In this document: one piece after another, positions 1 through 64,000 of the stretch
Position numbering within the stretch: position 1 is the first letter of the stretch
Layout of the letters: each line of letters starts with the position of its first letter
Assembly: GCA_963971425.1 (NCBI GenBank)
Contig: OZ020524.1
Coordinates: 6,310,417-6,374,416, forward strand
DNA length: 64,000 bases
Origin: Bryoerythrophyllum caledonicum
Taxonomy: Eukaryota; Streptophyta; Bryopsida; Pottiales; Pottiaceae
Direction of reading: 5' to 3'
The notes under the pieces: model-generated
Databases searched by the model: none
What the model saw: only the letters and a program-made list of their open reading frames with translations
Told to the model about the DNA's origin: nothing
Program-made: the position numbers and the translations under genes

Positions 1-2690
1 CAATATCTACAACAAATGGCTACCCCAACGGAACTTTTTTCCATGGCATGACCAAAACACCTCTACACACAACTTTATACAATTTACACTATATCATCAA
101 AACAACCAAAACAAACTCTACTTAGAAATCATTCAAGCACACCATCCTCAAGAGCAATTTTGTGACTCAAGATCCGTTTCCCAACCAATAACCATTCTCC
201 TCCTCAATATACACACAACCAAATGTAACCTCAAAAAAGACATTCTCACATCAAACAACACAATTAAAATTAATGAAGACCACGCACATATATACAAAAC
301 AATGGGAGACATCTAATCATTGTTCCCGTCACTAGACTCCAATGGCTAAGGAACCAATATCATAACAAATTACAAACCCTCCACAAACATTGAGCCAATA
401 ATCCAACCATTCAAAACCAAAATAACTTGGCTATACCAAAGATACAAATAACTTGGTTGTATCATCCCAAAAACAAACCCCCTAAAACTCGCACATTACA
501 CATTACCCACGCCTATTCTAGACTCGCTAATCTCATCCTTCAACATCGAACACTTGTACTTCTTGTCATCCGTCACATGCTCCATCCAACTCAATAAGTT
601 CTATTCTCCTTTTGAAAAGGACAAATTTTTTGGCTCCCTAGGAAATGCCTTTGTCCATAAGTGGATTGGAAATGGTATTGCTCATTTCCACAATATAGAA
701 GAAACACAACAAGCAATACAATGGGCAAGACTTGCGGCCAAAAATGATCCAAAATATACCTCCACTCTTATCATCACATTAGATAATAATTACTACCAAA
801 ACTTTGACCCACACTGAGGCCCTTTCCGAGATTCTCGCATCATTGCCTTGTTCAAAGGAGACTCGGTACCATATGAAGAACCCACTTTACCACTGGAATT
901 ACTAAATAAACCTAGGCTTGAGCCATCTACCATACAAATACTATGCATACACCATCAAAACAATAATATTGGCACCATGGAACAACTTGCGGCACTGACC
1001 TCTATCTCAAATAAGCTCAACATACGCTGGTTGTTACAAAAATAACCCCACCTACACCTTCCCAAACGTTGATAAATTGCAACAAAATATGGTCCCAACT
1101 TAAATATGCAAACACAACACAAACCCACCACGGTACACCACCCCCTCCCCACATATTGTAACCATATCCCCTTAAAATTTGAACCCGCATATTGTTACTA
1201 GACAAATGGTTCCTTCAAAAAATCAACAAAAGCAAGTCTCCAACATTGGCATAGAGAAAAAGCAGGGTATGGCATATATAACTACCAAAGGAATAAAAAT
1301 ATCCAAAAGACTACATGGACTTCAAAATATCCTCAGAGCATAAATGATGGCCCTCCATAAAACCCTCCAAATTATCACTACACAATATGCTAATCAACCG
1401 GCACACATCTTTACAGACTGTATAAATGTCTTATATCTATTAAATACACAAATAATACACCCTACCACCCATAATAGCCACCCCGACCAAATCATACAAA
1501 CATCTATGGTTCAAATGCTACAAAATTGCACACAAATTACAACCTTCCATAAAGCTAGAGCACATGTCAATATAGAAGGAAATGAACAAGCAGATAAACT
1601 AGCTAAAGAAGGATTAGACAAATCCCATAGAAATGCCAAACACCCGCATGAACATGCCCACGCAACCCCATACTACTTCCGAAGAAAAAATTGGTCTTCT
1701 ATGGAAGCCCCCCCGGATAAAGGCCCCATATGATTTTTGGATAAATATCCCAAAAACAAGATCTAGTTAACAACCTGGATTTAATCTCAGAAAGCTTCCC
1801 TAACATAGACAAATGGACCGGTAACAACAACATTGATAATGAACTCTCTACAAACTTTTGGAAAAACCCCACAATTACATATTCACAAAAAAAATGCCTG
1901 ATCAAATTTTGTGCTCGACAATATATTGGAAATGCCCATAAACAACTATTATTTGGAAATAAAACAATTTCCATCCATAACACGGACCCGGGCACATGGC
2001 TACACATAGTCCTCAAATGCCAAAATCATCACATACACTCCCTAATCGTCAGAAGATACAATAAGACGGTATGGAAAATCCGAAAACTAATTATACCCTT
2101 ACACAAATCCCCTGTTTTATGCTTATGAACACCAAAACCTTCAACATCACACAAGAAAACACGGTTCCTTTGTGGCTACTTCCATGCACATGTGGAACCC
2201 AAAGATGTCATTCTAATGCAAGATTTAAAACCAAACATACCATGCATCAAAGGATTATCATATAAAGACCCCCCACTCGACCACATAAATACAAACCTTA
2301 ATAACCAATATACCAAATTCAAATATTGTAATGATAGATTTTCCGAGAAGCAATCGAAAACAAAATTAATAAATACCAACCACCTATTAATGACATTGTA
2401 GCTCTTGAATGGAAATTTTACCCCCTTATTGTCATCGCCGGTGGAGTTATAGCTACTACCTCTATCCCCTCTATGAAAAGTCTTGAAATTTTTTTGATAT
2501 CCCCATTAATCCAATTAAAGAGACATTCACAAAAATCAACACCATCGCTATCCAACATACAATGTCCATACCTCTACACAAACAAAGACTCAAAAATAAC
2601 CAATCTCTCTGAGAATTATATGATACCCCTCAAAACCTCTCAAAAACACACATTCAACCTTACAAATCATCTCTTGGAATTTGTGCCATG
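1..2690 (+). pseudogene. LINE-type retrotransposon ORF2, C-terminal half (RNase H and Cys-His tail), decayed
   Basis: This is a relic of a non-LTR retrotransposon polyprotein. The clearest part is an RNase H domain at 1344-1733: an acidic FTDC segment is followed by KARAHVNIEGNEQADKLAKE, the usual C-terminal RNase H signature, and then HATPYYFRRK, a linker typical of LINE ORF2. Downstream, 1890-2060 encodes a CAR..(T)WLHIVLKC..HH Cys/His segment, and 2071-2400 continues with WLLPCTCGTQRCH and RFKPNIPCIKGL-like stretches in more than one frame. Upstream, 554-1045 reads as open segments split by stops (GSLGNAFVHKWIGNGIAHF, then LEPSTIQILCIHHQNNNIG) and probably belongs to the same polyprotein. 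The reverse transcriptase itself is not visible and would lie left of the window. Multiple frameshifts and stops show it is dead. The family assignment is firm for RNase H and inferred for the rest. Confidence 0.75.
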
Positions 2691-2693
2691 TGG

Positions 2694-2728
2694 TTGTGGT
2701 TGGTTATTGGTTATTGGTTATTGGTTAC
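2694..2728. repeat. TTATTGG short tandem repeat
   Basis: About four copies of a GGTTATT unit lie just left of the first foldback element. It is simple-sequence DNA with no other visible role. Confidence 0.8.
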
Positions 2729-3019
2729 ATAGTGTCTACCCTCAAGGGGGGGGAGTAGTTCCATACTACACTAAACATCGCATTTAGTGTAGTCTACACT
2801 AAATACAAACCCTTACACTAAATGTAAGAATCACAATTGGTGTAATGACATAACAATACACTAAATGTGAAACATTACACTATATGTGAATGGCAGTAAA
2901 AATTGGATTTTTAAATTTTTTACTTGTGCACAATTAGTGTATGAAAAGCTTGCCGCATTGCATGAAAAACAACATTGTTCAGAGGAGCATAAGTCACTCA
3001 AAAAGAATCAGAATTACAC

Positions 3020-3077
3020 TTATGAGATGTTTTTTGACATCTACGTCTTCTGTAGATGTCAAAGAACATCTCATATG
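3020..3077. repeat. central hairpin of foldback element copy 1
   Basis: Two arms of about 26 nt (ATGAGATGTTTTTTGACATC on the left, its near-perfect complement on the right) are separated by a few bases. The same hairpin recurs at 22566-22632 and, more diverged, at 24302-24361. It is a plausible source of small RNAs if transcribed, but this is only inference. Confidence 0.8.
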
Positions 3078-3292
3078 TTTAATTTGAAGAAAATTTGAGT
3101 AAGTTATGGGCATTCAAAGATTCTGATGATGTAAAGGAAGAGAGACTTAGGGAAAGCCATGACGGCCGGTAGGTGATTGATTGGGGGTAGGGAGAGGTGG
3201 GAAATAGGAAAAGTCAACACAGTGAATAAAGAGATGATGGCTAGTAGGTGGTTGATTGAGACATCATTAATGATGTTGGCAGCTAACACTAA

Positions 3293-3831
3293 CGGCCGCT
3301 TCACACGTTGTGGCCAAGTCGAGAGGCCATCGATTTCCACCAATGAGATTGCTAGAATGGCCAAAGTCCGGACTTTGGGCCTTCACACTTGTGCCCAAAC
3401 TCCAAAGGTCGTCGTCCTACATGGCAACACTTTTGGGTCGTTTTGGCGCCAAAGCGACGGCCTCTCGAGCAAAACTTGGGTTGCCCATTTTAGTCGACCC
3501 AAACTACACTCTAGAGTCCGTGGATTTTTTTAATTAAAATAATAAAAAAACTGACAAGATCTAAACCGTTAGATGAAAGAGACCGAATTTTTGGGCTGAT
3601 TTTTTGGGCTGATTTTTATTGGCTGGTTTTTTTGGGCTGATTTTTTTTGGCGTGATGATATGGGGTTTGGACTTTGGACTTGGCCTTTGTAGCTTCACAC
3701 CACGACCGGGCAAACCTTCAATCTATATTATTTAATGTATTTTTTTGGCAAAAAAATTTGGCCTCTCGCCATAGTTTGGCCACTTATTTTGACGGTCAGC
3801 CTCTCGACTTGGGCATAGTGTGAAGCGACCC
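3293..3831. mobile_element. 539-bp MITE with TAA target-site duplication, nested in the foldback element
   Basis: The terminal inverted repeats are about 35 bp. The left end reads GGCCGCTTCACACG and continues into CCAAGTCGAGAGGC; the right end, reverse complemented, reads GGGTCGCTTCACACT and continues into CCCAAGTCGAGAGGC. The trinucleotide TAA flanks both ends (3290-3292 and 3832-3834), which fits the PIF/Harbinger superfamily. It interrupts foldback copy 1. The interior carries TTTTTGGGCTGA repeats at about 3590-3655. It has no transposase and is non-autonomous. Confidence 0.75.
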
Positions 3832-3940
3832 TAATCGTGAACTTGTTCGCAAATAGTGTAGTAGGATAATTACACTATTTGCGTGACTACACTAAATGCA
3901 ATGTCTAGTATACTAAACCTATATCCGGTGGACATGAATT

Positions 3941-4010
3941 TAGTGGTGGAATGAACAAACACTTTATTCACTCTGGTTTCCTTAGGGGACCGGAGTTCTC
4001 TTCTTCTTGT
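3941..4010 (+). repeat. 71-bp mini-repeat with internal stem-loop, copy 1
   Basis: The unit begins TAGTGGTGGAA, contains ACACTTTATTCACTC, then a short stem-loop (CTCTGG/CCGGAG), and ends in TTCTTCTTGT. Other copies lie at 24771-24841 and, in reverse, at 52821-52888. The copy at 24771 sits inside a TTAA element and appears flanked by a short duplication. The class is unknown. Confidence 0.7.
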
Positions 4011-4477
4011 ATCACAATTACTATGGATTCACAAGTTTTTTTTTAAAGAACAAACCAAAAACTGATGTTTGTTGTGCTTGCAAGAGGATGTGCCATTACG
4101 GACTGACTTTTATATTGAGTTGAAAGTCCATATTATGTACTCCCAGCTGAAAGGCGATACCACTTCAAGAAAGCACCCACCTTTACAACAACTTGAATGG
4201 CTTTGGCTGTTGTACTCTTACTTCTTAGCCAAAACTGTGACACATGTACCATACACAACAGAAAAAATTGATGGAACCTTTTGAAAAATTACAATCAGCG
4301 AGGCTCTTTGTCTTGAAGCTATACACATGCAAACAAAACAAAATACGGGTGACTCAGAGGTGAAGCTTGTAAACACAATGTACGGTAGTAACCACCTAGT
4401 CCATCTTCAGGCCCATTTGACCCACTTTACTGTGAGCCTTGTTTGCAACTTCAAAACACATATTAGTCTTATGACTA

Positions 4478-5186
4478 CACTAAATATGACTTTTAGTGTA
4501 ATGGTACAAATAGTGTAATTACCCTAGTACACTATTTATCAACAAGTTGGAAATTAGTGTTAGCTGCCAATTGTCATGAATATTATCCGTCAATTTAACA
4601 TATATTTAATGGATTTTAAATAAATTTCTAATGTATATATAATGTGTATTTGAATACTAATCAAAATTTAAAGGATTTTTAATGAATATTTAATGCATAT
4701 TTAATGAATAACTAATGAATATGTAATGTATATTTCTTTATTTATTGTATATTTATGTTTTTTTCCTTCTCCAATATTCCTTTCTTTCCTCACTTTCCTT
4801 CTAATTCTTGTTTTTTCAATCTTGTATTTGCAATTTCATTTTCCTTCCATATGTAAATTCTACTTTGACCAATTCTTAAGATTTTCCTTTTGTTCCATAT
4901 CTACGTTGGATTTTTTCCAACCTTTCTCATGCAAATTCTTGTTTTTCTAAATGCACTCAAATATTTTTTTCTTTGATGCAAGAAATGTACACATAATTAT
5001 TTACTAGGTTGCATACACTAAATGTCCACTAGTAAAAAACCTTATATTCCACTATTTACTAGAATGAACATTTAGTGTAGTAGTTGACATTTAGTGTATA
5101 GTTTTGTCACTACACTAATTGGAAACTTTACAATTAGTGTATGGGTTTGTATTTAGTGTCCACTACACTAAATGCCATCTTTAGTG
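4478..5186. mobile_element. TA-flanked foldback element, copy 4 (709 bp)
   Basis: The left end CACTAAATATGACTTTTAGTG and the reverse complement of the right end CACTAAAGATGGCATTTAGTG match with few differences. Subterminal ACACTAAATG/CATTTAGTGT motifs are arrayed at both ends. The middle is extremely AT-rich, with TTTAATGAATA-type repeats at 4590-4740, and unlike the other copies shows no clear central hairpin. No coding sequence is seen. Confidence 0.65.
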
Positions 5187-5720
5187 TCGTGGTGGCAACA
5201 ATTAGACTGGGGCAACTTTACAGATGTGCTTTTGTTTACTAGAAGCAAGGCCTACAATTTTGAAGCTGTATGGAACTCAATGCATGTAAAGGGGATGATT
5301 GATTGGAAAAAAGAGGTCAAATCTCTAAATCATTTGTCATGAATTTAGAGTATCTTTGGATTGTTACGTGATATTTTTCTTAGAATATGTTATGAACTTG
5401 CCACAACTTTCATGCCAAAAGAAAATGCAACAAATATTTTTCTATGAATGATAAGAAAGAAATCATATTATACAACTTCTCCAATTATGAAAAGAAAATT
5501 CTTGATATTCCCGTAAATTCTAATGCTTTAAGTTTTTGAAATTGGCAATTTTAAGGTTTTCACACCTTATCAAGGAGAAAACAAGAAATGGCTCTTCTAT
5601 ATTAAATCAATAATTTTATTACTTTACTACTGTAATTTTTTCTAGTGCAAGATGTGATAGATAACTTTGGTTCGATCATTAACATTTACGTTTTCTAAGA
5701 ATTTGAGTTAACAAGAAGAA
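5187..5720. other. AT-rich spacer, nothing recognised
   Basis: I see no open reading frame with family resemblance, no inverted repeat and no RNA gene in this stretch. Confidence 0.5.
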
Positions 5721-5724
5721 TCAA

Positions 5725-7495
5725 CCCCTAAATTTCTTTGACAATTTTACACCAAAAACACGTCACAATAGTTGATTCTAGTGCAATGAGTTAAGAAGGA
5801 AACTAAAACTTTTGTTTTCAATTCTAATTGTAGGATCTCTATTGAGAATCATTAACCGCTAAAGGACCAAGTGCCAAAAATGGGCTTTTTGAAAGTTTGG
5901 TTAGGTTCATGTGGTGTCAATTTCCAACATTCCACTTTGAAATTTTGACTGTAGAAGGACATTACTAAGACCTCAATGGGAGAACAAATTTTTTCCTAAA
6001 TCTGACATTTAATGAAAAAGTTATAGGGTTTCGAATTTCAAATGGGGTGAGCGGGCACTTCGGGCACCTCCAAATACTTTTGCTAGGACACTCTATTGAA
6101 TGCAAGATTTTCAATACTAGCAAGTAATATTTTTCCCTTCATATTGTCATAAAAATTCTTGTCTTTAGTGAAAGATAGCATATTAACCCAAGTCAAACAT
6201 TTTCACACATTGTCACACATTGTCGGGCAAGGTACCAAAAAAACTTCTTTTTTTCCACATAAAACTTAGAGATCTTCATATTTTTTACTTGATTTTTTTC
6301 CCACAACAATATGTAGTGTAAATCTTCTTATTGACCATTTGGATTATCAGTCTAAAACATAAAAATTTCACAAAACAAATTAATAGCAAATTGGCAATTT
6401 AGACCTTGTGTAGTGCAAAAAATTGGCACCAAGTGGGGTCAAAGTGTGTTGATCCACTAAACGCATAGAAGGAAATGAACCATTTGTTCAACTTTAAACA
6501 CTATAATCTTTCAATCCGTGCGTCATAGTTTATGAAATTTTGTGAGTATGTTATTTAATAAGTCATGGTTTATGAAATTTGAGATCCTATGGTCAAAACA
6601 AGAAATAAAAGTTTTTTCCTTCATTATTCATTGCATTAGAATCCAACAGTTTTGAAGTGTTTTTGGTGTGAAACTGTCACGGTACCTTAGGGGTTAAGTA
6701 ACATATACACAAAACTTCATCAACTTTGATTGCAAGGATTGAACAATTATAAATTTTGAAGTACTAAAAACATTTATTTTCTTCCTTGCGTTGAGAGGAT
6801 AATTAGACATTGACTTTAATTGGTGTCAAATTTTTGTACTACACTAGGTCTAAATTTTATACCATCATGTTGATCATTTAACACTTTCCATTTACACCCA
6901 ATATTTAGAGGTAGAAAAGGAGTGTAACATGTTCAAAAAAATTGTGCAAGGAGTTGAGGTTCAAAAAGTGCTAATTCACATTTTGTTTTATTGTGAACTT
7001 AATATCTTCTAGAATGATATCCAAATGGTCAATAAGAAGGTTACACGTTTACACCACACCTTGTGATAGGAAAAATAAAAAGTAAAAAATATAAAGATCT
7101 CTAAGTTTTATGTGGAGAAGAAGAAGTTTTTTGGCACCTTGCCGGACAATGTTTGGTAGTGTGAAAATGTTTCACATAGGGATAAAATGCAATTTTTCAC
7201 TAAAGACAATAAATGTTTTTTGACAATATGAAAGGACATAATATAACTTGCTAGTATGGGAAATCTCACATTTGACAGAGCGTCCTAGCAAAAGTGTTTG
7301 AAGTTGTCTAATGTGCCCGCACTATGACAATGTATCTTTTAGGATGGCAATTTTTTTTTCTTGTGAGTCCAAATTATACTCCCACATTCATATGATCTTT
7401 TTGCGTCTTTATACAAAATTTCAAGAATTGCAACCACGGTAATGTGCCCAAGAGTTGCAAAAGCCCACCTTGAGACTTTAAAGTGTGTGTTTTCA
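5725..7495 (-). mobile_element. TTAA-type (piggyBac-like) element, minus orientation, interrupted by another copy
   Basis: It starts ACCCCTAAATTTC after a mutated TTAA (TCAA) and follows the order of the family in reverse: a segment resembling ACACCAAAAACAC, then CTTTGACTT, GGTCAATAAGAAGG, CTAAGTTTTATGTGG and CTAGCAAAAGTGTTTG. The plus-oriented copy at 5856-6693 sits inside it at an internal TTAA. Its far end, near 7475-7495, resembles the subfamily also seen at 14288 and is degenerate. It is non-coding. Confidence 0.65.
5856..6693 (+). mobile_element. TTAA-flanked piggyBac-like non-autonomous element (838 bp)
   Basis: The element is bounded by TTAA at 5852-5855 and 6694-6697. The left terminus is CCGCTAAAGGACC and the right terminus, reverse complemented, is CCCCTAAGGTACC. 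It is inserted into the minus-oriented copy at an internal TTAA. It has no transposase frame. A TTAA duplication and C-rich termini are the hallmark of piggyBac, so this family is assigned there by inference. It shares its internal blocks with the copies at 11984, 14288, 22951, 24419, 38877 and 49550. Confidence 0.8.
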
Positions 7496-7540
7496 ATTTT
7501 TGAATCTCTACATGTCCTAGCAGTGTATTTAATCCCTAAC

Positions 7541-7790
7541 AACCAATCATGCAGGTCTCTCTTTCTCTTCCCATGTGTGGTCAGAATGTATGAATATTAA
7601 TGTCACTGTTTTGAGTCAACCCAATGTCAATGACAAACCAGAAAGGGCTACAATGTCAAGTTCTTGTGGACCTTTAATTTTTACTTGATGTCCGCTTGAA
7701 GCAGCGAAACATATGTCTCACAAGCCACTTCAACTACAGTCAACCCTTTGACAGTGATGTACAAAACATAAAGATTGTGTGAGTGATGGT
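7541..7790. other. unassigned spacer
   Basis: No gene-like frame or clear repeat boundary is visible here. Confidence 0.4.
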
Positions 7791-7792
7791 TT

Positions 7793-8190
7793 AGGGGTTT
7801 CACACATGGACCATGGTACCAATGTACCAAGTGCTACTACCATAGGTGAACCTTTAGTTCGGCACCTCCATGCCGAATAATTAATTAAAGTGAGTAAAGG
7901 GCATTTGGCATCCAAAATAAAAATAAATAAATTCTCGGCAACAATCACATATTATTGTATTTAGCACTTTTGATGACCTTGGGGTTTGAATCCAAGACCT
8001 TGGGGTTCGAAATCGAAGCCTCGGCCCTCCATGTATGCACTACCTTGAAGGAAGGCTATTTCAAGCCCCACTCCCCTTTGATGTCTTCCAATGGGACAAA
8101 ATCTGTAAATATATAGTTTCTTTAGTTTCGGCAAGCATTTTTCTAATTAATAAAAGCCGAACTAGAGGTTCACCTATGGTAGCAATTTGA
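7793..8190. mobile_element. TIR element fragment with GGGGTTTCACACATGG terminus
   Basis: The left end reads GGGGTTTCACACATGGACC and continues to ACCATAGGTGAACCT. An inverted match to the inner part (AGGTTCACCTATGGTAG) lies at about 8158-8185. The outer right terminus is missing, apparently lost where the adjacent element at 8230 begins. It contains no coding sequence. Confidence 0.5.
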
Positions 8191-8229
8191 TTGGTGTAGA
8201 TCCTCAAAATCGGCCTTGGGCACGACCTT

Positions 8230-8873
8230 GGGGTTTCACACATGGACTAAGGTACCAAGGCGTCTAAAATGCCTACATGGCAACACTTTTTGGACGTTAT
8301 CGGTCCCTTGAGGGAAGTTTGGGTTTCTATTCTCGTTTAGACCACACTCTTGCCGAGGTGCTGAACTTTCTTTACATTAAAATATTAAGATTTGACAACA
8401 TCTCAACCTTTAGACTAAAACAATAACTTATTCTATTGTGAATTTTTTTACCCAGATTTTTTACTCGAAATATTTTTACCTCAAATTTTGACCTAAATTT
8501 TTTTATTCAAATTTTCACCAAAATTCTTCTATGCCGGTCCTTGTGCTCGAATGTTTTTAGTAATGAGCATTTTGACCATTTTCTTGTTTTTTTTACCAAA
8601 AATGTGTTCCCTTGTATGCTCCATGGCTAGAGAATGTGAGAGAGGAAAATTTCGTAAAAGTAAGACCCTTAAGAAGTAGAAATTGACTTGGGATTTGCCA
8701 AATGGTATGGGTCACGGCCTCTTAACTTGGTACCTTTGGCTTTCACACATGGACGGTCCCAAACTCCACAAATTGCATATGTTAATGTTTTTTTCCAACT
8801 AGAAAACTCGGCACCTTGGCATAGTTTGGTCCTATGGTACCTTGGTACCATGGTCCATGTGTGAAACCCCCCT
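8230..8873. mobile_element. about 645-bp MITE with 30-bp terminal inverted repeats
   Basis: The left end GGGGTTTCACACATGGACTA continues to AGGTACCAAGG. The right end at 8843-8873 is its reverse complement with about three differences. The TTCACAC core resembles the termini of the elements at 3293 and 9141, so they may be one superfamily. The target-site duplication is not clear. Confidence 0.65.
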
Positions 8874-8899
8874 TATAGCCTAGTGTCACAAGGTATACT

Positions 8900-8990
8900 A
8901 TGAAAAGCTAGTTTCCAAGCTCATTGGCATAGTAAATCTCTCACTGTTTATGGAAGGTCTGTCTATTGACCCTTGAGATCATATCAAGAC
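8900..8990. repeat. dispersed repeat, inverted copy at about 13700-13805
   Basis: The segment containing GAGCTCATTGG-like and CATAGTAAATC sequence followed by TTGACCCTTGAGATCAT recurs in reverse complement near 13700-13805. A weaker match may exist near 49200. The nature of the repeat is unknown. Confidence 0.5.
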
Positions 8991-9140
8991 CGTGACATTC
9001 TTCCGTAAATAAGAATATTTTTCTGGAAAAAATGGTTCTAAGATTATCTCTCCAAACATATTGGAAGCTATCATGGGGTGAAGAATTGAATTTATGAGAG
9101 TATTTGTCATTGATTATTGGACACTAGAGTTGCAAACTGA

Positions 9141-9905
9141 AGGGGCCGTTTACACTTAGACAGACCTAGAGCCATGACCAAGGAAAATGGATTAATTCCA
9201 TGGTCACACTTCATGGTCACACTTCCATGGTCACACTTCATAAAAATGTAATTTTTAAAGCCCTTGGGCCTTTCACTAAGTGTAAACCGAACTTGGACCA
9301 GGAGGAATGACCATGTACTAAAAAGTCGGCATGCTGATTTTTTTAATGAATGCCTAAGAAGGGAAATTTTGCCTAGAAAGGACAGTTTTGCCTGAAAAGG
9401 GCACTTTTGCCTAAAAAGAACAAAGAAAAAAAACAAGCCAAAACAACAAAATGTAGCAAGAATCAAGGCACACAAGACAAATGAGGGAATGAAAGAAGGA
9501 AAGCGATGGCCTTTTCTACTTTGAGTTCAAAATGTAATGGTACGAGGTAATAAAGGGTGGCCGCCATTGTATCTACAATAACGTTGGGTCCCCTCAAAAA
9601 AATATTAAATACAAATTTAAAAAATAAATAAAATAATAATAATAAAACGGCATTTCATGCCCATGGTCTCCTCGTTCAGCAATGAGAGAACCCTTTTTAC
9701 CTCTCTCGCTGCAAAATCCGGCGGACCCTTCAACATTATCCATTGGGCCTATTTCTAGGCCTTTTCAGGACCTCAAATCCTTTGGTCACTTTTCTTTTTT
9801 CCTCGTAGTGTAAACCCAAGTCATCCTGAGACGAGTTGATGGAGCCAATCACAGATTTTAGAGGTGCATGGGACGAGTTCTTGGTCCGTAGTGTAAACCG
9901 CCCCT
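9141..9905. mobile_element. 765-bp MITE with termini AGGGGCCGTTTACACT
   Basis: The left end AGGGGCCGTTTACACT and the reverse complement of the right end AGGGGCGGTTTACACT differ by one base. The immediate flanks (GA-A and TAA) are compatible with a damaged TAA duplication of the PIF/Harbinger type. The interior holds a short GGTCACACTT tandem repeat near 9203-9240 and no coding frame. Confidence 0.65.
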
Positions 9906-11979
9906 AATCTTCAAGTACAGTATCTAACTTGTACTCCCTCAATGCATTACACTTTTTTTCATTTTTTACACTTTTATGATGGTCCATATTTACAGTATAT
10001 ACGGTCGAACTATTGGCCATTCAAGATTAAGTGTTTTTGCAACAACAAGATTAAGTGTTGGTGCTAATATTTAGTTGATTAACCAAGGCAATGGAGACAA
10101 GTGGAGTGTGTGGAGCGCAACAAAAGAAAGTGTAGAATCAATTTTTATCAATTTCTACATTGAAATTTCATTTACTTCGGTAAACAAATCTAAAGTGTTG
10201 ATTACAAATAAAATTTGTATTATGATTTTTTTAAACATGATAAGTTGTGAATTTTCAAGGTGTGTTGGTTTTTAGTTTTATAATTGGAAAATACTCCTCA
10301 TAAAGATCATTGGTTTGTTTAATTGTTTCCTATGCAATTTTTACGTTTTTTTTGGGGAGTACAATCAGAGAACTTAAAAGGTTAACCGCAACAAAGCCAA
10401 TTCTTTAAGATTGATCACCCACTAAATAATCATTAGTGAACAACCAATTAACCCCCAAAGGACCGCGCCTTGTGCTTCACCAAAACCACCCCAAAACTGT
10501 CACTTTGAGATGAGATATTAATTGTCTTATTCAAACCCCTTTTTACTATTTTCAACCATTGGATCTTCAAGTTAAATTCTACGAGGAAACACCCAAATTT
10601 TGTTTGTAAATTTTGACCATAGGGATCAAAAGATAAATGGATTTGAAGAGTGCAAAATTCTTTTTTTCTACCGTGCCTGGACTAGTTCAACATACTTTGA
10701 CTCAAGATAATGGCATATTTTTCCATGACGCATTGCACAAACTCAATAGATCTATGTTCTACCTTGTGTTAAGTCATTGCACACCAAAAGTCACAAGTAA
10801 CGGAGGTGTTTACAATAAAGGAAAATGGACCTCTAACAACTAGGGGTATAGAAAGGGGCTCTTTACTCAGGAAATTTATTTATTTTTGAAATAGATAAAT
10901 AATTATTGGATATGATTATTAAATGGTGAATAGAATCATTATATCATATTATAACACTAGAAAAAAATATTTTTCAAAAAAAGTAAAATCCTTTATTTCT
11001 ATGCATTTTTGAGTGATAACAATGAAGGTAACCAAGAACTTTCCTTCACTACTCAAAAAAAGGTTCAATTGTCAACTCTACAATAGCACTATTCATCTCT
11101 ATAGTACCCTGCCCAACTACCATAAGAGTCGAGCTTTTTATGTTTGAAGCACCATAATTTTTTCCTTGTAAGTCCAAAAAAAGAAAGAAAAATTCTTTGC
11201 AAAGATAGCCCATATTTGTATTAGCAGTAAAAATTTCAAGAAGTTATCTTAAAAACTGGATTTTTAAGAACCTGCTCAAAATTTATTTGTCCCTCATAGG
11301 AACAAATTGTCCTTTAGAGGTTAAATGAACCATACTAGGTTATATGCCAATTACAACCATTTCATCTCTTGTTACTACCACAGTACCATCATATTCTATA
11401 AATGACATTCATGTACTATCAACTTGATTTTAGCCCTTAAACGTTAGAACGGCCTATTGGTGGCCACAATATTCTACACGTATGGTGTTGTATCTAAACA
11501 TGATGGGGTATAGATAATGAAATGACCTCTAAATAAAAAATGTTAGTTGAAGAATCTCAATCCAAAGGTGTAACTCTTGCTAAATTTCAATACATTCTTT
11601 GTATATTACAGTGTAAAATACGTGCATGTATATATGATTTCCGACTGACGTTTAAGGATTAAACCATTTTATGTACCATCTCCCTTCATCTCAAAGCAGA
11701 ATTGTAGCTTAGAAGTCCATGCCTTATGTTTTGTAACATAAAGAGATATGAAATGTAGCCTAAAGCTACATTTTTTCCTTGAAATGAAGGAAGGTTGTAC
11801 ATAATACATTTTGATGTCATGTGGTGGTTTTGTAGCAGCCAACCTTATCGAGCAAAGTTTTGTACAAAACAAATTGGTTTTTGAAAACATGAAACAAACA
11901 ATATAGTTGTTTGTAAAGGCAACCAAAGTTTCAAGAACATATTGGTCTTTAATTTTATGATAGAACTATTTATTTGCCC
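9906..11979. other. AT-rich spacer with a possible degenerate TTAA terminus at 10448
   Basis: TTAACCCCCAAAGGACCGCG at 10448 matches the left terminus of the TTAA family, but the sequence after it quickly stops matching and no partner terminus is apparent. Short frames at 10637-10843 and 11669-11926 show no family resemblance. I recognise no gene. Confidence 0.4.
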
Positions 11980-11983
11980 TTAA

Positions 11984-12919
11984 TCCCTAAAGGCCAAAGA
12001 GTCTCCTCGAGGACTCTTGAGGTTTGGGCAGGTTCTTATGGTGTCAATTTGTAACATTCCTTTTTGAAATTTCTATTGAAGATGGACATTGCTAAAATCT
12101 TTGTGTGAGTCCAACTTTTTCCTAAATTCGACATTCTATACAAAAGTTATAGGGTTTTGAATTTCAAACGGGAAGAGCGAGTACACCAGGCACCTCCAAA
12201 AACTTTTGCTAGAACGCTCTATTATATGTGAGATATTCAATACTAGAAAATAATATTATTTCCTTTCATATTGTCAAGAAAAATATCTTGTCTCAGGTGG
12301 AAATAGCATAATAATCTAAGTCAAACATTTTCACACATTGACACACTTTTTCAGGCACAGTACCAAAAAAACTTTTTCTTTTCCACATAAAACAAAGAGA
12401 TCTTCATATTTAAATTTTTTTTTTTCACTATAAGATGTGGTCTAGACCTTCATATTGACCATTTGGATTATCATTCTAAAACATATTTTGTTCACCAAAA
12501 AATATGACGTGAATTGGTAATTTTTGACCCTTCACTCCTTGCACATTTGTTTTGAATACGCTAAACCCCTTCTCTACCTCTAAAAAATGGTGTACAAGGA
12601 AACAACATCATGATGACATAATATTAATGTTTTCAGACCTTGTGTAGTGCAAAAATTGGACACCAAGTGAAGTCAAAGTCTACTGATCCACTCACACAGG
12701 GAAGAAAATGAACGGTTATCTCTACTTCAAACACTATTATCTTTCAGTCCGTGCGGTCAAAGTTTATACAATTCTCTAAGGACGTTAAGCAACAAGTCCT
12801 AATTTAGATCCTACGGTTAGATGTAGAAATAAAACATTTTGATTACCTCATTACTCATTGCACTAGAACAAGCAATTTTGAAGTATTTTTGGTGTGAAAA
12901 TACCTTGGGCCTTTAGGGG
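11984..12919 (+). mobile_element. TTAA-flanked piggyBac-like element (936 bp)
   Basis: It is flanked by TTAA at 11980-11983 and 12920-12923. The left terminus is TCCCTAAAGGCC and the right terminus reverse complemented is CCCCTAAAGGCCC. It carries the same internal blocks as the copy at 5856 in the same order. It is non-coding. Confidence 0.8.
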
Positions 12920-12923
12920 TTAA

Positions 12924-13862
12924 TAACCATAAGATATGGAGGAGCTTGGTGGTGAATCCTTACAAAGTATGGAAGAGTTTAGTGGTTTCTAACCTTACGT
13001 TAAAAGTAGAATTAGTCGCCTTTGAAAATGAAGAAGAATATGCCATGTTGTACTAAAAATATTTTCCACGGTTTTCCTCTTTGATACTATCATAAAAATT
13101 TAGAGATATTTAGGACTGAATTTAGTAATTAAAAACAATAAAATTATTGGTACCTTTGCATGCTAGAGGCGTGGCCGCGCGAGGTTGGCGGCTTGGGTAG
13201 TGCTCATTAGGCATTTTATTCTGCATGTACAATACTTTTTGAACCTCCTGTCGCGACTTTATAGTTTCCGCATTTGCTCCGCAACATTGCTCTTCGTCAA
13301 CGTTGAGTCCTCAGACGATGGTGAGGTCTCTACTCACGCATGGCCTCAGTTTCCCCTGCCCTGGGCTCCTTGCCATGACTGGGGCCATGGAGCGGGTGAG
13401 GATGCTCTTAGGAATAATTACTCTGGTGTAGATTTCCTTGGAGTAGAAGAGTCATAAAGTGACATGAGAATTGTGTATTGGTCTCAAGAAAAATCATGCT
13501 TACTGCACTTTATAAATTCACTTACAAAATTCAAAAGAAAACATAGAATAGAGTAGCTTATTCCAAATGTTCTTCTAGTTTGAGTTAGTAATAGAGCATG
13601 TACGTCCCAAAAATACAATTTACAAAGAAGTTGAGGAAGGATAGATTATTGATAAGATAAATTTTGAGATGATCTTAGGGGTCAAGAGACACTCATTGCA
13701 ATGAGGGATTTATGCTACTAATGAGATGATCTCAAGGGTCAAGAGACAATCAATCCATGGACAGTGAGGGATTTACTATGCCAATGAGCTCGGAAACCAA
13801 CAATTTATGAATAGGTTCTTTCATTTATGCTCAAAAGAAGATTCTTGAAGTTTTGTACAAAG
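12924..13862. other. unassigned spacer
   Basis: A 90-codon frame at 13185-13457 (GC-rich start, no recognisable domain) is the longest here. Part of it, 13700-13805, is the inverted copy of the dispersed repeat near 8900. No gene can be supported. Confidence 0.4.
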
Positions 13863-13956
13863 ATGTAAGAAGATAAGAGCTTCATGGAAATATGAGATAA
13901 TGTGGTAATGAAATAATGTGGTCAGACATTACCATGAAGCTCTTATCTTCTTACAT
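13863..13956. repeat. perfect 25-bp inverted repeat (stem-loop)
   Basis: The arms 13863-13887 (ATGTAAGAAGATAAGAGCTT, continuing CATGG) and 13932-13956 are perfectly complementary and separated by 44 bases. Right beside it, at 13962-13970, is an isolated CCTTTAGGGG terminus of the TTAA family. It could be the core of a foldback element or a small-RNA precursor; the sequence alone does not decide. Confidence 0.8.
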
Positions 13957-14287
13957 GAAGTCCTTTAGGGGTTGACCCCAGAAAAAACCACGCCCCATTT
14001 TAGAGGGATCTCTACTCCATTAATTATTATATGCCAAGATGAAACTTTTGAACATGTAACCATAGGAGCTTCTTCTAAACTTAAATGAGATAATGCGGTA
14101 AGACTTTTGGGAAATTTTTACCGTACAGATCAAAAAATAATTGCAGTCAACCTGAAAAATTTTGTTTTCCGAAGGCACACTTAGTCGGTTGGAATTAACA
14201 CAAAAAGAAAGGATGATTTGATAGAGCCTAAAAAATTGTAAGTGTTAGTGGGACCTTGTCACACTTTTGCTTTGTGGACAACACTAA

Positions 14288-15468
14288 CCCCTAAATGAAA
14301 AAAGTCCCCAAGTGGGCTTTTGCAAATCTCTGGCAGGTTTTTATGGTTGCAATTATATTTGTAATTTGTGAAATTTTGTCCAAAGATTCAAGAAGACAAG
14401 AAGTACATGGGAATGTAATTTTAATTTTCATCAAACATATAGAAAAAAAGTTATGCCATCTTAATGAAAAAATTGTCGAGTGTGGGCATGTTGGGCAACT
14501 CAAATCTTTTTCCTATTAAATGTGAGATTCAGTTAAATGTGAGATTCTCTGTTGAATGTGAGATTCTTAATACTAGCAAGTAATATTATTTCTTTTCAGC
14601 TAGTCAAAATACATTTCTTGTCTCTAGTGAAAAAATGCATTTTATCACAAGTCAAAGATTTTCACATTGTCGGGCAAGGAATAACAAAAACTTCTTGTCC
14701 ACATAAAACTTAGAGATTTTCATATTTTTTTGCTTTCTACTTTTTCTATCACAAGATGTATAATCCTTCTTATCGTTTATTTGCATTATTGTTCTAAAAC
14801 ATATTAAGCTCACCAAAAAAACACGTAAATTGGCACTTTTTGAACCTCCCAGTGAAGTCAAAGTTTGTTAATTCCCTCAACCTAAAGACAAAAATGAACC
14901 CTTTTCTCTACTTTGAACATTACAATGAGCTCCCTTTACAACAGCCATGTTGGGTCTGCGTGTTATACATAGAGCAACTATAATAATAGAAAGGGTGGGT
15001 GAAGGCTGTAGCCTGTTTCATAGGAATGTTGGTCGAATGGTTCTATTAAAGGATGACATCACTCATCAGATAGTTCTGACATGCATCTAGTTTTGACATG
15101 CATCTAGTTCTCACATACTTTCTTTTGAATGGATGTCATTGCGGGGTAACAACTTGGTTTGATGAATGTTGTTGTAATATCAAGTGGTTATTGTAGAGAG
15201 ATTTTTTTTGTTTTGGACCCATGCCGCCTGTTATAATGAATTTGTTGTTGTATCAAACGCTATAATTGTAAAGAGAGCCCATTGTATAATCTTTCAATTT
15301 GTGTGGTCAAAGTTGATGCAATCTAGTCAGTATGTTAATTAACAAGTCTTAATTGAGATCCTACGCTTATATTCGGAAATAAAAGTTTTTTTTCCTTCCA
15401 TACTCATTGCACTAGAATTGTAAGTTTCGAAGTGTTTATGGGGTGAAATTGTCAAGGAAATTTAGGGG
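14288..15468 (+). mobile_element. TTAA-family element, degenerate ends, carrying a nested MITE
   Basis: The left end ACCCCTAAATG follows CTAA, and the right end TTTAGGGGAT is followed by AATTAA, both mutated forms of the family termini. Internal blocks (CCACATAAAACTTAGAGAT, GTCGGGCAAGG and TCAATTTGTGTGGTCAAAG) match the other copies. The 362-bp MITE at 14923-15284 interrupts it. Its left 230 bp match the outer element at 5725-7495 (reversed) better than the main subfamily. Confidence 0.65.
14923..15284. mobile_element. 362-bp MITE nested in a TTAA element
   Basis: The termini CAATGAGCTCCCTTTACAAC and, reverse complemented, CAATGGGCTCTCTTTACAAT are inverted repeats. TA flanks both ends. Comparing with uninterrupted copies (AACACTATAATC at the same place in the copy at 5856) shows a clean insertion with a TA duplication, which fits the Tc1/mariner (Stowaway-like) class. 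Confidence 0.7.
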
Positions 15469-15479
15469 ATAATTAATAT

Positions 15480-15775
15480 TGGTGAAATGTAGCCGCGAGC
15501 GCACCTTCATCACCCCAGTCAAGGTCACCAATTTTCAATAAGCAACGTAGAAATCGAAAAGCTCCTACGCGCGGCCAATGCGTTCATAAGAAGCCCACAC
15601 CCTCGCTCACTCTCACATCGATCATCGCAGTATAACGCCATCGCAGCAGCAGCGCCGCAGCGAGTGCCAACACTCACAGCGCATTCATACCAGAAGTACA
15701 GGCGCCGGTGAGCTTGAGCTTGAGCTTGACTCACAACGATCAGACGTCAGGGAGCTTGAGCGTAATTTGGGAGTG
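15480..15775 (+). promoter_or_regulatory. putative promoter and 5' leader of the chalcone synthase gene
   Basis: Base composition switches here from AT-rich repeat DNA to GC-rich gene DNA. The stretch carries CTCACTCTCACATC pyrimidine tracts and a short GAGCTTGAGCTTGAGCTTG repeat just before the start codon. No unambiguous TATA box or named motif can be assigned. Confidence 0.4.
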
Positions 15776-17238
15776 ATGGCGCCACCGAGTGGAGAGGTTG
15801 ACGCGGTGAGGGTTGCGCTTGCGCCAGCGTTGGGCGAACTGCAGCCGCGGTGCCAGGCTCGCGCGGACGGGCCGGCGTGTGTGCTGGGCATGGGCACGGC
15901 AAACCCGCCGTCCGAGGTGCTGCAGGACGGCTACCCCGACCGGTTCTTTGAGATCACTAACTGCAGCGACAAGCTCGCGCTCAAGGCCAAGTTCCAGCGC
16001 ATCTGTGAGTAGCCGTCATGGTCGAGGAGAACGAGAGAATTGAGGAATCGTGGTCGGTGTGCAGGGTTCAGGATGTGTCTAGATTGGATTCGGTGTATGA
16101 GATACCTGAATTTCCATGGATTTTTTATGTGCGATGTTTAGATCACCATGGGTTTTTTATGTGCGATATGTCTAGATTGGAACCCTGATGTGTAGATTGG
16201 ATTTCCGATCTGTTTTGACGTGGACAATGCCTGTCTGCAGGTGAGAAATCCGGGATCCGCAAGCGCCACATGTACTTGGACGAGGAGGTTCTGAAGGCCA
16301 ACCCGCTGCTGACGACTTACAAGCAACCCTCCCTGGACGCGCGCCACGACATCACCATCGCCCAGGTGCCCAAGCTGGCCGCCGAGGCCGGCGAAGCCGC
16401 AATCAAGGAGTGGGGCGGGCGCCGATCCGACATTACGCACATTGTGTTCGCCACGACGAGCGGCGTGAACATGCCTGGCGCAGACCTCGCGCTAGCGAAG
16501 CTGCTCAACCTGAAGCCCACAGTGCGGCGAGTCATGTTGTACCAGACGGGCTGCTTCGGAGGCGCCACCGCGCTCCGCGTCGGGAAAGACCTCGCGGAAA
16601 ACAACAAGAACGCGCGCGTGCTGGCCGTGTGCGCCGAAGTCACCGCGGTGACGTACCGCGCGCCGGACGAGGAGCACGTCGACGGACTCATCGGCAGCGC
16701 GCTCTTCGGCGACGGCGCGGCTGTGTACGTGGTCGGATCGGACCCCAATATTCCCCTAGAAAAGCCTCTGTTCGAGATCCTCTGGGCGGGCGAGACGTTC
16801 CTCCCCGGCACCCAGGAGATCATCACCGGGAAGCTCACAGAAGCCGGCCTGTTCCTCAAGGCCAGCATCGAGGTGCCCGGGCTCATCTCCTCCAACATCG
16901 GCGCGTTCCTGAACGAGGTCCGCAAGGTGATCGGGTCGCCTGACTATAACGACATGTTCTGGGCCGTGCACCCGGGCGGCCCCGCCATTCTCAGCAAGAT
17001 CGAGGCCAAGCTGGGCCTCCACAACGACAAGATGCAGGGCAGCCGCGACGTGCTGCAGGAGTTCGGCAACATGTCGTGCGCAAGCATCATGTTCGTGTTG
17101 GACCAGATCCGCAAGCGCTCCCTCAAAATGGGATCTTCCACGTTGGGCGAGGGCTGTGAACACGGCTGGTTCATCGGTTTCGGACCCGGACTCACCCTCG
17201 AGGTCATCGTCTTGCGCGCCGCGCCGAATGTCCAGTAA
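15776..17238 (+). CDS. CHS: type III polyketide synthase, chalcone synthase family (two exons: 15776-16004 and 16241-17238)
   Basis: This enzyme condenses a CoA starter with malonyl-CoA, in the classic case p-coumaroyl-CoA to naringenin chalcone in the cytosol, the entry to flavonoids. The 408-residue product is slightly longer than the usual 390-400. The Cys-His-Asn triad is intact: Cys181 in QTGCFGG, His320 in WAVHPGGPA and Asn353 in GNMSC, all exactly 17 above alfalfa numbering, with gatekeeper Phe232 in ALFGDG and the GFGPG loop at 389-393. The 236-bp GT-AG intron splits the codon of Cys77 after its first base, the position conserved in plant CHS genes. The ATG at 15776 is the first in frame. 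The gene is far more GC-rich than its surroundings. VTYRAP instead of the angiosperm VTFRGP and the divergent LFLKASIEVPG segment leave open a related type III PKS with another product. Confidence 0.93.
16005..16240 (+). other. intron of the chalcone synthase gene
   Basis: The donor is T|GTGAGT and the acceptor CTGCAG|GTGAG. Joining gives an uninterrupted CHS reading frame through FQRICEKSGIRKRH. The intron contains a near-tandem repeat (ATTTTTTATGTGCGATRT at about 16119 and 16152). Confidence 0.92.
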
Positions 17239-20200
17239 CCACCCAATTTAACCGGTTTTGGTACTCTGTCAAATAAGAACAATAATGACGCTAGCACCTG
17301 CATGAGCTTATATCAAAGTGCAGCATAATTGAATTGGATGATTCGCTGTAGCTAGTTTGTGACCTTCTTAATTCAGCTGTAGATTTATTTTCAAAGGGAA
17401 GATCTGGCGAATGCAATTCGTGTTGCAAGCCATTGTGGAATGCTCTGATCTTTGATCTGCAATTCGAGAGTCCTCTCGAGATTATATGAAACCATACCTA
17501 TTATGCATGATTCAGCTCTCCAATGCTTCATGTCCCTGATGACACTGAGTCTCTGAGACCATGACGCGGAGCTGCGCTTGTAGTAACACAATTATTAATT
17601 GACTCCTATATTGCAGTTTTCGACTCTAACTTGTATGTGTTGCTAATGATCCTAGATGGAAGGTAGAAAACATGACAGAGAGTTTGTGAGACATGAGCCA
17701 AGTTGTGGGAGTAGAGCAGGCTTCACTGCTATTACGGAGGATCTGTACAGTGCTCAACGTGTTACATGGGCCATGTTTTCAGCCGGGCGGGCGTCGCTTT
17801 TTTCGAGGCCTGTCCGGCTGTCTGGATTCGTTTGTCAGGTCGAATCTGGTCCTGGTATGAAGGGCGGCTGTGGTCGCTCGGCATGCCCCGTTACAGTACT
17901 ACACATGATCGATGGAGGTGGAGGTTGGTGATTCCTAGGCGAGGCGTAAGCTGAAAGTTCAGGGATCAATCAATCGCCTCTGAATCTTCTTACCTGATAG
18001 ATGTTATTTAAAGTACGCAAGTTTCAACTCGGGAAATGGCTGATTCTAAGCTGTACCAGTGTTACCGTGCACCAGTTCTGGTTATGGAAGATACCTCTGA
18101 CTATACGGTATACTTTCCGTTGCTTCATTCAGAGGGATGATTGAGCTTTAATGCAGATCCATTGACAGGATGTGTTTTTAGCAACAAGTCTAAGCTCGAT
18201 GTCACGTCTCTTTGCTCTGTGGACAAAGGCTCGTTGGTGTTCATGCAAGCTAACACTAGTGTAGTGCAAATGGGGCTCTTCAAAGCACTGTAGCTGAAAT
18301 TCAAGGACCTGTATAAAGCCCATGCAACTTCGAGCAAAGTCAGCTTTCATATTTTACTTGTTTTTAATAATAGAGTGTCTTCGTGAAGAGGCTCGTGGAG
18401 ACATATTCCTAACGCTCCATCGTCTCCAAACACTCCAGCCTCTCCAAAAGGCTCACCAAAGGCTTTTCGACACAGAGGCTCGTGGCTATGCTCTAAAATA
18501 ACAGAGAGATCTTAGATCATTGGAACCCAACGACTGCCCACATCACGCAGAGGCGGTTTTCGGATCAAAGTCACGCACGCCGGTTGATATACTAACTACA
18601 ATATGTAGTATCTTGCAAGTCACACATAAAGATGTTCCCGGCGTTGATTTACGCACTAGCTGCCATTTTGTCCAATTCTTTGGAGAACAAGTCAAAAGGG
18701 TGCACTTGACGATGCTGCTTAACATGCAGCCTGATCAGGCAATGACTCGAGTATTTGATTTGTCTGAGCACTCTTCGGAAGCCGGAAATCTCATCTGGCG
18801 CTTGAGGTCAAGAATACCAAGGAATTCTCACCGGATGAACCTCGAAAAGGTGTTCAACAACACCAAAGATTAACACTAAGCCTACTTTCACCAAGGTTTG
18901 GTGTAAGTGGACACATCCAAGTGGTTACCTTTGGTCTAGTTCCACCATTTCTGCACTACACCGCTCATTGGATATATCGTGGATACATCAATTGATGCGT
19001 ATCACCTACAATAGTTTATATCAAGCTCATGTTTATCAAGTTTTGATTGGGTGTTCATTTTCAAGCAATTGTGTGCTAGTCGATGATTGCATGTAAATTT
19101 CCAATTAGTATAAAAACTCGAGCTACTCTGGTCCTCACAATGTTCAGTGACCGGTGTAGTGCTCATTGTATTGGAGTTAAAGCGCCAGATGAGATTTCTG
19201 CTTTCGTGTAATTAAGACTACAACGAAAGCAGTTCATGTATTCCATTCGTACGACCAAATGAGCAGTCGAAGTGTACGTTGGTCCTCGTGACATCTGAAT
19301 CAAGTGTCAACGAAGAGTCAGAGAGTCCAAAGTGCTGTGAACACTCATAATGTAACAATTCTCAAAACTGGTTCTCCGGAAAGAACCTTACAATATACAA
19401 GTGGCATCAGAATACACCTCATACATACTTTGCCAAATATTATTATGAAATATTCTGATTTCAGCCTGGGACGGATTTCTGCAACGCACGACACACGCCT
19501 CACAGACGTCCGTCTTTTGGTGTTACGAGGATGGGCCTTCGTCCTCATGGCTATAGGCCCAGGGCATCATTTTTGGGGGTCAAGATGTTTTTTTTGGATG
19601 GGGCATGCAGATTCTAATTATCTCACCATAGAGATTAAAACCTTTTGAAGGGCCTACCCCAACCAAAAAAAAAATACGGGGCAAGTTTTGTCCACACCCT
19701 CCGAAAAACGCTAGTAGCATGCACATCCACGCTCTGAGTAATTTGTACAGACTTTCACAGGATATCATGAGTTTTGATTCATTATACTGTCTTTGTGTTC
19801 ACTTATTATAGCTACTGGGACAAGGCGCCCAGGTCGTGATTCCTTCCCAAAGTAACCAGTTGAAATGAAAATGGAACCTTACCCCAAAAGTTTCAACTTA
19901 GCTCTCGGGGTTAAAACCGCGAAGAAATTTGTCACAACGATTGGTAGTTTCCAGTGAGATTGACACTGAAAATGAGGAGGTTACTTTCACAATAATACTC
20001 ACAGATATTCCACATTAACATATGATCTTACCTTAATCCTGGAAAGTGTCGGAACTCGTTATAAATGTGTAACGAGGTCCGGACATGCCTACCCATTTCC
20101 AAAAAGAACTTGCTGGATCAGACTCTTGTCACCATCACGTTCACGCTCACATCGTACACCCCACGTTGTAATCCAAAGCTACAGCCAACTTCCTGCTTTC

Positions 20201-20790
20201 AAGCCTTGGCTCAAAGAAACAGTATCTTCGGTCTGCACACAAGCTCACGGCTCCAGCTTTGTTTCTATAAAGAAACCTTGTCATTGCGTGCACACTCGAC
20301 CTCTATTGTCAATTTGTCACCTTGGACCGTAAATCCAAAATTGTGATATTAACCCTTTAACGTCTAAGTGGACCACAAGGCCCTAGGAGAATCTACAAGC
20401 ATAATAGATTAAGTAGAACATGATCTACAAAGCGGATACAATTTATTGCGATTTCACTTCACCGAAATCATTGTAGTTTGCCAATGCCTCCATTGATTGG
20501 AGATCAATGAGATGCATTGTGGAGCTTGACATTGTGCATTCTAAAGACTGTAGCGACAACCCTCAATCATAGAAAAAATTACAATACCCAGATTACCAAA
20601 ATCAAGCCTGGTAGGCCTAAAAGGATCAAGGAAGGTCAACTATTCCAAATTGGTTCCTTATTACAACATCAAACATGTGATGATGGAATCCTAAGCTAGT
20701 GATTACAGAGTTTTCCTAAAAATCCGTCAAGAAGAGGAAAGAGAAGACAATGAGAGGGTGAGATTCAAGCACTGAAATTTTTGGAGTAGT
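17239..20790. other. intergenic, no gene recognised
   Basis: The longest frames (17656-17931, 18520-18873, 19304-19648) have no recognisable domain and no support such as splice-consistent neighbours. A short inverted match (AAATCTCATCTGGCGC at about 18786 and its complement near 19180) hints at an old foldback or LTR-like structure. Nothing else is apparent. Confidence 0.45.
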
Positions 20791-20793
20791 AAT

Positions 20794-21310
20794 GACAACC
20801 AATGTTACCCGGCCCTTCTCAATACAAGCTAAAGCTTCCAAATAACACCTCAAGTTCATAGTGGTTCCCCACACCTTTTCCAAGCCAAGTCATCCTCTCC
20901 ATGTGGTCCCGATTACTACCTGAAGATCATAAAGTAGGGGGTGACATACAACACCACTCCTCTCACTTTCAGAATTCTCCAACTACAAGACAAAGATTTG
21001 AATGTCAGACCAAACACATGGGTAGTACATACCAAATACGTGTGTCGTAGCGACAATCAATGTTACTCGGTCCTATCCAATACAAGCTAAAGCTTCCTAA
21101 CAACACCCCAAATTCTTAAAGAGTTCACTAGTAATCCTCCACACATTTTAGAAGCCAAGTCACCCTCTCCATGTGGTCCCAATTTCTACCTGAAAATCAT
21201 AAAGTAGGGCCCGGGCGTGACATACAATGTCACCCTTCTCACTTTCAGGAAAACTCCAGCGACAAGAAAGAGGTTTGAGTGCCGTACCAAACACACGGGT
21301 AGTACAGCCA
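20794..21310. repeat. diverged tandem duplication, unit about 258-277 bp
   Basis: Unit 1 begins GACAACCAATGTTACCCGG at 20794 and unit 2 GACAATCAATGTTACTCGG at 21052. Both continue through AATACAAGCTAAAGCTTCC, CCATGTGGTCCC, ATCATAAAGTAGG and GGGTAGTACA. Identity is roughly 80-85 percent with small indels. Neither copy has a convincing reading frame. Confidence 0.8.
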
Positions 21311-21654
21311 TGTATGTGGTATGACACTCTGGACAACGGATGTCTTAGTCTTGAGACTTTGCCGTTTCAACAACATGACATGATTGTAGACGTTTGCAGA
21401 CGTGGCACTACACTGGCCCAAAATGCTTCAACCGTTCAACCTCTATGATTGCAAGAAACGCATGGTGTTGTCTCTGCTGAACCAATCAGGCACAGATACC
21501 ATAGAAATAGAAGGACAGTTTTGCACCCAGCGCTGGTCGATTGTAGTACAATCAAATCACTTGAGAAGAAGAGTAACGCTGGTCTTACGGACTGGCCGCA
21601 AGTGTGAATAAAGGTTTATGGGGTCATGAGGACCTAAATAGCACATAATATGCT

Positions 21655-22060
21655 TCACCCCCAAAGTTCCTTGACAATTTCTCTCCAAAAACCATCCAAG
21701 ACTGTTGTTGTCAAAAAGGGGTATGAAATTTGATTTATTTAGTACTATTAGTTTGGGCTTTCTATTGTAAAATCTGAAACTAGGCTTCAATGTAAATTTG
21801 TCATTGTTTTTTGGCTGCATTCCACCTCATGGGTTTGTTGATTATAGCTTTTGAAGGGAGAGAATTTTTTGTTTTTCATCCATTGCTCGGCACGGTAGCC
21901 CACTTTGACTTTGCATATTTGGAATTTTACACTAGCAAATGTTCAAATCCTTTACTATTTTGATCCATATGATGTTAGTTGTTTATGTGCAAAATTTTTA
22001 AGTCTAATCAAGGAGTGAAACATGTTGAAACATATAGTTTAGTGCATAAATCATGGGGGT
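21655..22060 (-). mobile_element. strongly diverged TTAA-family remnant
   Basis: CACCCCCAAAGTTCCTTGAC followed by TTTCTCTCCAAAAACCATCC resembles the reverse-oriented start of the family copy at 22951, and CACTTTGACTTTGC with later blocks follow in the expected order. The ends are not intact. Confidence 0.4.
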
Positions 22061-22304
22061 ACAAAAACGTGAGGAAGACTACCAATTTGACTTGGTATGT
22101 AATTCTTGTTCCTTACAAGTATACACATCTAAGAATCCCATTGGTTTAAACTAGACATTTTTTTTTCACTACTTTAGAAAAAGAGAATTAGGTTAAACTA
22201 GTAAAATCTCTTCAATGAAATAGTCTAATATCTAGAATTTCTAGATACTAAAATAATAAATTCACTTCAAATATTGAATCATTGAAACAATATTTGGAAG
22301 GGTA

Positions 22305-22823
22305 CACTAATAATGATGTTTAGTGTAGTACACACTAAATGCAAATCCATACACTAATTGTGAACTACGCCTTTAGTGTAGTGACCGAATTATGCACTAA
22401 ATGTCAACTAAGACACTATTTGTCAATTCTAGTAAAGATTGCAATACAATTTTTTTTACTTGTAGAAGTTTAGTGTATCAATAGTAGAAGTAAAAAGAAG
22501 GTCCAAACGTCGAGAGCTGTCAGAGTATCTTATTAGCAATCTTCTGAAATTTTATCCGAATTGGGCATATGAGGTGTTTTTTGGCATCTACATTTTCTGT
22601 AGATGTCAAAAAAACACATGAGTCATACGCCCAATTTGGACAAAATTCGAGTGAGTTATGGCCATTTGAAAGTTGCAATGACAAGAAGAATGAGTTGGCC
22701 ACCGATATGTAATCAGAGATTCTTATTGTAAACTAATATTAGTTTTCAACTTATTCACAAATAGTATACAGTATTAGGATAAGTGCAGTGTTTGTACTAC
22801 TATACTAAACATCATTTCTAGTG
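22305..22823. mobile_element. TA-flanked foldback element, copy 2 (519 bp, best preserved)
   Basis: The left end CACTAATAATGATGTTTAGT and the reverse complement of the right end CACTAGAAATGATGTTTAGT are nearly identical over about 26 bp, with TA on both flanks (22303-22304 and 22824-22825). ACACTAAATG-type subterminal motifs line both arms. A central palindrome of about 2 x 50 bp is centred near 22599. No coding sequence is present. Confidence 0.75.
22566..22632. repeat. central hairpin of foldback element copy 2
   Basis: The left arm TATGAGGTGTTTTTTGGCAT leads to CTACA and the complementary right arm follows after a few bases. Outside it, GAATTGGGC and GCCCAATTTGG extend the palindrome. It is homologous to the hairpin at 3020. 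Confidence 0.8.
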
Positions 22824-22950
22824 TAGTGCTTTAGGATGAGGTTTCTTCACCAAATGTTGGGCCATGTTATTACACCCACTCCCCCCTTAAAGACATGGAC
22901 TGCAAGAAATCTTGACTTCAAAGACCATGCACACTTCAAGACTATCTTAA

Positions 22951-23883
22951 CCCCCAAGGTACCATGACAGTTTCACATCAAAAACACTTCAAAATTGTTG
23001 GATTTTAGTGCAATGAATAAAGAAGGAAACAAAAACTTAGATGTCCAGTTTTGATCGTAGGATCTCAAATACGACTCATTAAGGTACATACTCACAAAAT
23101 TTCATAAAATTTGATCGCACAGACTGAAAGATTGTATTGTTTGAAGTCAAATAAATGGTTCATTTTTTTCCTTGCGTTCAGTGGATCAGGAGACTTTGAC
23201 TTCACATGGTGTCAAATTTCTGCACTATACAAGGTCTAAATCCACTACCATCATGTTAAGCATGATGTTGGTTCCTTACCCACCAAATTTTAGAGGTAGA
23301 GGAGGGGTGTAGCATATTCAAAACAAGTGTGTAAGGAGTGGAGGTTAAAAAATTGCCAATTTGCGTTTTATTTTTTTGTGAAATTAATATGTTTTAGATT
23401 GATAATCCAAATGGTCAATAAGAAAATTTACACTACATATTATTGTGGACCAAAAAAAGTAAAAAATATGATGATCTCTAAGTTTTATGTGGAAAGGAAG
23501 AATTTTTTTTGGTAATGTATGACAATGTGTGAAAATGTTTGACTTGGGTTAATATGCTATCTTTCACCAAAGACAAGAACTTTTTTTGACAGTATGAAGG
23601 GAAAAAATATTACTCGCTAGTATTGAAAATCTCATATTCAATAGAGTGTCGTAGCATAAGTTTTTGGAGGTGCCCGAAGTGCCCACTCTCCCCATTTGAA
23701 ATTTAAAACCCTATAATTTATTTTTATCATATGTTGGATTTAGGGAAAAAATTATTCTCCCACCGAGGCCTTAGTAATGTCTTTCTACAGTAAAAAATTC
23801 AAAGTGGAATGTTAGAAATTGACACCATAGGAACCTCACTGAACTTTCAAAAAGCCCATTTTTGACACTTGGTCCATTAGGGG
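22951..23883 (-). mobile_element. TTAA-flanked piggyBac-like element, minus orientation (933 bp)
   Basis: It is bounded by TTAA at 22947-22950 and 23884-23887. The left terminus is CCCCCAAGGTACC and the right terminus reverse complemented is CCCCTAATGGACC. All internal blocks of the family are present in reverse order. It is non-coding. Confidence 0.82.
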
Positions 23884-24024
23884 TTAACACAAAAAAATTG
23901 AAATAAAACCAAAATGTATTGGACACTAAAGGCTCTCTTGGTGGACCTGGACACATTTGCGTGGCACTGATGGGCTTCAAGAGCAAGGCTAGCAGAGCCT
24001 GCAATGCTTGCATGAGAGCCAGTA

Positions 24025-24414
24025 CACTAAAATTTATCTTTAGTGTAGTGGGCACTAATTGCAAAGTGCGCATTTAGTGTAGGGATAATATGGTACACTA
24101 AATACCAAGCTGAACACTATTTGTCAATTGTAGAATATTTGGGAACAATTTTCCTTTACTTCTTGAAGTTTAGTGTAGAATCTTATATCTAACTAAATGT
24201 TGAAAAAAGGTCAAGATTAATTGTTGGTTGTTTGTTGAGAGTTGTGAAAATATTGGCAACCTTTTGAAGATTATAACTCACTCAAATTTTGTCTGAATTG
24301 GACATATGAGGTGTTTTTGTCATCTATGAGAAACGTAAATGCCAAAAAACACCCCATTTGTCCATTTCAAATAAGATTTGATTGAGTTATGGGCATTCAA
24401 AAGTCCACATCTAG
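24025..24414. mobile_element. TA-flanked foldback element, copy 3, interrupted by a TTAA element
   Basis: The left end CACTAAAATTTATCTTTAGT follows TA, and subterminal motifs and a central hairpin at 24302-24361 match copies 1 and 2. At TTAA 24415 the 880-bp TTAA element is inserted. The expected right terminus after 25302 cannot be found, so the right half is lost or too diverged. Confidence 0.6.
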
Positions 24415-24418
24415 TTAA

Positions 24419-25298
24419 CCCCTAAAGGACCAAGTGTCCCTTGGAGGGACGATTTTGATTTTGGGCAAGTTCCTAAAATTTGAAAAAAAATCAAAATGTA
24501 TAATAGATTGTCCATGATAATGCCTTTGTGTGGGTATTTGTATATGTTTTTTGAAGTCATGATTTGAAAGTAAGTACAACTCAAAGGTTAGAAATGGGGA
24601 CTTCGGGGAGCTACCAAATTTTGCTAAAAGTTTCTATTGACATTAGGATTTTTCATACATGTAGAGAATATTATTAGAGAATTTTGATATACCTAGTGAT
24701 CTTTATATATTTCACTTTTTTTTAGCAAAAACATGTGGTGAGAAACTTCCTATTGACCGTCTAGACTATCTAGTGGTGGAACAAATAGACACTTTATTCA
24801 CTCCGGCCCCCGTAAGTGAGGACCGGAGTTCTTCTTCTTGTGGATTATCATTCTAAAACACATTGAGTTTGCAATAAAATATAACGTGAATTAACAATTT
24901 TTGAACCTTCACTCCTTGCACACTTGTTTTGAATATGCTACACCCCTTCTCTACCTTTAAAAATTGGTGTATAGGGAACTAACATCGTGCTTAACAGAAT
25001 GGTAAAGAATTTTGACCTTATGCAGTAAAATTTTTTGATACCAAGTGAAGTCAAAGTCTGCTGATCCACCAATATCAGGGAAGAAAATGGTTCATTTTCT
25101 TGGCTTCAAACACTTTAATCTTTCAATCCGTGTGGTCAAAGTTCGTGAAATTTTGTGAGTATGTTATTTAGGAAGTCTTAATTGAGATCCTATGGTCAAA
25201 ACTATAAATATATGGTTTTGTTTCCTTCTTTACGCATTGCACTACAATCAATAATTTTGAAGTGCTTTTGGTGTGAAATTGTCACGGTCCTTTAGGGG
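24419..25298 (+). mobile_element. TTAA-flanked piggyBac-like element with perfect 13-bp termini (880 bp)
   Basis: TTAA flanks at 24415-24418 and 25299-25302. Both ends read CCCCTAAAGGACC exactly, the best termini in the window. It belongs to a subfamily with AGTTCCTAAAATTTGAAAAA near the left end that is shared with the copy at 49550. It carries the 71-bp mini-repeat at 24771-24841. It is non-coding. Confidence 0.85.
24771..24841 (+). repeat. 71-bp mini-repeat, copy 2, inserted in a TTAA element
   Basis: The unit interrupts the family block TTGACCATTTGGATTATCAT. AGACTATC before it and GGATTATC after it look like a duplicated 8-9 bp target. It contains the stem CTCCGG/CCGGAG and ends in TTCTTCTTG. 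Confidence 0.7.
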
Positions 25299-25302
25299 TT
25301 AA

Positions 25303-27620
25303 GTATCAAAGCATTGTATTGAAACTGAACAAAATTTTGAGTACACTAAGAAAAACATTCATTTGCAATAAAAAGATTGGGAAAAATCAAAGCCTAGATA
25401 TGGAAGAATAAAAAAATGCAACTTAAAATTTTAAAAAACATAAATATAGAAAAAATAAACCTTAATGTGTCACTTTTGTATATTTTAAAATATGGCCCAT
25501 GTCTTGCACAATATTTTGAAGGTGCAAAAACAACTGATTAGTAGTCCAAGTGTCATCAATGCCTAAAGTTAAATCACATCTAATCATAGAGTTTCTAGCA
25601 TAAGACATGTTATGACAATTGACAACCTATTAATCTCTTCATTTGCATCAATTACTAATTGAAGATCTAATATCTTATCACATGAATAAGTTTCAAGAAC
25701 CATTGACCATGACTATCCAAATTGTTTTTCCAAACATTTTGTTGAATAAGTTTGGATTTCTTGGTCTCCCAGTGGTAATTCGTCCATCCATCCTTGATCT
25801 TGGAAATTATGGATGTCACTGCTAGTTGGCAAAGGTGATTATCACATGCAGGCAAATAATATAAAATGGTTTAGTTTTTAGCTTAAACCACCACTAAAAT
25901 AGGGGCAATATTGTATCATGTACAATTATCTACCCAAATATACTAAGTACGATAATGGATGTGGGTTGATAAGTTGTGGTTCCCCAAAGTATTGAGGAAA
26001 AAATCTACTGGTCAATCCTTTGAACCTTTCAAGCAAGTACAATAACAAATTCTAGGAATATTATCATCTAATCCACGGATGAGATGATTGTTGCTTTTGA
26101 TAAGTATAAAGGTTTCTATGATGGATCTATGCCCCCTTGAAATGCGGACAACCCCCCATACATCATTGGCATATTTAATAGTAGAATCTCGTTAGATTCT
26201 CATCATATTAACTAAATTTAAAATCCATGTTGTAAAACTCCCAAATGATAATCGTTGTTCATTTCAATTTGGTTATTTTTTAAGGCCGTAAGTTAAAAAA
26301 CTTTGTTGTAACAGTGAAAATATACTACTAACTTCCATGGATTGGTTTATCCTAGAGGCTGAGAATTTTTAGGCAAGGAAAACACTCTTTTTAGAGTCTC
26401 TAGATTTATTATTGTAAAGTGAGCCAGGAACAATCTTACTATATAAGGCAAGCTCAAGGAGGAGTCTGAGGGAAAGATTTACCACTAATTTTTTGTATGC
26501 TCAAAAAGAGTAGAGAAGCCGTGGATAGAGCCATTGGATCCAATCTGACCGTTTACGGCCCCTCTCAACTTCAACTTTGTTGGAAATTGGTATTGTTTTT
26601 TCCAGGTTTACTTTGGCTACATGATACATTGTTGTTGTTAGAAGTCCTCGTAGTTGGAATGAATGTGTCTCGTTGAATCCCCCATCGATATGCTCGAAAA
26701 AAGTTTGTATTGTGTTGTGCTTAAAAATTCTTCGGAAATGCTTGTATTGTCTTTGTATCGAACCTACAATGGCTGCAAATGGTCTTGTCCTCAATCATCC
26801 AAGCAATTACAATTTTTTGGACATGAATGGTCAAGACTTGTTCTAAGGCTTGCGAGGTGTGTTTATTCAACAAATCCATCTCCCTGAAAATAAAAAATTG
26901 ATTCTCAGGTCATAATTCCTATTAGTCATTTGGACTGAGGATGAAATCCATCCATCATTTGACTTTAAAACTTTTTTTGGAAAGTAAGGTGTTGTGGAGT
27001 TAGAGACTAAGTATTCGAAGGATAAGTAGAAATGAGTGGAGGATGAATTGGTAAGGGAGCAAACTTCAATGAAAATCCATTGACGGTCAAACTCTAGTGC
27101 CAAAGTTTGATGATAGGATGAGATTGTACTACGACATGTACAAAGACGTCTAAAGTTTGTGCTGGTGATTTCTTGAGACACATGAAGTGTACAAAAACAT
27201 TTGACAACAAACACAACCATCATGCTATTCTCACACAACGCAATGCGATGGAGGAACAATTAACAAACGCAATGATGCCACGATATGCAATTTAGCTTAA
27301 GCCAGCTTCAATTCTCCAACTACGACTTGTACTTTAACAACAAGCATGTACAGGTTCCAAAAGGTCTTGTTGTTGCAGGACCGACCACAAAGCCAAAGTA
27401 GAAGCCCCCTTCACCCTCCCCTAAATTAAATGAAGTGCAATAAAAACTTCTAAGACCCCGCCCAAAAACTTGTTCCTTAGGAGAATGAAATCGCCCCATA
27501 ATATCCTTGCATAAAAGAAATCGTCGACGTAGAAAATGTATGAGTGAGAGTAAGCAAAGTTGCGAAAGACATCAAGTAGAAAGAGAGGTAGGAGGAAAGA
27601 AAGGTAGGCCGGAAGAGAAT
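25303..27620. other. unassigned AT-rich DNA
   Basis: Two minus-strand frames (26501-26794 and 26867-27259, 97 and 130 codons) are the longest, without recognisable domains. They could be fragments of a decayed retroelement, but no family signature is present. Confidence 0.4.
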
Positions 27621-28042
27621 TGTAGAATCTAAATCCTAAAAATAAATTTTTTAGAAAATTAAGTGCAAAAAGGGTTGTAGATATGTGGAGAATTAAATAA
27701 TTAATGATTAAGTTTCCACTAAGTAGTTAATTAATCAAAAAGTGCCTATTCATATCCAAGATATAGGGATTAATGGTAAAAGGATTGAACTCGCACCCTT
27801 TGAGAAGGGTGTGCCTTTTCATATTTAGATATGAATAGATGTGAGGATTTAGTGGAATTGATCTTAATAGTTAATTATAGGAAAAACCGTTTTTCCAAGA
27901 GGTGTGCCTCTTGGATTTGAGTAGAATGACTAGCTTGAATTTTTAGCATTCTTTACCATTACCATAGACATTCCTTGGAGGAAGATTGGAGTAAGCCCTA
28001 GCTTTAGGTGTAAAAGCTAGTTGATGATTCTTATTGTTGTAA

Positions 28043-28078
<36 letters not shown>

Positions 28079-29350
28079 CTTATTGAATTTTCATATGTAA
28101 AGTCTTGTATGTGACTTGAATCATATGTATAATTGCAATAATATTAGTTCTTCTTAGAATAAATTTGACATTGTGTTTTGTAAATGCAATTGTATGCATG
28201 AGGTATTAATTGTAAATAAATTCCTATGCATAAATGCATTATTTGTTTATTTAGATCTTCATTGTAGAAATTAGGATATCATCCTAATTATTTATGTGAC
28301 ATGAAATTGTGTGTGTTAATGAATCAAATTTAAAGTATTGCATATGAGTGAAATGTAAATATCTAATATTAAATCTTTAGAAGATTAAGTTAGGGAAAGA
28401 TCCTAACTATGTCAAAGTGACATTGTGAATATTAAAGTAATAATCCTAAGTATATGTAAGGCATTTAGAAATTAATTTGGAGTAAGAGACTTAATGCATT
28501 AATGTGAGGAATGCATAAGTAGTTGATGTAAGACTTAAGTTTAAGTGTGGAAACTTAAGTATTAAGACATAAGACGAGAGTCTCATGCATGTGTAAATAA
28601 GAAAACTTAAGTCTTCAGTGAGGAAGAGCTTAAGTATAAATGATAGAACTTAAGTCTGAGTGATAAAACTTAAATCTACAGTGATAAAGAACTTAAGTCT
28701 GAGCGATAAAACTTAAGTCTACAGTGATAAAGAACTTAAGTTTGAGTGATAAAACTTAAGTATGAGTTACAGAACTTAAGTCATGCAAGTGTAAGAGTGA
28801 AGATATTCTTTTTGCATTTAAGTGTTAAAGACTAATAGATAGGTTAGACTTAAGTCAGGACTAAGAGTAGAAATATTTAGAGGCTTAATCTAACTTGTGT
28901 GTTGTTCGAGTCCAATACTTGTGATGAGTACGTGAGTACGTGAGTACGTCAACCGTGGGACGTACGTGAGAAGTGGAGTAAATTGGACGAGGTAAATTGG
29001 TGAATTCTAATGGAATTAATTAAGGAATCAACCATCAGTGCAATGGATAGTCTCCAAGAGCCAAAGATGGCAAAAGTATAGGAAACTAATTAATATGCAC
29101 ATTCATAGTTAAATCAAGAGCAAGGCTCTTTAGAAGAGCAAGGCTCTTTGAAGAGCAAGGCTCTTTAGAAGAGCAATGCTCTTTAGAAGAGCAATGCTCT
29201 ACCTAAACACTTAAATCCTTCGGATTAATACCTTAAGAGTGGAATGTTAAGAGTGATATATTTTTAGGCTTAATTCCCTAAAGACGAGTGCATAAACTTA
29301 AGTAATTCAATAGAAAGATAGCTTTTGACCTACAATTAAAGACAAACTAC
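27621..29350. repeat. region of simple, tandem and palindromic repeats
   Basis: It contains a pure AT dinucleotide run at about 28045-28075, repeated ACTTAAGT palindromes spaced by GAGTGATAAA-type units at about 28540-28780, a GAGTACGT triplet at 28927-28950, and five copies of an AAGAGCAAGGCTCTT palindrome at 29109-29200. This composition resembles a long LTR or a non-coding retroelement interior, but no LTR pair or primer binding site was found. Confidence 0.6.
29109..29200. repeat. five tandem copies of an AGAGCAAGGCTCTTT palindromic unit
   Basis: Units of 18-19 bp, each a perfect or near-perfect inverted repeat (AGAGCAAGGCTCT or AGAGCAATGCTCT), follow directly one after another. Confidence 0.85.
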
Positions 29351-30409
29351 TAAACAGTTGACGTTAGACCATCCCGAGAAGAATTTAGAATCATGGGGAG
29401 ACTTGTGTCAGTCTTAGGTGTTTTGCGAATATGAATTTTCAGGATTATAAGAATGCATAATGGTGCAAAGTTCTGGAGAACTGGCGGCAATATTAATGAA
29501 GTTGACAGCCCATTGAGGACATGACATACGCAAACACTAATTGTCAATTTGTTTACAAATAGAATAGTGAAGTAACTATAATATTTGTACCAATATATTA
29601 AAAATACATTTTAGTAGTAGGGCCCGGTGTGCCAAAGAAGTCCAATACACCAATTGGGCCGGATGCATTGGTAGGGCCTAGTTGCCTCATTGTTCTAGTT
29701 TTTTAGACTTTGCTTCAACCTAGTCTTCCATGAATCTTTCTCCTATCCATAATCAAGATTGCTCCACTCTTTTTCCTCCTTCGTGCTACTACTTGTTGCC
29801 TTTATTCCATACTTATTTTCCATTAATTCACAGGGTTCCTTATGTTGCTTAGAGTCCCCACTTTAAATTTGAAGCCTAGTAATTTTTATGAATCAGAGTA
29901 CAATGTTTTCAATATTTTGACAAAGCTTTCATCATGGACAATCAAGTATACGATTTATTTTTTGAATTGATTTTTTTTAACTTAGAGAAACTTATCTGAG
30001 ATGGAAATGTCCCCGAAGGGCAAAATCTACCTGTAGGAGTTAAAGTTCATAAATTTTTGTTAACTCATAATTTAACTCTTATAAAAAAAATTATAAACTT
30101 CACATCCAAAAGTAAAAACTTCCTAAATCAAGTATAGAAATTTTTTGAAGAACAAATATAATGTTATGCTATAGTTTCTCATAAAATTGCAGGAGCGTAT
30201 TATTGAATTGGTTCATATGATCCAAAACATGTGCTAGTAGACAAAAAGAGAAACATACAATTTGCTTTGTAAAGGTTTCAAATCTGTAGGGTTTTGAATG
30301 TGACGATAGGAAGTGTGTACAATATTAGAAAGACATATCTTTCTAATGTAAGTTGGTTGTGTAGAGATATGCCACAATTATTGAATAAAGGAATGTAAGA
30401 ATTATGTGT
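29351..30409. other. AT-rich flank, nothing recognised
   Basis: Around 29535-29610 are weak ACACTAATTGTCAATT and TACATTTTAGTAGTAG motifs that may be an old terminus of the TA-flanked foldback family. The left end of the Tc1/mariner relic must lie in or near this stretch but its TIR was not found. Confidence 0.35.
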
Positions 30410-31014
30410 ACTTCAGCTAACAAGAAGAAGAGCGAGTATTGTTCTAGAATATTAAGATATGTAGAATCAGACTTTCAGATATCAAGGAGCGCTAAAAAAT
30501 GAGGCGTGCCCTTAAAAAAATGCTTTAGAATCACAAGAGAAGAAAAATAAGCCACATCCTTTTGATAAAAATGTTAAGGCAGGTCTTCAGTTTCTTAGAG
30601 TTCACAAACACTATCTACCATGGATGATTGGAGTAGAGTTATTTTCTCAATTTTGTTTACATAGGATGTCTTGGTATTGGACATGCAACCTCAACAAGCT
30701 CCCTATACAAATTGTTTTTCAAACAAGAAAACATGGTGATTGGGGGATTATGATTTGGAGAAGTATGTACATTTATGGACTTGGATTGGTATCCAAAGTA
30801 GAAAAGCCCATATACCAACATTGCTATCATGAAATCCTAGAACAAAAGGTCTATAGAACAATTCAAAATTTTCATTTAGACCCTTCTTGTATCATATTTT
30901 AACAAGATAATGCTCCCATTCACACAACAAAGATACCTCAAGAATGGTTCTAAACGCAATGTTTCACTCTTCCATCTTGGCCTACTCAATTCCGTGATTT
31001 GAATCCCATTGAGT
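30410..31014 (+). pseudogene. Tc1/mariner transposase relic, left part, cut by the Copia insertion
   Basis: Read across frames, the sequence gives an N-terminal helix-turn-helix-like stretch (SRILRYVESDFQISRS), DDWSRVIFS, and then QDNAPIHTTKIPQEWF and LPSWPTQFRDLNPIE, the second and third catalytic-residue motifs of Tc1/mariner DDE transposases. It stops at the catalytic Glu codon of NPIE, where the Copia LTR begins at 31015. The reading resumes at 48393 with HLW. The CAA to TAA change before QDNAP and a frameshift near 30640 show that it is inactive. Confidence 0.8.
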
Positions 31015-31204
31015 TGTAGAATTTGCACTAGATAAACCAGCAACACAAGAGTGTCAACTTAAATATATTAGCAACGGCGGAACCCGAATTATATACAAAG
31101 GTAATAGAGAAAGTTAAAGGATGAAAGTAAAGTACTAACGCTATAGTGTTGCGGTGATGTACATGGAGCATGAATGAGGAAGGTTGCAAGAGTATACTTC
31201 AATA
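31015..31204 (-). repeat. 3' LTR of the Copia element
   Basis: It is 190 bp and matches 48205-48392 along its whole length, with substitutions and small indels (identity about 85-90 percent by eye). The outer end is TGTAGAATTTGCA on the plus strand; the start on the element strand is TATTGAAGTATAC, a mutated TGTTGGAGTATAC. A purine-rich GAGGGAGGG tract immediately precedes it on the minus strand. Confidence 0.85.
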
Positions 31205-33654
31205 CCCTCCCTCAACTGCGACTTCCACTTTGAGACAGATAGAAGTTTGGATGGTAGGTGGAATTGGCAATGTCAAGGTTTGCGGTGTTGCCCCCTGATC
31301 TAATATTGTTGCTACATTGTCGGGTTCAGTGCGTGTCCGTAGTATGTTGCCTCAAACTCACCTTGGTTGGAAAGTTGGTGTCTTGATTTGTTGTTGTTGG
31401 TGACAAGGGTGGGCATAGTTCTTTGCAAGGCGAGGTATTTTTGTGGATGTTGTGGTTGGCAGGTGTCTTGGTCAGGCATCAATGTGACATTGTCCTCATA
31501 CATGTATGTTTTTGTTAGCAAGGTCGGAGCAGCATGTTGAGGATAAAGTTGTGGTCATGGTGGGAGGGGAGCTTCTAGTTGAAGTGCTCAATGAGAAGCA
31601 AGTTGAGGCATAGAGTTCTTTGGAGGCAAGCTAGAGGTCCTATTTTGAAGATCCCTCTTAGTGGTCGATTAACCGCACGTCCAAATTGAGTCAAAGGGCT
31701 CCTGATTCTAGACATATGAAGACCAAACGCACGTTGTAGATTGTTGGGTGCAACACGTTGAGTTGAATGAGAGCAAGGTTCTAAGTTTTAAGGTTTTGCA
31801 TAGAGGATGACATTATGCCTGCATTGTATCTATTGTCTACAAACTTGATGTAGAAAAGTGGTTTGGTGAGGAAATCAGCCTATTGAAGTGACATAGGAAC
31901 ATGGAGAACCTGTATGGTCTTGTTTTGTAAAAATTCTCCAATAAAATGTGATTTGATATCTATGTGTTTTGTCCTAGAGTATATGACGGGGTTCTGCTCA
32001 AGCTTGATGCATGACTCATTGTTGCTCAATAGTAGAGTAGGGTTTGTGTCTTGAATGCCCAATTCCTGTAAGAGTCTACGAATTTAGAGTATGTCCTTGC
32101 TTGCACTTGTGAGGATTATGTACTCCGCTTCCGTGCTAGATAGGGAAATTGTAGGTTGTAGTTTGCTGCTCTAAGCAATGCATGCGTTTCCAACCTTGTG
32201 CAGAATTGTTGATGTCAATTTTCTTAAATCTAGGTCCCTCCTCCAGTCAGCATCTGTGCAGATGTGGAATTCTTTGGAGTTATTTGCAGGCATAAAAAGT
32301 CCATTATGATTATCCATTGTGTTCTGCATGTATTTGAGTATCTTTTTGGTTGTTTGAATGTGTGCGTCTTTAGGTTCCCCTATGTATTGAGAGAGACAAC
32401 TGACCATGTAGTAAATGTTGGAATGGATATTAGTGAAGTAGAGTAAACTAGCAGCTATTAAGTGATAGAGGTAAGGGCCAGTTTTCTTTGTGTTTGTTTG
32501 TCGTTGAAGTATTATATTTGGATCCATTTGTAATCGGCATGGATTGCACTCATATAGTTGAAATTTCTCAAGTAGTTGTTTGATGTAAGTTTTCTAAGTC
32601 AATATTCCATCCTTGTATCTTTGGATTTCTGCACCAAGGTAAACTATTGCTTCCCCCAAATTTGTCATGTCAAAGCCTCTTATGAATGCCTTCTTTAGTC
32701 TAACTTTTGACTAGCAAACAATGGTAGCAATATGTCATAATAATCTATTCCTTCTCTTTGTTGAAATCCCCTTATACTTATTTGCACCTTAAACTTGTTA
32801 ATATTGCCATTAATTTTGATTTTGATATCTATTTTGCGATTTATGGTTATATACATGGTGGGCAATCAATGTTGTTCCAAATGTTGTTCTTCATGGTCGA
32901 GTTTGTCTCACGTTCTATTGCATCTCGCCATTCTTGGTGTTGGATAGCGTCGTTATAGTTGAGAAGTTCTTCTATGGCCTTCACGGCTAGTGTCAAGAAG
33001 TCTCTCAATTTGATAGACGGTCTTCTCTCTCTAGGTCCACAACAAAGTATCCTTGCCGTCTCTTGTTGTCTGATTGATTAAGAGCTTGGTATGAAGAGCA
33101 TCAAAAGCTTGGTATAAAGAAATTGCAGACAATCCTTGTAGGCGCCATGCCTTGAAAAATGTCATCCCCCCCAGTTTCTTGGACCAAGGTTTATACCCTG
33201 CCATCCCCGAATTCCTAACCCAAGGTTTATACCCTGCCATCTCAGGGTCCGAGGGTCGGGGCAGATATCCTCCCCTACCTAGGTTCCTTGGCCCGAGGCT
33301 AAAGTCTAGCCATCTCTGGGTCTCCACACTTAGGTCAAAGCCCAAGGTTGGCGTATTATCTCTTTCCACATGGGTCTCGGGTGATCGACATACGTGCACG
33401 CATCCCTGGGCGACGCGGTTCATGCGTAATTCTAGGCGGCATTATATTGTTGTCGCCTTGCATATCCGGAAAGATAGGTTAGATCTCCTGAGCTGAATTG
33501 TTGGCGACGTCAAAGGCACCATGAATAGGCACATTCTTTGTGTGTGGTGGATCAAGGTGTTGATTGCCCAACTTCTCCTCTTTAAAAATAACGTCACGAC
33601 TTAAAACAGCCTTATATCGTTCGGGATCATGTAGCCTGTAGGCCTTGGTTTTGG
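31205..33654 (-). pseudogene. Copia reverse transcriptase and RNase H, decayed
   Basis: In the minus-strand frames, 32840-32760 gives a KVQISIRGFQQREGID segment (Copia RT N-terminal block), 32527-32171 gives LIAASLLYFTN..SNIYYMVSCLSQY, and 32062-31880 gives LLSNNESCIKL..NP and RTKHIDIKSHFI, the RNase H block. The blocks lie in the correct Copia order but in several frames with stops. Between 33155 and 33330 a tandem repeat interrupts the region. Domain order and motifs make the assignment secure; the protein is not functional. Confidence 0.85.
33155..33330. repeat. tandem repeat of about 40-48 bp inside Copia pol
   Basis: AAGGTTTATACCCTGCCATC occurs twice, and a diverged third unit (GGCTAAAGTCTAGCCATC) follows. 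On the minus strand it reads as an accidental MAGYKPW repeat. It is not part of normal Copia pol. Confidence 0.7.
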
Positions 33655-33662
33655 TATCATAG
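33655..33662. other. left 8-bp target-site duplication of the hAT element
   Basis: TATCATAG here and TATCACAG at 45896-45903 differ by one base. An 8-bp duplication is diagnostic for hAT transposition. Confidence 0.85.
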
Positions 33663-33740
33663 CAGGGTTGTCATACTGGACGGACGTCCGATATGCCCGT
33701 CCGTCCGATTCGCCCGTCCGGTAGAGCTCTCGCCCGTCCG
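33663..33740. repeat. left TIR and subterminal GTCCG array of the hAT element
   Basis: CAGGGTTGTCATA is followed by GGACGGACGTCCG and several CGCCCGTCCG units. The right end carries the same CCGTCCG motifs on the same strand. Clustered short subterminal motifs are typical transposase binding sites in hAT elements; that role is inferred here. Confidence 0.8.
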
Positions 33741-33769
33741 GGTAAGTCAACTGAGGGTTGACTTACCCG
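33739..33769. repeat. hairpin next to the left hAT subterminal array
   Basis: CGGGTAAGTCAAC and GTTGACTTACCCG form perfect 13-bp arms around a 5-base loop. Confidence 0.85.
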
Positions 33770-33875
33770 CTAGGTAAAAAACAGGGGACGTGGCAGCCAT
33801 GTTGGCACCACATAGCTGCCACATAGGAGAGGGTCATGTTTGAGTAGGATCGGGGACTAATGGCAAGAGGGAGGT

Positions 33876-33929
33876 GGGGCGGAGACGTCTCCGCCCCTGC
33901 CCATAAAGGGGCGGGGACGTCTCCGCCCC
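33876..33929. repeat. two GC-rich GACGTC-core palindromes near the left hAT end
   Basis: 33876-33897 is a perfect 22-bp palindrome (half-site GGGGCGGAGAC) and 33908-33929 is the same with one asymmetric pair. Matching sites occur at 36143-36156 (half), 39842-39863, 41436-41600 (several) and 45670-45732. Confidence 0.9.
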
Positions 33930-33969
33930 TTCATGAGTTAGTTAATAGTGTTTAACTATTGACACTATG

Positions 33970-34170
33970 TTGGTAAACTAAAATTTATGTTTACTGTAGT
34001 ATACACTAAATGTGAACCCATACACCAATTGCAAATGAGGCACTTAGTGTAGTGACATAACCGGACACTAAATGCCATTTACTACACTATGTATCAATTT
34101 TTGTAGAAATAATAAATTGATTTCTTTCACTTGTGCACATTTAGTGTATCAATAGTGAATCAATAATTAT
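33970..34170. mobile_element. partial foldback element inside the hAT element
   Basis: AACTAAAATTTATGTTTACTGTAG, then TACACTAAATGTGAACCCAT, GGCACTTAGTGTAG and GACACTAAATGCC, match the left arm of the TA-flanked foldback family. No right arm follows, so it is a truncated copy that entered or was carried by the hAT. Confidence 0.6.
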
Positions 34171-34342
34171 TTGTGCTTGAACAAATGCAAATCTCGGATT
34201 TAGAATTTAAGATTTGGACGTATCTAATTTTGATTAAAATATAACGTATGGCAATTGCCAAGTACACATATTCTTCTACGAAGATGCCGTATTGCCTATT
34301 TAACCACCACATGCGAAACTAATGCAGCTAATTAACAAAAAA

Positions 34343-35923
34343 CTATTGTCGGTAACAACATAGAGGTATAGTCCAGTTGTGGGGGGGTTTCATTAATGTG
34401 TCTATAACATCTGGTACAGAAGACCGTTCTTCAAGCAGTTGTTTTTGCAACGCTGTAAGTTTTAGCTTCAGGTTTACATATTGCTCCGTGTTTTTGCTGG
34501 TGAAATACGAAGTGTCCCAATCTTCTTTCCAAAAAATTTCACAAATCCAACCCACCACAAATGCATCCGTTGCCTTGGAGTAGAGGTGTGACCGTTGCAT
34601 GACTTCAAGCGAGTTGGTGGAGTCCTGCGGCCCAAAATTATAGAACAGTTCTGGTGCCACAAACCGTCGCCGCTCTCTCTATAGTTGAAGCTCCTCCTTG
34701 AATTGATAACCATACTTTGATGGCTCATTCTCCACAACCCGACTAGAAAGCCCCCAATCGCAAATTCCGATGTACACCGCATCGGGTTTCCACTCATCAA
34801 AGTGAAGCAAAACATTCGATGGAGAGATGTCATTGTGTATATAATTTGCGTCGTGGCATTTTCCCACAATGACAAGCAATGATAGCGCGAGGTTCACTCG
34901 ATTTTGGCGGTAAGTTTTTACCCACCGAAGCTCTTGGATTGACAACCTGGTATTCGGATGCATCTCAATCCGTTCAAATGGCAATGCTTCGTCCACTTTC
35001 GAGTCAAACTTGGACCAAAAAGAAGCAAGAGATCCCCCATTCCACCAGAGCGTGTACCCTTCCATAGTTTTCGGGTGGATGTACGCAAGTCTAATGATCC
35101 CTGGATGCACTACTGGACACCCTCCAGCCTCGTTGATGATGTTTCGGCGCTTCTCCCTCTCGTTGGTGTTGGTCAGAGTCTTTCCGGCGAAGTAAATCCA
35201 ACTTGGAATGTTTTCCAATTTGGTTATCATTACCTTCCGTACAGCCCCATAGCCACCCATCGCGCTCTGCCCTGGCATTGGAATCACTTTAGCGCAACTT
35301 TCAAGCCACTTGAAAGTTCCACCAACGCAGTGAGCCAAAATTTGCTCATCAATAGTCGCTTTCCAAGGAGCTAGTTTCTTCTCACGGAAAGAAGAGTACT
35401 GTTGAACGAAGCCCTGGATCATCCTCATCTTCGCCACTAGTGTGCGCTCCTCCAGGTTCCAGGTGCTCTCATCCTCCTTCTTCCCTGTGACATAACACCA
35501 GTTCGCAACGATATTGGTGGTCAGTGCGGTCACTTGTGTATCCAACCACTCCGAATGCAACCAATAATCTGAGAAATTATTAAATTTCTCAGATTTATCA
35601 AGGTTTGACATTAATTCGTGTCGCATGTCAACCGTCAACTTGTGGTATCCCTCTTCGTTGTGGTTCAGATAGCTCCTCGTCAACGCCCCTGTCGTCCGAC
35701 GCTTGTAAAACTCGACGGCAATCCCTCTACATTCAACCATGTATTCGTGCGGGGGCATGTCCGGATTTGGTGACTTCTTCCGCCTCTTCCCGCTCGATGA
35801 CGACGGATTCAATGATCCCGAAGTCAACACCGTGTTGGTGGACGGAAGAACCGTCTCATCAACATCATCCAAGTCCATAAATACTGGGCGCTTCTCCATC
35901 GACCTACTTCCTTCTCCCGCCAT
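34343..35923 (-). pseudogene. protein kinase-like gene carried by the hAT element (one in-frame stop)
   Basis: The ATG at 35923 opens a 414-codon frame ending in TAG (34679-34681), and the same frame continues for 112 codons to 34343. Residues 1-200 are an unrecognised, partly low-complexity region. A kinase fold follows: glycine loop GGYGAV (223-228), AGK with candidate ATP-binding Lys248, catalytic loop IHNDISPSNVLL (HND 363-365, Asn370), DWG at 389-391 in place of DFG, and, past the stop, VAPE and DAFVVGWI (the APE and helix-F motifs). A kinase needs the APE segment, so the TAG truncates the domain. It may be a nonsense mutation or an unrecognised intron; I favour a mutation. The gene is divergent from the RING gene, sharing a 410-bp intergenic region. 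Confidence 0.75.
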
Positions 35924-36333
35924 ATGTGATTGTCAACTCCCTACCGTGGTCGAAATTCCAAGTTGATGGTTTTAAAAAAACCGCAAAGAGTCTGGGTACA
36001 ATAAATGGGCCAAGCCCGATCACCCACCAAACTCACTTTCAGGCCGCAAAGCAAACTGACACGTGAGGCCTAGGGAGTGGACTTGGCAGAGAATAAGGAC
36101 AAAATGTCCCCTATTTATATGGTGTAGGGTTCTTTTTGCGAAGACGTCCCCGCCCCTGCCCGGGGACCCTAGACCAGTGCTTCGTCTATCGGCTATATAA
36201 TATCATGCATACCCCTAATTGTCCCCGCCTCACATATTCCCTCTTCATCCACCTCTTAATTGAGTTGGTTGTGGGCGTCGTGTGAGGACTTCATTCATTC
36301 GCATCACATATATTATTCAGATTTTCCCCACCC
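35924..36333. promoter_or_regulatory. shared divergent promoter region of the kinase-like and RING genes
   Basis: This 410-bp region lies between two divergent start codons. It contains a GACGTCCCCGCCCC half-palindrome at 36143-36156 and a TATATAA at about 36194. The segment 36220-36300 (GTCCCCGCCTCACAT through TTGAGTTGG and TCATTCATTC) is duplicated upstream of the truncated RING copy at 39900-39975, so the promoter moved with the gene. Confidence 0.6.
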
Positions 36334-38679
36334 ATGGCCACGCCGGTAAAAATGAATAAAGAAGAACGAGACAAGAGTCGACTACGATCAGGAAACAAGC
36401 AGTGGAAGAGGTTGCATGTGCTTCGGAATCCTGTTAAATTGGCTTTTAAAGGTTGGGAAGAAGTTCCGGAGCCATGGAGTTTCGAGGATTGCGCAAGCTT
36501 CATCAAGTGGTGCCATATCGACAAGGCTTTCCCGGAGGAGCGACACAATTATCACCGACGCTTTCACAAGGCAAATTTATGGAAGTGCACCGACGAGGCG
36601 TTCAAAAATCGGTGCATTGAAGTATACCAGGTCTTGTACGACATCCCTTATATCAAACGCAATGAAGTAAATCTCTTCCTTGCGCGAGGTGTCCATGCGG
36701 AGGTAAAGTTGGGCAAGAGGATGGATTGGTCCACCTTGAAAGCCATGGGAGATAGCATAAGAGTTCCTTCTCCGGCGAATGGATTGATTCCAATGGGGAC
36801 ACAGAGGTATCCAGAAGGCGGATTGGGCAAATCGATGGCGAAGACTGAACCGGTCGACACGTACGAGACCGATCCCTCAAACACGGATACAGACTCTGAC
36901 GGATCCCACGTTCCAATCACAAGGAGCCAAAGGACACAAGTGCGCACCAAACGAAGGAGGGCGGAACAAACGGTTAACGTAGTCGTTAACAATACTGTTA
37001 ATGAAGTTGGGGCTCAGGTACAATCCCCCGCGGTTGTTGATCGAACGTTAGAAGCCTCTACTGGGGCTATTTTTGCCAACACTATCCAAACCTTGCTGAA
37101 CCAATTGGAAGGGAAGACAACAGAACTATTGTCATTGCGCGATGAGGTTCGCAAGTTGAGAGTTGAAGTCAATGATAAAAACATCGTTATTGACCAGCAA
37201 CGACGTGATATGGAGGAGCTTCGACTTGCCCTTCAAACTAGTACAATGACCATAGAAGATCGGAATCCACGACGGGAGGAAGAAGTGCTTGTACACGTGT
37301 CAACCCAAGACGATTCATTGTCGTTTGATGAGGCTCCTATCAAAGAAGACAAAGTTATGGTCAACAAAGAAGAGGGTGCGGGGGGTGACGGCGGCAAAGA
37401 GCTTGCTAAAGCGCTTGAAGAGAATTCAAGACTACAAAGTCGTTTGGATGTGTTGGTAGAACATTACTATCAATGGAAGTTGGCATGCGTCTTCACGGTC
37501 GATCGGTCCCGACAATTGGTGGCGGAATTCCAAAAAATCGACAACAACTATACCGAAAACAACCAGGAGAGGGTGTTTGGTTTGACATCGTGGGCCCTCG
37601 TAGATGATCTTTTCAAGATGGATGAAATGGCGATGGTGAAAACCGCTGGTGGGCAAACAACCATCGATTGGTCCCGTTACAAATGGGATTTCAAAAAGGA
37701 GGTTTCATCTACCCTCGATCATTGGGGCAAACCCATGTTATTGTGGCCACAACCTTTGAGCTTCGTATCTGACGGTACGACTTGCTCAATTTGTCTAAAC
37801 CCATTTGGTCTAGAAGGTGGGATGCATCTAGGCACTTGTGAGCACTTGTACCATCCATTTTGTTTGATTAGCTTGATGGTTGTACGCCGGCGGTGCTCAT
37901 TGTGCAAGGCCCCTTTTCACGAACGATTGTACGAACTTTTTGGATTAGTTCCATACATGCCCCCGCATTGGGAGTTCAATGTGACGAACGCTCATGATCA
38001 ATCACATATGTGGGGAAAAGATTTGGTGTGGAGCTGGAAACTGAAGATGCACTCGTTGGATAAGATGCACCTCTAAAACGAGTGGGGTTGGAAAAGGGAC
38101 CCGGAGCAGATTGTCCGGGTGTGCAAGAATTTGATCCCGTTAAAGGACAAATACGGTCAAGGAAAACGAAATTTCTTCTACCAATGCTTTAATGGCCATT
38201 GGGACAAGAACGGGGAGCAATTTTGTTTTGGACCTCATCCACGGCAATGGTTGTGGGCCGTTGACGGAGTTCGCATCACAGACGACAACGGGGATCGCAT
38301 TTCTCACGACGTTGACCAATCAGACCCGCAAGAACTAAGACAATTATCGGAATCAGAGTGGAAAGAAATTTTCCGAAATGACGGAATCGACTTCTTGCTC
38401 GATGTGCACAATCTAGGGACACGGCAAGCGCTCGACCAGCTCATGCAATCCCAAATCCTAAGGGCCGTGTTGGATGAAGATGGACCAGCGAGGAGAACAC
38501 GATCGGCGTCTCGTAGACTTGTATTGGGCTCAGATGAAGACCTCCCTATGCACGTAGGGGCACACGACAACGAGGCAGGGGCGAGTGGCACTACTAATAG
38601 CCCGATGAATATTGACTTGGTGTATTTCTTGTTTTTGCGGTGCCAAGAGACAATTTTCTTACAATGCTTCATCTTTTAG
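36334..38679 (+). pseudogene. RING-finger/coiled-coil gene carried by the hAT element (one in-frame stop)
   Basis: The ATG at 36334 opens 580 codons to TAA (38074-38076), and the same frame goes on for about 200 codons to 38679. Residues 1-170 form an unrecognised conserved domain (WSFEDCASFIKWCHIDKAFP, then HAEVKLGKRMDWSTLK) that recurs in the copy at 40014. Residues 245-310 are a coiled coil (leucine heptads around LLSLRDEVRKLRVEVNDKN). A RING-type zinc finger has C484, C487, C502, H504, H507, C510, C521 and C524 (CSIC..GTCEHLYHPFC..CSLC), the fold used by many ubiquitin E3 ligases. The stop follows the RING, so the upstream product may still be complete. E3 activity is inference. The gene is not a known hAT component. 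Confidence 0.78.
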
Positions 38680-38876
38680 CATTTAATGTATTTTTTCCAC
38701 TTTCGTATTACATTATGGATACTAAAAAAATATATGAATAGTACTGTCTACATTCTACTTGTTAATAGTGGTGTTAATCCGTGTGATTATGGATGTACTT
38801 AAGCCTCATAAGGATTTGTGCGTTTGTATAAAAAAAAATGGTGTGGACCTAGTTTTAAACCTCCAAACATTTTTAA

Positions 38877-39515
38877 TCCCTAAAGGACCAAGGCATTTTT
38901 GCACCAAAAACACTTCAAAACTGCGAGGCTATAGTATAATGCCTAAGAATGGAGACAAAACCTTTTTATTTCTACATCTAACCGTAGGATCACAATAAAT
39001 ACTTCTTTGTTAATGTCCCCACAAAATTTCATAAATTTTAACCACACGGATTGAAAGGCTTGCATAGCTCCCATGCTATTCACTGCTTGGTATCAAATTT
39101 TTGCACTAGATAAGGCCTAAATCCATTACTAATGGTAGTTTAGGATGATGTTAGTTCCTTATACACCAATTGTTAGAGGTAGAAAAAGGATGTACCTTAT
39201 TCAAGTCAACTATGCTAGTAGTGGAAGCTAAAAAATGGGCAAGTAACGTTTTAGTTTTTAGATACTTGATATGTTTTAGATTGATGTATATTTATGGTCA
39301 ATATGAAGGTCTACACCACATATTGTTGTGGAAAAAATCAAAAGTATAAAAAGTTAAAATCTCTAAGTTTTATGTGGTAAGACGTTTTTGTTTTTGGTAC
39401 CTTGCCCGTTATATTTTTGGCAATATGTGAAAATCTTTGACTTGAGTTGAAGCGTTATTTTCCACTAAAGACAAGGAATTTTTATTCTTATTTGGAAGGA
39501 AATAATTTTCTACAC
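38877..39515 (-). mobile_element. TTAA-family element, minus orientation, truncated
   Basis: It starts TCCCTAAAGGACC after TTAA (38873-38876), then ACCAAAAACACTTCAAAACT and the usual block order in reverse. It stops near the CAAGGAATTTTTATTC block with no far terminus. It lies inside the hAT element. TTGCATAGCTCCCATGCTAT at 39060 has replaced part of its sequence and matches the 164-bp tandem repeat at 40786. Confidence 0.65.
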
Positions 39516-39699
39516 TCTTATGTTTGCTCCAAAACTAATTGGGAGCTAATAAAGGTGTTCCTTATTAGAGAGCATGCCGTCAAAGTACAAAAGTTGTACT
39601 TTCCATTTCGCCTTCCTCCCTAGAACTAGGGAAAGACATAATCTGCATGTTATTTTAAGTGCATTAGGATCTTGTCGGAACCAAAAATAAATCACCCCA

Positions 39700-40013
39700 T
39701 ATTTAATTGTGCACCCGCCTCATGGAGATGAGGAGTGCCTCGGCCAAGCAAGAGTGGCCTCAAACGCCTCCTTGGAAAGTTTTGTGGGGACGAACCCCCC
39801 CCCCCCCAATTTACAAGCAAACGTCCCTGCCTTGCCCTGGTGGGGCGGAGACGTCTCCGCCTCCACCGGATTACTATTTTAATGGAGGGGGACCTCATTT
39901 GTCCCCACCTCGCATACTCCTATCCACCATCTCTTCATTGAGCTGGATGTGGACGTTGTGCGAGGTCTCATTCATCCATCCACGCCAAAATTTTGCATTC
40001 ACACGTGCACACC
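39700..40013 (+). promoter_or_regulatory. duplicated upstream region of the truncated RING copy
   Basis: It contains a near-complete GACGTC palindrome at 39842-39863 and a segment at about 39900-39975 (TCCCCACCTCGCATACTCC through CATTGAGCTGG and TCATTCATCC) homologous to the leader of the gene at 36334. This shows that promoter and coding sequence were duplicated together. Confidence 0.65.
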
Positions 40014-40670
40014 ATGTCTTCATCTGGACAATTGGCCAAGGAGGAGCGTGACAAGACCCGTGCAAGAGCGGGGAACGCCCATCGGAAGCGGTTGCACGTT
40101 CTTCATAATCCCGAGAAGTTGGCTTTTCGAGGTTGGGAGGACGTAGTGGAGCCATGGAGTTTTGATGATTGCGCAAACTACATCGAGTGGTGCCACATCG
40201 ACAAGGCTTTCCCAGAGGCGCGACACAACTATCACCGGCGCTTCCACAAGACAAACTTGAAACATTGCATCGACGAGGCGTTTAAAAACCGATCCATCGA
40301 AGTTTACCAGGTGTTGTATGACGTCCCATTTGTCAAACGCAACGAAGTAAATCTCTTCATTGTGCGGGGTGTTCATGCGGAGGTGAAGTTGGGCAAGATA
40401 GTGGATTGGTCCACTTTGAAGTCGATGCCGGGGAAGGTAAAAATTCCTTGCCCTGAAAATGGAGTAATTCCAATGGGATGGCGCAAGTATCCGGAAGGTG
40501 GATTGGGCAAGTTCATGACTGTGATGGACGACACACCTAGCTATGATACTAACACGTCAAGTTCAGATGATGACTCCGACGGAACCCACGTCCAAGTCGC
40601 GAGCGAAAAGGCACAAGCACGTGGTAGGCTGAGGAGGACCGAACGAGCCCTTCACCAACGTTACTATTGA
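40014..40670 (+). CDS. truncated paralogue of the hAT-borne RING gene, N-terminal domain only (218 aa)
   Basis: It starts at the ATG aligned with that of the larger gene (eight residues before KEERDK in both). The protein follows the larger gene over about 165 residues (WSFDDCANYIEWCHIDKAFP, YQVLYDVPFVKRNEVNLF, VKLGKIVDWSTLK, KYPEGGLGKF), continues with an acidic SSSDDDSDGTHVQ stretch and a basic end, then stops at 40668-40670. The coiled coil and RING are absent. The frame is open and well conserved, so the N-terminal domain may act alone, for example as a competitor of the full-length protein or as a DNA-binding factor. That is speculation, as the domain is not recognised. Confidence 0.65.
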   Translation: MSSSGQLAKEERDKTRARAGNAHRKRLHVLHNPEKLAFRGWEDVVEPWSFDDCANYIEWCHIDKAFPEARHNYHRRFHKTNLKHCIDEAFKNRSIEVYQVLYDVPFVKRNEVNLFIVRGVHAEVKLGKIVDWSTLKSMPGKVKIPCPENGVIPMGWRKYPEGGLGKFMTVMDDTPSYDTNTSSSDDDSDGTHVQVASEKAQARGRLRRTERALHQRYY

Positions 40671-40785
40671 CTAGGAGTATTTAAAGGTTTAGGACGTAGC
40701 AAATCAATTTTGTGAACAATACTTTTGCTCTAAACATTATATGGTTTTAAATATCCTTTTTGTTTGTAATGGTACAATTAATTTA

Positions 40786-41205
40786 GAGAACTTGCACATT
40801 ACATTCTACTAGAGGCTTATACTATCCATTATGGATGGGGACTTGCATAGCTCCCATGCTATCCACTACTTGGTTTATTTTTTTGCTTTAATGGTATGTG
40901 GTACATTCCTAATCTTTTGTGGGGCAATTGTGTTTAAACTATTTATTTCGAGAACTTGCACATTACATTCTACTAGAGGCTTATACTACCCGTTATGGAT
41001 GGGGACTTGCATAGCTCCCATGCTATCCACTACTTGGTTTATTTTTTTGCTTTAATGGTATGTGGTACATTCCTAATCTTTTGTGGGGCAATTGTGTTTA
41101 AATTATTTATTTAGAGAACTTGCACATTACATTCTACTAGAGGCTTATACTACCCGTTATGGATGGGGACTTGCATAGCTCCCATGCTATTCACTACTTG
41201 ATCTA
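40786..41205. repeat. 164-bp tandem repeat, 2.6 copies, inside the hAT element
   Basis: Units begin GAGAACTTGCACATTACATT at 40786, 40950 and 41114, exactly 164 bp apart, and are almost identical, so the array is recent. Each unit has the near-palindrome GCATAGCTCCCATGCTAT. The last unit breaks off near 41205. Confidence 0.92.
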
Positions 41206-41435
41206 AAAGGGAGCTAATAAAGGTGTTCATTATTGGAGAGCATGCGGTCAAAGGACAAAAGTAGTACTTTCCCGAAAGCCTTCCTTCGTAGACATAACCT
41301 GCTTCTTATTTTAAGTGCGTCGCAATCTTGTCGGAACCAAAAATAAGGTACCCTATATTAAAACCTCTATCCTCCTCATGGAGAGGAAGAGTGCCTAAGC
41401 ACCCAAATGCCCCAAAGGCCTCCTTCTCCTGGGTT

Positions 41436-41600
41436 GGGGAGACGTCCCCGCCCTTACCCGGCAGGGGCGGAGACGTCTCTGCCTTTACCCGGGCAGGGGC
41501 GGGGACGTCTCCCCACAACAGGGCAGGGCGGAGACGTCCCCGCCCCTGCTTGGGTAAGGGCGGGAACGTCTCTGCCCCTGCACGGAGACGTCCCCGCCCT
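41436..41600. repeat. array of GC-rich GACGTC palindromes upstream of the hAT transposase
   Basis: Five or six GGGGCGGAGACGTC-type half-sites in alternating orientation, separated by CCCGGGCAGG-like linkers, lie 300 bp upstream of the transposase start. The position would suit binding by the transposase or by bZIP-type factors (ACGT core). This function is inferred. Confidence 0.85.
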
Positions 41601-41898
41601 TGGCACTTCAGGTCCCACCCGTTCTTAGCTCGTGTATAAAAGGTTCGGGGAGGGCCGATTGTCCTCACGCTTGTTACCTTGGCCTCTATCCCTTGGACCT
41701 CAATTTTGTTTGAACTCCTTGCGAGTCTACTTAGGTGGCAGGCGGCACTGGTGTGCGGCTGAGGTGATGTAAAAATTGGTTCAAGTAGTGCACCAGCGCT
41801 ATCAGACCTCACATTTTCACCTGATTCTACACTATAACTAGCCCCGGATTTTGGCTTAGACGGAACTTGCACATTATTTGGCATAAGCCGTGAATGCA

Positions 41899-44800
41899 AT
41901 GGGAAGTCAAAGGAAGCAAACAAAAGAATGGGAACCTTGGTACAGTTTTGGTGACAACGGGGGCAAAGTGAGTTGTATTTTCTGTAACTATACTTTTAGC
42001 TACAAACGTGAGCGTGCGTTCGCTCACTTTGGATACGGCGCCAAGTCAGAGAGGTCGATTTGTCGTAGCCTACCTCCCTATGTGCGAAGTCGATTTGCCA
42101 ATTGTGGAAACATTGTTCCGCAACGAATAACGGGCGGGGACATGTATGGCGGAGATTCAGGCCCGAGTGGTCCATCGAGGGCACCAACTATTGACACTTC
42201 AAGCCAATCCGACGCTCAAAATAATGTGGCGGGTGGGGTAACAAGTGGGCCTCAGGAAGGAGTGCCTAATCTCTCTGAAGGAAACGACCGTGAACATGTG
42301 TCGGGTGGTCTTACCGCCTCGAATTCCACTAGATCTGGGCAACTACATCAACAACGGATGCTTGATGTTTTTAACATTGCAAAGAGGAAGGAACTTGATG
42401 AGAAGTGGGCGATTTTTTTCTATCAAGCGAATGTGCCTTTTAATGTGGCGCGAAATCAAGCGTTCATCGATGCAGTGAGGGCGACATCTGTGGCAAAGTT
42501 TGAGTACACTCCTCCTACATATCACCAGTTGAGGATTAGATTGATTGAACCTAAGAGGTTGCAAATTGAGAAAGAGATTGAAGCCAAAGTTGGTTTTGCA
42601 ATCAAAAATTATGGGGTGTCGATATGCACGGATGGTTGGGATGATGTCCATCGGAGGCCCCTCATGAATTTAATGATGTCGTGCCCCACTGGTGACGTAT
42701 TCTTGGGGATCATAGACACCAGTGGTGAGAAGAAGTCCATGCGGTACATAGCGGACCAAGTGAAAGTTTACATTGAGAAGGTGGGTTCCAAGAATGTGAC
42801 ACAGATTTGTACAGACAATGCTCCCAACATGCTTGGAGCGATGGATGATATTATTCTCACATACCCGCACATTCACAAGTAGGGGTGCATGGCACATGCA
42901 TTGGATCTCATGTTGGAAGATTGGGCAAAGGTCCAAGAATTTAAAGATTTAATAGAGAGGGCAAAGAAATTGTGCAAATATATTAGAAACTATCATTCAC
43001 AATGGGGACACTTCATGAGTTGAGTCCAAACCTGCATATTGTAGTGCCCACTGAAACCCGCTTTGCTTGTAATTTCCTTATGTTGGATCGATTGGTGAGA
43101 CTCAAAGGAGTGTTGGAGCAGTTGAAAGACCACCCCCGTGTTGTAAACTACTTTGCAACCCTACGGAACAAACAAAATGGAGAGCAAGCAGCAACCGCAG
43201 TGCGTAATGCGGTGCTCACCATCGAAGATGTGGCCTTTTGGCAACGATGTCAGAATTACGTGCACATGACTGGGGATGTTTTGAAGGCATTGCGTGTGTT
43301 TGATGGCCGTGAACCAGCCATGGGTTGTGCGTGGCTCGTGATGCATAATTTGCGAGAACACGTGTACTCTTTGAGAGAGTCACCCTTTACTCTACGAGCT
43401 GACATAACATCCACTCTTGAGCAATCTTTTGATGCCCGGTGGCAAATGGTTTTTACCAATATTCACTACACCGGGGCTCTTTTGAATCCGTACCTCAAGG
43501 ATAATGTGGCGCTTAGGACTGACGGAATCGCACAAAGAGCATTGAATCGGGTTGTTCGCAAAATGATGGAGGTATTGGAAGTCTCATATGAGGACGTCCA
43601 ATATGAGTTAACACAGTACGAGGAGGGCACAAGACCATATGGCCCTACCGAGGCATCTGACATCCGCCAGACAAAGCTTCAACTTCACAAATGGTCGGCC
43701 AGGATTGCAAACAAGGCATTGTCTAAAATAGTTGTTCGTATTCTAGCCCTCACGTGTTCAGCTAGCTCTTGCGAACGAAATTGGAGTATGTACTCGTTTG
43801 TCCACAACAAGAGCCGAAATCGATTAGCGGCAGAAAAGGCTGCATCATTGGTGTATATTTATACCAATAGCCGATGCTTTCAACAAAGACCGGGGGCCAA
43901 TCCCGTTCGATGGTACAATGCGAATATTCACTCGGAGGATTCCGACCCAGATGCCCTAGGGCCGGTCCCGGTGGGTGAACCTAATTGTGAATTTGATGTG
44001 TTGATAGCCGAGGAAGAGGAGGAGCACAATATGGCAGCTCCCCGCACTCCGCTGGAGTACCGTGGACACCCTAATCTTTGGGCGGAAGGCGCCGATCATC
44101 TTGAGGAAACGAGAAACTATTACGGAGATGATGACGATGTGGAAGAAGAATTGGCTCAAGGTCGTTGGGGACCTTGGAATCAAAGTCCTCGTCGCACTCC
44201 TTCGCCTCATTTTCATCAAAATGAGGGCATTCATGAAGTGCAACCTTTGTCTACTTCCTCAGAGAGCGACATCCCAAATGTGACTAACCTTGAAGAGCCT
44301 GAAACGGGGGGGGGGAATGTCGGAAATGTTCGCGACGAGGACAATTCCCCATCAGACTATGGTGGTGGAAATGGAGATGGCGACAACAACGGAGCGGGAG
44401 AGAACGCAGTAAATACTGCGACTCGAAACAACCAAGCATCGATTGAAAACCGGTATGGCCAAGAGAGCCCTATTGGAATGGGTGCATCATTTCATAGCAC
44501 TGGAGTCGTTCAAGGAGACTCTAATGCAAATGTTGTAAACACAACAATTGTAGGGACGACTCGAAGAAATGAAAGGGTTGTTAATCAGCGAAAGCGTTTT
44601 GACCCGGAATATGTAGACCCCGATGATGCTTTTGCATTCACAGAGGACCTTGAGCCACAACCATCTCCGGTTGTGGTGTTGCCTACGGTTATCAATGACT
44701 AGAATGTACCAACGCCGCCTACCTGGAATTCCTCTTCTCCTAGAACGGCGAATGCCATGTATGGACCTTTTCAACGAAGTGTAGGCATTGAGGGGATGGG

Positions 44801-45431
44801 TCTAAACACTTCCACTACTACTACCAGAAATGGCAGACCCCCTTTGGCCGCTACAAGGACGCCTCTTCATCCAATGGGTCAATATATACAACCGAGTGCA
44901 AGGACTAATGCTCGTGGAGGGTCTAGAGGCCGTGGAGCGGCTAGAGGCCATGAAGGAAGAAACAACGGCGAAGCATCCTCCTCAAGGCATCGTAGACGTC
45001 CCCTCCTTGGAATAGGGGCACGAGATCCGAACGTGGTTGTACAACCGTTTTTGGACACGTATGTTCCAGGACGCTCTTCAACAACTCCGGCATTTGTTGT
45101 TCCGAATCGAGAAATTCGTCCTACCAGCGGCCCAACCATAAATTCCGACGGCGATGATCCTCACCCACATCGACAAAAGAGATTCAGACGCTCGCGTTGC
45201 GATGGTGAAACAGTCGTAGAGCTTCGCAATGACAACTCTGAAATAGAGGGCTTTTGGACTACGGATGGTAGCAATGGAGAATTCTCAGATGAGAGTGGTG
45301 AAGGAGCTGATGATGAGAACCGTTCAGATTGTGATGAGGCACCAGATGATGATGATATCGTCCTTCGAGATGCGGTTATGGGTGGCCCGTCCACCGAAGG
45401 AGTGCGCAAATTGGGCCGTTTGAATAATTAA
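41899..45431 (+). pseudogene. hAT transposase with BED zinc finger, DUF659 and dimerisation domain, plus a long acidic/RGG tail (nonsense and frameshift mutations)
   Basis: From ATG 41899: a BED-type zinc finger (WYSFGDNGGKVSCIFC, C26, C29, H43), then DUF659 (YGVSICTDGWDDVHRRPLMN to QICTDNAPNM) up to a TAG at 42880-42882. The frame continues as GCMAHALDLMLEDWAK, then shifts near 43000 into SPNLHIVVPTETRFACNFLM. The hAT dimerisation domain is at about 43690-43870 (LTCSASSCERNWSMYSFVHN then SRNRLAAEKAASLVYIYTN). A TAG at 44700-44702 is followed in the same frame by 243 more codons with an RGG/Arg-rich and an acidic segment. All hAT domains are recognisable, but at least two stops and a frameshift make this copy inactive. 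The transposase would bind the TIRs and mobilise the element. Confidence 0.88.
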
Positions 45432-45669
45432 AGGACAAGAAAAGTAACTACATATATGTATGCGAAATCAAGAGAGTTGTGATAATTCATAGAAGAAGCT
45501 AGGAGAGAAAAAGGTTTCTTAGATAACTACAAGATATTACTTCGATTGGAAGTATGAGATTAGGGAATTGTTGTTTTATCGTGAAACTTTTTAATGTAAT
45601 AAACAGATTTTGCTTCCAGACATTGAGGCCTATCCGCTCAATGATGCAGGGGCATGGACGCCTACATGA

Positions 45670-45732
45670 GGGGCGGGGACGTCCCCGCCCCATGGGAGGC
45701 GTCTCCGCCCCTCATGGTGACGTCCCCGCCCT
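45670..45732. repeat. GC-rich GACGTC palindromes near the right hAT end
   Basis: 45670-45691 is a perfect 22-bp palindrome (half-site GGGGCGGGGAC), followed by GGCGTCTCCGCCCC and GACGTCCCCGCCC half-sites. It mirrors the pair at 33876-33929. Confidence 0.88.
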
Positions 45733-45802
45733 AGTGCCACGGTGGCGTGACACGTCCGTATGTGACGTGGCGATCACAGTAAAAATTATTGGGCGCACTT
45801 CG

Positions 45803-45903
45803 GGCAATCCGTCCAAACCGTCCGTCCGTGCCGTCCGGACCGCCCGTCCAGTTGTCCCATCCGATCACCTCAACCCGTCCGTTATGACAACCCTGTATCA
45901 CAG
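45803..45903. repeat. right subterminal GTCCG array, TIR and target duplication of the hAT element
   Basis: Repeated CCGTCCG motifs run up to TATGACAACCCTG (ending 45895), the exact complement of the left TIR, followed by the duplication TATCACAG at 45896-45903. Confidence 0.88.
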
Positions 45904-46490
45904 CCTACAAATAGACACTTGTGTGTCTTTCTATCAAGTTTGTTTTTTCCCTCTTTTAAAACATGCACGTGCGCAATACAACTAAAGATCTTGAGATGTT
46001 GAAGATTGGATTTGTTACGTGAATACTTGTTTTCTGGTGGAATTTTGGAGTTTGCTTGAGTTGGATTCCTATTAATCAAATAAGTTGTCGTTGCAATCGC
46101 CTCAGTTCATAAATACCTCAGAAAGCTAAAGCAAAAGCTAGACTTTGCATGCACTCCATAATTGTACAATTATGCCGTTTATTCTATAGTGCGCACTCAA
46201 GTAAGTTTACAATGAATACCGCATTGATGGCAATGATCTATAAATTCTTGAGAAATATATTCTCCTCCTCTGTTAGACTGTAGGCTTTTGAGCTTATTAC
46301 CTGTTTCTATCTCTAGCATGGATCTAAAGACGCATAACTTCTTGAATGTCTCACTTTTGAATTGTAAAAAAAACATCCACCTCTTTCCTGAATAGTCATC
46401 AGTAAAAACTAAAATGTACCTTGATCCTCCAAGTGACATTTGTGGCATTGGTCCAATTACGTCCGTGTGAATCTTTTCACCTTGCTTTGA
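45904..46490 (-). pseudogene. Copia integrase, decayed, interrupted by the hAT insertion
   Basis: Minus-strand frames give MSLGGSRYILVFTDDYSGKR, RSMLEIETGNKLKSLQSNRG and GGEYISQEFIDHCHQCGI, the catalytic core blocks of Copia integrase (TDDYS, SNRGGEY), at 46448-46197. Then LKIFSCIAHVHVLKE and KCLFVGCDT at 46079-45904 form the conserved C-terminal block. Several stops separate them. The hAT target site lies just past this block. Confidence 0.88.
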
Positions 46491-48204
46491 TGCTCTAGTC
46501 TATGATTTACAAGGAAAATGCTCGCCATGTTGTTATCCAACCAAGGAACATTTGCATACTCTTGATGAACAATTGATGATGGGCATTTTAGAAGTATTGC
46601 CCGACGTTGATAAAGATTTGAGTCTTGCGCAATTTAAGTGAACCATCCTTCTATGCCATAACATTGCATCATCACATAAGCCAACCGAGTTTGCCTGCAT
46701 GCTCTCATGAAAGTGATATAATCCATTTGTGGAATCTCTAGATCATACTGCCGATAGTTGTTTGTGATCATTCTTATCATAGACATAACAATGAGATGCA
46801 ATGGATACAATAATGTGACCTAAATCTCCAATGGATTCTACAAAAATAAGGTTCTTCTTTGTACTCAATATACAACAAACATTCAATTTTATTTCACCTA
46901 CGTTGGAGCGCAAAGTAGAAGAGTTGGTTCCTCTCACAAGATGAGATTCAACCCCTCCGGTTTTAACATCACAGTTGCTTCGTCAGGAACTAGCTTCTTC
47001 ATCTAGTTTCTGCATATCAACAGCTATGTGGCTTGAAGTGCCCCTATCAAAATACCACGGTTAGTGGCCGTAGTGATGATAATATCCGCCATAATAATTT
47101 CAAACATTCTTGCAAAATTTGCAAATGCATCTACTGTGGGTGGCACCGGTAGTGTAGTGTAGTCGCAGGCAATGTGCCCCAGCCTACTGCAATTGTAGCA
47201 GACAACCGGAGTGCTTGGCCCAACGTTTGGCCTTCTCCAACAGCCCGGGTGACCGTGGCTAGGGGGAGGGCCGCGAGCTCCTCCAAACTAGAAGTTGCCG
47301 CTTGTGAAGTGGGAGTGCTAATCTAGATAATGTCACCCATGACCACACGTCCAACGTCCTCTTTCTCAACTTTGATGTTGCAGCTACCCTTTGTGAATTG
47401 TGGTATGTTTCTTGAACGTTATCAAGAGTGCTTCTTCGTCACCTAGCAGTCAGTTTCCATGCTCTCTTGCATAGAATTCTGAGAGCATGTTAGAACTAAG
47501 CTTATTAAAAGTCATGGACTGGTCTAAGTGAGATAGGGCTTGAATAGTGCTCTAATAGGAGCTTGGAAATTTTTTGAGGTAAACTTGGTTGATGGTTCTA
47601 TTGGTTATCATCTCACCCATATTGGTGAGACGATTTCAAAGCTTGTGCACCTTCTTCAAGTAATGTTCTATCAATCCTCCTTCTTGCGTCTTTATGGTTT
47701 AAAACTAACTCGTAAGTGTAAGAATTTGAGATTGATCACTAGAGAGATATTGATCGCGCGGTACCTTCCAAACCTTTGATGGATCTCTGAATATTGCAAC
47801 CATGTCAACAATGTCATCAACTACTCAAAGTAAGATGAGTTTGCACGCATTTGCCTTCTTCTTCTTGACTTGTGCCTTTGTAAGTTGGTTTCCTTCTATT
47901 GTTGTTGGGAACGCAATGGGTGACTGCTCACTTTTTGTAAGGACCTAGAGACTCTTTGCTCTAAGTATTGTCCTCATCTTGAAGCTCCACACATAATTGT
48001 TGGACAAGCCTTTTAGCTTGTCCCCTTTCTAAATGCCGCACTCTCTGACATGCTTGGGCACTTCTCTCCTATGTCCTCTCTCTCTCTTTTGCTTTGCTAT
48101 GCTTCTCATTTCCTATTTCTAATCTAGTGAAGAGCAACGCTCTACTATTGTGGTACTCACTATATCTCTAAACTTTGCTCATCAATGAGCTTGCTCTAAC
48201 ACCA
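46491..48204 (-). pseudogene. Copia gag and pre-integrase region, decayed
   Basis: A minus-strand stretch at about 47205-47155 gives CYNCSRLGHIACDY, a CCHC knuckle whose last Cys is displaced. A 64-codon frame at 46937-46743 lies where the protease/pre-integrase region is expected. Immediately inside the LTR, 48204-48193 reads TGGTGTTAGAGC on the minus strand (primer binding site). The rest is too decayed to read. Confidence 0.7.
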
Positions 48205-48392
48205 TGTAGAATTTGCATTGTGTGAACCAGCAACACAAGAGTGTCACTTAGATATATTATGAAGGGCGGAGCCCAAATTATATACAAGGTGAGAGAAAAA
48301 GTCCAAGGATAAAAGTAAAGTACTAATGCTATAGTGTTGCGGTGATGTACAGGGAATGTCGATGAGGAAGGTCGCAGGAGTATACTCCAACA
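48205..48392 (-). repeat. 5' LTR of the Copia element
   Basis: It is 188 bp, beginning TGTTGGAGTATAC on the minus strand and ending GCAAATTCTACA, and matches the 3' LTR at 31015-31204. The moderate divergence between the LTRs means the insertion is not recent. Confidence 0.87.
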
Positions 48393-48600
48393 TGAACATT
48401 TGTGGACAATTATTAAATGTCAATTATATGTATATGAGAAACCTCCAAAATAAATGATAGAATTGTGAGATCAGATAGAAAAATTTCAGTATTATTTCTA
48501 TCACTTTAGATGATTGTAAGATGCCTATAAAAAGTATGTCATGCCATATTACAATTGTAATAGCAAAAACTGGAAAGTGGACAAAATATAAATTGATTTT
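48393..48600 (+). pseudogene. Tc1/mariner transposase relic, right part
   Basis: After the Copia target duplication the reading resumes as HLWTIIKCQLYVYEKPPK, with further fragments to a stop near 48595. It completes the NPIE/HLW motif begun at 31014. The right TIR is not identified. Confidence 0.75.
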
Positions 48601-49545
48601 CTTCTTGTAGTTTCAAAACTTATCAAGTGTACATACAAACTTGCAACTTGTTTAGACTCTTTTGGATAGTATTTCTTTCAAGTATTACAGTACAATATTA
48701 CACATCATTACAACAAATTCACTACTAGCAAGCTAATACGTGTATATTATCTCCATGATTCATTGTAACATTGCAAGATTTCTTGTAACAAATTAAGATA
48801 TTGGAGCTTGGCTAGAAGTTTGCTTGTGCGTTAAGCATGCTTGATAATTCATATATAATAACATTCCATCAAATTGAAGGCACTATCAACATCAAGAGTA
48901 ATTTGAAATACTAGAATTCATAGTAGAATAGAAGAATAGTTGTTGACCTTTTAGGGCTGAGCTAGTTGTTATTGGGTCCTTCTTGGTATATTTTAGGTTT
49001 TCTCCTTGTTTTTAAGTCGAATGCACTTTTTTTGGTTGCAATGTGTCACGCACTAGTTCATACGCTTCAAATGGAACAATTTCTAGGTGCATTGGTGCAA
49101 GCATTGCCGATCTACAATGATTTATGTGAAGTGGGATCAATAGGGTAAAATACCCTATGTACAGATGTTGTTGTGTACGATCTAATACACACGTGGATTC
49201 TCCCAAAGCCTTTTGAAGCTCATTGGCACTACACAGTAAATCCATTAGCAATGAACTAACGATTTTAGGATGCGCCGTCGCTATTTTGCGCTTTTTGAAA
49301 GATTCATACAACTGAGAGTGTAAAGCAACGTAGAGAAGTGCCCTGAAAGCCCGCAGGTTTTCACAAACTTGCCCAATCGGAGAAACTTGTGTTTAGAAAG
49401 CTGCTAAAGGTGCCAAATCGCTGACAAGTGTTGTTTCCACAGGATAAATTCTATAGGTCACATAGATGCTTGGGATAAACTCTATGGATTTTGTATATGC
49501 AAACCAAAAGCAAGGTCACAGTAATTCCTCTATTGTCGCTAAAGG
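48601..49545. other. spacer, nothing recognised
   Basis: A 99-codon minus-strand frame at 49012-49311 has no family resemblance. The stretch near 49195-49260 may be a weak copy of the dispersed repeat at 8900. Confidence 0.4.
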
Positions 49546-49549
49546 ATTA

Positions 49550-50135
49550 ACCCCTAAAGGACCAAATCCCCTTTGGAGGGTGTTTTAGATTTTGGGCAAG
49601 TACCTAAAGTTCAAAAAAAATCTTTTTCTTTTGAAATTTTTGTATTAGATTTTCTGCGATGAAAGCGTCATGCAGGTATTTTTATTATTTTTTTGGACTC
49701 ATGGTTTGAAAGTTAGTACCACTCAATGTTTAAAATGGGGACTCCGGGCACCTCTAAAATTTTGCTAGAAGTTTCTATTAACATTGAGATTTTTTGAACA
49801 TGTAGAGAATATTACCTTCTTTGAAAATGTCCAAAAAAATTCTTGTCTTCATTGTAAAAAAACATTTGAACCCAAGCCAAAAAAATTTACACGTTTCCGG
49901 TAAGCAGGGAATAAAACTTCATCTTTTCCACATAAAACCTAGAGATCTTTATATTTTTTATTTTTTATTTTTTCAAGAACAATATGTGGTGCAAACCTTC
50001 TTATTGACCGCTTGATTATCATTCTAAAACATGTTAAGTTCACAATAAAATATAGCGTGAATTGACAATTTTTGAACCTCCACTCCTTGCACACTTGTTT
50101 TGAATATGCTACACCTCTTCTCTACCTCTGAAAAT
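49550..50135 (+). mobile_element. TTAA-family element, left part only
   Basis: It follows TTAA (49546-49549) and begins CCCCTAAAGGACC. It shares the TTTTGGGCAAGTACCTAAA subfamily block with the copy at 24419. It breaks off after the TTCTCTACCTCTGAAAATC block without a right terminus. Confidence 0.75.
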
Positions 50136-51318
50136 CATCCATTTGTAACTAGAAGACAAACTCCTGGTTCTTGCAATTTTCAAGAATACCTCTTTCAGGC
50201 CCAAAAATTGTGAGAAAGATACTCACCGGAAAGATGTCAGTATTCTATAAATCTTCACAAGCTTATCATTTTGCGACATACGTTGTCAATTTGCAACATC
50301 ACCAAAACATAAGATCCAAGGAAGAGGACAGACCAAGGAACGCATGTTGCAATGTAGGAACACATGGCTTCTCACAAATCAAAGAGGCCAGCTGATTTCA
50401 ATGCAGACGTTCACTTTGTAAAGCGGGTTCGTCTCTAACCCCAAGTAAAATGAAGCTTAAGACTCATTTCAACAACCTTTTAATAAAATCCTCAAACCCT
50501 ATTTTGCCGTGAATGGGTAGCAATAATACACATATGTTCTCAATAAAACTCTGAATTCAAGGGAAAAGTTTAAATGTTAACTGCCGTTTAGCTTACATAT
50601 AACTCTTTTCAGGTGTGAGTGCAACAAGAAGCACTTGTGCTGCGTTAGCTCAAAATCTCTAGCTGCTCGCTGTATTTGGGCTTGCCTTCATGGGCAAATA
50701 ATCCCCTAAACCATCTCCAGCAGGTGTGGTTTTCAGCTTCAATGGCAAAGTACTCTGAGAAATAAAACTCTCATAGTACGCTTACAACTCTTCCGAGAAC
50801 TCCCAAAACCTGTCCAAGCCACACCAGAAAACAATGTCAAGTCACAACTGCTGATTTCAAAGACTATCCATAAATACACAGTTTGCCCTTAAACATGCGA
50901 AATAAAAGTTGCTTTTGATTCAGGATAAGGATACCGCCTCTTTTTCATCTAATTAGTAAAAGGCAGCCAATATTCTTCATATCTCATGCAAACTCCTTCA
51001 CTCTCAAAAACAGCATAAGCTACTTCGACTTGAGTTTAGAGACCACCAAACTCTTGATGAATAAGACCAACACCAAGCTTTTCTAATAATCTAATAACTA
51101 TTCAGCGTGAATTACAACGAACCAAAAGAGGGGGTAATTTTATTGAAACTTTGTGACTTTACCAAGAGAAAGCTCTGCAAATCAGGAGATATTCACTGAG
51201 CTCAAGAGACACGTACTTGCACGAGAGACAGCGAGATCTGCAATGCAACATGTGAGCGCCATGAAACTAACAAACAGATGCAAATGAGATTGCCTACCGA
51301 TGGTTGAATGCGCTTCGT
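50136..51318. other. intergenic DNA downstream of the small minus-strand gene
   Basis: No domain-bearing frame. Part of it next to 51318 is presumably the 3' untranslated region or terminator of the gene at 51319-52157. Confidence 0.4.
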
Positions 51319-52157
51319 CTACATGGCAGGTGATGGTGGTGGAGTAGCAGGACCCTCGGTTGCCTTAACCGGTGCCTTCTTCAAATCAGCCTCGGCTACG
51401 TTCTGAACTAAGTCATCCTTTGCATCCTTAGCTGGTACAGTTTCCCTGGTTGCGGTGTCAACCGCATCCTGCAATCAGACCCAAAAGAGGAGCTCTGGTC
51501 AAGAAACTGAAATCATCTTGAGCCTTGGAAATTGAACTTGACATGGGTGACAAAATGCTCAAGAAATCTTGTCACATATGTTATCCATGTCAAGTTCCAA
51601 TTCAACATGACATCATCAGAGTTATCCATGTCATGTTCATAACCCTGATGATTATCTGACTTTGTCACAACATGTAATCTAACGAGCTTTGACTTGGACC
51701 CCTGCCATTAAGCACATCTATGCATCCCAAGTGTCAAATTTTTATATTCTAAGATAGAGAGAGTGGAAGTAGCAGTTGTTTATCTCATAAGACATGTTTT
51801 AGTGCAAGACTTGTTGTGTGAGATGAACACCCTTCTCATTTGTAGAATAGATTAAACACTGGCATATCTTGAGCGATGTAACAATACCTTGGTGAAATCC
51901 TCGGATGGGTGTGAAGCAAACACCTTTTGAGCTGTAACCTGCACACCAACAAACCTCCGAATCCAAAGCTACAAAACAATTCTCCCAAATGATGCAACCA
52001 TTAAAAAGAGGCAAAAAAATCCAATTCTAAATAGATATGTTACCATGGCCTGCTCCATATTCATTTCATTGAGCGTCCTAGGCTCAGTGTTGATCGACGG
52101 CTGCCTAATGTCCGCCACAGTGCTCCTCATCTTCTCATCATGTTTGCTCTCCTCCAT
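51319..52157 (-). CDS. 104-residue hydrophilic protein, three exons (52157-52044, 51938-51888, 51468-51319)
   Basis: The exons of 114, 51 and 150 nt join in phase 0 with good splice sites: ATG|GTAACA, TGCAG|GTTAC, AAG|GTATTG and TTGCAG|GATGC. An in-frame TAA lies 18 bases before the ATG. The product starts MEESKHDEKMRSTVADIRQP, has a central VTAQKVFASHPSEDFTK exon, and ends in a Lys/Ala/Glu-rich, then Pro-rich tail (ATPPPSPAM). It is highly charged with one Phe-rich spot, no membrane segment and no signal peptide. I do not recognise the family. The low-complexity Ala/Lys/Asp composition is loosely LEA-like, a weak analogy. Uninterrupted frames across three exons, all phase 0, make this a probable real gene in a region full of broken ones. 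Confidence 0.7.
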
Positions 52158-52820
52158 AGTTCCTAGTGCTGTAACTTATATCCCAAACGCACACTACCAA
52201 AAAACAGTAAGATCGAAAACCCACTACACCAGCATATAAACTAGTTCAAAAATACAAAAAAAACGGTAAAAAAAATCGAAAAACCGCTTCATCAGCATAT
52301 AAAAAAAGTTTTAAACATTCAGCAGATTGCTCCAAACCCTAATCCTAAACCCTCGGACGTGACTTGAACCTAAGACCCTGGGACATCCAATTTCAGGTCA
52401 AAATGGAGAAGGAAGCACACATCTCAAAAGAGTGGCTTCATAAGCATGAAAGAAAAGAACAGGATTTCACAATGTGCTATGAAAGTGACCAAAGAGCCCA
52501 AACCTTTCAATTGAAACCTAACTCTCATGAACTTGAAGATCATGATAATAGATGAACTGAACATTGCAACTGATGGATTTACTCACCTGAATAGGGTTGG
52601 AAGAGAAATGTGGTGAGTCTGGGTTTGAGGAGGGGATGGGATTGAGAAGTACTTAGTGAGGAAGCAGGGAAAAAAGTGTGTTGAAATACAAATTTGTGAG
52701 GGTTTTGCATAGGGTTTTGTTCTCTGTGGATAGACAAAAAACCCTGCATGCCACTTGGAGTGCCACGTCATGCATGCCACTTGGAGTGCATGGATGAGCT
52801 GGCACATAATCCCCCATTTT
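52158..52820 (-). promoter_or_regulatory. upstream region of the small three-exon gene
   Basis: It contains AAACCCTAATCC and CTAAACCCTCGG telobox-like motifs at about 52333-52353 (plant teloboxes are AAACCCTA), a feature of promoters of growth- and translation-linked genes. A direct repeat TGCATGCCACTTGGAGTG occurs twice at 52745-52788. Where the 5' UTR ends cannot be seen. Confidence 0.4.
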
Positions 52821-52888
52821 AGAAAAAGAAGAACACAGACCTCTGAAGGAAACCGGCGTGAATAAAGTGTCTATTTGTTTCGCCACTA
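52821..52888 (-). repeat. 71-bp mini-repeat, copy 3
   Basis: In reverse complement it reads TAGTGGCGAAACAAATAGAC, ACTTTATTCACGCCGGTTTC and then TTCTTCTTTTTCT, homologous to the copies at 3941 and 24771. Confidence 0.7.
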
Positions 52889-54688
52889 AAACAATGCCCA
52901 CTAGACACTCTGTTTTAGAGTGATTATCCCCTTCTAGATTATTAGGGGTCCAAATTATCCCATACGATATAAACTTAATATCACGATTGGATACTAGAAA
53001 TGAGCAACCTTGACCTTGGAAAATAATCTTTAAGAATATAAAAATTGTAAAAAATTTAGAAGTTGATTGGTTTTGAAAATACAATAGTGTACACTTATTA
53101 AATCTCCGTATAACCCACAAGTTAAGCAATGTGCATGTTTGGAGAGAACAAATAATCATGTGTTTATTTTTTAGTGATAAACAATAGAATTACAATTTTG
53201 ACTCAAGCGATTTCATATCTTTTCCAATGAATGTGAGTTAGTCATGAATTTTTAGAGTGTAGTACCTTCTTCAACCGGTGGCGGCCAATAGGTATCTCCT
53301 TAAGTGCCGACCAAAAGTCAGGGGTCCTAACTAACATAAAACTTCCTTTTAGAGCAAAATAGGTGATAATGGGATGAAAGTAGGTTATATGTCCCGATTT
53401 TATAAACGTTGATCATAGGTTTTGGTTGGCTACCAAGGAGGTTGCCTTAGTATGATACATGTGTCTACAAATGCACATTTATGTTCAGGAACCCTTTACC
53501 GCCCAGGACCTGTTCCTAGAAAACCAAAATTCTACTAATTATTTTCTTTGAACCCGATTGGATGGAAGTACAATGCCTAATATCAATATCTAACCTTATA
53601 AAATTGAATTTGAGCGGTTCACATGTGCACTAGGTTAAGAGCTTGGCATTGATATATCACATGTGAAGAAAATATTTTTACACAATTATTGGTGAATTTT
53701 GTATACAAAAATGTTCCAACCTTATACAAATCAAAGCGGAAGTTTTGTATGTGAGGAGAGAGATCAACAATCACAAAACAATGAAAAATGTCTCAAAGAC
53801 ACAGTTCAATCAAAATTTATAACCAAAATCAATGTGCATGTGTGTGAAATACAACATAGTATGTGGCATGGTATTCACGGTATTCACTGTATTCACTATA
53901 TTTTAGTGTATTTGATGTATTTTGCGTTGTATTCCTAGCTTTTCTAAGAGTTCTATCAGGATTGCTATCTTGTGAGTGGCGAGCAGCAAGCGGTAAGCGT
54001 TGAGCACTGAATTTCTGAATTTTTTTTTGTAGTGTTTTTTGTTGAATTTAGAAAGGGTCGCCTATGGCCGTGGGTTCTATTTAGACTATGTTGACATATG
54101 AAAAATAAACAGAAATTTACAACGAAAATGTAATTGGACATATGGAAGTATGAGTAGGGTAGGATTCATTACAACAATTCAATTTAAATTGGAAGGGATG
54201 CTTATGGGTGAGGATTTAGAGTTTAGGGTAGTGCGATAAGTCAATAGACTAAGAAATACAATGGAAAAATTCAAAATTATATGGTTTAGGTGGCAGGCAG
54301 TATTTAAGTGATACCTAGTTCATACCCTTATAATACCTTGGTGATATCCATGTAATACCTAGGGGATAAAAATTAGATACCATGGAGATACCCGTTGTGT
54401 CCAAACCACTCTAAATTGAAACATTCCAACTCTTCGACAACGGAGGTTTAAAAAAGAGCAATGCCTATAATACAAAGCATGTAAACTCAGAGGATATTTA
54501 TAATGAATCAAATATTAAATCGTAGATAGAATGAAACTTTGCAGCATGACATACGATATTTTTTGATAGACATACGTGAAAAGAATGGGATAATGACATG
54601 AATGAAGATGACTCACGATGGGACAATGATGAAGACAACCAACTGGTAGTGTGATGGTAAAACAAAACAATAAACCAATGCAGAGGAA
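52889..54688. other. intergenic, no gene recognised
   Basis: AT-rich. The short frames have no domain. GGTATTCACTGTATTCACTA-type short repeats (53872-53900) and repeated AATACCT/GGTGATA words (54305-54390) are the only structure seen. Confidence 0.4.
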
Positions 54689-57600
54689 TCAAGATCCCTC
54701 CGCGGATAGGTCATTGGACTCACTATCGTCCAAAAAACTATCACTACTCTCCGAGCCAGTAACGCAAGCCTCCCCATCTATGAACGGACATGTAATAAAC
54801 CTACATGGGTCTACCGTTTGAAGACGTGGAGGGGAATGTTGTGCTGCCATGGCGTGTGCAACAGCAGCATCCCAAGGATTCAAATGGAATCGTCGTGTGG
54901 GGCTCTTCACCTCCAACAACAAGGGAGAAAGCACTCCAACATGTGTCCTTGACAATGATGCCATCAACGACGAATGCCGACTGCACAAATTAAAATTTTA
55001 TTAAAAATTTAAGCATGTGTCAAGCTAGAACCGTAAATCGCATTCCAAAACTGGAACCAAATAAGTGAAGGACTTACTTACAACGTCTCTTCGGGACGGT
55101 CTTCACCTCTGGCTCGTTGTCATCAACCTCCAAGGGGCGCTTGCGAGAGCCTTCCGCCACCACCGGTGGTGATGCTGACTCGACCTCAATAGTGTCAGGG
55201 ATCAAACAAAGGACTTCTTCGACCAACTCTCGGTCCTCCTCCAGTGCCAAAATGTGCCGCTTAAGAGTCTTACAGGCCTTAATAGACGCCCCTTCATGAA
55301 AAAAAGAAATCATACGATGTTAGCACTAGAAAGCAAGAGTAAAACAAAATAATGTCATACTGGAATGAACTAACCAGTAGACATTGTGAGATCCAGGATA
55401 ATGTCCTCCTCCTAAGTGTAGAGATCAATCAGAGCCTCCATGAGGTTTGTAGACTTCTCTCGCGCACCACGCCATGGTACGTCGCTATCCGCCCTCATGG
55501 TCAGCGTCTCCTGGGTAATGAGATTAGTCATGTGACCATCTGAAGATAGATGAATCCCATCTCTTTGCAGCTCCATCCTATCAAAGAATGAGAATGGAAC
55601 CGCGGGATCCAGTTTCCTCATGAAGCACTTCACAAGGAAGCACTTGTGAGTGCACCCAGGGTGGCCATCGCGGAAAAATGGTAGCCCGTTGATGGCAAAC
55701 CACTTTGTCTCCTCGACAAATCCCACCCAATCAGCCCAGGCTGAAAGTTCATTGGAGATGAACTTCGAATCCGGGTAGAACACGATAAGCGGCGCCCCGT
55801 CACGAAGCAACACTCCAACCATCTCAAAGGCCCTATAAATCCAATGGGATTCTTTCTTCCCTCCGTCTAATAACCGGGTTGGAAGCTTGTTCCAACTCGG
55901 TACGTCGATGCCGCCATCAATGTCGGGGACTGGTAAATCCTCCGGAACGTCAAACAATACCATATCCGCCAAACCGAGTGCAATCCAAAGCCTCATGTCG
56001 CCGATGCCGTGAGCCCGAGTGCTCCTTCAAAAACAGGCGAAGCTCCTTCCAAGCTGCTCGTTCGTCACCCTCCACAACGACACTATCAAATGGAGACATG
56101 ATGGAGAGGGCACTCTCACACATCACCTTCACAGCAGTAGAAGACTGAGGACGATCGAATATCGGAATCGAGTACACCGTCTGAGAGGGCTTCACATTGA
56201 AGGTAGAAGGTCGGCTGCTAGCTAAGGGTGAAAGGCCCATCATAAGTGCCACCGCTGGAGGGCTGCGAATCCTCCAAATCCCCCTAGTTGAATAAACAGC
56301 TTCTGAGGCCCTTCCTTCGCCACCAATGCCACAAACTCCTTGTACCTCTCCTTTGTCTCTTTCTTCTCCTTCTCTAGCCTAGCAGCCTCCCTCTCATGTT
56401 CTTTAATTATTGCCTTAGCTGCTTTCTCAGTAGTCTTGGCTTTGGCCTTCTCGGATTGCTCCTCAGACGCTGCCAACGGAGCCGCCAACAAGGGAAGGAC
56501 GCTGTCAACAAGGGGAGGAACCGCAATGGATTTACAGGCCACTTATAACTGGACCTCGTCTCCACGGGTGGGATCCACCTCCCGCATCTCCAAGTACCAC
56601 GGGCATTGGAGGAGGTGGTGCACAGAAAACCGACGCCTCTGAGTATCTGTAAAGATACACTCGGGAGCAGAAGTATCTATCCACTTTGTGAAACGGATGG
56701 GTAGGTCTCCGACTAACAAGGATCCATCGGCCACGAGCACCCTCCAAAAATATCGCATCACTACTTGCTTCAGAACCTTCTCGCAACCGTCCTGCGTCAT
56801 AAACTCCTCGCTCTTCGTGTGAGAGCCCCCCTTCCCGATGTGAGTAGAGAACACTTTCGTCCACAACGTCATGCTCTTTGCCTCAATCCATTTTCCAATG
56901 GTAGGGACGGGATTTGGAAGCCCTTTAGTCTTAAGGACAATGTTGTCCTCAAGGAGAATCTCTACGTAGAGCTTCTCAGACTCTTCTTCGAGCTAGAAGC
57001 TTCGAAATCCACATAGTTAGGAATTGATCATAGAGCAATCATTCAAAAAAGATGTGAATGTCAAGAAAGATTGGACCTTACCCCAGCCCAGAACGCTGCC
57101 TTGTCAATCCGGCCACAAAGAACCTTATCCGACGCCTGGCGACGCGGGGAAGTTATACTCCATCCTACTACCCTTGCTCATGTTCCACCACCTGCACCAG
57201 CGCGACTTGAACTTCGCAGCTATCCTAGCCGTGGCGATGAGCTGGAGTTTCTCGGGAGTCATCTCGAGCCGCACCTGGTAAACATCAAAGTGACGATTCA
57301 CCTACATCACAATATCAATCATTAGAGTGGAATTCACAAGGCAAGGAGTTTGAAATTCATTATGGAAAAGGATTAAATAAATTACATATACCCTACCTCT
57401 TTGAAGAAATCCTCCCCGTTACCCGGGTTGGCAATTGCCAACATCCGAGTAAGCATGGTCTAGCAAGTCGTCTTCTTCTTTTGCACAGCTTCAGTGCTAC
57501 GGCTCATCAACTCTGCGGCACTTCCACGCCAATCTTCACTAACACCCGTGACCAAGTTGTCCTTTAATTTTTGGATCTGCTCCTCTTGAAAAGCAATCAG

Positions 57601-58667
57601 GTCCTGATGTGGACAACATGAGGTCAAGATCAGCTTAAATATTTCGAACTGGAATATCAAAAGGAGATGAATGGCAAGTGCTACCTAGACAAAGAGATCA
57701 TTACATACCTCATACATGAGCTTCACAAATGCTTTGAGAGTTATATGATACCACTTTCGTTGTCCCTTCTTTGACACTCAAGGACACTAACTTCGTAATC
57801 TTCATTGCTGATGAGCCCCTTCAACTCCTCAAACTCTAAGAGGCCGAAATGTTGAAATACGCTTTATGTCCTATGTGAGGTGTTGCACAACATGATCTGA
57901 TTCTTTTTGCCTACGACAAAAGAATATTTCAGTTTAATTAAATGAAGTACAATAGTTGAAGCAACTAAAACAAACGAAGTTTGGAGTATCTTAGTTTGTG
58001 CGTATCTGTTCAAGTCGGTCATCACGTTGAGCAAGATGTGTCAGTTCTCGATAGTCGGCTCGATAACCACGGCTCTAACGGGCATATGAAAGGTGACATC
58101 GGATGGGTGTAGTTGGGAAATCACCTTAGTTCAAGCCATATGGCGATGATTGCCATCCCACACGAAGAAAAACTTCTCTGAAAACGCCGAGTACTCCGGA
58201 CAAGTCTTCAACAACTCCTTGAACTTCCGGTCCTCTTCTATCCAAAGCTCAGACTACGTTGACCTGTCTGGTGGTTGCACCCGCTTCTCCACAAGGGAGA
58301 AACTCTTCACCGACACATAAAAACATGCAAAACCAGGCCGATACCCATTCACAAACTCCCCCTTCAATTTCTCGACATCACTCCGAAGAGGTAATCTAAC
58401 CTCAGTCATGGGCACCATCCGGCAGAGCGGAATGGGGAGATCACCAGCGAAGGAGCAGATGCTACTCTGTAGGATGTCGTAAGAGGTCCCACGGATGGAC
58501 CTCCGCAAAGATTGAAGTGTTGGAGCCAGCCCATGCTCATCAACAAGTTCAATGACGCGTGCTTCGTCCTCCATAATCTCAAGGTCCTCACGTGAAGAAG
58601 TCGTTGTTGGTTCCATACTCTCAACCTGCAATAGGTATGCATGAGAAACCGAAGCAACAAATTCCAT
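54689..58667 (-). pseudogene. ParB-like domain plus beta-class N6/N4 DNA methylase, multi-exon, decayed
   Basis: The N-terminal exon (58616-58000) reads VRLPLRSDVEKLKGEFVNGY and later FFFVWDGNHRHMA, the DGNHR motif of ParB/sulfiredoxin-like domains. Middle exons encode helical, charged sequence (KKGQRKWYHITLKAFVKLMY at 57780-57713; LIAFQEEQIQKLKDNLVTG at 57603-57460). The exon 56990-55375 carries the catalytic half: LGLADMVLFDVPEDLP (motif IV region, DVPE in place of DPPY), LLRDGAPLIVFYPDS, VPWRGAREKSTNLMEALIDL, then DIILDLTMSTG which splices (55375 to 55291) to GASIKACKTLKRHILALEED, motif I (SAM binding). Motif IV before motif I defines the beta class. The final exon is 54980-54689. Five or more stops, four of them at Trp positions, and frameshifts near 56250, 56000 and 57130 mark a pseudogene. 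Such enzymes methylate adenine N6 or cytosine N4. Confidence 0.8.
55078..55291 (-). other. methylase exon with the SAM-binding motif (penultimate exon)
   Basis: The acceptor is ATGAAG|GGGCG and the donor GTTGTAA|GTAAGT. It joins the preceding exon (donor ACTG|GTTAGT at 55375) to give TMSTGASIKACKTLKRHIL, and it joins the last exon (acceptor TGTGCAG|TCGG, 54980) in phase 2. This exon and the last one are uninterrupted. Confidence 0.8.
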
Positions 58668-58819
58668 CTAGCTGAACCAAAAATTGGAAAAGAAACAAGA
58701 ACTAAATCTAGAACAGACGATTGTACTCAATCCGTGCTCATGCAATCCAACGCATATGGCCAAAATTGTCAAAAAGACTTCAAACAAAATGAAGCAATGT
58801 CCCTCCCCCCACCCCAGAC

Positions 58820-59385
58820 ACTACCTCTCGTGACACTCACTCATAACTCCCCAGCCTACCCTATACCTCTCGTGACACTCACTCACAACTCCCCAGCCCA
58901 CCCTACCTTCCCCACACACTCCCCACCGTCACCACACACACTCAATATACATAACTCCATCCCACACGACCTCACAGTGCCGCACTCCCTTGCTCCCTCA
59001 CGATGATCAGGCGGAGAGAAAGAAAAAAATTGTGAACACGATCTCATGATTGTGACCAACAATTGAGCAAGAATAATGCACGCGCAACAAAGAACTCTCT
59101 AGCAGGGAGAGGATTCCCAAATTTTTCTAAAAATCAGTGATCCCTGATTTTGGGTTTCGGATCCGAAAGTCAAAATCAAGGGTCAATGATTTTGGAAAAA
59201 AATCAGGAATCCCCTCCCTGTTGGAGAGGACCTTTGTTCGCGCTCTCTCAACAACATCCATGCAATACTGATTAGCAAGCGCGACACTAAAGAACTCACG
59301 AGCTAGCCCCTCCCCCACCCGAGACACGACCTCTTGTGACACTCACTCACAACTCCCCAACCCACCCTACCTTCCCCACACACAG
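58820..59385. repeat. direct repeats around TCGTGACACTCACTCACAAC and a long palindrome, upstream of the methylase gene
   Basis: CTCGTGACACTCACTCAYAA with CTCCCCAGCCYACCCTA occurs at 58836 and 58875, and a third copy at 59333-59385. Between them, 59100-59228 forms an imperfect palindrome with arms of about 60 bp centred on TTTCGGATCCGAAAG. The inner core (CCCTGATTTTGGGTTTCGG) pairs nearly perfectly. Confidence 0.75.
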
Positions 59386-59683
59386 ACTCTCTACATGCTC
59401 GAGCTCCGCCAACCTCACCCCATCAAAACCCTTACCACACCAGGGAGCTCATTATGAACATACTTCTCGACGCGCGTTTGAGATTGATGACGTACCTGGA
59501 GGCTGGAGTCCTTCCATTTTCTCCTGTTCCGCCTCGGCTGCCCTCGAACTCCCTCGCTTACTCCCCGCGCATACAACCTGGAAGGACAGAGGGTCTCACT
59601 AGATTCATCAATTCCACCACGAAGAAGAACCAAAGCACTCTCCACATCTCACGAGCATCAGGTTAAAAAAACTTCATAAATGA

Positions 59684-59955
59684 GCTGAGCTGTGAAGAAC
59701 CGAACCCAAGAGGTGAATCACGAAACCTAAACCCTGCTCTCGGATGCACGTTGACCTGTATGGAGCTCAATGACCAAGGTGCGTAGAGCTGAACCCACAA
59801 GTGAATCACGAATCCTAAACCCTAATTCCCGGGGGCACTATGGCCGGTTTGGAGCTCAATAACCAAGCTGTGTAGAGCTGAATCTCATAAGGTGACACAC
59901 GAATCAGAAACCCTAAATCTCGGGAGCTCTATGACCGATCGGGAGCTCAATGACC
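59684..59955. repeat. three tandem repeats of about 88 bp with telobox-like motifs
   Basis: Each unit has AGAGCTGAAYCYCAYAAG, GTGAATCACGAATCCTAAAC-type sequence, CTCGGG, and GGAGCTCAATGACCAA. AAACCCTA-like words recur in each unit. The units are roughly 75-85 percent alike. Confidence 0.75.
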
Positions 59956-60003
59956 AAAGAGAACCACGACGAGACGAGTCGCTCATGAACTTAGAATGGG
60001 TAC

Positions 60004-60262
60004 AGATTGATGAAAGAATAATTGGATTGTGACATGCCTGATTTGGTGGGTCCCTTTCCGGTTCCAATAATTTATCCGCGAGGTCCTCAACGCCTCTTCG
60101 ATGAGCCATTACTCCATTACCAGATGCCTTTGATGAGGAACCGTTTCCGACCATTGTGGGTCGTGACTGATTTCCCAGGCTCCCATATTCTTCACTTGAG
60201 TCACTATTTTGGCAGTCAGATTGGCCTTTATTGCCTTCAAATTCCTTATCTACTATAGAGTA
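60004..60262 (-). other. candidate coding exon upstream of the methylase gene
   Basis: A Ser/Gly/Asn-rich open frame (SDCQNSDSSEEYGSLGNQS, then GVEDLADKLLEPERDPPNQ) on the minus strand. It could be a 5' exon of the ParB-methylase gene or of a separate gene. Its acceptor does not join in phase with the exon at 60407, so the model is uncertain. Confidence 0.3.
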
Positions 60263-60406
60263 TGCCTCTTCAAAATGCTCATGAATACTAGCGAAGGTTC
60301 AAGACTCCTGATTAACAATCCGGGAGGCCAGAATCAGATGAACCTATTGACATTCTTCTATTCAGCCACATCTAATGATATAAATAAATTGAAAAACAAA
60401 ACATAC

Positions 60407-60610
60407 TTTAATCCTTGATTGGACGAGCTGCGGTCCCTCGTGGATACTTGACAAATCCCTAAATCGTTCGCCCGATTCCGATGTTTCCACTTCCTGGTTC
60501 TGAGCAGCCAACAATGACTGATGTCTGCGCTGATCCTTTCGAGCCCGCGTCTCCTTCGGATTAGAGAAATTGGTGCTTCGCTTCTTCCGGCCACCTATCT
60601 TAGTCATCAT
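60407..60610 (-). other. candidate first exon (68 codons) upstream of the methylase gene
   Basis: Open from an ATG at 60610 to a donor AAA|GTATGT at 60407. The product is strongly basic at the start (MMTKIGGRKKRSTNFSNPKE) and hydrophilic. It is the right distance and strand to be the first exon of the decayed methylase gene, but the connection is inference. Confidence 0.35.
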
Positions 60611-61165
60611 CTACAAGATAGCCAAACCACTCATCCGCACTCTCTTTCAACATCAGAGCCTTCCCATGAATCCAAACAACTCAGTGCAATACTCCTGCGT
60701 TGCGGTAATAGAGCCCTTGTTCTACTCTATCTGGCTTTCGTTTACACCAAAGACCTACTATTTATTTTTAAGCTCTTCTCAGTCTTGTAATTTACACGTT
60801 GTCGCAAAGCCCTACAATAGTTTTCCCATATAATCTTCTGTTCCTACCGTCAATTACGGGGCACAATTTAAGTTAAGCATCTTCATATTTGAATAATGAT
60901 GGCCAGAAAATCGAACCTGCTATTCATTCCCTACTACAACGAGACAATTAACAATATTGATAATCGGTATTCCAGCTCACAATTTTTCTATTCCAAATTA
61001 AACTAGAAGATTAATTTGTGGCATTGTACACTCAAGCCGCCAACAGGTTGGAAAGGAATAACTCTCTATTGATTTATATATTTCCGCCGTAATTTCACTC
61101 TTTCGTAAATTTTAGATTTCCGCCCTAATCTCGCCCTTTATAAGATAATATATTTCCGCCGTAAT
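60611..61165. other. spacer with ATATTTCCGCCGTAAT repeats
   Basis: TATATTTCCGCCGTAAT occurs at about 61077 and 61148, with diverged ATTTCCGCCCTAATCTCGCC between them. No other structure is visible. Confidence 0.5.
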
Positions 61166-61278
61166 CAATTGTTTACCAATATAATATTTGAACGAGGGTG
61201 GCAAGCTAGTTCTATCTCTCTTTCGCAATTCCGTTGTCATTGCACCCCACCCTCACCTAACACCGCCTCCAGTAGTCG

Positions 61279-62118
61279 ATGTACATGGTGTCTCTTACTT
61301 CTCATCAAGGCGGCGCTCCACTTGTCGTGCCTATTGGCAACAATGGCACAGTTTGTATCTTCGAGTCATTGCTATGTATTCGTTTTGGTTATCAAGCTCG
61401 CACAGTCCACATTGAACAAGAGGTCTATGATAGCGTTGGTATTCATGACCAGTCCATTTATCAAGTGAAAGACAGTGACGCGGTAGGATTTTTCTGGAGC
61501 TTGTGTCGTGGTTCATTCAAAGTATTTGGTGTTACAGATGTTCAAATGGCCGCTCATGCGTCCGTTGCCGTGATGACTCCTCTGGTCGATTCTGGTGATA
61601 CCAAACTCGTGCCCGGTTTAGGCACTAGGTCTATTCCAAGCCTCCATACTCTTAGAGAGACAGAGGAAGATGAACTATCAGATGTAAACCTTGGTGAGTC
61701 AAAGATCCCCTGGACCTCGTCTCATCAGTTAGCTACTCGTACTATTTCTATCCCAGTTCCATCATATGCTCAAGCTTCTCCATCTTATTCCTCAGGGAAG
61801 CCCCCTGTTTATCTTCGCTCGAGAAACGTCAGAAGCATACTTATTCATGTCCGGCATACCTGTAAAAGAAAAGGGTCCAGGTTTGATGTTGTCCCGAATT
61901 GATATCGATAGTTTCGATTTGAAACATGTTAAGTATTTGCCTCCAAAGTATGATGGGGACATGATATTTGAACTTCCTCCACTCCCGGAGGGTATTCCCC
62001 CACAGTTCGGAGGGGGCCTAGATGGGATGAGTAAACAACACGATGGTCACACGTGGTACAAGACAATGACTACAAATATCAAGAATGATTTTGGTCTTAC
62101 ATACCGGAAATCTATATG
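61279..62118 (+). pseudogene. transposon-like reading frame, N-terminal part (family not certain)
   Basis: Opening at ATG 61279 or 61285, the frame reads MVSLTSHQGGAPLVVPIGNN, then GIHDQSIYQVKDSDAVGFFW, and after about 160 codons shifts by one base near 61800 into LLHLIPQGSPLFIFARETSE, LPPKYDGDMIFELPPLPEG and GLDGMSKQHDGHTWYKTMTT. The last part, TTNIKNDFGLTYRKS, precedes a CTGHLQCPN Cys-rich segment seen only in the second copy (63521 onwards). The arrangement resembles the zinc-finger front end of MULE/FLYWCH-type transposases, but I do not recognise it firmly. The reading stops at 62118 where the antisense XS fragment begins. Confidence 0.5.
61689..62118 (+). repeat. 430-bp direct duplication, copy A
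   Basis: It is nearly identical (about 97 percent by eye) to 63093-63521. It starts CCTTGGTGAGTCAAAGATCC and ends AAATCTATATG. Both copies carry the same one-base frameshift, so the shift predates the duplication. Confidence 0.9.
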
Positions 62119-63092
62119 GCCTGCCACCACGCCGTTCTTTTTGTCGATTGTCTTCACCAAGTCGTCCACAACTTGCTTGTTGATTCGCTCTTTCTCCTCC
62201 ACCATGTCCTTCACCGTCTTTAAGTCACAAAATTTCTTCAGATAAACGTCAACTGTCCCAAATTCGCATTCAAATCCTGCACAAACAACACATAATGCAC
62301 ATTCAAGTGACCACATCAACGCAAAGCACAAAGCAAAAGATGTTCTTGTCTCCAATCACCATACCTCTTCCGTGGCTTGCCATCCATACAAATCGAGGCT
62401 GTGAGGACGTTTCTCATCCCACCACTCTTTCCTGCCACGGTTCACCGCAGCAAAACTCCGATCAAACGCTTGCATATCCTCCAAACCATGGATGTCATTC
62501 CGGAACATTAAAACAGTCGTGCCCTGGTGTCCACGGATATCATGAAAAACGTCCAGTCTCTCGGGATCATATTCATGTTCTAGAAAGCTAAACGTTGATG
62601 TGAGAACACTCTTCAAAAATAGAGTGAAAGAAAACACTGGTGTGGAATTTACTTTGAATTTTTCTTTGATGTCGGCGGCGCCAGTGGCGAGGCGGAAGCC
62701 CTTCTCGTTGGTCTTGCTATTGTCGATGTTGACGAGGATGCCCATCCAAGGAGCGAGGAGCGTGGTGGCGGCGGCGCGCTTGGGGACGGCCTGCTCCAGA
62801 TACAGCACGCGCCCGGCCTGCGGGATCATGGGCTTGTCCCCGAGCTCCGCCTGCAGGTACTTCACGAGCGCGCGGTGGCCGCCCACCTTCTCCGGGCCCC
62901 GCTTCTCGTTGGCGATGGTGGTGGCGTGCGCCAGAAGCTCCCGGTACCTGTAGCTCTACTTCTTCTTCCCGGGCAAGAGGGGACACTTGTAGGTGTTGTC
63001 CGGGTTTTTCACCACCAGGTGGCCGGAGAGAATCTCGTCCGCCACCTTCTGCTCGTACACCTGCGTCTCCTTGTCATCTAAGTTGTTGTAGT
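62119..63092 (-). pseudogene. captured fragment of an XS-domain gene (SGS3/FDM family)
   Basis: On the minus strand, 63092-62886 gives a zf-XS-like segment (YKCPLLPGKKK, stop, SYRYRELLAHATTIANEK) in which the second Cys is replaced by Leu. Then comes the XS domain: PWMGILVNIDNSKTNEKGFR, IKEKFK, RLDVFHDIRGHQGTTVLMFR and RGRKEWWDEKRPHSLDLYGW. A further exon at 62290-62119 gives VYLKKFCDLKTVKDMVEEKE, a coiled coil. GT-AG intron remnants (donor GAG|GTATGG, acceptor TGTGCAG) are kept, so genomic DNA and not cDNA was captured. XS proteins bind RNA with 5' overhangs and act in RNA silencing and RNA-directed DNA methylation. The stop, lost Cys and a frameshift make it non-functional. The 63092-62656 part is distinctly GC-rich. 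Confidence 0.8.
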
Positions 63093-64000
63093 CCTTGGTG
63101 AGTCAAAGATCCCCTGGACCTCGTCTTATCAGTTTGCTACTCGTACTATTTCTACCCCAGTTCCATCATATGCTCAAGCTTCTCCGTCTTATTCCTCAGG
63201 GAAGCCCCCTGTTTATCTTCGCTCGAGAAACATCAGAAGCATACTTATTGATGTCCGGCATACCTGTAAAAGGAAAGAGTCCAGGTTTGATGTTGTCCCG
63301 AATTGATATCGATAGTTTCGATTTGAAACATGTTAAGTATTTGCCTCCAAAGTATGATGGGGACATGATATTTGAACTTCCTCCACTCCCGGAGGGTATT
63401 CCCCCACAGTTCGGGGGGGCCTAGATGGGATGAATGAACAGCACGATGGTCACACGTGATACAAGACAATGACTACAAATATCAAGAACGATTTTGGTCT
63501 TACGTACCGGAAATCTGTATGTACGGGGCATCTACAGTGCCCAAACATCACTTGTGATTGTGAGTCACAAAACGATGGGCGCTCAAATTAGACCGAGTGG
63601 AGCGGGTTCGCGTTCACTCCATTTTCAGTGAATGGAGCACTATCCGAGAAATCTACGCTCTCATATAAGGTTTGCCAAAACCTTTCCAATTTGTCTTGCT
63701 CTTTGTGATGCATGTATATACTATGTGACATCAATCGATCCCGATCGAACAGGCGCTGCAATTCATTTGGAGCATCATCTTCATCATATCTCGAAAGGCG
63801 TAGATCAAGATGCACGATTGCGTAGCAAAAGAAGTCCAACGTACGCCCATGGCTTCTAATTCTGCAATTGTCATGACTGCGAGCAAAAATTTCCTCTCCG
63901 ACTACGTGATCCGTCCACTGTCTAAATTGCCCAACCTTGAAGAAGCATCTTTAGATGCTGTCCTTGATCAATTCGAGACTCTTTCGTCTCCGAATATAAG
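63093..64000 (+). pseudogene. transposon-like reading frame, second copy, continuing past the window
   Basis: 63093-63521 repeats copy A, then the sequence continues where copy A was cut: CTGHLQCPNITCDC (Cys-rich), TEWSGFAFTPFSVNGA, SYKVCQNLSN. Stops (for example TAG after FGGA at 63422 and TGA in the TW codon near 63460) and frameshifts break it. It runs off the right end of the window. Confidence 0.6.

What the first reader, a model, noticed from the sequence alone, without database searches (positions are those of the whole stretch)
33663..45895. A 12.2-kb hAT transposon carrying a kinase-like gene and a RING-finger gene as cargo
Perfect 13-bp TIRs (CAGGGTTGTCATA), an 8-bp target duplication (TATCATAG/TATCACAG) and a complete BED/DUF659/dimerisation transposase define the element. 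Between them lie two further long genes, arranged head to head, that are not part of known hAT machinery: a protein kinase-like gene and a RING/coiled-coil gene with an unrecognised N-terminal domain. Most hAT elements are 2-6 kb with one gene. A kinase plus a possible E3 ligase on one transposon suggests an element that may act on host or transposase proteins, a cargo-bearing hAT lineage. The structure is seen in the sequence; the functional idea is inference.
Basis: partly seen in the sequence, partly recalled or inferred. Interest (0 to 1): 0.9.

Follow-up and report, generated by a model that had tools for sequence, protein, structure and literature searches.

The report
Four-gene hAT transposon with tagged promoters
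In what looks like a moss genome, a high-copy cut-and-paste transposon family of about 12 kb carries its own protein kinase, a ubiquitin-ligase-like protein and a shorter relative of it next to its transposase, and marks its gene promoters and both ends with repeated DNA motifs, as if the element ran its own control system.

Summary
The element is real and the extra genes belong to it. The window copy (33663-45895) has perfect 13-bp TIRs and an 8-bp target duplication with one mismatch. The 13-mer occurs 798 times in the 437-Mb genome, the reversed control twice. The 30 best kinase loci all lie beside this TIR and RING. Kinase catalytic residues are kept in relatives down to 29% identity; the two RING-N genes diverged with dN/dS 0.19. 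All 11 copies examined have sites of a palindrome, GGGGCGGRGACGTCYCCGCCCC, often in arrays of about 31-bp period, upstream of each gene and near both ends. One copy each of two diverged subfamilies has another motif array at the left end. The window copy itself is decayed. Best reading: a multi-gene hAT lineage whose arrays are read by an element-encoded protein, an analogue of VANDAL/VANC anti-silencing. The anatomy is shown; the function is inference.

The parts
33655..33662 (.). left target-site duplication TATCATAG
   Evidence: read directly; compared
33663..33675 (+). left 13-bp TIR CAGGGTTGTCATA
   Evidence: genome count
33697..33740 (+). left subterminal CCGTCCG repeats (4), candidate transposase-binding sites (inference)
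   Evidence: also in the L061 and L062 ends
33876..33937 (.). left-end array, 2 palindrome units (GGGGCGGRGACGTCYCCGCCCC)
34343..35923 (-). kinase gene (526 codons in intact copies); in-frame TAG at 34679-34681 in this copy
36113..36119 (-). TATA box of the kinase gene, at -196
36134..36164 (.). array unit between kinase and RING (presumed bidirectional promoter); 1 site here, 1-8 in the ten other copies
36193..36200 (+). TATA box of the RING gene, at -141
36334..38679 (+). RING-H2 / coiled-coil gene; in-frame TAA at 38074-38076 in this copy; 754-aa open frame in copy E013
39842..39871 (.). array unit upstream of RING2
40014..40670 (+). RING2: 218-aa paralog of the RING gene's N-terminal domain, without RING
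41430..41608 (.). array upstream of the transposase (5 RGACGTCY sites here)
41635..41641 (+). TATA box of the transposase gene, at -264
41899..45431 (+). hAT transposase (DUF659, hAT dimerisation, long C-terminal tail); two in-frame TAG and one frameshift in this copy
45669..45732 (.). right-end array (one exact RGACGTCY site here plus a degenerate one)
45818..45881 (+). right subterminal CCGTCCG repeats (4)
45883..45895 (-). right 13-bp TIR
45896..45903 (.). right target-site duplication TATCACAG

Best explanation
This is one decayed copy of a high-copy, multi-gene hAT transposon family in which a protein kinase, a RING-H2 protein and a RING-less N-domain paralog are regular element genes (shown). 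Its promoters and both ends carry sites, mostly tandem arrays, of a family-specific GC-rich motif, set at nearly fixed distances from the start codons (shown). Most likely an element-encoded protein, by preference the domain shared by RING and RING2, binds the arrays, and the RING protein as E3 ligase together with the kinase modifies chromatin or silencing proteins there, keeping the element's promoters and ends active. RING2, which has the domain but no RING, would compete with or tune the full protein. The transposase probably uses the separate CCGTCCG sites next to the TIRs. All steps after the anatomy are inference.
Against: No binding, methylation or expression data. The N-domain has no Pfam match above cutoff and no confident PDB match came out, so DNA binding is a guess. 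Arrays could be read by host factors or the transposase. Each diverged subfamily was seen in one element only, and RING presence in those subfamilies was not tested. Within the family, N/S (observed/expected) is near neutral: singletons 0.73-1.0, changes in two copies 0.54-0.95, changes in three or more 0.15-0.81 on small counts, with RING the weakest at 0.81.
Confidence: 0.5

Rival explanations
1. The four-gene element is real, but the arrays are host-factor enhancers, and kinase and RING act elsewhere, for example stabilising or localising the transposase or timing transposition to the cell cycle.
For: The GACGTC core resembles plant bZIP sites (recalled). The nearest array site lies a nearly fixed distance upstream of start codons and, for three of four genes, upstream of a TATA box, as ordinary enhancers do.
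Against: Arrays also lie at both ends, downstream of the kinase and transposase stops, and the motif differs between subfamilies of one host, which a common host factor does not predict.
Confidence: 0.3
2. The arrays are transposase-binding subterminal repeats that spread into internal noncoding regions, where the transposase represses its own family's promoters, in the manner of Ac.
For: Arrays lie near both ends, and hAT transposases are known to bind subterminal repeats (recalled).
Against: A separate CCGTCCG cluster lies closer to the TIRs and is present in the ends of all three subfamilies sampled, while the arrays differ.
Confidence: 0.15
3. Kinase and RING are chance host passengers of a recently amplified copy.
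For: Copies are only about 2-3% from their majority sequence, so one burst could spread passengers.
Against: A diverged kinase also lies within a hAT-like end and has a transposase C-terminus match (30 residues, 60%) beside it, in a different gene order. Relatives of kinase and RING are kept as full-length frames elsewhere. A kinase relative (P0023) and a transposase relative (P0094) both report a contig of 15,563 bases (same contig inferred from length). RING-N against RING2 dN/dS is 0.185.
Confidence: 0.03

Closest known systems
Plant hAT transposons (Ac-like; DUF659-type transposase)
   Same: 8-bp target duplications, short CAGGG TIRs, DUF659 and hAT dimerisation domains
   Different: 12-14 kb with four genes; conventional hATs carry a transposase gene alone (recalled). 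The three named flowering-plant transposases listed are only 29-33% identical
VANDAL elements and VANC anti-silencing proteins of Arabidopsis
   Same: Several element genes; short motifs in tandem arrays of changing copy number in noncoding regions; motif differs between families (PMC5735166, passages)
   Different: VANDALs are MULE elements (PMC13317346, one passage); here the superfamily is hAT and the candidate effectors are a kinase and a RING protein. Demethylation is unknown here
Gene-capturing transposons (Pack-MULEs, Helitrons)
   Same: Extra genes inside a DNA transposon
   Different: Here the same genes are in all ten other 12-14 kb copies examined, in fixed order, with conserved catalytic residues; not variable host fragments

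Membership tests
hAT superfamily | 8-bp target-site duplication | tested here: met
   window copy one mismatch; 7 of 10 other copies perfect, 3 of 10 with 1-2 mismatches
hAT superfamily | short TIRs beginning CAGGG (feature recalled) | tested here: met
hAT superfamily | hAT C-terminal dimerisation domain | tested here: met
   PF05699 above cutoff
hAT superfamily | BED zinc finger | tested here: inconclusive
   no Pfam BED match in the window ORF, P0063 or P0094; a Cys/His cluster is visible by eye but unscored
hAT superfamily | catalytic DDE residues and transposition activity | not tested
   residues not mapped; activity needs an experiment
Eukaryotic protein kinases | VAIK Lys, catalytic Asp/Asn, DxG Asp, APE | tested here: met
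   (DxG Asp in 16 of 17); relatives P0001 and P0012 above Pfam cutoff, window copy below it; fold match E 1.4e-8
RING-H2 E3 ligases | C3-H2-C3 zinc ligands in RING spacing | tested here: met
   7 of 8 ligands in 17 of 17 relatives, the eighth His in 15 of 17; copy E013 has Tyr for one Cys. Pfam RING scores of the window copy, P0038 and P0044 are below cutoff; 6 of 24 relatives carry a precomputed RING domain
RING-H2 E3 ligases | ubiquitin ligase activity | not testable with these tools
   needs an assay
VANDAL/VANC system | MULE transposase | tested here: not met
   transposase is hAT
VANDAL/VANC system | motif arrays mainly in noncoding regions of the family's own copies | tested here: met
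   (noncoding against coding only; genome-wide specificity not tested, unanswered)
VANDAL/VANC system | element protein binds the arrays and removes DNA methylation | not testable with these tools
   needs binding and methylation data

The most novel reading that the evidence does not exclude
A hAT lineage evolved, independently of VANDALs, a sequence-specific self-protection system in which an element-encoded ubiquitin ligase and kinase are recruited to the element's own promoter and end arrays. The arrays diverge between subfamilies together with their reader, and a RING-less paralog acts as competitor.
Probability: 0.33. Interest if true: 0.92.

Novelty: new variant of a known kind. Interest (0 to 1): 0.8.

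Why it matters
hAT elements are usually thought of as one-gene transposons (recalled). A high-copy lineage that keeps a kinase, a RING protein and its paralog as regular genes, and marks its promoters and both ends with motif arrays that differ between subfamilies, would be a second origin of element-encoded, sequence-specific control or anti-silencing outside VANDAL/MULE, and possibly the first built on ubiquitin and phosphorylation. Many copies sit in one genome, so the idea is testable by binding, methylation and expression assays.

Tried and rejected
Chance passengers: rejected on copy, linkage and conservation evidence. Viral or bacterial source of the kinase: no relative confirmed in viral contigs (27 stretches matched a pattern, none confirmed) or genome contigs (16, none confirmed). 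Intact window copy: rejected. Fold of the RING N-domain: no confident PDB match; the lists were dominated by the RING, so this shows nothing about novelty of the fold. Literature: searches (0 papers; 1; 6; 72, of which 15 listed; 2; 0; 7) showed, by title and start of abstract, no hAT with a kinase and a RING gene; the library lacks most subscription journals. One search found the VANC papers (PMC5735166 seen as passages; PMC13317346 one passage; PMC10398659 search listing only).

Not achieved: genome positions of RING, RING2 and transposase matches (and P0044 as a diverged RING query), and a genome-wide count of the palindrome, because the genome search did not complete. 62 of the 100 listed TIR places have no convergent partner within 33 kb and were not examined, apart from loci fetched.

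Full report
What is there. The window is G000:C12:6310417-6374416 of a 437-Mb, 894-contig genome. A host chalcone synthase gene (16270-17238) matches PDB chains 9jl6, 6dx7 and 9kah best (535 bits), with the next sequence at 448 bits. From recall 6dx7 is a moss enzyme, so the host is probably a moss; this was not tested further. The element spans 33663-45895 with exact 13-bp TIRs and an 8-bp duplication with one mismatch.

Copies. The TIR 13-mer occurs 381 times forward and 417 reverse; the reversed control occurs 1 and 1. The 100 places listed, all on contig C1, contain 19 adjacent convergent pairs under 33 kb, against 4 divergent and 1 same-strand adjacent pairs under 33 kb. Ten of the 19 are 12-14 kb. 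All ten were fetched, and 10 of 10 carry kinase, RING, RING2 and transposase in the same order (in E021 part of the transposase match is missing), with target duplications perfect in 7 and with 1-2 mismatches in 3. Of the other nine, two were fetched: a 3.67-kb deletion derivative with a target duplication and only a RING2/RING-N fragment, and a 6.27-kb pair made of two left ends without a duplication and without gene matches. Seven were not fetched, though one search lists a kinase within the 25.8-kb pair, about 1 kb from its right TIR.

Seen from the cargo side. The kinase search scored 101 of 2101 first-look candidates, all 92-100% identical. For the 30 best, which include the window copy, a TIR with 0-2 mismatches over 21 bp lies 888-1120 bp past the kinase match in 30 of 30, and RING lies on the other side in 30 of 30 (in L041 without its N-terminal part). 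L052 and L053 share their flanking 8-mer and are probably a segmental duplication. A divergent kinase query (P0012) scored 81 of 2395 candidates at 39-45% identity; near its end the list holds two copies of the window family, the rest being mostly other subfamilies by position.

Diverged subfamilies. L061, beside the kinase at C2:11391905, has the TIR CAGGGTTGTCATA (L061:815), two CCGTCCG sites and then an array of about 17-bp CGCGAGCGCTGTTCGGG units. Upstream of the same kinase, L063 has an array of about 20-bp units. L061 and L063 arrays share a CGGGCGCG core: 46 shared 8-mers against a mononucleotide-shuffle mean of 14.4 and maximum of 40, so the margin over the best shuffle is modest. At L063:810-899 on the minus strand lies a match to transposase C-termini (P0076, 60% over 30 residues, E 1e-6; P0078, 64% over 25). 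It is short but points to kinase and hAT transposase being neighbours there in another order. L062, beside the kinase at C2:36715511, has the TIR CAGGGTTGTTCA, seven CCGTCCG sites and a 20-21-bp array, also with GGGCGCG. The L061 and L062 arrays are partly alike (39 shared 8-mers, shuffle maximum 34), L063 and L062 not beyond shuffles (44, maximum 50), and the window-family arrays (copy E009) share with none of these more than shuffles do, while its own left and promoter arrays share 52 against a maximum of 10. Neither L061, L062 nor L063 has an RGACGTCY site. So the clear contrast is GACGTC palindrome against GGGCGCG core, each diverged subfamily seen in one element.

Arrays of the window family. 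RGACGTCY sites number 180 in 52.5 kb noncoding and 14 in 86.7 kb coding sequence over 11 copies; nine of the 180 are a lone site at element position 20, outside the arrays. Of 116 neighbour spacings under 100 bp, 87 are 29-33 bp; the consensus is GGGGCGGaGACGTCcCCGCCCC. They occupy the left end, kinase|RING, RING|RING2, RING2|transposase and right end in all 11 copies (in E019 one site was labelled 'other' because the script confused paralogs). Number per interval varies from 1 to 15, but the nearest site lies at a nearly constant distance from the start codon: RING -192 in 11 of 11, RING2 -164/-165 in 10 of 11, transposase -312/-313 in 9 of 11, kinase -225 to -227 in 9 of 11. A TATA box lies between array and start for kinase (9 of 11), RING (11 of 11) and transposase (10 of 11); for RING2 none was found (0 of 11).

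Selection and decay. Copies lie 1.9-3.0% from their majority sequence, dominated by C>T and G>A; observed/expected N/S is 0.73-1.0 for singletons, 0.54-0.95 for changes in two copies and 0.15-0.81 for changes in three or more (39 copies for the kinase, 11 for the rest, small counts in the last class). That is mainly neutral decay after spread, with weaker signs of earlier constraint, weakest for RING (0.81). CG/CHG sites diverge 0.047 against 0.0135 elsewhere in the kinase, consistent with methylation-driven mutation. RING-N against RING2, majority sequences: 207 codons, dN 0.206, dS 1.113, ratio 0.185, which is purifying selection on this cargo domain.

Mechanism. The VANC precedent (PMC5735166, passages) is an element protein that binds a short motif arrayed in noncoding regions and induces loss of methylation; motif arrays there evolve by tandem repeat change and differ between families. 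The same layout here, in a different superfamily, makes an element-encoded reader the best explanation. Which protein reads the arrays, and what kinase and RING modify, is inference.

Noticed in passing
window 46197-46448 (-) and 32171-32527 (-): An integrase core fragment (rve, E 1.6e-6, below cutoff) lies right of the element, and a fragment that looks like the end of a Copia polyprotein (by eye; no Pfam match) lies left of it; the hAT may be inserted in a Copia element.
   Followed up: partly
window 62356-62886 (-): XS-domain gene fragment (PF03468, 72.7 bits), a domain of SGS3-type silencing proteins (recalled).
   Followed up: no
window 39535-39740 and 41203-41396: Direct repeats (79-84%) flank RING2, upstream of its array and of the transposase array, and a 164-bp unit is repeated three times at 40774-41265; RING2 may have arisen by a local duplication.
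   Followed up: no
L052 and L053 (C7:774282 and C7:796928): Two copies 22.6 kb apart with the same flanking 8-mer, probably a segmental duplication.
   Followed up: no
P0003: A kinase relative is filed in a public source as from a Bacilli MAG, probably a mis-binned plant contig.
   Followed up: no
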